Below, in pieces: positions 1-64,000 of a stretch of 64,000 nucleotides of DNA (the stretch's first letter is position 1; the number at the start of each line of letters is the position of its first letter). The position numbers and the translations under genes are program-made. Source of the stretch: Kalmusia sp. IMI 367209 (Eukaryota > Ascomycota > Dothideomycetes > Pleosporales > Didymosphaeriaceae). The notes under the pieces were generated by a model. It was not told where the DNA came from. It was given only the letters and a program-made list of their open reading frames with translations, and did not search any database. The stretch is taken from NCBI GenBank assembly GCA_027946365.1, contig JAPEUQ010000011.1:1364001-1428000 (forward strand), read 5' to 3'.

Positions 1-655
1 CTCTCTTCGGTTGTTCGTGACTGAAGACAGGTCAGTCACTAATAAAACAACGACCTTTTCGACGAACATACCGCTTGTACCACATCGATGTAACGAGAAT
101 AAGCGACGGACTAATAGCGGACTCAAACATGCCCAACAAAAAGCGGCACGCAGCGAGCGAAGCATACGAGTTGCAGGCCGCCGTGCAAGCTACAACAGTA
201 CCCCAAAGGCAGACCATAGTCCCCAGGTATTTTGCAAGCGGAAGTCGTTGCATCAGAAAAGCATGAGGCATTTCGAAGATTAGGAAAGCGAGATAGAACA
301 GCCACGAGAGCGTGCCGTATTGTTGAGTCGTAAGGTTAGCATCCTCAAAGATGCCCATAACCGCTGCATAATTTACTTAATGATTGTTAGCTTCATTTCT
401 GGCGAACCATGCTGCGAACTCACAAAGAGATTTGTCGAGATATTGAAGGAAGTAGCAGGCGAACATGATAGGCACGATCATCCAATCGATGCGCATCACT
501 AGCTTCCTCTCATCGACAACCGTATGTTCATCGCCTGTCTCGTTATACTTCAAGAACTCGAGCGCCTTGTCCATATTCTTGTATGCGCCCTTTTCTGGTG
601 CAATATCGTCCGCATCTGACAGCTGTCTAGCGTCCTGAATTTCGTCTTTGCCCAT
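1..655 (-). CDS. Dal5-like MFS anion:cation symporter, 5' part (runs off left edge)
   Basis: This is the N-terminal third of a major facilitator permease of the fungal allantoate/nicotinate-type (Dal5) family, which imports organic anions across the plasma membrane. Deduced exons on the minus strand are 655-424, 375-72 and 20-1; the introns (48 and 51 bases) have GTGAGT/AG with a GCTAAC branch site and GTATGT/CAG ends. The hydrophilic N-terminus is followed by RIDWMIVPIMFACYFLQYLDKS, and then LLNYAAVMGI and TTQQYGTLSWLFYLAFLIFE, the family's usual first and second membrane segments with the D-K motif. The sequence ends just after WYKRHEQPKR, which in the family follows membrane segment 4. The remainder lies outside the window. 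Family assignment is firm; substrate is unknown. Confidence 0.88.
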
Positions 656-3600
656 GATGTCTATCTCTTGCCCTTTCCTCCTCGATTAACTGAAGTGGGC
701 TTGTCTTTGAGATAAGAAATCCTCCAGATGGTCACGGACGGTAGTATTTCTATCGTCCGACAAGCACAAGGCCAAGTACCCGTCATTGATAATGGTTACT
801 GCCACCCACCGTTCATCGACATGGTGACTCCTGTATCCGGAAGGTGAATTACAGAAGCGCTACTGAAATGAGAAATAGTGCGAAGCCGGTTAATTCGGAT
901 TGGTCGTCATCGTTGGGGTAATACACAGCGGTTGAGATTGCCGGTGCGGGGACAAGATAGGCTTATCGCAATAAGGCGAGCGGCAAATGCTTGAGCGTAG
1001 CAGGCAGAGAAAGGCACAATGACAGAAGTGGGACAAAACATCATACCTAGGATCGCGATATTATTGTTGCGCCTTGGTAGAATTCGCGCGAAGTTCTCCT
1101 CGGCGGGTAGCAAAGATCACGTGTCCGATACTGGTCCTGATTTTGGACGATGTTATTAGCTTTTGAATATCGACATTGAGTAATCCTTCCATTCAAAGAT
1201 ATAAGCCAAAACGCCTCGCTTCTTGTGTTCAATTTGTATGTCCAGGCTACGATCCAAATATCTACCCGGTTGCACTCCAATCTCAGCCAACTTATTGCTT
1301 TGATAGTGCCCCGACTCGTATTACCAACGATCCGTTCAGTATGACTTCGAAGAAGAGATTTATCTGCTTAAACCGCCTGTGGTTTGCGCTGTGCGGTCGT
1401 ACTGCTTGAGGTCAAGGTCGATGCGCTAATTCGGTCTACGTGTCCTACTTTTAGGCAGCTATGTACAACCGATCCTCTGTTTCTAAACACCGAAATGCAA
1501 GATGAATAGAGGGACTACTCACCTATGGAGCCTCAACTAAACAACGATAACAACGTGGTAGGCCTAGGTAATATCCGGGACGAGGCGTTCACTTAGACCC
1601 GAGTTGGAAATAATTTTGACCGGTTGTTTACAATAAAGTCATGGAGATTGAAAAAATCCGAGGTACTGAACGATGTCATCGCGCGTAGAAATGTTGGGTC
1701 GCCTCTAAAAGTGGTGCCGTACCTGCATTGAATTCAAGGTGCGATAGCGTTACCAACGGTAATAGATCATACTTGTGGTCGTTCAAAATGATTCGCGATG
1801 ACTCGAATATATTCCGTGGGTACATGAACTAAAGGCGGATCTATTGTAGAGCCGCATACACGGCACCCAAGATCTAGGATCATACACGTAATGTATCGCG
1901 AAGCTACACGTTTTGTTGATTGCAGTGTACGGATGAAAAGCTGGTACATTACGATTAATGGCGTATGTTGTTGAGTTTAGAGAAATAGGAGGCTAGCTCT
2001 CTACAGAAGAAACATTCTTGTGTATGAGGACGGAATTACTCAGGTCGCTTTTTTGATGACTTAGTAGAGATCGCGATAGAGCGGACGTCGAGAGTATCCT
2101 ATCCGACTCTTTTCCACGAGACTCGAGCGGTGCATGACATGAAATGACCAGGATCAGCATAATACTAATTTCGTTTCCCAGTGAGATTGAGGCTCAACTC
2201 GGAGGCGAGTCGGTCCCGTTCGGTAAGCCGGAATTCGGATGTACATTGTAGCAAAAATTGGTACGATTCCAGGCAAAAATTTGCAATTCGCTCGAAGGAT
2301 AGAATGATGAACAAGTTGGAAGAATTGCAGGGTTCTGTCAAGCTAAAAAGTGCGTCATAGGTGAAGGAACGCGGACAAGTCTTGGGGCTACCATGGTCAG
2401 GAGTTGCTCGGGTCCATCTGGTGTCCTCGTCCGAACGTATTCCTGCATAAGGCAAAGGTGTTGATAAAACGATGATCTTGGTCGCAGACTGCAAGGATTT
2501 CATTGTTGGAAGGGTCACTCTCGTAAAATGGGAATCATGTAGTCAGTAGACGCATCCTAATAAAGTATGTAATCTCGTGCAGAACTCCAAAGTAGGCGCC
2601 TAGTAAAACGCGACAAATTTTACACATGCCCAGCGGACGGGCAGACCCTAACTTACCAGCTATGACGTACGCTATCACACATCGGGTCTTTGATAAAATG
2701 TTATCAGAGGGGAAATGAAGCCATAGAGGATATTGAGGCGTGTTAAGGATGCGGAGGGACTTGTTTCCATTGCCCAAGAGATAGGCGAGTGCAGCCACCG
2801 TGGGGTAGATCGTGTTAAAGGGCTGGAGCATCGCCTTTCGACATTAGCATTCAACCTCTTGAGTTAGGCAATGGCGTTGAAGTCCCTGCAGGATTGAGTG
2901 TTCGGTTGGGTCCAGGGTGTCCCCCAGTCTTGGGCCTAAACAAGCGGGCTCTTGCACAGAGAATTTGATTAGCCTATAGTTGAGCTTCCTCTCCATTGGA
3001 TGGGTAGAGATGCGGGTGTTTTACGTCGCAGAAAGAAAAGTATGTCAGCAGTGGAGGCTGGGTAACGTGTGGCTTTCTGGCGGGACTGTTCGCTTACAGC
3101 GAGGCGGCGCCATGTCTTCAGCAACGTAGTCGAGCATTTGGTAGCTATCATTGGCAATCTGATAAGATGATATGCATGGAAGCGTTCGATTCTCCACGTG
3201 TAAGCCGGGTGCTGTAGCTCAACGGGGCTAGAGTGAATTGAGTGCTAGGGGTTGGTGGTCGCCCAAGAGTGGTGGAATTATGCACGGCACTTTGCAATAC
3301 GGATTTCGCCAATCTACGCTTCGCAAGGCGCGTCTGATAAAACGTCTGGGTGGGCAGCGCAGAAGGGACCTTGGGCTCGCTTGCAGAGTGCGTCTGCTGC
3401 AGGATCATGAGTGAGAAGAAGAAAAATTACCGCTTCCGGGCAGTAGTACTGTCATGCGGGAGGCGACTCTCGCCGGGCAGCCACATGGCCGGTGGTGACT
3501 TTCGTGGTCGGAAGGAAAGAATGACTACAGCGCGTACCGTGCATGAGCAGTTGTATCGACAAGGGATGGCAGCGTTGTAGAGGCATCTGTCCGCTGCTTT

Positions 3601-5280
3601 CGCCAGGTCGCAAGCAAGGCCGAGTCGACTGAACGGATAGACTCTTCCGATGGGGAAACGCTTCCGAAATGTGTTTTCTGGGATGTGTTTTCTGGCTGGG
3701 GGTACTCCATCACGGACTGACTGGGAATGCGGCGGTGGATGGATGGTGGGCGGTCAACGGCTGCGGCAGACAGGTAATCGGCACACCGGCTTACGTCGGC
3801 ATCTTCACGTGTGGCAGCCACGATGCTCGAGGGCTGGAAGGTGCGGTGTTGTACACGCGGGGCAGCACGTCCCTCGTCGCCCCTCGTCGCCCCTCGTCGC
3901 CTCTCCTCTCATCCCCTACTCATCTCCTCTCGCACGACAATGCAGCCTCTCGTCAGTGCCGACTGCACCACCCACGCCAATGCACGCATCCGCCTCTTTG
4001 GGATGTTCTTAATCTTTGATCTTCCCACTGGCCGCACCCCGCTGGATGCCGCGGATACGAGGCTGGTTGTCACGGGTAGGGTCGCGAATTTCAGTTTCTG
4101 CATGTCCACCAATGGCCCAACCTCAGCCCTGCCCGCTATCTCCCCAGACGAGTATTGGAACGGCAGGCAGGCCTATTTCTGTTGCAGCCACTCGTTCGCT
4201 TGCCGACATCAGACTGCGACCGACAAAAAGTCGGTGACGGGGCTGGGACGCCTGCAGCACTACGCAGAAGGCGGCTAGTGCCCATCGCCCACGACCGAGT
4301 CACCGAATTTCGGCCCTGTGAAGTTCGAGGCAGCATCGCGAACTGCTCACGGGCGCGGCTACGTGACTTCTGGTGCATCACCTTGGTCCTCGGCCGCGAC
4401 ACGGCAGCGATCACTAACTCGGAGTCGCACGGCATGCTCCTTTGCTCGGCGCGGGAAGTGGAGTGGTTTCGCACAGCGAAGCGGTACATGGACATCGTAG
4501 CAGCCACAGCAGCCACACGTCGTCCGCCAACTGATTAGGCACCACGAGCTCCGACGCCGTCCGCGCCGGTGCCTGGGTATGGCATTCGCTGCCGTCCATC
4601 CCTACGCGGCCAGAAAGGGCAGTCTGATGCTGCGTGGAGCTGTCAACAAGACGACGTCAAGCACTGCCTGACTACACTGCAGCCTCTCTGACTAACAAAA
4701 CGTCCTGCACAGCACTCGTGGGTGTCCAATTTCGGACTGGGGGTCGGCATCGACCAATGGTTTATCAAAGCCCCGAAAGGGTTTAGCCTACGCCTTCATG
4801 CAGGCCCCTGTCTACGGTGTAACGTCGCCGGCCAACTGAGTTCAAGAATAACAACACCAAAAAGCTTGCCTACTCCAGCGCCCAGACCTCCGGACTGCCA
4901 TGCCGCCAAAAGGGTTGGGGACCACGCCATTATGCCGCCCGCGTAATGCCAGCCCTGCACGAATTCGACAAGGGTTCGCTCCCGTTGTTGTACCCCTGCC
5001 ATGCGGGCGCCCATCTTCAGCAGCTCCATAGCTTAATTCCGAACGTTGCAGTGCTACCCTTCTATAAGACCCTCAGCTTGCCCTCGATGGTGTAAGCTCA
5101 TCCCCAACACATAAGCATCCCCAATCCCGATTAACTCGCCTGCCACTGCCCTCTAGCATCTTGCTTGCTGCGAAGTATTGCCTACCTGAGCAACAAATAG
5201 CTTCAGCCTTGTCCAGCGCAATCGCCTCTCCGCGTCATCAACGCTCAAAACCCTTCCCACCATCACCTCACATACCAGCA
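656..5280. other. Gene-poor interval
   Basis: No reading frame in this 4.6-kb stretch shows a recognisable domain, signal peptide or convincing exon structure. Frames are short and broken on both strands. The only repeat seen is a 10-base unit (ccctcgtcgc) three times at about 3870-3901. No tRNA-like B box was found. The distal end serves as upstream region of the bZIP gene at 5281. Confidence 0.6.
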
Positions 5281-6059
5281 ATGGACTCCCAGTCTTTTGA
5301 CGCTTGGTGGTCACAGGGCAATTACCCTTTGCCTCCGCACCAGACGACCATTTTCGAGCTTCCACCGGATCTTTCAAAAGTTCCCAGCCTCAGTGGATCG
5401 CCTGTGAGTACTTCCCCCAAACTTTCGTCAAGCATTGTTCTGACTTCCCAAGGTCTCTTCCACATATGATCAGTTCCCTGGTGCCATTCCGCAAGAATAC
5501 TATCCCCAGATCGTCAGCGAAGCCATGCAATTTGGGAGCTATCAAATTCCCATGACACCGCCCGAGTTTGGTTCAGATCACGACAGCCCGTACTGCAGTC
5601 CGCGTCCGCCGCCACACGTCGAACCCGTCTACCCACACACGCAAATGTCCCAAGTTGCCACACCCACAGAACGAACACACACAACTTCAGGGGCAAGTGT
5701 CCCACGATCCATAACATTGAATTATTCTAACGCATCTACAGAGGAGAAGAGCACAGAACCGTGCCGCACAGCGCGCCTTCAGAGAACGCAAAGAGAAGCA
5801 TGCACGAGATCTGGAAGCACAGCTAGCCGCGCTCACCGACAAATACAATAAGCTTGAGACATCACATTCAGAACTCAGTGCCGCGTACGAGAAGCTCCAA
5901 AAGACAATCGAGCTTCTCACCCAAGACGACGCCGAGGGCGAGGACGACGAGGGAAAGCAGTCGAGGCGGCGGAGCAGCAACTCAGAGACACTCCGTAAAC
6001 TGTTGGAGATAATACATGGCGATTACAAGGGCGTCCCAGTGAAGAACGAAAGCCCGTAG
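5281..6059 (+). CDS. YAP/AP-1-type bZIP transcription factor
   Basis: A nuclear DNA-binding regulator of about 226 residues. Exons are 5281-5403, 5453-5692 and 5742-6059. The first intron is GTGAGT...AAG with a TTCTGAC branch; the second begins with GCAAGT (a GC-AG intron) and ends CTACAG, and only this splice joins the upstream exon in frame to the basic region. The basic region (about residues 122-143) reads RRRAQNRAAQRAFRERKEKH, carrying the NxxAQxxFR signature of fungal Yap1/Pap1 factors. A leucine zipper follows with leucines at five successive heptad positions. The C-terminus is acidic then serine/arginine rich. It lacks the long cysteine-rich C-terminal domain of true Yap1, so it is a small Yap-like member; oxidative-stress control cannot be assumed. 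Start chosen at the first ATG of the open frame (MDSQSFDAWW). Confidence 0.9.
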
Positions 6060-8987
6060 AGCGAAGTGTAACATGCTTGTCTTCGTTTCTTGCCTATTAT
6101 TCACGAGTTCTCTTCGCTTAGCCAGGCGCTCTAGGCGTTATGGAGTTTGAATTATGCTTGTTCCATATCATTTCTGTCTTCGTTCTTCAGCGTGGGAGGG
6201 GTCTGTGGAATGCTGGGACTTTGATCCCTTCGAATTTCTGGCATAGGGGGCGGGCAAATCAGCGCTGGCAAAGAACCAGCCAATTCAACTTTAGAAACGA
6301 ACTTTAAACGCTTAGATTCACGACCTTACCAAACTATCGTACATAGTCTCTAATACCACACCAATCAAACCGTTTGATAGGAAATAACGACTCAGTTCCC
6401 ATCCCAATACAGTCCAGCTGATAGCCATCAGCTCTGAGCCTTCTCGCTCACGCACTGACGCGGCAGCCAAACCCGGCACCTCGAACACCTTCCTCGACCC
6501 CGGCGCCTGCTCATCTAGACTTCCGAGCTGGCATCAGCAAACGGCGGCACCCGGCCAATAGGACCACGTGTGCGGGTGGCGGTAGTTGTCGGCCCCAGGG
6601 TGTTGAAGCCCCCAATTTGATATTTCGTCCCCGCATGCCGCGTTCTGGTACTGTGGCACACTCCTGTTTCTGGACAATCTCCTGCGCATTGGTCTGATGG
6701 AGATCATTGTGGCCCAGGTACGGAAGCGAAGAGCAAAGTTGGGGGCACTAGTGCGATCTACACTTGCACGGTTATTAGTTGCTGTTTTAGTGCAGGTGGA
6801 ATGGGCGCGGAGAACTGCTTTGGGAACATTGCCTACGCCAATGCCTGTCCGTCGCCTATCTCTGGGGAAGTGTTTGATTGTAGGAGATGTTCGCTGTAGC
6901 AGAATATTCTCCGCTGCTATTTGAAGCGTCGAGATTGCTACCTCTCGCCTAGTCGGTAGTGTGAAGCGCACTGTTCGTCAGGTGAATGAGCAGGCTGCAC
7001 TGATCGAGGTAGACAATGAGGGAGACGCAGGACAGAAACGGATCCACGGTATCTGCACAGTAGACTACCTGGTAGCCCCTCGCGGTACACCGAAGACCGA
7101 TCCTAGGACGGTGTCGGCTATACCCGTCTTGCTTTGGCATGGACCCTGCGTCCCCCCGTCCTGTGCCTGATACGTCGACCCCTGGTGGCTAATTTTTCCC
7201 GCTGTAAGGCTACCAGGATAAGTGAAGCTTAGCTTACTTACGTTTTCCTTTGACAGCTGCAGTCGGGGAGGACGGACACGTGCATCCCACCCTCCATGGA
7301 GTATGAAGGTAGCCACCTCGGCCGATCCCGAGCGCAATGTCGTGAGATACTGTCAGACAATGCGAGGCTGAACAATTTTAGACATTGGTGGTAGGCTGGA
7401 GTGCCGCGCACGCGAGCTGGTCTTCGACTATCGACCAGATTGGGAAACTCTACATGTGGAGCGATGCTGCGAGGGACGGTGAGGCTGTGTGGTATCCTGC
7501 AGCGAAGCCTGCATCGAAGGCGCGTGGAAGCTTACATGCCATCTACGCCATCGCTTCTCCCACCGCCCATCTACCAACCTCCGAAATGCTCCCTCGTATT
7601 CGCGAAAGCACGTCTCACGATAGACGACCACAATTCAATAACGCCATGACATCAGTCACATCGGCCGACACATGCTGCAGTCAGGCTGGCCCCGCAAAAA
7701 AGCAATTCCAAACGCCCGTGCCTATAATTACTCCTGGTATCTAATCTATCTTGGAAGGGTAACCAAGGGCGAATTGGACTAGATAATCTTTGCGTTAGCG
7801 GAGAATCAAAAGCTTGACTTTGTCCTCTTCGACGTGGCGCGTACGGGCCACCTGACTGGCCTAAAAATAGGGATTCTATCGGCAGCTGCAGCTGAATGTT
7901 TGAATCTTCGATGGACGCGAAAACGTCCGATCACCGCATCAAGAAATCAGAAATCGTATGCGCGCTGTGCGAGACTGCAAAGCCTCGAGGATTGCATCGC
8001 ATCGTGCGAAGTTGCATTCATCTCGTTATTTTGAGATGGTGTGAAGTTGCGGTGGGAGGACCAACGTAGTTGCAGCTGCGACTGCAACCACAACATCCGC
8101 CGCCACGGTTGGTGCGTCTGTACAACTGTGTCTTGACCTCGGACCTCGAAATCCGGACCTGCAAATCCGGACCTGCATGCGCACACACTTGTCTGTGGAG
8201 AAACAGCGACATTGTCGGTGTGCTGTGCGTGGGGTCGCGACCCCCCTGTCGTGTCAGTGCACCTCAGAACCTTAACGCAGAGCCGCACGCGTGGCAAAAA
8301 TAGTCTTACATGACAGACGCAGCTGCACCGGGGATTGGGAGGGCTGGAGGACAATGGACGTACCGTCAGTGCGTATGTTGCGTCACGCATGGGGCGTGGA
8401 GGTCGAAGGACAGGTGTGCAAGTGAGATCGGAGGGGGCTGATACATCTGGCCGGAGATTCGATGAGTGACAGAGTGAGTCCTGCAATCTTGTGGGTTTTG
8501 GTGTTGGCACTTGAAAAGCGTGGCTCGCGCCTTTGATGGGGAGGGTTAGGAAGTTACTGTTGACCCATAGTACGCGACTTGTGGAGAGGCTTTGACGATA
8601 TCATGGTAGCAAGGCGACCCATCACTCGGGCTACAACTCATTAGGAAACCAACGATGGGGCGAAACGATGGTGCCATGGAGCAGAATACCAACACAAAGA
8701 GCGAGGTAAGGCAATAGACATATGGATACATTGAGGTATAGAACAAAAGGCTAATTCGTCAAAAGGCATTACCTGTGGCTCGACACACTCGACGCCATTC
8801 CCACTTCATTCTCATCGTCCATTACCCCTCCGCGCCACGACCCTGCCACACACTGCCTTCTGTTCCAAAGAACATTCGCGTCCGCAATGCATGCCGCCAG
8901 CTTCCCACCTTTTCATTACCGCCGCACTACACCCTGACATGATTTTACTCAAGAGACATCAGTACCTTCACTCTTTCCCTGCGATTC
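6060..8987. other. Intergenic interval, no supported gene
   Basis: Open frames here (for example minus strand 6534-6971, 145 codons, and plus strand 7385-7744) have no recognisable domain, composition or splice context. A perfect 14-base tandem duplication (aaatccggacctgc) lies at 8149-8176. Nothing else stands out. Confidence 0.5.
8149..8176. repeat. 14-bp perfect tandem duplication
   Basis: Two adjacent copies of aaatccggacctgc, 8149-8162 and 8163-8176. It lies in a region with no supported gene and is probably a simple replication-slippage duplication. Confidence 0.8.
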
Positions 8988-9452
8988 CTAGCATGCAATG
9001 TTCCTCGCATATGCGCTCGTGCCCTGTCCTTGAGGTGCAGCCACCAAATCCGTCTCTACCAACGCCCTCGTATAAAACACACAAGCCGTCTCCAATTGTC
9101 CACCCGGACTGCCATAGTACCCAGCAGGCACCGGCACGTTCTCAGCCCAGAAAGCGCCCTTGCACTCGGTGCTAGTGCCGAAGCCGTAGCACTGTTCCAG
9201 ACACTGTTGTTGCAGCTGCGTGGTATTCGTTGTGGGAGAAGGGTAGTATGCGGCGTAGAGCTCAATGGATTTGGCAGAGGCGGCGGGTAGGAAGTCGGTA
9301 GGCGCGGAGGTGGATTGCTCGTATGGGTTGTTGAGCGTGCAGGTGTCTGGAATGGGTTTTACTGCTGGGCCACCAGCTCGTTGTGTGAGGGTTGTTGGGA
9401 GAGCAGATGTGAGGGCCGCGAAGGCAGTGAAGAGGGTGGTTGAGACTAGCAT
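8988..9452 (-). CDS. Small secreted cysteine-containing protein
   Basis: A single-exon 154-residue protein with a clear signal peptide (MLVSTTLFTAFAALTSALP, cleavage near residue 18-20) and no membrane segment afterwards. The mature part holds six cysteines: one in DTCTLNNPY, a CLEQC pair, one in ECKG, one in TACVFYTRAL and one at the C-terminus (NIAC), enough for three disulphides. There are N-glycosylation sequons in the TNTTQ region. I do not recognise a named domain; proteins of this style are common as lineage-restricted secreted proteins in Dothideomycetes (inference). The ATG at 9452 is the only sensible start, since the signal peptide follows immediately. Function unknown; a candidate effector or cell-surface protein. 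Confidence 0.8.
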   Translation of the reverse strand: MLVSTTLFTAFAALTSALPTTLTQRAGGPAVKPIPDTCTLNNPYEQSTSAPTDFLPAASAKSIELYAAYYPSPTTNTTQLQQQCLEQCYGFGTSTECKGAFWAENVPVPAGYYGSPGGQLETACVFYTRALVETDLVAAPQGQGTSAYARNIAC

Positions 9453-10393
9453 AGTGTTTGGTTGGAGTGCGAATCGAGAGCGAGCTTTATGATAAATTTA
9501 GTGTTGTATAGGAATGGGCTTTATGAAGCTATGTACTGGTTGTAAAATTGTTGTCAGAGTCTTTCGTGCGAGGAATCCTCGTTCAATAAGTATCTGTTGG
9601 TGGCTGGTGACCCGCAAATCAATAAAGTCAGAAGCTGATCGTGCATCAGGCCTCCTGCCTCGCACGGCCTCAGCATATATACCTCTCCAATATTGCACAA
9701 CATATCACACGATGTAATGTCTTTGCCCCATCCGTAATGGGCACTGTCGCTCGTGCGACACGCGAACAAAGTCGATTCGTCCCAACAGCGGTGCGATGAT
9801 GTTGGATGCAGGGAACTCAAGAGAGCTCAAGGGTGCCAACGACGATCATCGTTGCAGTTTGGGGCTGATGCACCGCCGCAGCGACGTCATTGGCGAGATC
9901 GGCGAGGCGGGGAGGTTGGCGATTGGGTGGAGAAGGGGCTGATGCCGCAGATAGAGTGATGTCACGTGGTTACGGTGTTAGCGACGTCAACCAATACGTT
10001 ATTGATGAGGCACGAGTCCTGAACCGGACAACGAGCATGGCGTCAATGTCTCACAACATTAGTAGCGTTACTTCGTTGAGTAGGTTTCTTCTTCGCAGCT
10101 TCTGAGCAACAGTTTGTCGATCGCCGTAGGCCTTGTGGTCAGCGACTAACACAGCCTCGTGTGGGCTTTGTCATTGGCGAGCGGGAAAAGGCTCACTTGT
10201 TTTTACTATACTTACGCTCTGCACCACATATTCCCTCGACGGTAGTCCTATCAAGTCTAAATTTATAGATAATACCTGCTAGTAAATTGTGTGCTGCTGT
10301 ACACTATATATACACTCTTGAGCTCTATGCGTATGCCGAAATGTCTCCATGACGCACACCATCCAATACTATCACAACACATGTTGTGTAAGC
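9453..10393. other. Intergenic interval
   Basis: Upstream region of the small secreted protein and 3' side of the aminopeptidase. It contains an AT-rich catatatacc element near 9674-9683 that could act as a distant TATA box for the minus-strand gene at 9452. No gene seen. Confidence 0.5.
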
Positions 10394-12028
10394 TTAAATG
10401 AAAAGCTTCGATCCATGGTACATGACAGGGTTGGCATAATCTGCCACCGTGAAAGAATCAGTGCGCTCCGGGAAGCCCTTAAAGGAGCGCGCATACGTAG
10501 CCACAGAGTGAGCGATGAGCTGTTCGCCATTAGCATCCACATAAACCTGCCAAAAAAAAAACAGAGAACATACTTTAGTATTCACAACCCATGCAGTCAC
10601 ATTGACGTTGCTCAAGTCATCGCAAAGCTGATGATAACACGGATCATACCAATCGCCTGCTTTGCCACCAAATTGCTTAGCCTCGTCCTTGGTCTTGACG
10701 CCCTCTGCGCCCGTCGCGATACCTCCGCCAGGAATGCCGTGCCTGATGAAGCCATCGTAGTCGCTGCGGCCGTCGAACGGGATAAACGTATAGTTCAAAC
10801 CCTGCTCTTTGTACCATTCAATGTACAAATCGCGCAACTCCTCCGAACCATTGGGATTAGCAGCATTCGTCGCGTTGTAGATTTGATACGCAAAATTTGG
10901 AGAAGCCATCATGTCGTAGTCCATGAAAAGGCGGATCTTCTTGTTTTCTTCCTTTGGAAGCGTGGCGACATAGTAGTCCGAGCCGAGAAGCCCTTCTTCC
11001 TCGCCTGCCCACCAACCAAAGCGCACGCAATTCGAAACATTGAACTTTGTGAGTTGGCTCGCAACTTCCAGCAAGCTAATTGTGCCCGAGCCGTCGTCAT
11101 TAATACCAGGCCCTTCTGCTACGCTATCGCTATGTGCACCGAGCATGACGCAGTTATCGGGATCACCGAAGGTGGTCTGCGCGATGATGTTGGTGGTCTG
11201 AATTTGTTTGACTTCGGCGTCGATGTAGGCGATTGCATCGACGTACTCCTTCTTCTTAAGCTGCTTTAGGATGGGCTCTGCGTCCTCGCCACCGATACCA
11301 AATGTCGCAACATGGTTGGGAGAAGGGGTTCCAAGAGTACCACCAATACTTCCCTTCTCATAGTTGTACACAACAATAGCGACGGCGCCTTTCTGTCCGG
11401 CATGCTCAGACTTGGTGCCGAAGGGGCATGTACCGCGCTTGACGAAGGCGATGTTGCCCTTCACCGAGTCCGGGAAATCACTTAACTCGCAGCCTTCATG
11501 CTGAGCGAGAATCAAGGTACCGTGCACAGGCTCCTTGTTCTTGGTCGGAGGCGTAAGACCCATAGGCGATGCAGATTTAGGCACAGTGTCACCTAGAACA
11601 AGCCGCGATTCGAAGATATTTCCAGAAACAGCGGGAAATGATTGGTTCGAGATATCGTAGTAGTGCCCTAGTGATAGGATGGTCTCATAAATATACGAGA
11701 GTGTGCCATCGTGTCCTATACAACGATCAGCTAGGTATGGGATGGGTCACGTGAGGTCTATACCTGCGCTTCCAATCACTCTTGTGGGATGATTATATTC
11801 CTCCTCGCCCAATTTCGCAATCTCATACAGCTTCTTTGCGCGCAAGAACAGTTTGTCGCCGCTGATGAGGTCCTGCAGCGCCGATGAATTGACAAGCGGC
11901 TTTTCTCCATGATAATCGCCGTCACCGGCAAGCTCAATCGGAGCTTGCTTCTCCGAAGAGAGCAGAGGGATCTGTAGCGCGGACGCGCCCGCAGCGACGG
12001 CGCATAGAGAGGATATAAATGCCCGCAT
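10394..12028 (-). CDS. Secreted M28 aminopeptidase with PA domain
   Basis: A zinc exopeptidase of the aminopeptidase Y/S type, about 510 residues. Exons are 12028-11764, 11715-10574 and 10519-10394. The N-terminus is a signal peptide (MRAFISSLCAVAAGASALQ). A protease-associated domain (about residues 150-250, with KRGTCPFGTKSEHAGQKGA) precedes the M28 catalytic domain. Metal and catalytic residues are visible in order: GAHSDS, NDDGSG, WAGEEEGLLGS, FMDYDM and CYHQLCDD. The first intron (GTATAG...TATAG) restores GHDGTLS in frame. The last intron is 54 bases, in frame and free of stops; splicing it out joins NTK to LIAHSVATYA as in relatives, while retention would insert 18 residues. Likely extracellular or vacuolar peptide nutrition. 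It sits among other secreted hydrolases. Confidence 0.93.
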
Positions 12029-12636
12029 GTTGTGGGATGATAAAGGAAGAGAACGAGGAGATGGACGAGGTAGAGGTGATGGGTGGCTGGGTTGCCCAGA
12101 TGACTCCAGTGGTTGGCGCGTGAGCTGAAACGCTAGTCTAACTTGGTGGGTGGAAACTCGACGCAATTGGGAGGCAGCCTCGCAACATCACCAACACCAA
12201 TTTTATAACGCATACAGACCTTCCATTCTTGATCCTGGTGCACTCGGAAGGACAATACATAGTCGAGACTAAATCATCTGAACCAATCGTAATATCATGC
12301 AACAGCTTGTAACAACCCTACAGCGACACCAATACCATGGACACGATACATAACACATGAAAAATACATTGTCCGCATAATCAATATTGATATCGCTAGC
12401 CATACATCCCAAATCCAAAAATGCATATGTAACTCCATCTTGGTATGCCTCGCCAGACATTCCAGACCCAAAAAAACAGAAGAGTGATCCGTCCCGCTAT
12501 CACTCGGCGTGATATCCACTTGCAAATCTAGAAAAGGAAAGTCCATCATGATAGGCTTCAGCACCTACTTCATCCTCGCATATTCATGCTCAGATGGGCT
12601 TATCGCCCAGCTCCTCACACCAGTCCACGACTCTCC
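12029..12636. other. Intergenic interval between aminopeptidase and RING gene
   Basis: Holds the upstream region of the minus-strand aminopeptidase and the 3' side of the minus-strand RING gene. No further gene seen. Confidence 0.5.
12201..12207 (-). promoter_or_regulatory. TATA-like box of the M28 aminopeptidase gene
   Basis: TATAAAA on the minus strand, about 175 bases upstream of the start codon at 12028. Position and sequence only; no transcript data. Confidence 0.4.
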
Positions 12637-13173
12637 TCAGAACCATCCAGACCGACCCGAACGGCGCTGTTGGAGGTTGGGCTCCTGCTGTCGCTCCCGC
12701 CTGCTCTGCCTCCGGCGCTCGTTCTCGTTGAGCGGCAGCGGTGGCTGCTCGCCAGGGCGGATGAGGTTCGGGTTTGCATTGAAGTGGGCGCGATCGTCAG
12801 GCTGCGCACGCTGAGCACGGTTAGAGCCGTGGTGGTGTCCGTCGTTGTATGCTCGGTCGCGTGCACCGTGTTGAGCTGTTGTGGTGCCACTGCTTGATGC
12901 GTTAGCCCTGCTCGGCGCCACCTCCCTTTCGAACAGCTTCTTCCTGCAGACAGGGCAACGGTTGTGGTTGTCCTGCTCCGTGGAATTGATCCAGTTCACG
13001 ATGCAGCGCTTGCCGAAGATGTGGCGGCAAGCGTCGAGTCGCACAGGGGCGTGGAGATCGAAGACAGTCGACGTCCCTGGGAAGTCGTGCTCACAGAGAC
13101 CGCATGAGCGTGGGTAGTGGCGTAGGGTATGCATGTGGTCGCGAAGGAACATAACCTTGCTAGGAAGAGGCAT
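12637..13173 (-). CDS. Small RING-finger protein (probable E3 ubiquitin ligase)
   Basis: A single-exon protein of 178 residues. The N-terminal half holds a RING-type zinc domain: C24-x2-C27, then C49-x-H51, C57, and C73-P-V-C76. In the stretch CRHIFGKRC the position usually filled by the fifth or sixth metal ligand is glycine (position 54), a variant that recurs in fungal RING proteins with a CGHVFG-type motif. The C-terminal half is hydrophilic and rich in Arg, Gln, Asn and Ser, with no fold visible. RING proteins normally bring an E2 enzyme to a substrate; the partner cannot be told. Start at the ATG at 13173 lies a short distance before the domain. A TATATAAA element lies about 220 bases upstream. 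Confidence 0.82.
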   Translation of the reverse strand: MPLPSKVMFLRDHMHTLRHYPRSCGLCEHDFPGTSTVFDLHAPVRLDACRHIFGKRCIVNWINSTEQDNHNRCPVCRKKLFEREVAPSRANASSSGTTTAQHGARDRAYNDGHHHGSNRAQRAQPDDRAHFNANPNLIRPGEQPPLPLNENERRRQSRRERQQEPNLQQRRSGRSGWF

Positions 13174-13917
13174 GACGGCTGTTGTTGATCGAATATCGGA
13201 GGCGGGGGTAGTTGAGGATAGGTGGCGTTGCTAAGTTCTTGTTAGCAGGTGGACAGATCGTTTTGGTAGCTGATGAGCAGTTGAAAGAGCAGAGGTGGGT
13301 AGCTATAAAGTTCTGATGAGGTATAAGTAGTAAGGGTGGAGTGGTGTAGAGTTGATGGAGAAGAAGAAGTCAGTGAGGTGGTGTAGATGACCCTTTATAT
13401 ACCCTTGAGGGAGGCTTCCCTCTGGTGCCTATCCTATTGTGCTATTCATCTATTGTACTTCTTGATAGAAGACCAGAAACCTCACTCAAAAAATACCTGA
13501 CCCTTACTACAATACACACCTCAAGTCAGCACCCCTGTAGCCTATCTACATGCCTTAGGCAGCCAACATTCGGGTAAGATAAACACATTGAAGAGAGACC
13601 GAGACAGCATAAGACACGTCAAGTGAGCGGGTAGAAAGGCCCGACCGATATCAGGACAAGCTTTATACAAGAGGAAATATCTATCGATTACAAAAGAACT
13701 CCAAGAACCATCCCTTGAGCCTTGAAGGCGGGTATCACGAATGACTAGAACTATTGAACCCTAAAGTATTACAACCCGTACAATAACGAGAAAAGAAACA
13801 AGTCTATCCAACCAGGCTACAAGGTAACGATACCCGCGGCGTCTGGTGGCCATAGAAAAGAAAGCACTGCATCAAGGTGACGAGATGGTCGAACGCCACG
13901 ACAATAAGAAACAAACA
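13174..13917. other. Intergenic interval between RING gene and HOS3
   Basis: Upstream region of the RING gene and 3' region of HOS3, both on the minus strand. Pyrimidine-rich on the minus strand near the RING gene. No gene seen. Confidence 0.5.
13394..13401 (-). promoter_or_regulatory. TATA box of the RING gene
   Basis: TATATAAA on the minus strand, about 220 bases upstream of the start codon at 13173, with a purine/pyrimidine-biased stretch between. Confidence 0.5.
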
Positions 13918-16900
13918 TCAATGCGCCGGCGTATCAGGCATCTCCCAAAGATGTTGCGGCTCGTTTTTGGGGGCTTTTGGTACATACACAGCACCATTCG
14001 TGATCGGGTTCGGGTTCGAGTTCGAGTTCGAATTCGATGCGAACGGGATGACACCGCTCGCTGTAAACACCGGAAGATTCTCCCGTGTGGCTGCTGGAGA
14101 CATTGGTCGAACTGAGTTCGTTGTTGTAGGTACCGGTATTGGTGCCTGTGCATGTGCAGGAGCGGAGGCATCAAGGTTCGGAGGAAGCCAATGCAGCGGT
14201 GCCTGACGGTGAATATCTGAAAGTGGCTGCACCGTGCCAAATGTCTGCGTGTTGTAATTGACAAATTGCGAAATGTTCGACGGTGGGGGTGGAGGAGGTG
14301 TGTCCGGGCGAGGTGGAGAGGTCGTCAACGGAAGCGGATCCTTCTGTACTTGGACACAGGATGGCACCGGCAACTGTTCAGGTGTTATAGTCATCTCCAT
14401 AAGCTCGGTCGGGGGCTCCAGAATGCCGATGGACTGGCGAGGAGATGCCATAGATTCGTGCTTTTGTGATTCGGCGCCAGTAGGCTGCTCGATGACTGTA
14501 GGCGTCTGTCCTTCTGCTATCCTGGGCTGGGGCTGCTCCAGAGGTGCGTCTGCTGCAACCTCCAGCTTCGGTGGCTCCGGTGCGACAGGCGCACGAACGT
14601 CGGATTGAATGGGAGAAGAAGGCTTTGAAGGTTTCGCTGGTCGACCCGGCTTCTTCGCAGCTGGCTTAGTTATCTTAGGCGCAGCTAGCTTCCGTGTTGT
14701 CTTCGGTTTCTTTTCTGTCTCCTTCAATTTTACCTGCACGTCATGTTCCTCTTTCGACGGCATATTGATCTTAACACGTTGTACTCGGGAGGTAAGCTGA
14801 TCAATGTCGTTCTCTTTCTCCTTCTCACTCGAGGCAGTGGTTTTGCCCATGTAATTGGACGGTACCCGGGGAACAGGAGGCACCGGCCGATTTTTAGGAA
14901 TGCGGGATGCTGTTGCTGTGCTTGGAGCTCTAGCCTTCTTCACGGGTAGCCCTGCCGTGGTCAGGGCAGGTGTAGCGCTTCGTCGATTTGGCAATACGCT
15001 TGAAGCACGGCTGACACTACGGCTCTCGGTGACTGAGCCCACGCTCGATGCGATGCTCATACGGCGAGAAACGGTGCGCTTAGGTTCAGGCTCGACACTG
15101 GCGAGAGGAAGGTCTGCAATTGTCTGCCTGCGGCTCGCTTTCGACGCGGAGCGTATAGACTCATCGTCCGAAGCATTGTCGACATACGAAGTAACGGGCT
15201 TCCTTCCGCGAAGCTGACGGCCCGAAGGATCCACGTGGACAGCGGACAAAGCCGGCACAGGCTTCTCCTTTTTCATCTTTGGTTCGGCTAGCTCATCCGG
15301 CCTGTAGCTCCTTGTTTGTCTGTCCGAAGGTATGAGGAGCTTGCTCAGGGTATGAGATGCAGTAGCCCAGTCAACTTCGGGTGGCGGAGGTGTAGGCGCT
15401 CTCGAAGGGCTGGCAGAGTACCTGCCTGATAGGCTGCGCTGGAGCTTTGATGGATCAACGACCTTGGCGCTGAACGATTGAGTGGGAGACGAAAAGTGTG
15501 CAGCGGGACCTGACCGCACCTTTTTCGGTATGACTGTCGGTGGCGGTGTGACGAGATTCTCTAGTTCAGCAAGACACGACTCGTGCCACCACAAAGGATC
15601 GTACGTGATAGGGGTCAGCCCAGGCTCTCCATAAGACATCAGCGCGTCATCATCGTGCATGATTAGTCCGTTCATTCGCTGTTGCATGCTGAGGGCGAGG
15701 CTAGAGATGGGAGCCTCTGCGAACACCTGTCCATCGCAGAGCCCACTGAGGTGGCTGAGAACACCACTCGAGAGTGCTCTGTCACTGTATCCTCCCTCAA
15801 GCACCGAGATTATACGGCCGTCTACAGCAGTGTCTGCTTCTTCAGCGAGGCGAACTACATCTCGGGTGAAGCGAGCATAGAATTCGGTCGGCACGTTGAC
15901 AGTATGCCGCTGCATGCCCGCAGTCTCCCACTCGCTAGCATCGAACCCGGCAGAAAGGAAAATGGCGGCCTTTGGGGTGGGATGATTCGGAGACTTGCGT
16001 AGTCGGTTGGTGTGATGTTTGAGATATTTTCGCGCCTTGTCCAGCAGCACCATGTACTTGTCTTCGTATAGGCGCCAGAATTCCTCTTTCGTGGACCAGG
16101 TCTCGAGGTGAATGTTCCAAATGGACTGGCCGTGTGCGTTGTCTATGCAGAGACTGGCTGCTTGAACTTTATCGTCATCTCCATCTTCGCAAGGGAACGA
16201 GTTGATATCATGTAGACTAAAGTAGCCAATTGACGTCTTCTTCCAGTTGGGCGTGTTCTTGTGCATGCCCTGCACCTTCTTGTTCCGATCCCAAGTTATG
16301 TCTTGCGAACCGTCTCCGTGATGTAGGTCAAAGTCGATAATGGCCGCGTGTGTAAGTCCGTAGTTCATCATGGCGTGCTCGATTCCAACGTGAACATTAT
16401 TCAGCCAACAAAAGCCCGAGGGCCACTCGGCGGAACAATGGTGACCCGGTGGACGAATGCAGACGAAGGCGCGAGAGATGGCGTTATCCAGGCTTGGTGC
16501 TTGGAACACAGCATCCACAGCATCCAGCACGCCCCCTAGCGCTCCCTGTAGCGCATTCAGTGATTCCGACGAGAGATAGAGGTCCATTGGATGGAAAGCC
16601 TGCTTCGACGGTTGTCCTGGTACTGCCGGCGGGTCTCGCGCAAGCTCTTTCCCTGTCGAGGCAAGCTTTTGGCCGGCATTTTCGCACAGCATGTTCAATT
16701 CCTCCATCCACTTGGTTCCATGCACATTCGTCACTACCTGCGAGTCCAAGCCGACCATCCGTGCCGTCTTGCGAATTTTAAATGGTATGCGCTCCGGTGC
16801 ATTCTGATTCGGCCGGAGAGGGTTGCCACCTTCGCTGTGTCGCTCTCCTAGCCGCACATAGGCTGTCGAGATGCCCCGCACGCTGGCCAGCATGCGCTCA

Positions 16901-17451
16901 GGTCGTTCCATGATTGTGCTCAAGGTTGCTTTGGTGGTCTTGGGTCGCGCGTATCGGTGGCCATAGCATTGGTCGTGAATGATTACGATGGTGCCTGCGT
17001 TGGCAGCGTCCCTCGCGGCTTCGTGCAGCGCGAGCTCTTTCTTGAAGCATTCTTCAGCGATGTCACAAGCGCGGGGCGGAGGCTTCCTCTCCTCCTCTGG
17101 CTGCTGGGCAAGCGGGGACGAGGGCACGTTCATGTTCGGGGCGAAGGACGGGCGGCGGGAGACTGGGTGGGTGGTGCCAGAGGCACCGTTGCGCAGCGAG
17201 GTGGCGGACGACTTCCTGCCCAGGGCGGGCGACTCAGAGCGGCGGCCCAGGACGCTTGACGGTCGGCGAGCGTCAGCTGGTATTCGCGGTGAAGATATGG
17301 CGGGACTCTGCGGCAAAGGCGTGTTGACGGCAGTCGAGTGCAGCGACAAGCGCTTGAGCGAGTGCGAGAGGAGCGCGTCGTTGTTTGTTGATTCGCGCGC
17401 GGCCTGGTAACGGGGCGAGCTGGCGGGGCTCGCGGCACGGTAGCTGTCCAT
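13918..17451 (-). CDS. HOS3: Histone deacetylase HOS3
   Basis: A single-exon, 1177-residue zinc-dependent histone deacetylase of the fungal HOS3 type. The serine-rich N-terminus (1-125) is followed by the deacetylase domain (about 150-565). Catalytic residues are visible: RPPGHHCSAEWPSGFCWLNN (H337, H338), IIDFDLHHGDG (zinc ligands D375, H377), and AGFDASE (D504), then LEGGYS. HOS3 removes acetyl groups from histones and in yeast also acts at the bud neck. The long C-terminal region (570-1177) is low-complexity, with Ser/Pro/Lys-rich blocks, KPAAKKPGRPAKPSKPS and an SNSNSNSNPNP run, and is probably disordered. Length is greater than yeast HOS3 but usual for filamentous fungi. The first ATG in frame was taken as start. 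Confidence 0.96.
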   Translation of the reverse strand: MDSYRAASPASSPRYQAARESTNNDALLSHSLKRLSLHSTAVNTPLPQSPAISSPRIPADARRPSSVLGRRSESPALGRKSSATSLRNGASGTTHPVSRRPSFAPNMNVPSSPLAQQPEEERKPPPRACDIAEECFKKELALHEAARDAANAGTIVIIHDQCYGHRYARPKTTKATLSTIMERPERMLASVRGISTAYVRLGERHSEGGNPLRPNQNAPERIPFKIRKTARMVGLDSQVVTNVHGTKWMEELNMLCENAGQKLASTGKELARDPPAVPGQPSKQAFHPMDLYLSSESLNALQGALGGVLDAVDAVFQAPSLDNAISRAFVCIRPPGHHCSAEWPSGFCWLNNVHVGIEHAMMNYGLTHAAIIDFDLHHGDGSQDITWDRNKKVQGMHKNTPNWKKTSIGYFSLHDINSFPCEDGDDDKVQAASLCIDNAHGQSIWNIHLETWSTKEEFWRLYEDKYMVLLDKARKYLKHHTNRLRKSPNHPTPKAAIFLSAGFDASEWETAGMQRHTVNVPTEFYARFTRDVVRLAEEADTAVDGRIISVLEGGYSDRALSSGVLSHLSGLCDGQVFAEAPISSLALSMQQRMNGLIMHDDDALMSYGEPGLTPITYDPLWWHESCLAELENLVTPPPTVIPKKVRSGPAAHFSSPTQSFSAKVVDPSKLQRSLSGRYSASPSRAPTPPPPEVDWATASHTLSKLLIPSDRQTRSYRPDELAEPKMKKEKPVPALSAVHVDPSGRQLRGRKPVTSYVDNASDDESIRSASKASRRQTIADLPLASVEPEPKRTVSRRMSIASSVGSVTESRSVSRASSVLPNRRSATPALTTAGLPVKKARAPSTATASRIPKNRPVPPVPRVPSNYMGKTTASSEKEKENDIDQLTSRVQRVKINMPSKEEHDVQVKLKETEKKPKTTRKLAAPKITKPAAKKPGRPAKPSKPSSPIQSDVRAPVAPEPPKLEVAADAPLEQPQPRIAEGQTPTVIEQPTGAESQKHESMASPRQSIGILEPPTELMEMTITPEQLPVPSCVQVQKDPLPLTTSPPRPDTPPPPPPSNISQFVNYNTQTFGTVQPLSDIHRQAPLHWLPPNLDASAPAHAQAPIPVPTTTNSVRPMSPAATRENLPVFTASGVIPFASNSNSNSNPNPITNGAVYVPKAPKNEPQHLWEMPDTPAH

Positions 17452-18001
17452 GGCGGGGCAGCTGCTTGCGCGCCTGGGCGACGCGACAATCCGTCTGCAC
17501 GAGGTTCAGATAATAGAAGAAAGACAAAAAAGACGTGGGTGGTGGTGGTGGTGGTGGTGTGAAAGAAGGTCAAGCGATGACGGCGCGGCGTGTTGCCTGC
17601 GCAACCGAAAACAGGCTGGCTGCCCCCCCCTTACCGAGCCGGCGCCAACCTTGGAACATCCTTTCCCAGCTACCAGCTGACATAGGGCTGACCCAGTGCA
17701 TAGACTGGCTACGCTTCCGCATGATGCGACAGCCAACCTGTCATGCTTCAAGCAGAATACTCACACATCGCATCACATTTCACAACAAACACAGAATCCG
17801 ATGACGGACCGGTACGATCCAGGGCAAATGTCAATCGACTCATAGAACTCGGTCAACTTTCCGAGAGAATGCATAGTAGCGGCATGAGATGAGCGCGGGG
17901 AAATGCTTTGACTTTCTGTTTATTTCTTTTGCTTGCTTCGTTGCATTGGTTCGGGACCCTTGCCCTATGAAAATTAAGAAATCAGATCTGCCTGCCGATC
18001 C
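17452..18001. other. Intergenic interval between HOS3 and cutinase
   Basis: Upstream region of HOS3 including the CAC microsatellite, and the 3' region of the cutinase gene. No gene seen. Confidence 0.5.
17537..17562. repeat. GTG/CAC trinucleotide microsatellite upstream of HOS3
   Basis: About nine copies of gtg on the plus strand (cac on the HOS3 strand), starting some 85 bases upstream of the HOS3 start codon, so probably in its 5' untranslated leader or core promoter. Confidence 0.75.
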
Positions 18002-18897
<896 letters not shown>

Positions 18898-19969
18898 CTT
18901 GAATTTCTTCAAAGATGGAAAGTTTGTTGTCTAGTAACCAAATGAATGGGAGACAACGAAGGACTGGCAGGCACAGTAACGACCTTTGCCGCTGAGGAGA
19001 TGAGCCGTAGAGAACAACAGAGAAGACATCGTGGAGTTATATATCCCTCGTCGTGTCCCAAATCGTCCACTCCTCCGCCCTTAGTCCCAGAAAAACTTGG
19101 TAAACTTGGTATACGAGCCCAACGCGTATGCGTCGTGTCCGCTGGTGTCCGCTGGCACTCGCTCGACCTTGCAAGTCTCGTTTGCGCACTGGGTTCTCCA
19201 GATTGCGGCTTCGCACATTTGTGCAAGTGCCGTTCCGTATCGGCCACTCACGCCCCTCATTCCCCGTATTATGTTCACGTGTTTGGGGAAAATCGCACAC
19301 GTGGACCGGGTAGCTGCAGAAGTCGATTCGGAGGCTGATCAGGAACCGGGTGCAACTCCGGGGGTGCTTCATGCGGTGTGTAGGTGCCGGGCGCGGGGTA
19401 AGTGTAGTCGCGATGCTAAAATCCTGTTTTAGGCAGGTCGATGTAGCCATCTCAGATCTTAAACTTGTACATCGCGGGATTTGCCTTGTAGAGTATCGTG
19501 CATTTCAATTAAGCAGATCGAGTATGCCAATATGTGGAAATAGAGGAAGCTCGAGTGACTTCAAAATGGAAGTAGGGAAGTAAAAGTCGATCCGCAGGTT
19601 TCGTGGTACTCCAGTGCTTGACAACGCGAGTAGCAACGAGCGTCCGGAGCACGCCATTGAACATCAAACACCTCGGATTTCGTGAAATCTTGTGTTGATG
19701 CTCCAATTCCTTACTCACGGGGACCGACAAATTCACTATACGACGTTACCAACACCGACTTCGCATTATACAACCCCTGCAGAGCCGCCCCTTCCGCCCA
19801 CATCAACCGAGGCACCTCAAAACGTGTAAAAGTCGCCATTGGTCATCACTCAGAACGCGCATGAAAATCAAATCAGTAGCGCAATTGAGGTATTCACTGT
19901 ACCTGCATTAGCAGATTCAAACATGCACTAATCATATCTCATTACCACCCTCCATCACGGAGGGTTCCG
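18898..19969. other. Intergenic interval between cutinase and trehalase
   Basis: Upstream region of the cutinase and 3' region of the trehalase. Short frames on both strands show no domain. Nothing else seen. Confidence 0.5.
19037..19043 (-). promoter_or_regulatory. TATA box of the cutinase gene
   Basis: TATATAA on the minus strand about 140 bases upstream of the cutinase start codon at 18897. Confidence 0.5.
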
Positions 19970-22081
19970 TTAAATGAACCTCTTCACCCATCTAGCGTCC
20001 CTTGCTTCGAGCTGTACTGCACTCCTCTTCCGCTTCGTCGAGATGTCCGCCGCTGTGATGTTGCCACAGTCGGGTGTCTGCAAGTGTTGCCCGAACTTGT
20101 CTACTGCCCATATCAACACACCGTTCGACCACCCGAAGCCCTCCACCACCGTGTACTCTCCTCCACCGCCCGCTGCGTTTGTAGACTCGTCCGAGTACTT
20201 CTCGAAGATGGTGCCGTTTCCTTCGGCGTTTACGAGCTGAGCGAACTCGGGCGTGGCACCACCTGTGACGCGCCATGTACAGAATGTGGAGTCGACATAT
20301 CGCTGCGCGAGGCGAAGCGCGAGGTTTTGCGTCCAGACGTAGTCTTGAGATGTCTGATCGCTCTCGGTAGCCGAGTCGAGCGGAGTATTGAGCAATCCTG
20401 ACATAAGAATATGCATTAGTGGCGGCCACACATTCGGCTCATCCCATTGTTGACCGGTCTGGACGTTCGTGGCAGCGATCGCTCCCGCTCGGTCATCGAG
20501 TAGCTCTTCGATGCGAGCATAGGCACGACGTAGAGCAGTGGGATCGCTCCTCAGGGCCTCGGGTGCAGCACCCGTCCAGTACGGGTAGAACTGCGCCAAG
20601 TGGAAGAAGACCTGCTGCCCGGCCGGTGCACCGGGCACATCGTCACGAACAGTTGTGTTGTCCGCAATGACGTAGACGTTCTTCGCACCAGCGGTGAGGT
20701 TATAATCAAAGTAACTGTAATGCTCCGTATCCCATAGCAACGCAGTCATCGCCTCGCTGCGTTCCGCAGCACGATTCGCCCACGCTGCCGCCGCCGAGTG
20801 ATTACCCTGGCGGCGATGGAAGTCTGCTATGGCAGCCTCGTTTGCATACAAGATCGAGTTGAGATCGACTGGGAGGATGTTGACAGTGTTCAGTGATCGC
20901 AGAGGGAAGAAGGTCTGCGTAACGCTATCAGCCGGATTGGCAATCCAGCGTGCAGAATAGTCCCATCCACTTTCAGCTCCAGACGCCAAGTTGGCATATA
21001 GCTGAGCTTTTTGTTCGTCGGTGAGTGCCCTCGTAGCATTGAAAATCTTGCCCTCTTCATTGTAATACGATGCGTTGTTGGCAGTTACGTAGTCTTCGTA
21101 GTAGGACTCGGGCCGCGGCTGGGTGTTCAATACTGCGTAGTGGTTCTGTCAATTGTTAGCAATGCACTTTCTACACTCACTCGATACCCACTCACAAGAC
21201 TGTAGTTTTTACCAGCACGTTCAAGAGTCACGGTACGATTGTTGATCCAGAACTTGTGCTCCTGCTCCAGCAATGGCAGCGCGCGCTCCAGGATAGTGTA
21301 GTTCTGAGTGTACTCGACGTAGATTCGCACCATCTGGGTTAACAGAGGCGGCTGCGACCGATTGAGGTAGTACAGTCGAGCGCCATTTGGGACAAAACCA
21401 ATGGTCTCGACCAAGTCGAGGAAGTTTTCGATGATGTTCTCAGCAATCTGTGTGAACGAGCCCTTGGTTCGCAAAAGACCCTCAATAATCCAGTAGGAGT
21501 CCCAATAGTACGGTTCCCGGAAGCGACCACCAGCGACAACAAAGGTTCGGTTGACAGGAATAAACGAATTGACGCATTCCGTGCAGTTACTCGGCCCCGC
21601 GTAGCGTCTTGTCAAATCAGGCCAGATGTCGATGACCTGGGACGTGAAGTTGGCAATGGTGGAGCTATTGACATTGTCCAGAAAGTCGGGTTGTGTGTCT
21701 AGCTCATCCGGCGGAACCGGCTCGAGCTCGCTACCCGCCTCTCCGAAATACGTCGTCAAGAAATCATTCAGATCGCTGTTGTTTCGAATGGGTTTCTTGA
21801 GTTGATTGAAAGCGTCAATGACTTCATTAAGAGGTCGAATGGTTGGTCTGTCGTCCTGTAAGCCGTTGTTGCAAATTTCAAACGCCAGTAATGACCTACA
21901 GATCCACAAAAGTCTTGGAGTCGGAAAACGGCCGCGCCAGCTCAATTTCGCGCAGGATATCTCCGTAGCAGTAGATTGGCGAGTCGCAGGGTGCAATCAC
22001 AGAGCCATTCTCATAAAGCGCATAAGCCAATGGCGCAAAGGCAAGCAAAGTCGCTGCAGTGGAAGCTCTTGAGGCCTTCAT
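19970..22081 (-). CDS. Secreted GH37 trehalase
   Basis: A 669-residue alpha,alpha-trehalase of glycoside hydrolase family 37, splitting trehalose into two glucose molecules outside the plasma membrane. Exons are 22081-21900, 21847-21196 and 21145-19970; introns are 52 and 50 bases, the second with a GCTAAC branch. A signal peptide (MKASRASTAATLLAFAPLAYA) is followed by SKTFVDLPTIRPLNEV, spanning the first splice. The first family signature is AGGRFREPYYWDSYW (about 166-180) and the second QWDEPNVWPP (about 511-520); the catalytic acid Asp is in SGWDYSARW. Many N-glycosylation sequons support secretion. It lacks the N-terminal phosphorylation and calcium-binding region of cytosolic neutral trehalase and resembles bacterial and animal-type GH37 enzymes more than GH65 acid trehalase. 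A TATAAAAG box lies 73 bases upstream. Confidence 0.94.
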
Positions 22082-24030
22082 GACGACGCTGATGGATCAC
22101 GAAGATGACTGAAAAGCACTGTGCAAGGGCCAACGCGTCGCGGCCCCATTGTGCTTTTATACGATGCCCACGGTCGGTCATCATGGTGCATCAGCGCACA
22201 AAGAAACCGGATCATGCAGCGGGATAGGCGGCATCACCGCGCGGAGCCAACGTAGGTGGCTGGGGAACGAGGAATTGGCGCACGAGGAGCACGAACCGCC
22301 GACTTGGCGCATGCTGGGTGAAGGGCACTCGTCACTAAAATACGAAAGGCGCCATCGCGACGCGTCGTGTGGCCTGCTTGTCCGACGCAGAGCGGTGGCG
22401 TCACTGGCTCTTGGTGTGGAGGTTGGTGTTGGGGATGCTGCCGAAGGATGCGAGCTTTCCCCGCATTGTGGAGCTTCCTCTCGCGGCTAGGCCAACGTCA
22501 TTGTGAATGGTCAGTGTTTGCTGCCGGACCTGACGCCCTGCATTCCGCATCAGCCCCGGCTTCACCAGAAGGTCCCATGTCTACATAATTTCATACATCA
22601 CATGGTTGGTCTGTTAGCATTCGCTTTGAACATATTGACGAATGAAGCCAGTCAGAAGCAGAACTCCCTAACTGGAGACAAGGCCAATAGCTTCAAGCAA
22701 CATAGTTTTCGTATAACGGGCCAACTCACGCCAGAGTCGGTTACGGGAGGATGCATAATGCAGGTTCGACACTAGGAAGGTTTAGATTTCATGACTTGAG
22801 TACATCCACATATATGTGCGTAAAATAGCAAAGTAACTCGCCTAGAGCTTGCAGACAAGTCATCGCGCTCTTTTGATTGTCTCTCATTCGGCTCAGCGGT
22901 CGAACACCTTCAAATCCCAAAGTTTGACTGAACTTTGAATTAAAGGTAGTTTTGATTCTTTTCGCTTGTGAAATTGAAGGCATGGGTCAAACACAAAAGA
23001 TCGCACTGAACCACTACATCACTATGCGAGCAGGGCATGGCCGATGCAGATGCAACAGGTACCAGAATAAATTTTATGCTACTATAAGAGATCATCGAGG
23101 AGGAGTGAGTCTCTTTACATCAAGCATCGAATCCAGAAAACGACTATACATTACGATATGCCGTCATGCATGGACGTCTTTCGAGAAGTCTGCACCGTTC
23201 CAAAGACTTCCCCAAGCATGCAGCACCTTGGCCTTCCAATCTATCTACCTAGTCTGAGCGAAATCTCGTCAGAAATCTCAATCCCTTTATCCTTCACCAC
23301 ATTACACTCGGCATGCTTCACGATTCGGATGACGGCATCTCTGACACATCTCCATCCCTCCACAGGCCATCGTATGTACGCATGGTCATGTCTACTCCAG
23401 AACATCCAGAATCGATACAACTCGCCACGGGTTATGGCCCCAGTATATTCTCAGGGCAAAAGTACACAGATATGTATCGTTGAAATGAACAAATAGATGG
23501 AAAGACTCAACGCAGTTCACACCGCACTCGGCATCGATAGGTGCCCAAATTTTAGAGTAGGTGCGCGTATCAGTTCCCTCCTCTCTTTCATGAAGCACTT
23601 ATTGACCCCCCACTTGGGCCATATTCATCGGCTAGCTTGCCCTACTTGTACCACTGCTTTGGCATGACATAAACGGCTAGATCTACAGACATTCCACTAG
23701 AACCAAAATTGATCAGCCATTATCGAAGACCGAGTTCTGGCAAGGCAAGATAGGAAAGAGTCCCCAACGGCTTTCATCAAGGAAACACCCGCCTAAATAT
23801 CGTATCTATTCCTACCCTTCGATAAATGTCCACCCAGTTGAGGTATTATTATCTTCGTGATACGAGAATCTGGGCCTTCGTGATGAGGAGATGTTTTTCA
23901 ACTAGGGTATCATCCTGGGGAAGCACCTAAAGATGTGATAGCGTGCTAGTTCTGCTACAAAAGAGACTCATATAATATTCACTGTAAGGTCCGTATTGGA
24001 ACGATCTCTTTCAACCTACATGTTGCTCCG
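22082..24030. other. Intergenic interval
   Basis: About 1.9 kb with only short unsupported frames. Its left end is the trehalase promoter; its right end is the 3' side of the F-box gene. No gene seen. Confidence 0.5.
22154..22161 (-). promoter_or_regulatory. TATA box of the trehalase gene
   Basis: TATAAAAG on the minus strand, 73 bases upstream of the trehalase start codon at 22081, a normal spacing for a fungal core promoter. Confidence 0.6.
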
Positions 24031-25524
24031 CTAACCAGATAGCATTAATTCGAATAGGATTCCCTGTTCTTTGCATGCCTGTTCCAAATCCACTACAGGC
24101 TCATTGAACACAGACCGTCGCATATCAAGAGTGAACTCAGCAAAGTGCGGCGTAGCTCGCTTCCAGCCTGGCCCCATATCCGTCACCCAAGTCGCTTGTC
24201 GCCTGTCGGTGGTCTCATCATACCACTCATTGTCTTTTCTCTGCCCTGTGAGAAACCTTCTTAAGGCTTCCATTGCCGTGAAGTTGGCCCATATTGGGGA
24301 CTGCACTGCCCAAATATCATCGTTCATGACGAGACGCCGAAGACTCGAAGGTAACAAGTCCACGAGAGGATGGTCATTGATCTCCTGCACTTGACCATAG
24401 AGAATAATGAGTGAGGTTTCGAGAGTTTCGAGAGCGTTGAATTCGTGCAAGGAACCAAGACTGTTGACACACACCCTGGGCAAGTTGGCGACAGATGTTT
24501 CGTTGTCATCGTCAGGGAAAACCTCGTATCGAATGGTCAAATGCTTCAAAGTTCGGCGTACGCGATTCAGAGCTTGTCGGAGTGTTTCCAAACAGAGGGG
24601 CGCTTGAGATGCTGGTATCAGGCAATCATAATCTAGCCTGGCTAGGCTCAGCGTGGTGGCAAGGAGGAGACCTAGTGTGCTTGGAAGTGCTGGTGAGCGT
24701 CGTAGCTGTAGTGTCGTCAGATAGAACGCCATTGGTGCTTGTGGAAACGGCCAGATTGTGTGTCTTAAAGTGTCTTTTTGGATACCATCAGTAAAGGAGA
24801 CGTTAGGGAAGAACGTGAGATCTAAGGTTTTGATGGCCGGTAAATAGAAAAACTTCAGGAATGTTTCGATAGGCACCGGGAGATTTGCGGCGTATCTAAA
24901 CTCTTGACCTGGAGTGGTGTAGGAGATCGTCAAATGAGTCAGCTTCTCGAACCAAGACTGCTTTCCCCACGGGCCCAATGTGCGGTAGAGTGTGCTCCTA
25001 AGCATTGCCGGCAGACGATAATTGTGTATGAGCAGTTCTATGTCCATATGTAAAGATTCCACGCGTGTGCAGTAAGAGATCAGGACCGCAATTCCGGCGT
25101 TCAAGTTTCCCTCTCGCGTCGTTGGGTCGTCACAATCACCTTTCTCTTCACATGGGCAGCCTCCCAATGCTTTTTCAAACATCTCCCAATCGGGTGTTGA
25201 AATGCGATGTGTATGAGCTGGTAGCAAGATGTCGCCGTTGAAGCCAGGTGCATCAAAACCGCGGTAATTGACACTCCGTAACGCTAATTCCTTGATGAAT
25301 TTCCCATGATTGGGGTTTTCGAGAATGCACCGAAGTAATGCAGTAATAGCTGGACCATCAGGTACAGTCGAATCCCATGTGAAGTCGATATTGCGAAACA
25401 TTGCCGGTAACGTGATCGCGCGAATGCTCTTGCATGTCTTGGAGAGGTTATTCAAGTCGCGGAAAGGAGTTTCAAGAATGATCGCTTCTTTGAGTTCAAT
25501 AGGGAGATCTTCGAACGAGGTCAT
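24031..25524 (-). CDS. F-box domain protein
   Basis: A single-exon 497-residue protein that opens with an F-box (MTSFEDLPIELKEAIILETP, continuing through DLNNLSKTCKSIRAITLPAMFRNI), the segment that binds Skp1 in SCF ubiquitin ligases. The remainder contains leucine-rich helices and strands of the irregular kind common in fungal F-box proteins (for example LTTLQLRRSPALPSTLGLLLATTLSLARLDYD), probably a degenerate leucine-rich-repeat substrate-binding region, with a small CPCEEKGDC cysteine cluster near residue 125. No signal peptide or membrane segment. The substrate is unknown. The start codon directly precedes the F-box, which supports it. Confidence 0.85.
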   Translation of the reverse strand: MTSFEDLPIELKEAIILETPFRDLNNLSKTCKSIRAITLPAMFRNIDFTWDSTVPDGPAITALLRCILENPNHGKFIKELALRSVNYRGFDAPGFNGDILLPAHTHRISTPDWEMFEKALGGCPCEEKGDCDDPTTREGNLNAGIAVLISYCTRVESLHMDIELLIHNYRLPAMLRSTLYRTLGPWGKQSWFEKLTHLTISYTTPGQEFRYAANLPVPIETFLKFFYLPAIKTLDLTFFPNVSFTDGIQKDTLRHTIWPFPQAPMAFYLTTLQLRRSPALPSTLGLLLATTLSLARLDYDCLIPASQAPLCLETLRQALNRVRRTLKHLTIRYEVFPDDDNETSVANLPRVCVNSLGSLHEFNALETLETSLIILYGQVQEINDHPLVDLLPSSLRRLVMNDDIWAVQSPIWANFTAMEALRRFLTGQRKDNEWYDETTDRRQATWVTDMGPGWKRATPHFAEFTLDMRRSVFNEPVVDLEQACKEQGILFELMLSG

Positions 25525-27680
25525 GTTGATAGATCTGCTTTTGCAATGCGTGTTGACGCTCGATAGGTGCGCAGTTGTTATTGTCGTCCTCAGAGCTGTA
25601 TGACAGTCGACTGAATTGCAGCCTTGGATGACTTGTGGCGCTATTCTCCGTACAAGGAATTTTGAAGGATGCCTGGGGACCTGATCGGAGGAGGAACGTC
25701 GGGGAATTCAATCGGGGAATATGATCGGCCTTCAGTTGCTTGCTGACTCATCGGTGGTTGTGCAAGCCTCGAAGAGTGCGCAAGGAAACAACGCAAACCT
25801 GATAAAGGCAACAGCCTATTCATGGGCGCTCCGGACATTGAGCTTCAGATAATCTGGAAAATCCATCGCGCTCTTGGTACTCCAAGCTGTCGGTACCATC
25901 GGCGTGACTAATCGTATTGAGCGAAGTGCGAGCCGGCTTGCGGCTCTGCCTTGACATACAGAACGGATTTCATTCCAATAACAGCCTGGAGGTCCCCATA
26001 ATTGGCTGCTTCCCGTATGGCGTAGCATCCAGAGCGTCCTCTGGCTACCTCGTATACATGCTTCGTGTGGCGCGTAAAGAAACGGGAAACGGGTCAGTGG
26101 TCTAGTGAGATGTTGTTCTCCATGTGAGACTGCCCAACCGTTACTAGGGCAGGAGAAGTGGAGAAAGTTAGTCGAAGAGGCTCAAGCTTGGCCGTGGGGT
26201 GGCAGGGGGTGGCGATGGCTAACCGCAATCTGTTGGATGTCTCTGATGGCGGCGTTGCGAAAGCGGTTGAGTGTTGGGGCGGAATGACGGGTGAAGTCCA
26301 AGCGAGGGCGATGGGGATTCGAGCGCTTATATAATTCTGCGCTATCGGTTTTACGAGCCCACCTTCCTCTTCCTTCCTCATCGACCCGACCGACGTCGCG
26401 ACATCTGAGACTCTTACAAACTCCACTAGCGCTACATTTGTATCCCGTTGTCTCGGACTACATTCCCTCCTGTATGGCGCCATTGAATTACTAATTTGAC
26501 TTGCATTAGATGTGTTATCGATAAGTGTGCTCAGAGAGAGGCAACTGATACAACCTAGCTTCCGATTATTGGGATGCTGAATGCTACCGTATACGGCTTC
26601 GGCAAGATCTAGTCTGTTTGCTGTCCCTGCAGAGCGAACATGAGCTCAGGACAAATAGGCCATGAACGCGACGGACTTCGCTACGGAAAGCGGGCCTGTC
26701 TCGAAATGCTATATCGACATATCAGTATAGTATATTCGACTGGCCGCAAGAAAATTACAAAAAGCATCTAATATGCTTGTCATACGCTGTCTTAAATTCG
26801 AAATAGCGTATCAAATAGGTGGTTTATAGTTCATTGATATTGTCAAGAGCTGATGAGCATGAGAGTGCGCAGCATGGAGAGCGTCCCGATGTCCGCTGAT
26901 CTTTACATATCCCGCGATTCGATATCTCAGAGCCTCAAGACTTTGTCGTGACTCCATCATTCAAGCCTGCGCCAGAACGTTCATCGTGCATACTCAGCCC
27001 AATCAACTGCGTGCGAGCGCTAGGTTGGGCCAAATACTAGCACATAGAAAAAGTCATCACCGCCCAAGTCTCATCTTGCGATAATAAGAGCCTCTTCAGT
27101 TCTGCCTCACTTTAACACTGGAGCAACGCACCGCCTTCCCATGCGGACATTGATGACATTGACGCTGTTATGACAGATGTTCATATAGCACACCTTGGAG
27201 CAGCCCCACGCATTGACTGGACACCAGGTCTACACGTACGAACCAGTCACCCTCAACATCAGAGAAATTTGGAACCATTGCTTCACATAATTTGATTGGA
27301 AATAACGACCTGCAGGTGTTCTTGAAAGGAAAGGAAGGGAAGTTGATGATTTGTAGGTCATTGTCATCGAGCCCAGAGCCTTGGAAGAGACCATGGGCGG
27401 GGATGTCGCTGCCTTTGGAGGGAATTGCATTAAACAACGTCTGTTCGAGGGTGCGCCGCCGGATGATACCTTCGTTAGCGGGGGAAGTGTAGATCAACAC
27501 GGCTTAGTTCATGGAGCAACGGACTGCCTTCCATTCGATCGAATGCGCCAAGAAACTCCTGAATATGTTGTTACAAAAAAAGAATTCTAGTCATTCCCCG
27601 GCTTGACGATACCTCGGACATCAAGTTCATGCAACTCATTCGTCTGACCGCAACTCAAATTTTGTGTCTCAACAGCATGA
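25525..27680. other. Intergenic interval
   Basis: About 2.2 kb, AT-richer from 26500 to 27000. Small open frames (for example minus strand 27168-27500) have no recognisable domain or good start codon. No gene supported. Confidence 0.45.
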
Positions 27681-28481
27681 TCATCCTCGCATAGAAGGCG
27701 CTCCAGGCCAGATCTCATAATCTGGAAACCACCGCCAATGAATTCTCTTGGCGAAGTCCAAGATAACTGGGAACTCGTTCTTCAGCAAATCCCTACTCTC
27801 CGGGCCCGCATCGCACACTAGTACACTGACTACAAAACCATACACGGTCGCATCAGCCTCCGACGGTTCTGCTCCTCCAAGCACCCAGAAGCACTCGTCG
27901 CCGCTCGCTTTCCGCCTACTCTCTTCCAGCAAGCCATTGACGCCAATCCAAATCTCTCTAATAAATGCCCGAATCTCGGGGTAAGAGAAGCGACCGGAGC
28001 CTTGCTCATACAGCCTACGAACGTTGGCGCGGTACGCCAGGATTCCGACCAGAAGACGTATGGGATATGGGATGGACCATAGAGCGTGATCGCGCATGGT
28101 ATAATAATTCTTGATCCAGCGTTCATGGCCATGATAGAAGTACAACTTGTCTTCTAAGAGGGCGCGTATCGCGAGATCTTGACCTTTCTGAGCAGCATTG
28201 AGATGTGCATTAATGTCTTCGATAGCGCCCCGTTCAGCCAAACTTCGTAAGATGAGCGTGGAGTCGGCCAGGCATTCCGTAGGCTCACTCGGGGTCGCGA
28301 GCTCCAAATATGGTATTTTGCCTTTAGGTCCTGAGCGTGGCGACCCTGCTGCGCAGAGGTATGCGGTGTTTGAGGTACGTAGGCGGAATTCCACTTTGGT
28401 GGCGAAGGGCGACCACACGTATCTTCCTGGTTCGTTCCAGCCGCGATAGAGTGTTATGGTGGGTGAAATTTTGGCTTCCAT
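27681..28481 (-). CDS. FAX/metaxin-like glutathione S-transferase-fold protein
   Basis: A single-exon protein of 266 residues with the thioredoxin-like N-terminal and all-helical C-terminal domains of the GST superfamily, closest in style to failed-axon-connections/metaxin-like proteins. Visible family features are LYRGWNEPGRYVWSPFATKVEFRLR near the N-terminus, GPKGKIPYLEL (the cis-proline region of the thioredoxin fold), LADSTLILRSLAERG, and in the C-terminal domain FWVLGGAEPSEADATVYGFV. The open frame extends upstream, but the first ATG is at 28481 (MEAKISPTITLYRG), immediately before the domain, so that start is used. Such proteins may bind glutathione or act in mitochondrial sorting; the exact role is not known here. 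Confidence 0.85.
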   Translation of the reverse strand: MEAKISPTITLYRGWNEPGRYVWSPFATKVEFRLRTSNTAYLCAAGSPRSGPKGKIPYLELATPSEPTECLADSTLILRSLAERGAIEDINAHLNAAQKGQDLAIRALLEDKLYFYHGHERWIKNYYTMRDHALWSIPYPIRLLVGILAYRANVRRLYEQGSGRFSYPEIRAFIREIWIGVNGLLEESRRKASGDECFWVLGGAEPSEADATVYGFVVSVLVCDAGPESRDLLKNEFPVILDFAKRIHWRWFPDYEIWPGAPSMRG

Positions 28482-29521
28482 AACGTTGTAGAGGTATTGG
28501 AGATTTTGGAAACTATGGATAGGATGGAAATACCTGACAATGGGCAGATTAGGGTAAGGAAAGGGGTGCAGGTGCTTGTTCTGATTGATAAATGCATTTG
28601 TGGTGCTTCTCTGAGCTGGCTTTATATGATTCACAATAGTACGAGAGTTGTCCGCTCCCTCGTACAAAGAGCTGACTCACGACGTTCCATACGAGCGCCA
28701 GTGCGAATTTGTATTGTGATGGAGGTATGTCATCATCAATGGAAGCGCACGGTTCTCACGGAGAATGGCTAGATAGAAGACGACGTGTTTTGATAATAAA
28801 GAAGCAGAAGAAAGACGATGGTGGCGAAGGGAAAACGCGCTCCGACGCGGCACGAAGATTAGGAGCTTGGGCCACGCTCTTACTATCGATTGTGGTGAGC
28901 TGCGAAGGCCAAACACTCGGTCCACAGGACTGATGCGTCTCGCTCCAGCCTGTGCAGAGCTAACAAGATATGCCTCGGGCACCGTGTGAGATGGAGTTCG
29001 ATGTCAAAGAGGAAAACGTGTCCGACTAATCGGTTAGTTAGGGGTGTGCGCACATGCATCGTTGGAAGGTAGGACCGCCTCACCCCACCCATCAGACATT
29101 CACTACTCTTTACTCGATACAAACCCAGAGCAACACACAGGCAATCGCCATGGCATGCGACGTCCAGCCTTTACCGCGCCCTCAAGCCTATGCGCAAACT
29201 TTCCTTTCCCTCATCACCCCGCTCCGCAGGCGCAGTGACCAGCGCCCCCGCCCCAGGCTCCTTCCATCAGGCAACGAGCCGACTCGGTGTTATAGCCAAC
29301 ACTGCACACAGCTTCTCTGCCCCGGCCTCGCCTTTCTCGTGGTTGTACTAGCCACTCTCACAGTTGCTGCCACCTCCACATAACGCCCACTTGCCCGCCG
29401 GGAACAGCACCCACCACCAACACCCGCCTGTCTACCGCATCTGGCAATGTAGGTAGCGCCGCGAGCCACCGTCCTGGCAGAATACATGCTCATGTGTCTC
29501 CAGCCTAGCTTTCCCGCCGAC
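28482..29521. other. Divergent intergenic interval
   Basis: Separates the minus-strand GST-fold gene from the plus-strand acidic protein gene and contains both promoters. A 109-codon plus-strand frame at 29054-29383 is proline/arginine rich with a hydrophobic end but has no supporting feature. Confidence 0.45.
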
Positions 29522-29925
29522 ATGTCCTCCTCCGGGGATCAAGAGTCCCCCTTCATGCACATCCCGACCGAGGTTCGCGGTATCATCTACAACTATGTGG
29601 CTAGCACCCGCAACATCAAGTCGCGCGACGTTCTTCGCTACTGGTTCGAGAAGAAAGATATCCAAGAGACTATTACCGAGCGCCAGAAGAAGGACAACCA
29701 CGACGCGAATGTCACTTACGTAGCCGGCTACAACCACGAGTACGATGAGAATAGCGAGCCCGAGGAGGAAGGTGAACAAGTCGTTGAAGATGAGAGCGAC
29801 GTGGAGAGCTCAGGGTAAGCAAGGGTACCTATTTTGCCCGGCCACTGGGCTGTGCATTCCATACTCCTCGGAACGGCAGCTAACATATGACCCAGGGACG
29901 AGGACCAGGATGATGAGAGTGGTGA

Positions 29926-30001
<76 letters not shown>

Positions 30002-30946
30002 AACAACAACAACAACAACGACCATAACAACGAAGATGACGAAGATTACGAGCACGATGCGGAAGAGGATAACGAGAACCAAGGGGTTGGTGGCGAGGAC
30101 CAGGAGTCGGTTGACAACGAGGACGAGAGCGGGGACGAGGACGTAAATGTTGATGAGGACCATAACGATGAGGGTGCCGACATCGACATGGTTGATGCTC
30201 AGGATACGGACCAAGATGAAAACAGTGAGGAAGAGTCTGAACTCCAGCAGGAGCAAGTTGATGTCGACGCTCAGGGCGCAGAAGCTGTGCAAGACATAGA
30301 CATGGTTGATGGACACGACACGGCTGCTCTAATGGCTCCGGTGCGCAAGGTTATCAAACCGGCGGCCAAATGGCGCCATGTCCCCAAGTTCATGCGATTC
30401 ACCCAGTGTCCGCCGCCTGCTGACCTATTTCTGATCTCGAAGAAGATCAGTATCGAAGCGAAGAATTGGTTCTACGATGTTGCGACATTGAAGATCGATG
30501 CCACCGCTAGCTTCCTCCATTTTAGTTTTTTTGAAATCTCCCTGGAAAAACTCGCAGATGCCGTCTTCTCACCCATGAAAAGTGTTAGAAAGGCTGACAT
30601 CACCTTTGTCTGGGACACTACTTGGATTAGGGCCGAGTCCAGTGGTTATGCTCAAGCCGTCTTTCCCGCGTTCTTGAACAAACGCGCCGATTTCATCGTC
30701 AAGATATTACTGCGTGCTCCCGAGCTCCAGAAGGTCGTTGTTCACTGGCATGACTCGGCCGAAGATGAGGAAGCCAGAGCGGTGATGGCTGAGATATTGG
30801 AACTGTTCATCATGAGTCTCAAGGCTGCAGTTGAGACTACGGTACACTATATTGCTCCAGACGCAAAGCCACGCGCCAAGAGCCGCGCTGGCAAGCAGCG
30901 TCTGGAGTTCCAGGCCATCATGGACAACGGCGGCGATACCATGTAG
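29522..30946 (+). CDS. Acidic low-complexity protein with F-box-like/2EXR-like N-terminus
   Basis: A protein of about 447 residues from exons 29522-29814 and 29896-30946, joined by an 81-base intron (GTAAGC...CCCAG) in phase 2. The start region (FMHIPTEVRGIIYNYV) resembles the short LPxEIRxxIYxYV motif of fungal F-box-like and 2EXR proteins. The splice leads into a strongly acidic region: 13 Asp codons in a row, then alternating Asp-Asn and Asn runs, then about 110 residues of Glu/Asp-rich sequence with two related IDMVDA/IDMVDG segments. The C-terminal 200 residues (from KPAAKWRHVPKFMRF) look globular, with no known family recognised. An in-frame ATG at 29486 is an alternative start. Function unknown; acidic tracts suggest binding to basic nuclear proteins, which is inference. 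Confidence 0.72.
29930..30019 (+). repeat. Coding GAC / GACAAC / AAC trinucleotide tract
   Basis: Thirteen GAC triplets from 29930 to 29968, then alternating AAC and GAC, then an AAC run, all in frame, encoding poly-Asp, an Asp-Asn alternation and poly-Asn. The gradual change from GAC to AAC indicates expansion of a mixed unit. Likely variable in length between strains. Confidence 0.9.
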
Positions 30947-32133
30947 TCTAGCTTCCTCTCTCTCTCCAGGCTTCACCCCAACGACCCCGTGTCCTGTTGG
31001 GCAAAGCTTACACATCACCTTGAAGCCTCACGACAGAGATAGGGAGTCATCTCGTGGAGCTTACGTCTTCTTGTGTATAGAACAAATGCTTGGGGATGGA
31101 CGCGGTTATGGTTTTCCTGATGGAGTCTCAGGATACGCCAGCGAAGCGAGGCGTCTTGGCATGCCGAATGATACATGTCGATAAAACGACTACAAACTTT
31201 TTTCTCCTGACTATGTTCCCTCTTTGTGTGACACGGTAGATTTGACAATGCATGCATAGTGACAATAAAGCGATAGGCCACCAATGCGTAGCACAGTGTG
31301 CTTCGTTTTCTTCGTCTGTGCGCCTTCATGAACTTACACTACCTTATAGTTCCGTGATGTTTGTAAAGCTTGTCATCCGACTATTCAAGATATTCTGTAC
31401 AATATCAAGTTCAGAATTCGGGAATGCGTTGTAGGGCGCCCTATTCCAAGGATAGGGACTATATCCAAACTCACTACGCCGCGCTTTTCCAAGACCTTCA
31501 TCGTTCTGACTTGCGCGATGGTTCGAGACCCAAATTGCAAGTGCACACTCTGCACTAGGCCTGATTGAACATTCACTTCCACACCCAAAGGAGTTATGTA
31601 TATCTCCCCCGTCAAAAAAGCCCCGACTCTCAACAATAAAAAGCAATCGCTTTCAAGTTACGAATATTCGATCTTCAAAGTTACAGTTCCGCAGACAAGT
31701 GTGTCCACCTCACAAACGATAAAGCACTGAATCATTCCCTGAATCTGGTCCGTCGCATCTACAGGAGTTTTGACACACAATTAGTGAGTCAAGAACTCTT
31801 TATGATCAGGATTCTCTGCAGCCTCCTCGTCAGAATCCTACTCCAGTGCATGAGTACACTTCATCGGGCACACTATGAATCACTGTCGAACGTCGCATTT
31901 GCCACAGATTATGGTTCAATGCGCACAAAGCAAGGCGATAGTTGCAGGGTGTGGTCATAAGTACCATCCTGAACACTGCTAATTTCGTGGTTGAGTAGAG
32001 GTGTGCGGGTACAAGTCTCCATGTCTTGCAGCGATCTTTACGGCGCCTATGTGGCAGAGAGGGTCAAAAATGTAATCGTGATATTCCACATTCACTTGAT
32101 GATACAGCTTTGTCTCAGGGAATCATGCTCTGC
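30947..32133. other. Intergenic interval
   Basis: 3' side of both flanking genes (convergent). Several short frames around 31344-31646 lack any recognisable feature. No gene supported. Confidence 0.5.
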
Positions 32134-32957
32134 TCAAGTACCACCCATCTCCCACGGCATCTTCAGAGGCTCTCCCTCTAGCTCCCACACTCCGTCTTTA
32201 GGCCTCCACATAGGGTAGACCGGCGTCGGAGTCAACTCATGCACGCACTTCCTCCACACATCGCTTGCGTAATTCTTCTCCATGTCGAACTGCATCTTGA
32301 AGAGTGAACGGAAGCCGTGATTTTCGTACAAGGGCTTCCCCATTGATGAGGCCTCCATCCAACACTCGAGTCCTAGGTCATCCGCACGCAAAGTACCAAT
32401 CTTCATGAGAAGCGAGCCGATACCTTGACGTCGGTATGTTGGCAGAACGGCCATCCAGTTTAGTGCTGCGCTATCAGAGGAACTCGCAGAGACTCATTAT
32501 TGTTTTTGGAAGACTCACCCAGATGCGGTCTCTTCATCCAGTTCGTCCTCGGCAAGTAGACTTGCCTCATGACCTCCTCGCAGAAATCTCGATAATCGCC
32601 TTCCGGCCACCACGGTGCTCGCAGAGTTGGCACTCCTTCAGTGAACGGATTCTCTTTATGTATCTCCCACTGTGCGCACCCAACCACTGATCCCGTGGTG
32701 ATATGCTGGACGTAGTACCAGTTGCTAGTAGGTGTAGCTTGATGGTTTTCCCAGAAGCGGGTCTTCGATTCGGCGAGGGCGGCAGCGCGTGAGGATGGTG
32801 TAAAACCCAGGACGGGAAAGAAGAGCTGAGCATATGTGTCGTAGGGATCGTAGTTTGCAGCCCAGATCACGTCCATTATGGCGTCCATGTCGGATCTACT
32901 CTTCATTGCTTTGACGGCATACTGAGACTGCATTTTGGGTTGCAGAATCGAGCCCAT
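32134..32957 (-). CDS. GNAT-family N-acetyltransferase
   Basis: A 256-residue protein from exons 32957-32519 and 32465-32134, with a 53-base intron (GTGAGT...GCGCAG) in phase 1. The acetyl-CoA-binding motif A is visible just after the splice: ALNWMAVLPTYRRQGIGSLLM, with the R/Q-x-x-G-x-G/A loop as RRQGIG. It is followed by the usual LGLECWMEASSMGKPLYENHGF strand-helix pattern of fungal GNAT proteins. The N-terminal part (VWAANYDPYDTYAQLFFP-like region and NWYYVQHITTGSVVGCAQWE) matches fungal relatives of unknown substrate. Start placed at ATG 32957; a second ATG (MQSQYAVKAM) nine codons on is equally possible. It is transcribed away from the UstYa-like gene at 33678; a tailoring role for the peptide made there is possible but only inference. 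Confidence 0.88.
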
Positions 32958-33677
32958 TTCCGAGGTGCTCACTGGACGTACGGAGATGTTTTAGAAGGTT
33001 TGTGGTCGACTTGCCGCGGAATCGAAGCCTGCTGCTGTTAGATTAATGCACAGCTTGACATGACCTTGTGATGCCTGAAACAGCAATCGCACACATACCT
33101 GATGGCTATTATTATCTTTATCAATAGGGGACCTTGTTTGTTATATTGGACTGATGTTGACAATCCGGGTAAGTAGGAGGGCTTACTTCCGAATTGAGGT
33201 ACAGTCACTCGCACGTGTGAGTCTCACCAGCACATTGTGTAGATAGCGACCGTTGTTTGTCTGGCCCGGCCAAGCTCAAAAGGGAAGCTGCTCGCAGCCT
33301 GCTTTTCCTGGCCTAGTGTCTTGGCGCAACAATTGGTTGCACCGCGGGCAAGAACCACGTTTCACAACCCCTCACTCATCAATCGCCCCCGACGCTGTTT
33401 ACGCGCGTATCACAAACCTTGTCGCAATGCTTTACTTACGGCCCCTTGCGTGTCGGTAGTTCGGGGGCTGGCCGTCGTCCGCCTCCAAGGGCGCCGATGC
33501 CGCTTGCCTGCCATTCATCGGTGGCCCGAGCTCAGTAGCTGAGAAGGGCTTGGCAGTCCAGGCCGTTCTCGAGCCGCTGTACCGCACGGCTAGAGCGGTG
33601 GTCCAAGAACATTGCCCATCTGTCGCGTCTGTCGCCGTGCGCTTCGCTCATCTGCCACGATTGTCTCGAAACCAGCG
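32958..33677. other. Divergent promoter region between GNAT and UstYa-like genes
   Basis: A 720-base region between divergently transcribed genes. Short plus-strand frames have no recognisable domain. If the two genes are co-regulated, shared elements should lie here; none could be named. Confidence 0.5.
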
Positions 33678-34623
33678 ATGAACCAAGCATATCGCCTTCT
33701 GAGTGGGGATGAGGAGAGTGTCGCCGAGGAGAAGGAATTTGGTTTGAGCGAGCATGTTGGGTTGGCGATAAGTCGTCGACGCGCTCTCTTCATATGCGTA
33801 GCGACTCTCTTGATGTCTCTCTTCGTCAACGTCGTGCTTGTGATTGACAATGTTCGCCTGCGCCATTCATCCGGTGATCGCGGAAGAACCAAGTACAGTG
33901 AGTATAACCCGTATGACCTCCGTCCGGTCTCTAACAGCAGTAGGTGGCATCACATTTGACACTACGGTTCCCTTCCACTCTTATACAGAATATTGGAGTC
34001 CGAACATCAGTCACGAAGCTTCAGATGCCGCCTGGGATGCGATAGACACCAACCCAATGGCAGTGTCTCTTCATGACGACTTCGCGAAACAAGTCGGGCT
34101 CGGGTCATCTACGCGCTTTCCTTGGGACACGGAGCGTAGTGTCTATTATGTGAAAGGCTTTCACGACTTGCACTGTCTGGTATGTCTCTAGTGGCCATAA
34201 GGGACAGCTTGTTGCTTATTCCTTCCGTAGAAACTCATACGTAGAGCAATCGTCTCTAAGCATAATCAAGAGAACCACACATTCGCCCTCAGTCACCTAT
34301 TTCACTGCTTAGACGGGCTGCGACAAGACATCATGTGCACAGCCGACGACACACCCATGCCGGCACCAATTGCCCATCACGTTGGCGATGGCCAGCTTCG
34401 ACGATGCCGTGATTGGGGTAAGCTGAAGGCCTGGGCCACACGCCCCGATCAGCACGCTTGTCACGAGTTCGATGACTATCGCGAGGCTACCAATACACTC
34501 GAGCTATTCGCCCACTGCCCACAAAATTCGCCTTACCGTTCCATCATGGAGGCGTATTTTCAGTATCATGGTCACAAGGACCCTTACGAACTGAAGGATT
34601 CCGAAGACAGAGTTATTTTCTAG
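33678..34623 (+). CDS. UstYa-family (DUF3328) oxidase-like membrane protein
   Basis: A 283-residue protein from exons 33678-33897, 33941-34179 and 34231-34623. The first intron (GTGAGT...AACAGCAG) ends in a NAGNAG tandem acceptor, both choices keeping frame; the second is GTATGT...CCGTAG. A short cytosolic N-terminus is followed by one membrane segment (about 36-56) and a lumenal domain. The two HxxHC motifs that define the UstYa family are present: HDLHC (148-152), just before the second intron, and HLFHC (175-179), followed by LDGLRQDIMCTAD. UstYa proteins carry out oxidative cyclisation or related steps on ribosomally made peptides (ustiloxin, asperipin, phomopsin). A Kex2-type repeat precursor lies 592 bases downstream on the same strand, which is the expected partner. 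Start is the first ATG that places the membrane anchor near the N-terminus. Confidence 0.92.
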
Positions 34624-35215
34624 TCCGCAGATAGAGGCAGCTGCTCGTTGGTGCTTGGTGAGGAAGGCTGGGGGTTGGCAGCATTGCACATGTGAGATCG
34701 TGCCATGGTAAGGCAATGCGAGCTTCTGAGTGGTGCAAAGTTCTGTACTCAACTCATAGTTTCCGGTCACCGTTACAATCGGCATGGAGCGAACTACAAT
34801 GTTACAGGGTCCGAGAACTATCGGAAGTACGGCTGAGATCATTCACCTCTCATAGCCATCTCGGTGCCGAAATCTAGCTTTTTGGCCCCTCGAAATCTGG
34901 CTGATCCGGTGTACCGGTTTCAACGTAGCATGAGAGAGCGGTTGTTGTGCGACCAATGGTCATGTACCAACTGCCACGCATGGTCTTCAATGAGCTGGTG
35001 TGCTGTACAATCTATTGTTTGCGAATTGTGGATACCCTGTGGGGCCTCCAGCTGGCCTTGCTCTACAAGATTCATTTAACAAGTCAAGCTTTCGAGTCAG
35101 CTCACTCACAGGATATTCATTCACTCTCGCACGATTTTCAAGAAGTAGTAAGTCAACAAGATACAGAACTCTTACAAATCTTGATACATGAACAGTAATT
35201 GCAACGATTCACACA
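34624..35215. other. Spacer between UstYa-like gene and peptide precursor
   Basis: A 592-base stretch containing the 3' end of the UstYa-like gene and the promoter of the precursor gene. No clear TATA box. No gene seen. Confidence 0.5.
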
Positions 35216-35584
35216 ATGCGATACACCTTCGTCATCCTACCACTTGGAGCTATTGTTGCCAGTGGTCTCGCTGCCCCAATCGCGTTTGATAATGGTCCGG
35301 TATCCATCGGTCGTCGGGACGTTCCAGACTGGCTTCATGACTTGGTGCCTCCTCATCATGTCGACCGCGGCGTTCCATCTACCAACACCATTGCTATAGG
35401 ACCGAACTACGTGGAAAAGAAGAGTGTCCCTACTGTTGAGGCTGAATTCGAAGGCCCACATCACGTGGACAAAAGAGGAGTTCCTGGCGTGAAATTGGAA
35501 ATCATTGGACCGGATCACGTTGATCGCCGGCTCGCTCCCGCTATTGAGACGGAGCCGAAAGACCCTGTTGAGGTACGCGGCTAA
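35216..35584 (+). CDS. Secretory precursor with Kex2-type repeats (candidate RiPP/KEP precursor)
   Basis: A 122-residue protein with a signal peptide (MRYTFVILPLGAIVASGLAA) and then a tail built from five units of 17-18 residues. Unit starts are residues 35, 52, 70, 88 and 106. The shared pattern is xVP, a variable stretch of about seven residues, GPxHV, an acidic residue and then a basic pair. Basic cleavage sites are RR (33-34), a single R (51), KK (68-69), KR (86-87) and RR (104-105). The pre-repeat GPVSIGRR looks like half a unit. Fungal cyclic-peptide precursors (UstA type) and Kex2-processed repeat proteins have this layout: signal peptide, then cores divided by Kex2 sites. Here the middle of each unit varies and the flanks are conserved. 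No other domain; no cysteine after the signal peptide. The UstYa-like neighbour supports a modified-peptide role. Confidence 0.85.
   Translation: MRYTFVILPLGAIVASGLAAPIAFDNGPVSIGRRDVPDWLHDLVPPHHVDRGVPSTNTIAIGPNYVEKKSVPTVEAEFEGPHHVDKRGVPGVKLEIIGPDHVDRRLAPAIETEPKDPVEVRG
35318..35581 (+). repeat. Five degenerate 51-54-bp coding repeats
   Basis: The DNA encoding units 1-5 of the precursor. Units start at 35318, 35369, 35423, 35477 and 35531. The units are related at protein level (VP...GPxHVD+basic pair) but diverged at DNA level, indicating old duplications under selection on the flanks. Confidence 0.8.
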
Positions 35585-36666
35585 GTGAGTGCTTGTGAAG
35601 CGAAGACACGAATTTGCGAGGCTGACCGATAGTAGACACTTAGTCCTTGCGTATGCTGTCGTGGCTTCGGAGGAAGTACCATATGGAGTTTCGTGGCAAC
35701 GTTGAGATATGTTGTGCTATGGAATAGTCATGATCTGTCATTACCGATAAAAATACTACCCCTCATCCTACGGCGTTATTCTTGAACACTGCGCAAGCGT
35801 GGATGATTTTTGGTCTTTGCAACTAGTTTTTCAAATCAGGATCTCTCATGCGTGTCAGAACGCCACCATCCTTTCCGAGCTGCTACACAGCATTTGTTGT
35901 CGACTGCAAGCCCATGCAAGCGGGTATCAAGTGACGCGCTTACGCCGCAATGCCCTCAGAGTTCCAACGTGCATTGGTATGTGTTTCACGGCTTCAATAA
36001 TGGGACACGCTATCGTTCCTCCAATTTCGCAACACAGCTGCGGTGGGACGGTGGTGGCTACACGGCGCTCGGGTCATGTGAACTAGATACCAATGGATGT
36101 TCGCTCTCAGGAGCAGCCGAGACAACTTTGTGGTCTCGCCTCGACGGACGGAATGGATACATCCTTAGAAACGAGGAGTGGACCGGGAGTAGGAAGTAAT
36201 TGCGGGTCCTCTGGTGGCACGAATCTTGTCCAGCATCGGAGGCATGCGTGCCATTCCACCGACGAACGTCCCACATCATCCTTGCATGCCACCACTCGTC
36301 CTCTTCCGCAGTACAGCGCTTCCCCCTCAGTCCCGCCATCCCTCACTTCCACCTCGCTAGCTCCCATGTGCGAGATCGCCCATCCCTTTCTTCACCAGCC
36401 TTCGTCACCCAAACAAGTCACCCAACGCGCTTTGAAATCTTTCGCCGAAAACACAAATCGGCGAGCTCTTGCTCGCGCCGTGAAATGCTCTCCCCCCTGC
36501 CATGCCTGCTAGTGTACGCCTCCCCCATACCTGCCGCTCAGCTCCCGCTCGCATTCCGGCGCCTTCCCCACCCGTTCAACACCCCCATCTGATATTCTCC
36601 GATCTGACTGAGGGACTGAGGTGAGCGAAGCTTTGGCTTGATTCACATTGCGATGCGGATGCGAGT
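35585..36666. other. Intergenic interval downstream of the precursor
   Basis: Starts with a consensus donor (GTGAGT) directly after the TAA stop and a GACCGATAG acceptor about 50 bases on, suggesting a 3' leader intron. A 129-codon frame at 35810-36199 has no recognisable domain. Region 36230-36600 is pyrimidine rich and is probably promoter of the next gene. Confidence 0.45.
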
Positions 36667-38289
36667 ATGATTGCTTTTCCTGCTGAGGTGAGAGAGGTGG
36701 TGGTGCGACATCCAGGATCAGAAAAGGACTTGGGTCCGTACCTTGACGTTGTTACTTGGGTGCTGCTTGTTACGAGTTTTCTGGCAGTAGGAACGCGGCT
36801 CGGAACTAAGAAAGCTTTGGGGAGGAGGATTGATGTGGATGATTATCTGGTCATTGGGGCGCTGGTATGTTTGCCTTCACTTTTCGCTCTGATTAGAATG
36901 TCGAAGATAATTGATGCTGGATGGGTCGTTTTAGATGCGACATGGAGGCTGATGCGCAAGTGAAGCTCATGAGCATCGCATCCGGAGTCGCAGTCATTAT
37001 GCAGACAGCAAATGGACTCGGAAGGGACATATCGCTGCTATCGGGTACGCAAATTGTGGCGTTCGAAAAGGTACGGGTGCTTCCTCGCATCAGCCTTCCG
37101 GCTTGCATATTGTCAACCGTAGTTCCTTCCTCCATATCCGCTCTTGCCTCCTGTTTCTATTCGCCAGCAAAATGCTCATGCTCCACAGGCTGAATATGCC
37201 AACAAACTGCTTTATATCGCCACTCTTACTCTGGCCAAGCTGTCTATCATATCACTACTTATGATCCTTACGGCTTCAAATATGCACCGCAAGCTAGGAT
37301 GGGTGTTGACGGCCTTTATCTGCATCTGGGGAGTGGTAACGGAGTTTGTTTCTGCGTTCCAATGCGGGACAAGATCACCGTGGCAGTTCGTCGGAAAGGA
37401 TACTCAGTGCTTGCGCATGGTATGTCTATGAATGAGAGTGGCTACCATGTCAAATTGATCATCTACTGATGGTGTGCAGTCATCATTTTGGCGTTCTTTC
37501 GGTGCTTTCAATATGTTGACTGATCTATGTTTAATACTCTTCCCAGTCCACGTAATCTTTACATTGCAGATGAGCATCAGCAAGAAGATCACTATCCTAG
37601 GCTTCTTTGGTGCGCGATCACTGTAAGACATCTCCTTCACTCCGCCACTGTTTTCTTACACGGCCTATGCTGACTAGACACTCAGCGACATCATAGCCAC
37701 CGCCATCCAACTAGCCTACACTACCGCGTTCGACCACCCGAATATGACCCGCGCGCTCTGGAAATGGACTCTTACAGCCCAAGTCGTCGAATGCATCACC
37801 ATTATCACGTCATGCGTGCCGTACCTCCGCCCACTCCTAGAATCACTCCCATCAGGCATGTATGGTGCCGATGAACTGCGACGCCGGGGGACACCATCCG
37901 AGCTAGGTTACTCGCGCAACCGTAGCAAAATATCCTCATACAAGCTTAGCTCTACGCATTCCAACACAGCCCAATCTCCAGAAAAGCGGCACAGGCCCAG
38001 CCAAGCTGCGAGTTCAATACGTCGATTCTTACCGATGCTGAGCGAAAACACAAGTCATGCGAACTCGGCGAGCGGACTTCCTGGTGGACCAAAGAGGACG
38101 GATGGGAACGTCGATGTGGAGATAAGTGCTGAGGGTGCAACCAGTGAGGGAAGGTGGGAAGTAGAAAGTACGGGGAGCCAGGCCAAGATCGTGAAAACGA
38201 CAGTGGTGTGTGCGGAGTGGGAGGATCGGAGGAGTGGGGACAGGGAAAGTGGAAGCGATGAGATTGAGGTGATGCGAAAAGATGGCTAA
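36667..38289 (+). CDS. Rhodopsin-like (SAT4/PTH11-type) seven-helix membrane protein
   Basis: A protein of about 432 residues of the fungal rhodopsin-domain family (SAT4, PTH11-like), plasma-membrane proteins with seven helices, some of which act as G-protein-coupled receptors. Exons are 36667-36864, 36948-37070, 37189-37419, 37480-37622 and 37686-38289; all phases agree. Family marks are DVDDYLVIGAL near helix 2, TANGLGRD, AEYANKLLYIATLTLAKLSI in helix 3, WRSFGAFNMLTDLCLILFPV and KITILGFFGARSL, ending with SCVPYLRPLLESLPSGMYG. A 140-residue hydrophilic serine-rich tail follows. The acceptor of intron 1 is the least certain: the one before GCTGATGCG keeps phase, although a better pyrimidine tract precedes an AG 13 bases earlier. 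No CFEM domain is present, so it is not a classical PTH11. Confidence 0.85.
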
Positions 38290-40029
38290 TTTAAAGGACA
38301 AACTGCATAGTATTTAATATGTTGTAGTGTGGTGGATCTGTATCTCATAAACATAAGATGGTCTGGCTTTCTCTTGGAATGTGTCTTGGTGTTGAGAGTT
38401 ATCTTTGTTGTCAATGCCTAGTGTTGGGACACTTCCATAACAGTGATGGAACGTTGAAAAGTTCTTGGATGCATGCATCACTCGAGTTCAAAAAGCGCAA
38501 TAGGTCAATGCAGCATGGCGTATGAGGCGCTTCAAGACCGTGACAAAAGCCCTTGGGGCATTTCATAAGCACCGAAATCTTTCTTAGCTTCCCAGTCTCG
38601 GATGCGATAGCGGTTGTTAGAAGATTTTCAAGCTAGAAAATGCACAGACAAGGAATAAAGTACTGCTGGAGCGATTCTCCTTCTGTTCTGCAGTGAGCTG
38701 GGCTTCGAGTGTGAGCGAGAACGTGAAGCTCTGAGTACGTGGGCGTTCTTAGCCGACTACACGCGTCACAGGCTGAGCTTTGCCACCTCATTGAATGGCT
38801 TGATGTGTATCCTGATGGAACAGCGCCCTCGACTAAATAGAATAGATGAAACTTGCTCCAACTGGGAAGGAAGCGCTCGTTATCCTTATGTGTAGCCGTT
38901 TTCCTCAACGGTCGCTAGAGGGCTGCTCGTACTGCCATGATGGGCCGAACTACCCACGAGGAAAGACGAAAGGGCTTCTTTGTCTGATGAGTTGGCGATA
39001 AAGGAGGCTGAAATCGCGCATGTGGTGGCGTTGTGAGGATGTCTCCCACGTGGCAAGCTAAACTGACCGTGGGCTAGCTTGTCCCTTTCTACAACGTCTC
39101 CGGCCGATCCTTTCTACTTCTCCGCATCCTCATTCCAACCACGTCCTGGTCCCAAGAACCTGTCCTCTCTTGTACCACATTCACCTGCGGGGCCTTCTGT
39201 ATTGTCCCTACTGCCGTCTGACACGCCGTCTTGTCCCAGCGTCAGGCTTAGCAGCTGCTCAACATGCCACAGGCTCAATGGGCTAAGCTCATGTGTGACG
39301 GGCATCACGCAGACTTTGACCCCTAGCATGATTAGTTGCTCATGAAAAGCTAGGCCCGTCCCCCAACCCCTCACTCACGCAGCGAGAGGGTGCAGGAGCG
39401 CGATCTTGTGTTGCTTGTAGCCATCAAGCATACTGTGTACGAGGTTGCGAAGGCACCGACGCAGCCGGGAAATTACCTGATTCGTAGGTTGAGACCGGCC
39501 AGTATCAAAACGAGCAAGGGATATCCTCCGATGCATGCCACCACAAGGTGCTCTTCTCGACCCGCCTCGTGTGCAACGCGATCAGCAAATCAGATTGTCC
39601 TCTCGCGCAACGACACAGGTCTCAAGACGCAGTACGATATGTCAAGCCTGTTACCTGTCTTCTGCACATCTGCCACGCTTCATCCAGCTGAGTGGCTAGT
39701 CGGGCCAACAACTCCCGTGAACGACGTGCCGTTCTTCTTGCCGAGATATGCCGTAGGGCTTTTCTCTATCTTTAAAGCGTCGACGGCGCACATGGTCAAT
39801 GTTACCTTTAGTCTGGATTGACAGGACGAATCTTGAGATTGACTTGCATTGCATGTGTCCTGTACAACATTACCCCCCCATCTCCTCCTTCCCAATCCGC
39901 CCTTTCATCATCGACACTCCCAGGAAGTGACGTTCTTTAGTACCCGTTTACCGGTATATCCTTCGCCTGCAAATCCCCCCCAGAGCTGAACTTGGGCTGC
40001 TTACACAGAACCGCGTACTTGTTTCCATC
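38290..40029. other. Intergenic interval
   Basis: About 1.7 kb. A 143-codon plus-strand frame at 39390-39821 is the longest but shows no family signature. No gene supported. Confidence 0.45.
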
Positions 40030-41980
40030 ATGGAAAAAGTGCTTGAGTTCCAAACATTGGACGATGATGGCGTCCGTCAGAGAGGTGGGGGTTCGCTTTC
40101 GGAGGCAAAACCCGCCAGCTTCGATCGGGACAGATATGAACTTGCCCGCGTGGGAAAACAACAAGTTCTGAAGGTCAGTGAGCTTTTCTGCAATGACGAA
40201 AAAGGCTGATCCATCATAGCGCCGCTTCGGATTGGTGAGCATGACTGGACTGTCTTGCGGTCTTATGTGTACATGGGAAAGCATTTTAGTGTATGATCTC
40301 GTACAGTACCGTACTTCGATAGACTAATTGGTTTCAGTGTGTTTTCTATAGGTTTCCAGAAGTGAGTGTATCTGCACCAAGCACCAAATTGCAACCCTGA
40401 TTGAATTAGTGGCGGTCCGGCGGGCTTGATATACGGTTTTCTTCTCGTATGGCTCGGCAACATCTCAGTATTCATTGTCATAGGTGAGCTTTCAAGCGCA
40501 ATTCCGACTGCTGGTGGTCAATACCATTGGGTATCACTACTTGCGCCCCGCTCAAGCAAGAGGTTTTTTAGCTATATCACTGGTAAGCTTTAGCCTGGTC
40601 CCGCTTGTTACAATGAAAGAGTCTGACTCCCTTAGGGTGGCTCACCGTTATAGGGTGGATTGCGGCTTTAACGTCTGTATGCTTTTTCGTAGCAGACCTA
40701 ACATTGGGCCTTGTGTCTCTCAGTCATGGTGACTATACCCGCGAACTATGGCATGGTACACTGCTCTTATGGGCGGTGTTGCTACTGTGCGTCTTTATCA
40801 ACGTTTTCATTAGCGGAGCACTGCCCACCATTGAGGTCATTGTGCTCGTTATTCATGTTCTCGGATTCTTCGGTATCTTGATACCGTTGGTATACCTAAC
40901 GGCTTCACACCATTCCACGAAAGAAATTTTCACCACATTCAACAATTTAGGCAATTGGAACACCAAGGCTTTAGCTTTCTTCATTGGTCTACAAGGAAAC
41001 GCTTTGGCCTTCGTTGGGACGGACTCTGCTGTTCACGTAAGTAATAAGTGCAACGAGACGCCGCGCATCTACTGATGTCTGAAGATGTCAGAAGAGGTCA
41101 GAAATGCTAGTATGGATGTTGCACGCTCGATGCTCCTGAGTCTTGGAATCAACGGATGTCTCGCTCTCGGCATGCTCATATCTGTCCTATTCAGTGCTCC
41201 TGATATTATGAAGTTGATGGAGGATACGTCTTCGACTACGCCGCTCTTCATGCGCATATTCGAGTATGCGACTGGATCTACCGTCGGAGCTATTATTATG
41301 ACAATCATCATCATCGCTCTAGAATTCTGTAGCGCCATGGGCTGCTTAGCGGCAGCGTCGCGGATGACCTGGTCTTTCGCAAGAGATCGTGGACTACCAT
41401 TCGCGCGAGCTCTCAGTGTCGTAAGCAGATTTTTACGAAGCGTCTAGTGCTTATTAACGTAGATCAGATTGATAAACGTACGACTATTCCCGTAGTAGCC
41501 ATCCTCGTCGTGACCACCCTCTCGGCCCTCCTCGCTATTATCAACGTTGGTAATAACGCCGCCTTCAATGGCACCATCTCCCTTGTCCTCGAAGGCTTCT
41601 ACATCTCGTACCTACTTGCAATCGGTCTCCTTCTCTGGCGCCGTATCCGTGGCGATATGGATGACCCAAATTCAGGTCTCACCGCCTTCAGCTCCACTGC
41701 CCAAGCCGACGAAACATTTGATAGAAACTTGGGGTGGGGCCCGTGGAGACTGAAAGGATCTCTTGGTGTGGCGAACAATATTGTGGCATGTTGCTACCTG
41801 CTTCTACTAATCTTCTTCAGCTTCTGGCCGAATAATTTCAGAGTTGTAGATCCTGCAATGATGAATTGGGCGGTGGTGGTCACGACTGGCGTCGCCGTAT
41901 TTAGTATCGGGTATTACTTACTGTACGCGAAGAAGAGCTATAACGGACCAGTAGTGGATATTGATCCGCACACACTTTGA
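40030..41980 (+). CDS. APC-family amino acid/GABA/choline permease
   Basis: A complete 553-residue permease of the yeast amino acid/choline transporter type, importing amines or amino acids across the plasma membrane. Seven exons: 40030-40173, 40220-40290, 40338-40361 (24 bases), 40410-40582, 40636-41036, 41085-41420 and 41468-41980. All introns are 46-53 bases with GT-AG ends and phases agree. Family marks in order are RRFGLVSMTGLSC at helix 1, FQNGGPAGLIYGF built across the microexon splice, GELSSAIPTAGGQYHWV, ITGWLTVIGWIAALTS, GTDSAVHMSEEVRNA, and MGCLAAASRMTWSFARDRGLPF. About twelve hydrophobic segments. It resembles UGA4/HNM1-like permeases; substrate cannot be told. The long chain of small introns makes it easy to mispredict as broken, but no frameshift is needed. 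Confidence 0.93.
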
Positions 41981-43407
41981 AGAAAAATAGGTCTCTTTGG
42001 AGGCGAGTAGAAAAAAGGGACAGAGCGAGCATACGGAGCCGACTGAGAAGGAAGAGAGTACATTGGAAGACACTCGTTTTGATCGCGTTGCATTACTTGG
42101 TTTTGAATCAGGGACTAAAAAGAGAGGACAAGGTGGCGATCTGCTTTTCACGCATGGGCGATGGCATAGACTGTGAACATTCATTACCCACGTATGAATA
42201 ACGAATGATTATGATATTATTTGCGGCTAAGCTGTCATGTATCAGACCCTTTTAGCTTCTCGATTGATATAAAGCACTTCCCTGCATAGCAGTGACCTCA
42301 TGCTCAGCTATCCTCATCAGCAGAACATTGCACGAAAACACCACACCACAACGAAGTCTCGCACACCCACGTCTTGTCTTCCCACAGAAGCATTTCACCA
42401 ACATGACGAGCGTAATCTATACTCTGCATCGTCCACTAACCTTTGTATCTGGAAGAGGGAACTCGTGTCCAACGCCTTCAGTATCTTCAGCCGCACAGCG
42501 CAGCGTTTGCACCACTAGATCCCAGCTGCCGAGCCCAGGTTCAGCACGTGCGTGAATGCACCCTGGCATCACAACATTTGTGTGGATATAATGAGTCCTG
42601 AAATACCTCGGGCCATGATATGCGTTCAGGCTTTGTCCTACAGTATTCTACAGTATTTTCATCAGAGCACATCGCTTCGCTCGAGCATACTCACATGGCC
42701 AACAGACCCATGTATGGTTTTAATACGAGATGGTAACATGAGGCTGAAATGGCAAATATCATGAGAAGGCGCACAATAGTGTCGCAACACCTACGCATCT
42801 CGGCTTGCAAAAGCAACTGCCGCTCCCACGCATGCGCAGCCAAATATAGCGCCAGCTCGGCTGCCTCCGAATACGATCGTAGCTGCACACACCGCATCCA
42901 AGCCTCATTGCGTCATGACCTAGTTATATATCGATTCATGAATATTATTCGTTGAGATCTTCAGCCTACACCGTTGGTCATTCCCCCAGCCTGATCACGG
43001 GACGGGCAGTGCCTCTACACGAACGAGCAGCCGCACGAGGCACCGAAACATAAACAAAAGCGTGAGTAATGAAAAGGTGCTAAAGGTGGGGGGGTGCAGC
43101 TTTTAGGGCAGGTGGTTTTAGAATACGGCGGGTTCGTGAGAGGGGAAGAGTGTGAGTGGAGGAGGGCAGCGAGCTGAGTGAAGTGGTGGATTAGGAAGTG
43201 GGAGTGGAGATGATCTGAGGTTGCAATGAAGGCTGCAATGAAGGCTTAGGATGCTGTATTTGGGCTCATTGGACGTTCTTGGTTGAGAATGATGAGTGGA
43301 AGAGTATATAAAGGAGTGGATGGAAGGAGGAACGACCCTCATCAGCATCCAGCTCTTCTTCAGATTTGCAAGCAACCTTTTGTCAATCTAGAAACTGAAT
43401 TGGCATA
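41981..43407. other. Intergenic interval
   Basis: Contains the 3' region of the permease and the promoter of the secreted protein at 43408, including its TATA box. No further gene supported. Confidence 0.5.
43305..43312 (+). promoter_or_regulatory. TATA box of the But2-like secreted protein gene
   Basis: TATATAAA about 96 bases upstream of the ATG at 43408, followed by a CATCAGCATCCAG-like pyrimidine-rich leader. Good match and spacing for a strong fungal core promoter. Confidence 0.65.
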
Positions 43408-43995
43408 ATGAAGTCCTTCACATTTGCCTTTATTGCTAGCCTCATCGGCCTTTCGACAGCGGCTCCCCTTGAGGAGAAGCGCTGGCCGTCCTACGCCACC
43501 GTCATCAAGCCCTCCTACAACTACCTCTTCTCGAACCAACACTTCACCTACAGCCCCACGACCGGGAAAGCCATCTTCGAACACTATAACCCCTACACCC
43601 CATCCACATCCACTATTTCGACCTTCATCATCACCGCTGCGCAGGCAGCGAGTCTTGGTGGCAAGAAAGTCAGAATCAACTTCTGGTATGATGGTTCCGA
43701 GGCGGGCGACGCCACGGGATCCGTGATCCAAATCTACAGCTCACTGAAGGCACCGTCACCACTGACGGGGGATAGCGATGGGTCGAATCAACGCAACCAA
43801 CATATTGGAACAGTTGTTGTACAGAAGGGTGGAGAGGCGACGGAGGCGTCGGGATCGCCACAGACGTATAAAACATTTGAGTTTCCGAAGACAGCGGGCA
43901 ATTATGCGTTTGAGGTTGTGCCTACGGCTATATTGAATCCGGTGAATTTCCAGTGGAATACGGCGGTCAGCGGGTTATTTATAACCGTAGTATAG
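43408..43995 (+). CDS. Secreted But2-like protein
   Basis: A single-exon 195-residue protein with a signal peptide (MKSFTFAFIASLIGLSTAAP) and a probable propeptide ending in EEKR at residues 22-25, a Kex2-type site. The mature part has a beta-rich look (VRINFWYDGSEAGDATGSVIQIYSSL, then FEVVPTAILNPVNFQWNTAVSGLFITVV), which resembles the C-terminal domain of But2-like fungal secreted proteins. No cysteines are seen in the mature chain, unlike most effectors. The strong TATA box suggests high expression. The But2 link rests on overall pattern and is moderate; function unknown, probably extracellular or cell wall. Confidence 0.72.
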   Translation: MKSFTFAFIASLIGLSTAAPLEEKRWPSYATVIKPSYNYLFSNQHFTYSPTTGKAIFEHYNPYTPSTSTISTFIITAAQAASLGGKKVRINFWYDGSEAGDATGSVIQIYSSLKAPSPLTGDSDGSNQRNQHIGTVVVQKGGEATEASGSPQTYKTFEFPKTAGNYAFEVVPTAILNPVNFQWNTAVSGLFITVV

Positions 43996-44269
43996 GAGAC
44001 AGGCAAGAATTTGATGTAGATCAGGAGGAAAGCTGCGAAGATGAGGTGGTGTTTCGATTCATGTCGCTCGTTGACTAGATTCTTGATGTGGAATTACATT
44101 GTGGTGTGATATGGCGGCGTGGTATGTGAAATTTGGAGACGCACGGTCCTTGATAGATTCATTCGCGAACAACGAAGTCATTCCAGAAGTACCGTTTCTT
44201 CGTGTGGTGCGACGGCGTAGCTTGCGTGAGCAGAGAGGTCTTGGTAAACCATGATCCGCACCGAGCCCA

Positions 44270-44861
44270 CTACCTGCTTGTTCTCTCCGCGGTTGTTATC
44301 CTGGGCATCGCCTGCTGCAATTCCTCCTTGTCCTTTTCGGTGGGCACGAGACCGAGCTTCTCTTCGACCTTGTCTGAGAGGAACATGCCAGCGCCAGCGT
44401 AGGCCATGATGCCGAGGCCGATGACAATACGCGTCTTGGGCGCGACGCCTCTATACCACCTAACATGGTGTCAGCCACTTTTCGCAGAGGATAGTCGATG
44501 AGTAACGTACTGCCAGACAGCCATTGCGTATGGGGGCGCTGTCGTGATGGTGGTTCGAGCTGTGTTCGTGAAGCCGACGGAACTAGCAAGCGCAAGTGGT
44601 TAAGTGGGCAAGCGCGCAAGCGCAAGCGGGACGCAAGTGCCAAGTTCAATTCGGTCGACTTCATTTCAGGCAATTGAGGCCACGACAACATTCATTGCGT
44701 CGCCGTGGAAGCTTTGCATGCCCAAAGGCGCTCTGGCTCGCTGTTCCGATTCGTCTGAAGCATCTTGTGACCCCAATCGCCTGGCTGCTACGCCCTGTTA
44801 TGCTGCCACCTGGAGCTCACCTCCGCGACAACCGCCAAAGAGACCTCCGAAGAGACCTCAT
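44270..44861 (-). CDS. Small (100-residue) probable mitochondrial membrane protein
   Basis: A short gene seen only after splicing. Exons are 44861-44821, 44582-44511 and 44459-44270; introns are 238 bases (GTGAGC...TTGCTAG, branch CTTAAC) and 51 bases (GTACGT...TTAG). Phases agree and the sum is 100 codons plus stop. The N-terminus MRSLRRSLWRLSRSS is arginine rich without acidic residues, as in mitochondrial presequences. The centre has VWQWYRGVAPKTRIVIGLGI, running into one hydrophobic segment (IVIGLGIMAYAGAGMFLS), followed by a charged tail (EEKLGLVPTEKDKEELQQAM). It resembles conserved small fungal proteins of unknown function. It starts only 70 bases from the divergent GH47 gene. Confidence is good that it is a real gene, low on its role. 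Confidence 0.78.
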
Positions 44862-44931
44862 GGTGTCTCCACGCCTGCAACTGAGCCCGTCCGCCTCTCG
44901 CAGGCCCCGCATTCCTTCTCGCTAGTCCGCC
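44862..44931. promoter_or_regulatory. 70-bp divergent start-to-start region
   Basis: Only 70 bases separate the start codons of the minus-strand small mitochondrial-type gene and the plus-strand GH47 gene. Both core promoters must overlap each other's 5' regions, implying linked expression. Confidence 0.6.
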
Positions 44932-46662
44932 ATGCCCGGCTTCCGTCGCTGGGGCAAGTCCAAATTCCAGAACAACCCCGAGTCGTCCTTCAAGCTGCTC
45001 GCCGCAGTCCTTGTCATCACCTTCTACCTGATAATCAAGGAGTTCTCGAACCCCACTGTGAGATTTTCTGGCAGGATCTCCTCGTATGGCGCGCACATAC
45101 AACATGCAACCTGGAAGAGTGGCACCGGGAGGGCGGATCCAAAGAAGGCAGACAAGGTTCGCAATGCCATGAAATATACCTTCTGGAAGTACCGCGAGCG
45201 AGCATGGGGGAGCGACGATATTCTGCCGGTTTCTGGAAACAAATCATCGTCGCGGAATGGCTGGGGCGCATTCATTGTAGATTCGGCAACGACACTGGTG
45301 CTGATGGGGCTTTGGGACGAACTGGTGCTTTCAGTAGAGCACATTGTTACGGTCGACTTAACAAATGCAGACGGCCTGGTTGACCCATTCGAAACGACCA
45401 TTAGATACTTGGGAGGGCTGGTATCGCTGGTGGATTTGTACGATGCGGGCGTCATACCAAACCATGTCATTGCAGAAGAAGCACGCGATGCCATTCTCCG
45501 ACAAGCTGTCACTCTTGCGAACGCCTTGGGACCTGCATATGATACGCCCACGGGTATGCCATGGCCTCGTGTAGACTTTAGCCAGTCGAAAGGTGTTCTG
45601 GACCCGTCCCGAGTCTACCTGGAAGGCCGAGACAAAGGGAAACACCCGAATCCTGTCGTTGGGCCTGCCCGTACTGGCTCCTCCATTCTAGAGAATCGTG
45701 TCTTGACCCGACTCACTGGTGATCCAATCTATGCGCAGAATTCCACTCTTGCTTGGGCTCCGTTGGTATGGACCAAGTGGTACCGTACTTATACTGGCAT
45801 CGTCGACGGGCCTTTAGATATTTTCACGGGCGAACCTGTTGGTCGACAACGAGGCTGGGACGCTGCGCACGACTCGTACTATGAATATCTCATGAAGATG
45901 ACACTTCTTGCTCCGCCTTTTGATCCCTATCTTGAGAAATATAAAGATCAATTTCTTATGGCCGCACAGTCACTTCGCAAACGATACTCTTCACGCTCTG
46001 CTGTAGCACCTAATCATACTATGCAGCACCTCTTCGTTGCCCAAGGAGATGACAAGTGGTTTCTAAATAGACAAAGCCATCTCGCCTGCTTTGCTCCCGG
46101 TACACTTCTCCTAGCGAGCAAATTCCATGGTAACAAGGGACTCGGAACTTTTGCACTCGCGCTCCTAGAGGGCTGTCGGCATACTTACAGCAGCACCCCT
46201 TCGAAGATAGGCCCCGAGGAATGGTCCTGGATTCCCAAGTTTGGCTACGATGACCCTGTTTACGCACCATCGACTACCCGGGAAACTGAAGAATGGCGAA
46301 CCAGCGGTCTTTGGAGCGTGGATACCAGATTCAAAGGACGCCCAGAATATGTCGAATCTCTCTTCTACGCTTATCGCATCACAGGCGACACGCGTTTTCG
46401 TGAATGGGCCTGGGAGGCCTTCCAGGCAATGGAGGACCACTGCAAGGCGCCATACGGTTATGCCCAGTTGACGGACGTGTACAGGGTAAAACCTGAGGAG
46501 TGGAATGGCGATGGGAAAGAGAGATGGATTGACATACAGGAAAGCTTCTGGGCTGCCGAAACGCTGAAGTATCTTTGGCTTACCTTCAGCAACGTCAGTG
46601 TGGCGAGTTTGGATCGTTGGGTGTTTAGCACGGGAGGTCATCCATTCCGCATGATTAGGTGA
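44932..46662 (+). CDS. GH47 alpha-mannosidase (type II membrane protein)
   Basis: A single-exon 576-residue class I alpha-1,2-mannosidase that trims N-glycan mannose in the ER or Golgi. A short cytosolic N-terminus precedes one membrane anchor (LLAAVLVITFYLIIKEF), then the catalytic domain. Active-site regions are present: PFETTIRYLGG (first catalytic Glu), DSYYEYLMKM (Asp), RPEYVESLFYAYRITGD (Glu), along with HLACFAPGTLLL and LENRVLTRLTGD. The calcium-binding end, NTEAHP in most members, is STGGHPF here, keeping the threonine but replacing the Glu-Ala pair by Gly-Gly. So catalysis is probably intact, with an unusual C-terminal loop. Length is usual for fungal ER/Golgi members. Confidence 0.93.
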   Translation: MPGFRRWGKSKFQNNPESSFKLLAAVLVITFYLIIKEFSNPTVRFSGRISSYGAHIQHATWKSGTGRADPKKADKVRNAMKYTFWKYRERAWGSDDILPVSGNKSSSRNGWGAFIVDSATTLVLMGLWDELVLSVEHIVTVDLTNADGLVDPFETTIRYLGGLVSLVDLYDAGVIPNHVIAEEARDAILRQAVTLANALGPAYDTPTGMPWPRVDFSQSKGVLDPSRVYLEGRDKGKHPNPVVGPARTGSSILENRVLTRLTGDPIYAQNSTLAWAPLVWTKWYRTYTGIVDGPLDIFTGEPVGRQRGWDAAHDSYYEYLMKMTLLAPPFDPYLEKYKDQFLMAAQSLRKRYSSRSAVAPNHTMQHLFVAQGDDKWFLNRQSHLACFAPGTLLLASKFHGNKGLGTFALALLEGCRHTYSSTPSKIGPEEWSWIPKFGYDDPVYAPSTTRETEEWRTSGLWSVDTRFKGRPEYVESLFYAYRITGDTRFREWAWEAFQAMEDHCKAPYGYAQLTDVYRVKPEEWNGDGKERWIDIQESFWAAETLKYLWLTFSNVSVASLDRWVFSTGGHPFRMIR

Positions 46663-48076
46663 AGAATAAGAGCGTGATTTCAGGAAACGATCCTGAGGCG
46701 ACTAAGCCTGTACAACATATCAAAGCGCAGCCCATTATGCGGAGTTAGATCAGGAAGTGCGAGTAACTTCACTTTACTATGGCTTCTCGTATGGTTGCGG
46801 CAATATCGCACTCGGAATCTGCCACACTAGACCCTAAGGAAACGTGGCGACGAATTCTCAGGATGATGAAATAATGACATGGGCAAGGGCTATAGGAGAT
46901 ATTACCGTCCATCCTAGATCTAGCAAAAACTTCGGTGCAGCTTGCAACAAGTCTCGAGGAGCAAATAAGCAGACACAGAATAAGAGGAGAGCTATCAAAT
47001 GGTGAATATTAGTGCTTCTTCAGAGTACCAGTTCCGGCAGACTTGTCTTGGACTGCGTTAACCCAGGACACATGATACCTTCGAAAAGAGCTCTCCAAAT
47101 GTGCCAACATAAGACTATATCTCAACCCTCTCTCTCACTGCAAGGCGCTCCCTAGAAGGAGCATTATGGGATGCAGATTCGGGGTGTGTAGAGCATGCAT
47201 GCTGGAGACACAGAATGTATGTGAAAATACGGTATCGAATTTGCGATTGGTAGACCATGCTATACGATCCGCATCTGTCTCGACATTCGCAGGAATTATT
47301 CCGATCCTGCTGAATAGCGTGATCATGTTAGAAGACATGATATCCCGGAGGTTATTCCGTGCGCGACGGTGTTCCACAGCGTACTCCCGATTTGCGCATA
47401 CCGGTATTAGGCTAGCATAAACATGTGGTAGCATATGCTCTGGAGCGCTTTCTCTTTTGTCGCTATCTATTGTTCCATCCGTGTCACTGTCAAGTCCATT
47501 ACCAAATTTTTGTCTCTAGAGATGTTTTCTAGTCAACACTGAGACACTCCATCCTGCTGCGTTGCTGCTTGTCTCACATCCGATTCCGACACGGGCGACC
47601 TCCGACTACTACCCACTCCCATCGCCTAATTCACGGTCCTGCTGCACTAGCCTCCAATACAGAATGACTCACAGGACAATCCTCGTGTACGAATTGCATG
47701 ACCGCCCTTTCTCCCAATAAAAGGCTCCGTTCGCGCTCGGCTTTTCGGGAATGACATGCGATTTCTCAGCACAATTATCAAGCCAACAGGCCAATCGTCC
47801 GTGCGCAAACCGCCAAGCCACCACCCTTTTTGCACGATGCATGCTTACAATGTCCCCTTTGTCAGTGATGAGAAAATGGAGTCAAAAGCAAGCAATATAA
47901 GAGGCGAGGGCGTACTGGGAGGAGGCGTCGCAATACGATTGTACCACTCGATTGACGGAGTCCGCAGAACATATTTGGTTGAGCTGTTTTCCGGTGTCCG
48001 CCTGTGCAAAGATAAGAAGTTAGAGATCTCGCAGTAGCATTTAATTCAGAGGAAGAAACAGAAGAGACGACTAAAA
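46663..48076. other. Intergenic interval
   Basis: About 1.4 kb. A 93-codon plus-strand frame at 47756-48037 starts with ATG but has no recognised feature. No gene supported. Confidence 0.45.
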
Positions 48077-48830
48077 ATGTCGCTAGCCGTCACAGGAGAC
48101 TCTTACACCCCATCGTCCTCAAGATTGCGCCGGAAAGCCAAAGCCAAACCATCGTCCCGAGACCAACACCATCTCCGGACACTATTACTCGATGCCCACA
48201 GCACATACGCCGACTCGCAACTCGCAAACAACGTCGAGAAGCAGCTCTCTTTCCTCGCCAAGTCAGCCCCAATTCCGATTACGCGAATACTATCGCTCGG
48301 ACTGGGCTCGCTCTCAATCAAGTGCAGAAAAAGGTCAGGCACGTCGCTTGAAACAACTCGCTGTTCTTCTCGCTCTCCGCAATAGCCTACAAAAGTCGTC
48401 AAAAACGCCGATTGAGGTTTATGCGCAAGACCCAACATTTACTCGTCAGGACGAAGTCCTTCTTTCCTCACTCGACATCCGGATATCGCGCACTCCATCA
48501 GGATCTTCTCTTGGCGAAGCTACGTCCATAATGTCCTCCTCTACACTGGTGTATTCGCCATTCCTAACGCTGGAAGCATACGAGCAACTTTTCATACAAT
48601 CAAAGCAACCTGTCCCGTACCTGATTGGCGACGACTTCAATGCCTTGCTGGAAAAATGGCCAAAATACACACCCGAACGCGCACAGGTCGAGAAGGTGAC
48701 GAAGTCAGCGCTAGGACGATATCGGCGGAAGGCAATTTCTGGTTCAGGGTTTTGGGTAGACAGTGACGGGGCATTTCCGATGGCTGTTTATGCGGTGCAG
48801 AGTGGCGTAAAAGAGAAAGCGAAGATATAA
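48077..48830 (+). CDS. SRR1-like domain protein with an apparent frameshift
   Basis: An SRR1-like protein of about 250 residues, intronless if read through one indel. The first frame (MSLAVTGDSYTP...) carries the domain's opening motif PITRILSLGLGSLS. From about 48328 the coding sense moves to the next frame: KGQARRLKQLAVLLALRNSL, then IEVYAQDPTFTRQDEVLLSSL and VYSPFLTLEAYEQLF, all typical of SRR1 (circadian/ heme-linked regulator family). The switch falls in an AAAAA run at 48328-48332; removal of one A keeps the domain continuous. A 61-base intron (GTCAGC at 48262 to AG at 48322) would also keep phase but would delete the conserved SLGLGS motif and has a weak donor. So either a base-call/assembly error, a strain-specific break, or that intron. 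The start has a good AAAAATG context. Confidence 0.7.
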
Positions 48831-48921
48831 AAATTTCCGTAGAAGTCGACTTCAGATACCCAATAGACCAAGATTTTGTACAATCTTCCCAACAAGAAAT
48901 TGGACTGGACCGTGATTTTGC

Positions 48922-49937
48922 TTATCCTAACATCTTACTGAAGCTCCCAGCAATGCCTGCTGCGCTGACACTCAAACTAAGGCTTAATCGTAGGCCCTTT
49001 GTCTGTGCGCGGAACTCTTGCTGTCCATCTCCCCAATCTCTTCTCAGCGTCGCTTGATGCTGTAGGCTTGGTCTTCGGGATATACTCTCGATCCTCTTTT
49101 CCGTATCTTGCGCCCGTTTCTCGGCTTCGTTCATGTCATGTAAAATAGATATCTTTAAGGATTCCACACCAGCCAACTCATGTTGTGGAATGTTCGCATA
49201 TATCAGTGTGCCATTCGTCGATTGAGCAATGAAGCATTGATACCGATACGGATGCAGCGCAACATTCCACACATCGGCGATTCCCCGAGCTTGGGTGCGG
49301 GAGTATTCCAACATTTTCGAGATAGTAACGTAATAGTCTAAATCCCACACAGCAGCGTTGTTCTCTGTGAGAAGCAGAAAGTTGGAGTCAGCGCCCAGTG
49401 CAACGATCCGCGGTCGATCTGTCCAGGAGCCATCTTTGATGCGAGCTTGTAGCGCTAATAGGAGGGGAAGGGGAAGATTTTTCCATAAATAAGAAGAGCT
49501 ATCATGAATGAGAAAGGAGGCATTATACGGGCCTAATGCCAGGCGGATGCCAGGAATGTTACGTATCAGGCGGCCCTGGGCATTTGTGGCATGGAGGAAT
49601 TTAACAAGTTCGGACGGTAGCCCTTGAGATTCTATGTCCCATCAGATCAACATGATATGAATTGTCGAAGTATTAGGGCTGGTACCGATGTGATCGCGAC
49701 CATGCTTATCACGCCATGTCAGCAAGAAGCTATCTTCGAAGCCAAGCGTCACATGATGAACTTTCATGGTTTGCGTAGATGTTAGAAGAGCATTTAATTT
49801 TCTCGGAAGGCGTGTACTACGTCAAGGTTAGCTTCTATACAGAGCGGTAAGGTAGGGTAGCCGTACTAATCTCTGCGAGAAGGACATTGGAAGAAGTGAT
49901 TTCCCCGCTGGCCGAATGCGAACGTCGAATCGCACAT
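48922..49937 (-). CDS. Uncharacterised fungal protein, paralogue of the gene at 50276
   Basis: A 303-residue protein from exons 49937-49867, 49816-49686 and 49631-48922; introns are 50 bases (GTACGG...GACGTAG, branch GCTAAC) and 54 bases. It begins MCDSTFAFGQRGNHFFQCPS, and then has repeated strand-like segments with LP-x-L helices: YTRLPRKLNALL, VTLGFEDSFLLTWRD, GLPSELVKFLHA, LALGPYNASFLIH, IVALGADSNFLLLT and VALHPYRYQCFIAQSTNGTL. These match, in order, segments of the protein encoded head-to-head at 50276, including a first intron at the same place (after two bases of a Tyr codon). The C-terminus (about 220-303) is a charged probable coiled segment ending in a serine/leucine repeat. Family common in filamentous fungi (inference); function unknown. 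It lacks the WHPDRFG-type C-terminal domain of its neighbour. Confidence 0.78.
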
Positions 49938-50275
49938 GTCGGGGATCCTGGAGAGTTTATCACAACAGTCCCTTTCTTATCTGTCTGTTATGAGGTGTAG
50001 AGAACTGTGAGTGCGCGATCGAAGCATGATCCGACGTTCACCTGCCAAGCGGATCGGCTTCCAGGTTTGTACCAAGGAATCAACCACACCAAGCACCAAC
50101 CACGTAAACAACATACATTTCACACTCATTATGCAGCATCCCCGAATACACTTTTCCACAACGCACGGATTCATTCTCTTTTCCTTATTGTCGTGGCTAT
50201 CGTGTAATTCCGCTGGCATTTTCGACGCTGTTTGCGGATGACGTCATCTCGCTGTTTATCCAATAACATCCAAGT
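49938..50275. promoter_or_regulatory. Shared region between head-to-head paralogues
   Basis: A 338-base divergent spacer between the two paralogous genes, likely holding both promoters. It includes TGACGTCA at about 50238-50245, the palindromic CRE-type site bound by many bZIP factors. Confidence 0.5.
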
Positions 50276-51673
50276 ATGAATGGTACCTCAAGCAACACAT
50301 GCTTCTTCTCTTTCGGGCCGAACGACAGCTTCATATCAAAGAATCACGAAGGGCTTCGATAGTAAATCCCCCCTTCTTCATTTGCGTCACCAAGTCTTAC
50401 GTCAATATAGCCATGATCTCCCACCAGTCCTCCAAACTCTTATCAACGACGGCAGCGTCCTTGACATCCACTGGGCTTCCCTAGGCCCCATCATTGACTC
50501 CTGGGCTCTGAGCTTCAAAGATTCTTCCGGAACGAATAATCTCGCCTGGGGTTCCTCAATACCTTACCGTCTAGAAAAAGTGCTTTCTAGAATCGCTCCT
50601 TCGCCGCACCTGCGTGTTTTCCTTGGCCCATCATCGTCTTATATAGCATGGGACCCAACCTTTATTCGCTGGTCAGGATTACCCACTAGTCTAGAGGACA
50701 GTTTGCAATCGTGGCTCACACCTTCTGGTTGGCGCGCTGGGCCACCGAGAATGGTGAGCTGGGGAATTGGCGATGCATTCTTCGCCATGAGCGAGTATGG
50801 TGATATAGCGTATCGACTTGGTGATAAGAAGAGAGATGAGTGGTTGACTTGGAGGGAGACGGTGCAGGAGTGGAAGCATGAGAAGGAATTCCGCTGGAGT
50901 GAGGTAGCAGTAAGCCTTTGACCCCAAATGACATATAGGAGAGACATGATGTTAAGAATGAGGTGTAGTATATCGCCCTAGACCCAACAATGCCCGATCA
51001 ATTCGTCGCGATAAGAAATGACGGCACTTGGTCCGGCGCCATCGACGACGCAAACTCAGCCGCTCTAACAGCCTTCGCATACAACTTCTTCCGCCTTACT
51101 ACCCCTAGGTCAAATTCAGGATCGAGATCTCCACCCAAAGCCCAAACTCAAGCCGACGACCACACGAACGGCGCGTCAAGACCAAACGATGACGTTACCG
51201 ATCTGGCGATGCAAGCCCTGTACAACCAATGGTCAACCTCAACAGCCCTCCTCTTCGCCTCTGCACTCGCTGTAACATCCCCAACCAAACGCACACCAAA
51301 GAAGCTTGAAATTCGTTCACAATCCTCAGCATCATCCGTTCCATCCTCTTCAACGGCCGTTCCCCGCGCCAATCTCCTAACCTCTTTCCCCTACCTCCCT
51401 CCCGCACTCACAAACTGCGTCCTCCCTGTCTGTGCCTTACAAAAAGCCGATCCAAATGGGCTCCGCGCGTGCAAGCACGACGTCGAGCGACTTTTCAAGG
51501 CGAGTGGCGAATATAGTTTTGAATGGTTACGACAGGAAAGGCTACGGTGGCATCCTGATCGGTTTGGGAGGCTGTGTGAGGCTGGATGGAAGGAGGAAGG
51601 GAAGAAATTATCGGAAGAGATGTTTAAGATTGTGGATGGTCTGATTGGGGAGTTGGAGAGCAAGCAGGAGTAG
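50276..51673 (+). CDS. Uncharacterised fungal protein with C-terminal HPD-type motif
   Basis: A 429-residue protein from exons 50276-50361, 50411-50909 and 50969-51673; introns are 49 bases (GTAAAT...ATATAG) and 59 bases (GTAAGC...GTGTAG), phases agree. The N-terminal half shows a repeated pattern of glycine-led strands and LP-helices: CFFSFGPNDSFISKN, RYHDLPPVLQTLI, VFLGPSSSYIAWD, GLPTSLEDSLQSWL, SWGIGDAFFAMSEYGDIAYR, then YIALDPTMPDQFVAIRNDGT. The C-terminal part, after a low-complexity Ser/Thr linker, has FEWLRQERLRWHPDRFGRL and a following helix, a segment seen at the end of many fungal proteins and recalling the HPD of J-domains, though the rest of a J-domain is not evident. Paralogue of the divergent gene at 48922. 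Function unknown. Confidence 0.8.
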
Positions 51674-52107
51674 TTGGTTAGGTGGATGACTAGAAGCTAA
51701 CTGTGGATCCAAGGGTTCAATCCAGTGCAATCTGTGTGGGAAATGCGATACTGGGCATCGTGCATCATGAATGCGACGTTCGACCGTTTTGGAATAGCAG
51801 ACCATATATGTTACCAACCTCGCTCAACTACACTGTAATCTACGACTCTAAAACTGAGCCTGCGACCTAATAAACCTCGCTCGTAACTACACAATATCGC
51901 CACAACCTAGATTAGTCCTAGGTCGGTGCGACTTTAGGTATTCAGACTATGTGTAAACAATTTGAAATCTGAAAGTGAGTCCAGAAATGTGATATTGAAT
52001 CCCTACGCATTTGATTGAATGTCCAAAATAGCTACAATACGAATTTACTCGTCAAATCTTATCTTCTCAGGCCACGTCGCCCCCCTGAACATTACCTCCC
52101 TTTGACT
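51674..52107. other. Convergent intergenic interval
   Basis: 3' regions of the plus-strand gene ending at 51673 and the minus-strand oxidase ending at 52108. A GGTTCAATCC string at 51714-51723 recalls a tRNA B box but no arm pairs around it. Confidence 0.5.
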
Positions 52108-53945
52108 CTAGAAATAATGATTCACTAGCGGATCATAAGTTGCATTACCGTAAGCGCTGCCACCGTAATCGAGATAGCCCGCCACGTACGGCTGAGGGAC
52201 CCTTGCTGTGATTTCTTCTGCATTCCCAAATACCCACGCCGTCTGCATCCCCATGATCCTATGCGCGATGATATGGCAATGCATCATCCAAACCCCTGGC
52301 TCACTGACATTAACTCGCCATGCTCGCCATCCGGCTGTTGTGAAAGGCACGCCTTTCTCCGCATACCGATACTGCATCGTAGTATCCCTCAAGGCTGGCG
52401 TCCATCCTGTCTCAGAGTATAACCTTTCAAGCTTCGCGTTGTTAGCCGACGCATTGTACGTTCCATTTCCGGATCCGAGATCCCAGTAGTGGCGACCATG
52501 AGCGTGGAAGGGATGTATGTCCCAACCACCACTTGGTCCGTTGCTGTTCTCCCACACGATGTCAATGATCTCACCGAGCTTGGCAGGATATGCGAGGGTC
52601 TTCGGATCCCATCCATAGTTGCTGATCGCGGCTTCGTAATCGGGGTATCGCTGCTTGACCTCGCTTGTAGATCTCAGTCAAGTAGGGATAGCTGATGTTT
52701 GCCTCTTTCCAGATATTCCCATTCTGCGACCATTGTGTTGTGCCATTCACCTTTTGCTCTACTTTTATGACAATGGTACGGGTGACGGAGCTGGAAAGAG
52801 GGAAAGGGTTGGATGTGGTATCGAACGGAGTGAGCGTATACTCAAGCCAGTTTGTGACCTCTTTCGGAAGTGTAATGGGTTTTGTATCTGGCAGGATAAT
52901 GGACGTGGCGTTGGCGCTGTAGGGTGCACGCCCAGAAATACGATAGGACAGCAATGCAAAGCCAGAAACGTTGGCCGGTCGATCCCGGTTTTCGTATTGA
53001 ATCCAGAAGCTCGTGCTATTGAGCTGCTTCAGCTCTTTCGCTGATTTGGTTTTGAAAAGTACCGAAAAGCGTTGCCCAGGAGCGATCTGCAAATGATCCG
53101 TACTTGCCTTCTTAGTAAAAGAACCGTCGGCTTCTATAATAGTTAAATTATCGTGGCTTTCAATGCCCAGCGTAACCAACGAAATGACTTGTAGGCCAAT
53201 GAGTCTCAAGCGATATGTCCGATCCGGTTCGACTTCGATAACATGCGGCAGACAGCTTTTGTCGATAGCCTTGTCCGATTGCGCCTTTCCGCTTTGGCCA
53301 TTTAGTAGTATCGCATTTGTTTCTCCGCTCCAAACAAAAGGATTAGCAAGGAGTCCCGCTTCGATCGTATCATCGGTCTTATTGTAATAATCTTGTAAAT
53401 TCAAGATGTTATCTTCGTCGTATTCGTATGGCACTGGATCGCAAGAATTTACGATCAACGGTCCTTCCGCGGTGATCTCCTGGAAGCCAATGTGTGAATG
53501 ATAGAAATAGGTTCCTGCTTCTCCTTTCTCGGGGTGTATCTCGTAATCGAAGAAATGTTCGGGTCCGATAGGCCATTGGCTTGCTTGCGGGCTGCCATCA
53601 GAGTAGGGAGCTACTCTAGCGGAGAGGCCATGCCAATGCTGTAGGAGTTATGCAATGTCGCTCCCAATGGCTCAGAATACGTACAACAGTGAGGTTATGG
53701 TCGGGTATGTGGTTGTACACTCTGATCCAGGTCGTCTCCCCCTCCTTTAGATACAGTGTGGGTCCAGGGGATGAACCATTGAGTAGCACAGAGTATCTCG
53801 ACTGACAATCTATCGTAATATTCGCCGCTGTCGCATAAAGCACAGTGTGAGGGGACCACGAAGCATCGTGTTGTATCAAATCCGCTCCTATTGGCAAAGA
53901 CCAGAAAGCGAAGAAAATTGAAACGGCAGCCGCAAGCGACGGCAT
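52108..53945 (-). CDS. Multicopper oxidase (laccase/ascorbate-oxidase-like) with an apparent frameshift
   Basis: A secreted blue copper oxidase of about 596 residues if one indel is ignored. Exon 1 is 53945-53685 (signal peptide MPSLAAAVSIFFAFWSLPIG) and a 46-base intron (GTACGT...CTACAG) leads into HWHGLSARV. All four copper motifs are visible: HWHGL, FYHSHIG, HPFHAHGRHYW and MHCHIIAHRIMGM. The reading frame changes within a GGGG run (plus strand 52642-52645): upstream reads IYKRGQAAIP, downstream reads DYEAAISNYGWDPKT in the adjacent frame. Removal of one base restores continuity, and no intron of workable size fits there. So the gene is either recently broken, which would remove the two C-terminal copper motifs, or carries a base error. 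Family members oxidise phenols, ascorbate or metals. A TATATATA box lies 46 bases upstream. Confidence 0.85.
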
Positions 53946-55557
53946 GGCTGACAGAGTCTGGTGTGCCCATTGCAAGGTGTTGCGCTTTGAATATATATAT
54001 GGGAAGGGGTGGTTATGATGGCCAAGTGCTTTGTGATGCTGACGGGTTGCCTGGTTGGCTGTGCTCGTATAACCCCAAACATCGACAGGCTGATGTGACG
54101 TGTTAGTGTCTTACTGAGGTTAAATTTGGGGTCTGAAGAGTACAAATGGTGCACATAGGTTGATGGAGTGGTACGAACAGTACTGGCGCGCACTAGTGCT
54201 GACATTAGCCTGCGTTTATACCAACCGTAGTTAGCAACTGCGAGTTAATTTGAAAAGGGGCCGATGATGAGCAACATCGTCAACATATCACGCATAGACC
54301 TAACACGACTCCTAATTTGCTTTTATGATCTCCAAAGTCTTGCATAGTGGGTAAAATGATAAATCGGACATCTGGCAACCATTACTTGCTCTCCATGCAG
54401 AAATCACTGAGAGTTCAGGCTCAGTCACTAAAGTACTTGAGCATGTAACATCGTGTACGCATCGATATGGCCCAGCAATAAATGTCTCGTGAAAGTTACT
54501 TCTGCGATAATGAGGACCATGCCATCTTAGAAGATAACCGAGAGTGGGGGCCTAAAACAGGTCGTTGGTCGTTTAAGTCGTTCATTCAATGCCCAACGAT
54601 CGGGGGTTTGGGATCGGCCTCAGTGGCTGTGGGCTGCCTAAGGACCAACCGCATTTGCAGCTTTGTCTTGGCATATTGCAGATCCTGGGCAAACTTTTAG
54701 TAACAATTCTCGTATGTATTGTATGTCAAAGTTGGTTGATCCACGATGTCGGCACCTTCTGAGATATATAACTATACGCTCGCACAAATTGATACACCAG
54801 ATGGCTGGGACTCCATACATGACCAACCCAAGCTCATGAAGATGCATCGACGATGCTGTCTTGGTGTGTTCTTGGGAAATGGCGGAATGAGTATGTATAT
54901 GAGAAGAATAATCAGTATTATGTAGGAGAGCGAGTGTAGATTGTTTAAAGATGGACAAAGAACAGGCTATCGCTGACGTCGATTCTCAGGCGTTTTTGTG
55001 ATTGCGATGTATTCTCTCGAAGGATGAACAATCGATCAATCAACTAGTGAGCTGTCATTCGGAGATTGCTCGGTCAAGCATAGCTAACCATGATTGCGTT
55101 ATTGTACAACTACTTTGTTGCACTTCGACGATGATGGATACAAGGGTAGCAGTCGGATGGCTATCTGCTGAAGACTTATGTTATCATTTTGGTCGAACTA
55201 AAGACTCAGATGCTTACTTGGCAGGAAGACGCGGCCTACTAGAAAACGAAGAGATGGAGATGGGCTGCGGTAAGTAGCAGGTCTTCCGTTATTAAAAAAA
55301 GTGACCACCAGTCTTCGGAAGTAGCTTGGGGTAGGTGAGAACGCGGTCACGTTTTTTCGCGTTCTTGCCTCGTTAGGATCCGAAGAAAGCCCGCAATCCT
55401 TCCGCCAATCATACCCGCCGATTCCGCATTGGGTGAAGCGGGACGCATCGTCACGACGATAACAGATTTCGATTCTTGCTGCCTGGACCGCTTTTAAATA
55501 CGCGATACTGTCCTTTAGGCTTTGCAATGATTCTTCTGTAGATGATCGATTCGCAAT
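53946..55557. other. Divergent intergenic interval
   Basis: About 1.6 kb between the minus-strand oxidase and the plus-strand GFA gene. Short frames only, none with support. A GGATCCGAAGAAAGCCCGCA-type stretch near 55376 belongs to no recognisable gene. Confidence 0.45.
53991..54000 (-). promoter_or_regulatory. TATA box of the multicopper oxidase gene
   Basis: ATATATATAT 46 bases upstream of the start codon at 53945, read on the minus strand. Confidence 0.5.
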
Positions 55558-56727
55558 ATGGCTTCCACCCACGACCTCGTCACGCTAACTGCAAATTGCC
55601 TCTGCAAGGCCAACGTCTTCACAACTCAAGTACCAAAGTCTCAGCTCCCGCTACAAGGTTGGGCCTGTCATTGCGACTCCTGCCGTCATGTTACTGGTGC
55701 ACTCTACACCATGGATGCCCCTTGGCCCGAGCCACGAGCAAATGTAGACGCCTCAGGACTGAAAGCATACACCTTCTCGGCCACGTACGAAATCCTTTTC
55801 TGTGGCACTTGTTCGACCCCCATGTTCTTCGCGGATACACAGGATCTAGACAAGCAGCTCGGCGTGTTCACGGGTACCATCAAGAACGATCCAGGCGACT
55901 TGGTCAAAATCACTAGCCATATCTTCGTTGGCGACACCAAGGATGGAGGCGCGTCAATGTGGCTACGCAAGCCGAACCCCGATCGAACTGAAGTTATGCG
56001 GTATAAGGAGCGCGCTGAGAAGGAGAATGGCAAGCCTGCTGAGGCTCTGCCCTATGACTGGCCACCATCGGACTACTTGACGGGCTTTGAACTAAAGAAG
56101 AATGTTCCGGTGCCTATCTGGTGTAAATGCAAAGGGGTCAATCTTATGTGGCACCAGGGCAATTATAATGGTACAACGGAGAAGCAATTGCCTTGGTTCG
56201 TTGACCCCGCAACCCGCAAGGCTCTAGGAGGCTTCTGTGCGTGCGAATCTTGCCGCCTCTTCGGAGGGGTAGATGTGTGGAACTGGGCATTTGCCGAACT
56301 CAAAGACATATCATTTTCAGATATGACCCAAGAGCCACGCTTTCCTGATTCGAGCACTGATCTCCAAGCCTTGGTCGACGCCAAAGATCCATCGATCGGC
56401 ACCCTTACGTACTACACGTCGTCCCCTGGGGTCCAACGATTCTTCTGCAGTAACTGCTCGGCCTGCATTTTCTATGGCGCTGACGATCGATCACAAATGG
56501 TGGACGTTGCAATAGGGGTTATGGAAGCGTCTGATGGCGCAAGAGCAGAAGGCTATCTATCTTGGGCGTACGGTGGTGCGATCAGTCGGCTAGACGAGAA
56601 CACTGGAGGCTGGCGTGGTGACCTCCTTTCACGAGTGGCTGAAGAGGGAGAAGATTGGAGGATAAGCAGGGGTTATCCTAAGAATTGGAGGAGGCTGGCA
56701 CGAGAAGGGGCTGCGAAGGAAGTATGA
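55558..56727 (+). CDS. Protein with two GFA (CENP-V/glutathione-dependent formaldehyde-activating-like) domains
   Basis: A single-exon 389-residue protein made of two zinc-binding GFA/Mss4-like domains in tandem. The first has C14-x-C16, GWACHCDSCRH (C37, C39, C42) and CGTCSTPMFF; the second has WCKCKG, GFCACESCRLFGG and FFCSNCSACIFYG. The spacing CxC ... CxxC ... CxxC matches the family in both halves. Named after a bacterial enzyme proposed to join formaldehyde and glutathione, but most fungal members have no tested activity. Sequence between domains (about 130-185) is hydrophilic with Pro/Lys. No signal peptide. Two-domain versions occur in fungi, so this is a fusion or old duplication and not an artefact. 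Start ATG directly precedes the first domain. Confidence 0.92.
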   Translation: MASTHDLVTLTANCLCKANVFTTQVPKSQLPLQGWACHCDSCRHVTGALYTMDAPWPEPRANVDASGLKAYTFSATYEILFCGTCSTPMFFADTQDLDKQLGVFTGTIKNDPGDLVKITSHIFVGDTKDGGASMWLRKPNPDRTEVMRYKERAEKENGKPAEALPYDWPPSDYLTGFELKKNVPVPIWCKCKGVNLMWHQGNYNGTTEKQLPWFVDPATRKALGGFCACESCRLFGGVDVWNWAFAELKDISFSDMTQEPRFPDSSTDLQALVDAKDPSIGTLTYYTSSPGVQRFFCSNCSACIFYGADDRSQMVDVAIGVMEASDGARAEGYLSWAYGGAISRLDENTGGWRGDLLSRVAEEGEDWRISRGYPKNWRRLAREGAAKEV

Positions 56728-59700
56728 TACAGTAATGGGACAGAAGCCTAGAGATGTGCTGCGCCATATGTTACCCCAACGTGTTCGCTACATACTTGAG
56801 AACTCAATTCAATTCAGGCTTCAAGCAACTCTATACACAGCTGAAAACCAAATCATACACTACCCTTATGATTAAGCTACGTCAATGTTGTTTAAAGTAG
56901 CCCGAACATGTTCATCGTACATATAATATTGTGAGATAAAAAAAAGGTCTACATACACGCAGTAGATCAAGCCAATTCTGGCTAAATAATGCACAAAATA
57001 GTATCTTAAAATTTTCTTTCTGGAGTTGAACTTGCACATCATGGTTCAAGCCTATTGCAGAGCAGATAGAAGAGACAACGCGATGTAGAGGCAATGCAAG
57101 TCACATTCTACACGATGACCTTTTTTGAGTTTGAGGAAACATAAAATAAGAAACTTTAAAGCTAGCAAATAGGTGCATGGATCCGAAGGCGGGGAGTTGG
57201 GCCAAAAGCTTGGTGTTCCTCCCTCTAAGCAGCCACCGACGAGACCTTTATCTGACTAAATCAGCAGGCACATGTGTCACCCACTCACTGCAAAAAGAAC
57301 TGTTTATGAGGAACTAGCTTCAAGTAATCACACTGAGCCTTTTATGCGTGGGAAAAACAAAGTAGCAAAAGAGTTCGGTCGCCCTTATCTAGGGCAGACC
57401 TACGTCTCTGCTATTCGAACTGTTGGCACTGTACTTCACAAATTTTTGGCGAGAACGAGAAAACTGCGAGACACACAAGTGAGCTAGTCTCACTAAACAA
57501 CTATAGATTACAAAGCTAAGGCATGACCAACGCGCGTCAGAGGCGAAAGAAACCCTCAATTGTATAATATATATAGGTAGTAAAAGGTCTTGGTGGGTAA
57601 AATCAAGATGGCAACACAGCATGGAACGCATGCGACATTAAGCGAGATCAATACCAACAAGGGAGTCGGGTTAATTCATACTAAAGGATGGTGCTTTTGG
57701 GCAGACCCAATTGGGATATACGGGTGTAAATGGACATATTCTACATTGCCCCCATCTCTTAGCGGCGGAAGAAAGCAAAAATCAAAAGGGTAGGTCATAA
57801 AGAGTGAGACGACGTATTAATCAAGAGCTTCGTCAATTGTACCCACATCCAATTTAGCATAGAGACTTAAAACAGCCTTCCTCATGTACCGCAGAGGACT
57901 GATACGAAGGATCTATTATCATGTGTATCTACAATTGAACTACAAGAGAGATAGATATCTTCTTGTGATTGCACTCTTCATCGTTCTCAGCTAATATCAT
58001 TTTCTTCTCGACCCGCTTGGTATTCGCGTCTACTTTTCTAGAATAGATAGCGTCAAGCTTAGCGCTGAAGTTGCGAAGTCCATCCGTCAAAAGGCCTCCC
58101 TATATCCTCCTTGAACTTATCTTATGTCAAACTATTTCAGACCACAAATCCATCGGTACCAGTCACCTGCTCCAGCTTCTTATATAGATTGTCACAGATT
58201 GAGCGAGTTATCGCTTGTCTTGCGAGAATATGCGGTAAGTAGGAAATCTCCTGGAACGGTCACAGAAGGTCGTTGTGGTCTATGTGTCCCAACTCCTTTT
58301 CATCCTCAATTTCATGGGTATAACCTTGTCGCGCATATATACTACTGCAAAAGTTATATGGATTAATCAGAGGCAGACGCTGCTTTACTGGTGTCTTGGC
58401 CAGTGAGATTTACGCTAGCTTCTTTCCTCTTCCCTCCACTATCACATACCGCAGTACTTGTCCGACTAAAGAAAACTTACTTTCTGTCCTCCTTCTTCCA
58501 ACCGCTTACCATTTCCATGGTAGCCTCCGACCCCGACCTGCGGATTCAGGCGTCTAAGCCGTCCAAGCCGTCTGCGACCTCGTCTCAACTGTGGCATATC
58601 GCAGCCCTAGCCGCACATCCGCATATGGTTTCTGATGTGCTTACACTGCTAAATAAACCACAAGCATAGCAATTGAGCGAGCAAAAGGCGGGTGAAGCGC
58701 CCACGACAGGCCAAGACTGCTCTGGAGAGAGCGAAATGCCGACATACGCAAGGCATACTGCCTCTCCTCATGCATGGCACCTGATTACCAGATAACGTTT
58801 GTGTTACCTCTAGAGCGCCCTGCCCTATAGATAGCTTCCGAGCTGCGTATCATTTTCCTCAAGTCGACCCGTGGCTCAACGCGCGATTGCTAGACATAAC
58901 CTCTGCAATATTAGTTGAATCGTGGTGAAACCACTCCTACTTGGTCTCCTCAGAATCAGTAACTTACACTGAATGATGGAAAGTAACCAATCTGACTATT
59001 GAGAAAAAGTTAACCCGGAGGTGTGAGCTAAGGTGCTCGGTGTCATCCCCACTCTATATCTTCAGCTCCGCTTAAATCCCACCATCGATCCTGCGAAGAT
59101 CTACCCAGCCTATTGATCAATACCGTATATGGCGGGTTCATCCTGAGCCTGGTGGGAAAAAAATTTGGTTTCAAAGCAGAGCAACAGCTGTTTCTTGCAG
59201 ACGACCATGTTCGGCAATGTGTTGTTACACAAAAAGATTACTGCAGCGTACAGTATGAGTGTTTGTTTGAGGCTGAACAAGGATACTCTCAATACCTGCT
59301 TTGTGAACCTGCGATGAGGTTTGGGAGCGATTTCTGACAGGATACGCAGTCGCGATTGTAATCCCTGATCGATAGAGGGCAGAAGACGCTGCCAGCTAGT
59401 CAAATTCGGGAAGAGCTCGTAGCGACGAAGACACAGAGGGAGCAACTAGCGAAATGTTTTCGTAAGGACATGGATTCCTACGCTGTACGTTAATGCACCA
59501 GGAGTATAAACTTGCTATTAAAGTCTGAGGTCGGAATCTTTGCAGAATGCATCTCAGCCGGGATCCTCATCTATGAAGAGAACACACTAGGGTAACTTCA
59601 ACACCACGTGGTCCCGGAAACTGACCCAGAATACACTTTCCTCCACAACAGATGGTGTACCTGAATAATATGGAGCGAATCCAGTTTGGAGCATTGGGCA

Positions 59701-62700
59701 AGTTGGCCGTTTGGACTAAAGCCTACTTGGAGCCGATGGGCGCAAAGAAGATCCGTAGTCTCGAGTCATATGCCTATAGGGAACTCTTTGTAGCGTCATG
59801 AGCTTGCGGTGGCGTCGTTTGAAGATTTGACAAGGCTTTCACGTGGGCTCGCAAAGCCGCAGACTCGAGAGAGATTGTGCAGCACAGCCGTGAATAGAAG
59901 GATTTGATCACTGCATATATTTTGCATCCCATGCATTCGCGCAAAAGTTTGCCAATGTACGTAGAGGCGAATAAATGTATGCCAGAAGACGAATGTCATG
60001 TAAGTAGTGAGGTTGCGCTGCCGAGCGTGGAGTGTGGGCTACCTTGCCGTACAATTTGCTGCCGGCTTGTTTGGCTTCGAGCAACAAACTCTGCGTAGCT
60101 TCCTCTTCAAGTACGCTCTGTCTGACTTGATAGGCGGTCTTGTTGGGTCCATAGAGGTGTCTTGTTGACTAGCGTCCAGGTGCCTACCCACCCACCATGA
60201 TAATGCCACGATCGTCGACCGCCCTCGTCCGCCTACGTAAATATCCCATACTCGATACCATCAACTGTTGATTCCACAGGTTTCGAGCCTTTGAGTGGGA
60301 ACCACGTGCCCCACCTCCCGCTCCAACTCTGGACTTTCGCCCTCGGTCAGCGCCAACCAACTAGTCCCCGCTCCTAGAGACAAACAAACAATGGCAACAC
60401 GAGGGAAACGCAACATACTCTAGGAAGACTCCGAGTCCTAACTTGTCGTATGCATATCCTCAGTGTCGATGACAAATTGAAATATGCACCGCACACACAC
60501 GGCGTCGCCGCGAACCCGAGACAATACCTGCAGACACGAGCAAGAGCTAGCTTGTCATAAAGACGGCGCCATCCTCTCTACATGCTTTACACTCTTGCCT
60601 TTTTTTTGGCAGTCGTTCAAGAGTAAGCTGGCTTTTGAAGGAGACGAAGAGGAGCCGTCTTGCAAGGGCACCCGCTGCGCGCGTAGACAGCTTGTTTAAC
60701 ATCGAGCAGAACACGCTCATCTATACTGAAAAGGGAACAGGTCTACACTGACAATCAGCTGTCGCGACAAGTTGCTCTATGCTGGACGCACAGCTAGGCG
60801 TACCGGAAGTCGAGGGACTATGCTATGTGCGCGCTCAATGGGATCGAGGGCCGTTGCTCTTCTATATGGCGCGCTACAGCGGGATCAGCGACAAGGCTAC
60901 ATCTTACGATGCATTTACACAGCAGAGGCACATCTGAATCCAGGCTGGATGCAACATCGATCGCCACTCGAGAGCCCACCCCGATCGATAATTGACACTC
61001 GCCTCGGCAAGCCGCAACGAGAGGTGTGCTCGGACACCTTAGGTATTATGCAAAGCAGCGTCAAGTTTGCGTACGTGTAACTTAGAGGATTCTCGCGCAT
61101 GTGTCCTCATCAGTATCTAGTTGCACGCTTTTATGGTGTCGACTCGAAGATCTCGTGTGCCTTTAACAGACTCGGCCGCTCTTCTTTCCCGGCGAACCGT
61201 ATAATTTGGCGACTGAAGCACTCAGAGCAGCCGGTAGCTATCCCCTCTGCAATACCTAATTTGGCTGTATGGTAGAGGCTGAAGGCGACCTATCCATTGG
61301 AAAAAAAAATAGGTCAACTTCACCAGCGATGCAAATATTCAATCGTCGAGGTGGACTTCTCGAACAGTGGCTGCACAGATCAACGACAGGGACGCATATT
61401 CCATCTTCCATGGCATCTAGCAATGAGTTACACAGTCCGTTGATCAGATATTCGAAAATTGATCAGGGCTGCGCTGACTTTCTTGTGTACAGGACTATCC
61501 ATGTACCCTTCGTGTCACCCAAGTCTTTTCGCACGCCGAACGAGAACGTAACGACCACGAAGCTTATGGGTAGGGCGACCACAACGACGGATGGCGTTGA
61601 AAAATATGACAAAGGACCTGAAAATCGAGAGTAGATGATGATTAACCGGAGATGAGCTCTCTAGGGACTGATTGAAACGCATCCCATCCTCGTGTAACCG
61701 ATACCTCGATACTGCAACGGAAGAGCCAGAAATGCACGGTTGCGACGCACATGCCGGTCCGGATGTCTGGCCGTGTTCCCGTAGGCATACGGCAATTGGC
61801 GAAGTTGCCAAGGGAAAAGAGAGATTCAAGGCTTGGTGTGCGTAATTTAAACGAGGATGCCATATGCGCGCACCCAACGTGCATATTCTGGCGGAGAGCT
61901 GGATCCTGTCTACTTGGACCAATGGGCTCGACCTGAAGTTCGACAGCAACACTCTCGGTTGAAGTGCCTTGCCCTGCCGACTTCTGGCACTTGATCCCTT
62001 CATTTGGCTGTCACAGCAGAGATGTTGTTGAGGTCATCTTCCAACGGCCAGTATTTTACTGATGTAAAGACGCTGGTGACTCTGTGATCTCGCGTCGGAA
62101 TACGATAGCTATTCGCATGCTTTCTCAAGACGAGTGACTCTATACATATACGGCTATACGAGGAGTTGCTGTAGACCACAGATCTACCTGTTGACTGGAT
62201 CGAAGGCGGAGTCTCACTCTGTGCGAGGCCGAACAAGGGACAGGCTCTCTATTTTTAGATCAGTCATCATCGTCTCAAGATGTCTGACAAAGAACATGAG
62301 GCCAAAAGAGCATATCATACAGCCTGTAACATCCCGGACCTTGACTTCGCAGAGAGAATCGGTCAACTTCAAGATTTTGTTGAGATGCGCGGGTCGTCGT
62401 CTAGGACGATACCCCCCTCTGGCATGAGGAGATAAATCGACGAACGAGAGAGGTCGAATCGAAGCGTAAGAGACCACAAGAACCCGGATGAACTCCCTCA
62501 TAAACAACACATCGATGTAAGTGTCTACGATACGTATTGTTTGTCCACAGAAGCTATCGTCTTGCAAACATGCTAGAGAAAGGGACTGTGCCAGATGAGA
62601 TTCGGCCCCATCAGCACTTCAAGAGTGGGACGCACAACACACACTCTTGAACTGATAGGAATGAATAGTCGAAAACATAATGGCCTTTGAAGCTCTTCTA

Positions 62701-64000
62701 CATGGGTCCTTTCGATTCTAAGCGGCAAGAGCGGCGTAATGGAGCGACTGCAGCCTCTTGGAACCCAGGATGATGGTCCTATGACCATGAGGCCACCCTT
62801 CGATGAGCGAGATATTAGTCTGGAGAACACTCGATCAAAAAGATGTCAGCAGCGTAGTACGGTTTTACTTTTATGACCGATAGATCCCTTGAACGGGTGG
62901 AGGTCGATTTCGCTTCTTGCAACGTATCTTAGGAAGCGAGTATGCATCTATCCGTCGCGGCTTGTGTCACAAGAACAGTCCCTCGAGTCAATCATTCGAC
63001 AACTGCATAAGGACGTCTCGTATAGGTTTCGATATCGTACGCCGACGGCGGATTTAACCTTAGCATGAAATCTTCAAACATGTTACATTGTTAGCAAAGT
63101 TCATACAGGTAGGAAACCAAACAAGGGAAAGAGGTTTGCCTGCTCAAAGTCGCGCAATCCCACAAGTCAGTTTCACGATTCCGACCGACGGCAGAAATCG
63201 CACTTTTCTCCCGCTCTCCAACACCGCCTCCCATGATTCAAACCGCAAGGAAATGTCATTAAAGCGAGTCTCCGTATGGAAGCGGGACAAACACTTAACA
63301 CCAAGCTGAGCTTGACGACATTCCGATACCAGCAATCCGCACCTTGAGGCGAGTCAATGCGCAACGGCAAGACAGACACCCAACACCAAGCAAAGCTTGA
63401 CCCATGACGGGACGTAATCGCATCGTTCGGAACCTCAACGGATACCACAACAACACACCATCCCTACAGCCATAGCGTGCACACAACAAGTAGTCATCGC
63501 GACCAGAATCCCAGGTGCGGGGGTTCAATCTCCAAAGATCATGAACCGGCCTGCCTAACTATACTGCACGTCTCAGGTAGCATTCGGCATGTAACCCCAG
63601 CCACATCAGGCGCTAGCTCCATGCTGCAGCCATTATAGCCTCGCATGGAGCCTGAGATGATGACCGGTCTGAGCGTGGATAGCGGTCTCGCCCGACATGC
63701 AGATTGGGTCTACCTGACCAGAGGTCGCTTGCTGTTCAGGAGATATATAATTGGGCCTTACGGATGATTGGGAGAGTTTATGGTGACGGGAAAGAGCTCG
63801 AGCTGGTAGGAGTCGGAAACCGTGAAAAATATCTAGTGAAAGGCTTGAAGAAGCTTGGCTTTGTAGACTGCTGAAAGATGCAGTACCAAGAAAGGTAAGT
63901 TTACCAGTTGAAGATGAAATATACTGACTAAAGCCAGTTTCGTTTGTGTATGAAAAGTGCTGAACAGGTACCTGTCGCGGGCGATGCCTGTTGGCGCAGA
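56728..64000. other. Gene-poor right end (7.3 kb)
   Basis: No frame here carries a recognisable domain, signal peptide or convincing exon chain. Frames checked include plus 58519-58669, plus 59113-59337, plus 60772-61080, plus 61269-61634, and a 55-codon plus-strand stretch at about 63710-63874 ending in TGA that has reasonable protein sense (EIYNWALRMIGRVYGDGKEL) but no family. Parts of 56900-58100 are AT-rich. No transposon termini, tRNA or rRNA were recognised. It may hold decayed elements beyond recognition by eye. Confidence 0.5.

Follow-up and report, generated by a model that had tools for sequence, protein, structure and literature searches.

The question that this locus raises is whether a UstYa-family gene and the gene for a secreted repeat protein directly downstream of it act as one peptide-making unit, or whether they are neighbours with separate functions. 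The locus belongs to the genome of the plant-dwelling fungus cf. Kalmusia sp. IMI 367209 (Didymosphaeriaceae), which comprises 42.78 Mb in 30 contigs, and was analysed within a 64,000-nucleotide part of contig 3, hereafter the window. Its genes were annotated ab initio, aided by proteins and ESTs from related species; the text of the genome report (PMC10027605) does not contain the term RNA-seq.

The locus and its neighbours

A sequence-only reading of this DNA had described a UstYa gene with an adjoining secreted repeat precursor on the same strand, and both genes are present as described, with a PF11807 match, HDLHC and HLFHC motifs and repeated units. The pair extends from the ATG of the UstYa gene at 33678 to the final base of the precursor stop codon at 35584. 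Its features are the following (positions in the window).

33678..34623, + strand: UstYa-family (PF11807/DUF3328) gene, 282 aa, exons 33678-33897, 33944-34179 and 34231-34623 (splice enumeration, Pfam, 94 homologues)
34162..34176, + strand: HDLHC codons, first HxxHC motif, predicted copper ligands (motif scan; role by analogy with CctR, PMC12435403)
34294..34308, + strand: HLFHC codons, second HxxHC motif (sequence, motif scan)
35216..35584, + strand: secreted repeat precursor, 122 aa, single exon (repeat score, unit count, family alignment)
35216..35278, + strand: signal-peptide-like N-terminus, MRYTFVILPLGAIVASGLAAP (alignment, crude hydrophobicity rule)
35318..35365, + strand: unit 1, DVPDWLHDLVPPHHVD, after RR and followed by a single R
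35369..35416, + strand: unit 2, GVPSTNTIAIGPNYVE, followed by KK
35423..35470, + strand: unit 3, SVPTVEAEFEGPHHVD, followed by KR
35477..35524, + strand: unit 4, GVPGVKLEIIGPDHVD, followed by RR
35531..35581, + strand: unit 5 (C-terminal), LAPAIETEPKDPVEVRG, with V at unit position 15 and the stop two residues on

It had also been claimed that no P450, tyrosinase or methyltransferase accompanies the pair, and a partial check agrees with this, none being found when Pfam was run on 18 further proteins of the window (single-exon ORFs or one joined chain, taken from the 79 ORFs that reach 100 aa). The Pfam neighbours in the window are a GNAT protein, a fungal rhodopsin-domain protein, an amino-acid permease and, ca 22 kb away, an M28 peptidase, none of which is known to be a RiPP tailoring gene. 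A multicopper oxidase (laccase-like) ORF at 52574-53647 on the minus strand, ca 17 kb from the pair, is probably unrelated.

The UstYa-type enzyme

The product of the first gene matches Pfam PF11807 at 2.8e-23 (83.4 bits, with a cut-off of 25). The acceptor at 33944 was chosen because it yields TKYSGITFDT, which matches orthologues such as that of Karstenula (P0002); the homology queries were made with the 283-aa variant that uses the acceptor at 33941. The dikaritin-type RiPP class is defined by its DUF3328 enzyme and not by tyrosine (definition as cited in PMC12048977), and the enzyme of that class, a DUF3328 protein with two HxxHC motifs, is what the window gene encodes.

At E <= 1e-3 the window UstYa has 94 homologues (among 579 candidates), 77 of which carry two HxxHC motifs and 17 of which carry one, the latter being records of at most 237 aa each, most of which look cut. 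In one homologue (P0058), HLLQC replaces the second motif. Both motifs are found in all 48 full-length relatives (at least 270 aa, among P0002-P0061). By record name, P0002-P0061 span 32 named genera, which we take to be Pleosporales. In a tree rooted only at its midpoint, and in which the program flags long branches, the window gene groups with Bimuria, Karstenula and Paraphaeosphaeria (support 99/99), and Neocucurbitaria cava is in a second supported group (98/100), which has 19 rows. The closest Kalmusia paralogues, three genes with no more than 44% identity, fall outside, and one Aspergillus row falls inside. The gene looks, from these comparisons, to have been kept by vertical descent and, given the 32 named genera and the vertical-looking tree, looks unlike a sporadic cluster gene.

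An AF2 model of the Karstenula orthologue (71% identical to the window UstYa), made from 40 sequences, has a mean pLDDT of 84.7. The model places a helix at residues 35-65, followed by two neighbouring helices at 145-164 and 173-189 with one HxxHC motif on each; in other words, the predicted arrangement, motif helices behind one membrane helix, is that of a binuclear copper DUF3328 oxidase. In this regard it is like CctR, the cyclochlorotine hydroxylase, a DUF3328 membrane-anchored binuclear copper enzyme that has a single membrane helix and bears HxxHC(x)nHxxHC on a pair of helices (PMC12435403). The likeness is one of description and not of sequence and, unlike the role proposed for the window enzyme, CctR acts on a non-ribosomal peptide (PMC12435403). 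By this analogy we infer a copper site in the window UstYa and its position on the lumenal side; the analogy would also predict a dimer. A fold search of the PDB with the P0002 model gave no chain matching at E <= 0.001, and a sequence search of solved structures gave a single match at E 1.4.

The precursor and its units

The precursor contains five units of the form [KR]xxPx8Pxx[VI], ahead of which stand, in order, RR, a single R, KK, KR and RR, such that four of the separators are dibasic and the remaining one is a single R. The units are degenerate, with pairwise identities of 20-53%. The predicted signal peptide is based on a crude hydrophobicity rule and on conservation, M1, R2, L8, P9, L10, A12, A15, A19, A20 and P21 being invariant in all five aligned precursors (that of the window and the four relatives described below). 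The 122-aa single-exon form is favoured because each of the five proteins then stops two residues past its last unit. The NCBI model of the gene (P0001, Kalmusia N0V90_009958), at 146 aa, adds a 3' exon which is unsupported by any of the four relatives, and looks wrong.

A Kex2-repeat scorer, which looks for repeats separated by dibasic sites in ORFs with a signal-peptide-like start, was run on 30 sequences (L001-L029 and the window), and ranked the window precursor third (1.62) of the 43 ORFs passing its filters, after two (4.94 and 4.26) that are also repeat precursors at UstYa genes. Of the rows that follow, the fourth (0.92) reads the top-ranked ORF out of frame and the fifth (0.51) is a truncated copy of the one ranked second, the best independent row below the window precursor standing at 0.51. 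None of 100,000 shuffles reaches the five units of the window precursor, a figure which, like the other motif shuffles, is only descriptive because the motif was written after seeing the sequences. Across 33 sequences, with 3,103 ORFs that reach 50 aa, two or more units occur in the window precursor alone (seen three times in overlapping loci). A homologue search with the window precursor gave, among 46 candidates, a single hit at E <= 0.1, namely its own NCBI record, and a search of its own genome found only itself. Identity as a sexual alpha-pheromone was considered and rejected, as the PYG[L/M]P[I/V]G of Pleosporales pheromones (PMC6339444) is, by eye, absent from the window precursor.

The combination of a Kex2-repeat precursor with a DUF3328 gene is of a kind already known. 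Umemura 2020 reported 7,878 Kex2-repeat precursors (KEPs), of which 1,758 (22%) have a DUF3328 gene among the 15 closest genes, with the number of DUF3328 genes peaking at the position next to the precursor; 2,560 of the precursors had no homologues (PMC7329392). The window locus is like these KEP and DUF3328 loci in its signal-peptide repeat precursor, its basic separators and its adjoining DUF3328 gene, and unlike the KEPs in the low identity of its repeats, in its one single-R separator and in having relatives without most of the dibasic sites. The KEP criteria are at least three repeats of 8-100 aa between KR, KK, RK or RR and a repeat score above 0.6 (PMC7329392). Compared with these, the window precursor has three segments between four dibasic sites, with units 20-53% identical; the N. 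cava relative, which has no dibasic site, would fail them. The HHV in window units raised the matter of KEP types G-3 and G-8, which combine a di-histidine motif with DUF3328 (PMC7329392); membership is unlikely, HH being found in two of the five window units and none of the relatives' 12. The locus also fits the description of putative dikaritin clusters in Venturia inaequalis, in which a DUF3328 gene lies near the gene for a secreted precursor that has kexin sites and repeats, perfect or imperfect, of 10 residues or more (PMC9632046), again a likeness of description and not of sequence. No description of this particular family was found among the listed titles and abstract openings of open-licence papers, where absence is weak evidence.

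A second pair in a Neocucurbitaria cava gene model

The sole UstYa homologue among the 94 with any [KR]xxPx8Pxx[VI] unit is P0061 (N. cava N0V83_010096, 335 aa). In this record the UstYa ends after ...QCRDWNN and goes on as MRTTITLLPLFAFAAGIMAAP..., this downstream part being a secreted protein that contains ...AAPAMGETLVDPVHVIGRATPAVDKIIWDPVHVIN and is like the window precursor in its signal peptide, in the spacing of its units (of which it has three) and in its end. A search with the tail gave three free-standing homologues among 10 candidates, one of them from Neocucurbitaria sp. VM-36. Since these homologues show the tail to be a gene of its own, the fusion is most simply an accidental product of annotation, and the N. 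cava pair would therefore share both strand and order with that of Kalmusia, UstYa first and precursor second, to judge from a gene model and not from DNA. The sequence-only reading had held that it would fall if precursor homologues consistently stood without a UstYa gene nearby; in the sole readable context, that of the N. cava gene model, the opposite was found.

Kinship of the precursors is independently tested by profile, and not by the unit-motif shuffles. With a profile built from its relatives (N. cava, P0096, P0097 and P0098), the window protein scores 18.6 bits, first among 816 ORFs, and its mature part scores 14.5 bits, above 20,000 shuffles (best 11.5). BLASTP of the window precursor with that of N. 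cava gives 28.1 bits, E 7e-6 as a single comparison, at 28% identity. Moreover, shuffled mature parts match the observed scores in 0.02%, 0.96%, 0% and 0% of 5,000 trials for the four relatives. When P0097 is searched against the whole Kalmusia genome, there are two weak matches, the first at E 0.4 and the second, the window precursor, at E 7.2, a single relative being not sensitive enough as a query against a whole genome. All five precursors have a common signal-peptide pattern and VPD in the first unit, and the unit counts are five in Kalmusia and three in each of the four relatives, 17 in all, a longer middle stretch in the relatives that misfits the motif being left out of the counts.

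These results bear on the reading of the pair as chance neighbours, an unrelated UstYa gene beside a random short ORF. The 73 UstYa genes of the genome (a number from crude grouping) make some chance neighbours possible, and the internal repeats are weak; yet the chance of a given gene having a UstYa gene as its immediate neighbour is only ca 1% (73 among 13,561), and the profile test and the free-standing homologous proteins both stand against it. With the adjacent pair in the N. cava gene model, this reading is largely refuted and we regard it as very improbable indeed.

A precursor with a signal peptide adjoining the enzyme is also a mark of the dikaritins, and one with a signal-peptide-like N-terminus is found here at a distance of 592 bp and in the N. 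cava model likewise. Same-strand adjacency is thus found in two genomes of two families, in N. cava only through the gene model. Two cases make a small sample, and a few genes in a row do stay neighbours by chance. Adjacency across two families is worthy of note because gene order in Dothideomycetes is randomised (mesosynteny; PMC3219968). The precursor, as far as these sequences tell, is diverging fast while its adjacency has been seen twice. In homology searches the precursor family was found only in Kalmusia and Neocucurbitaria-like sequences, as against the widespread UstYa, and its absence elsewhere is weak evidence because word-based searches would miss a fast-diverging precursor. Searches of genome contigs gave no further fungal DNA; in viral contigs, one match was rejected as due to chance, its ORF lying among phage-like genes and lacking HxxHC, and a second search gave none.

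Proposed cleavage of the precursor

It is, on balance, probable that the two genes form a RiPP-like unit, in which a secreted precursor would be cut before each unit and the peptides oxidised by the adjoining UstYa. The precursor would enter the secretory route, where cleavage at the basic residue ahead of each unit would give peptides of ca 16 residues in the frame xxP-x8-P-xx-[V/I]; the UstYa, tethered to the secretory membrane such that both HxxHC helices lie on the lumenal side, would then oxidise the released peptides. Secretion, cleavage, the action of UstYa on the adjoining precursor and the kind of oxidation are all steps that we infer. The earlier proposal of a candidate RiPP system is upheld in part, being strengthened by the adjacency in a second family; its ustiloxin-like cyclisation is unsupported.

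The proposed Kex2 cutting fares differently in the two groups. The Kalmusia precursor has its four dibasic sites, in keeping with the proposal, but such sites are not conserved in the relatives, whose mature parts contain none (N. cava, P0096) or one (P0097, P0098), and Kex2 cutting is for this reason doubtful there. The single K or R ahead of the relatives' counted units is not independent evidence, because the motif demands it. The scarcity of dibasic sites in the relatives would also suit a small protein that is secreted and stays uncut, such as an effector or a surface protein, in which the repeat is merely internal and the basic residues are incidental. This we consider decidedly improbable, as four of the five Kalmusia units come after a classical dibasic site.

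The putative oxidation

Beyond the motif's fixed P3, P12 and V/I15, the 17 units conserve no aromatic residue. Tyrosine, typical of dikaritin cores, occurs in just one of the 17, the mature part of P0097 is devoid of F, W and Y, and that of P0098 has a single F, outside its units. Known UstYa crosslinks use the tyrosine ring (PMC7329392), and cyclisation through a tyrosine ether as in ustiloxin is unsupported for this locus, with no Tyr, Phe or Trp conserved in the units. Like asperipin-2a, ustiloxin and phomopsin, the window system pairs a UstYa-type enzyme with a Kex2-type precursor, and asperipin-2a likewise has a single UstY gene (PMC12048977, PMC7329392); unlike those dikaritins, with their Tyr-ring cyclised cores, it has no conserved aromatic in its units and no tailoring gene among the window ORFs scanned. 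Tyrosine is found in 65.6% of the repeats of KEPs with DUF3328 nearby, so that about one third are without it (PMC7329392). Because no aromatic residue is conserved, chemistry on an aliphatic or proline C-H would be likelier than a tyrosine ether, giving hydroxylation, desaturation or a non-tyrosine crosslink. CctR oxidises aliphatic C-H (PMC12435403).

The lack of a conserved tyrosine is also in keeping with a precursor that yields unmodified linear secreted peptides, for signalling or defence, the UstYa having another substrate and the pairing reflecting co-regulation or leftover gene order. Indeed, 6,120 of the 7,878 Kex2-repeat precursors have no DUF3328 gene among their 15 closest genes (PMC7329392). 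Moreover, UstYa relatives occur in 32 named genera and the precursor family in two groups only, such that the enzyme may have another substrate. Against this, same-strand adjacency is found in two families despite the randomised gene order of Dothideomycetes (PMC3219968), and the absence of the precursor elsewhere counts for little, as fast divergence defeats word-based searches. We thus hold linear peptides to be unlikely, and prefer the two-gene RiPP-like unit.

If the enzyme modifies these peptides, then UstYa-type oxidases act on aromatic-free ribosomal cores, which would widen the search for fungal RiPPs. An orphan pair also becomes a testable family: its anchor enzyme can be recognised in dozens of genera, and its hidden precursors can be sought by their spacing, P-x8-P-xx-V/I behind a basic residue. 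A bolder proposal, which we put forward tentatively and think unlikely, is that a UstYa copper oxidase has been kept vertically across Pleosporales in permanent pairing with a fast-evolving precursor, conserved in its core at two prolines and one V or I and at no aromatic residue. Cut at single basic residues and oxidised at aliphatic or proline positions, the peptides would then form a UstYa-dependent class of their own. They might serve the whole lineage as a signal, as opposed to being the toxin of a sporadic cluster and, were this true, such a class may escape identity-based KEP surveys.

Other UstYa neighbourhoods in Kalmusia

The genome has 102 exon-level PF11807 matches, corresponding to ca 73 genes by a crude grouping that may split genes. 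Umemura's 9,399 DUF3328 genes in 1,461 strains imply a mean of ca 6.4 per strain (PMC7329392), next to which the Kalmusia complement is a large expansion. The 5-kb stretches round the three closest UstYa paralogues (L030-L032) contain no ORF with two or more units. The 102 matches were grouped into 60 UstYa neighbourhoods, of which 20, UstYa neighbourhoods only, were read at 10 kb, and three of these 20, that of the window included, contain a repeat precursor. One of the other two (L011:6520-7089, in G000:C1) encodes a precursor whose five units read AAPIEF/AAPVEF...Y..LYK.AE.AGL, and has a UstYa gene (L011:4738-5262) at 1,258 bp. The other (L028:3342-3872, in G000:C6) encodes eight near-identical AVAVGPIIEEAGEGYES units, with one tyrosine each and KR, RKR or KKR between them, 773 bp from a UstYa gene (L028:4645-5356). 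Judged by its sequence, this last locus is a stronger dikaritin-type candidate than the window pair.
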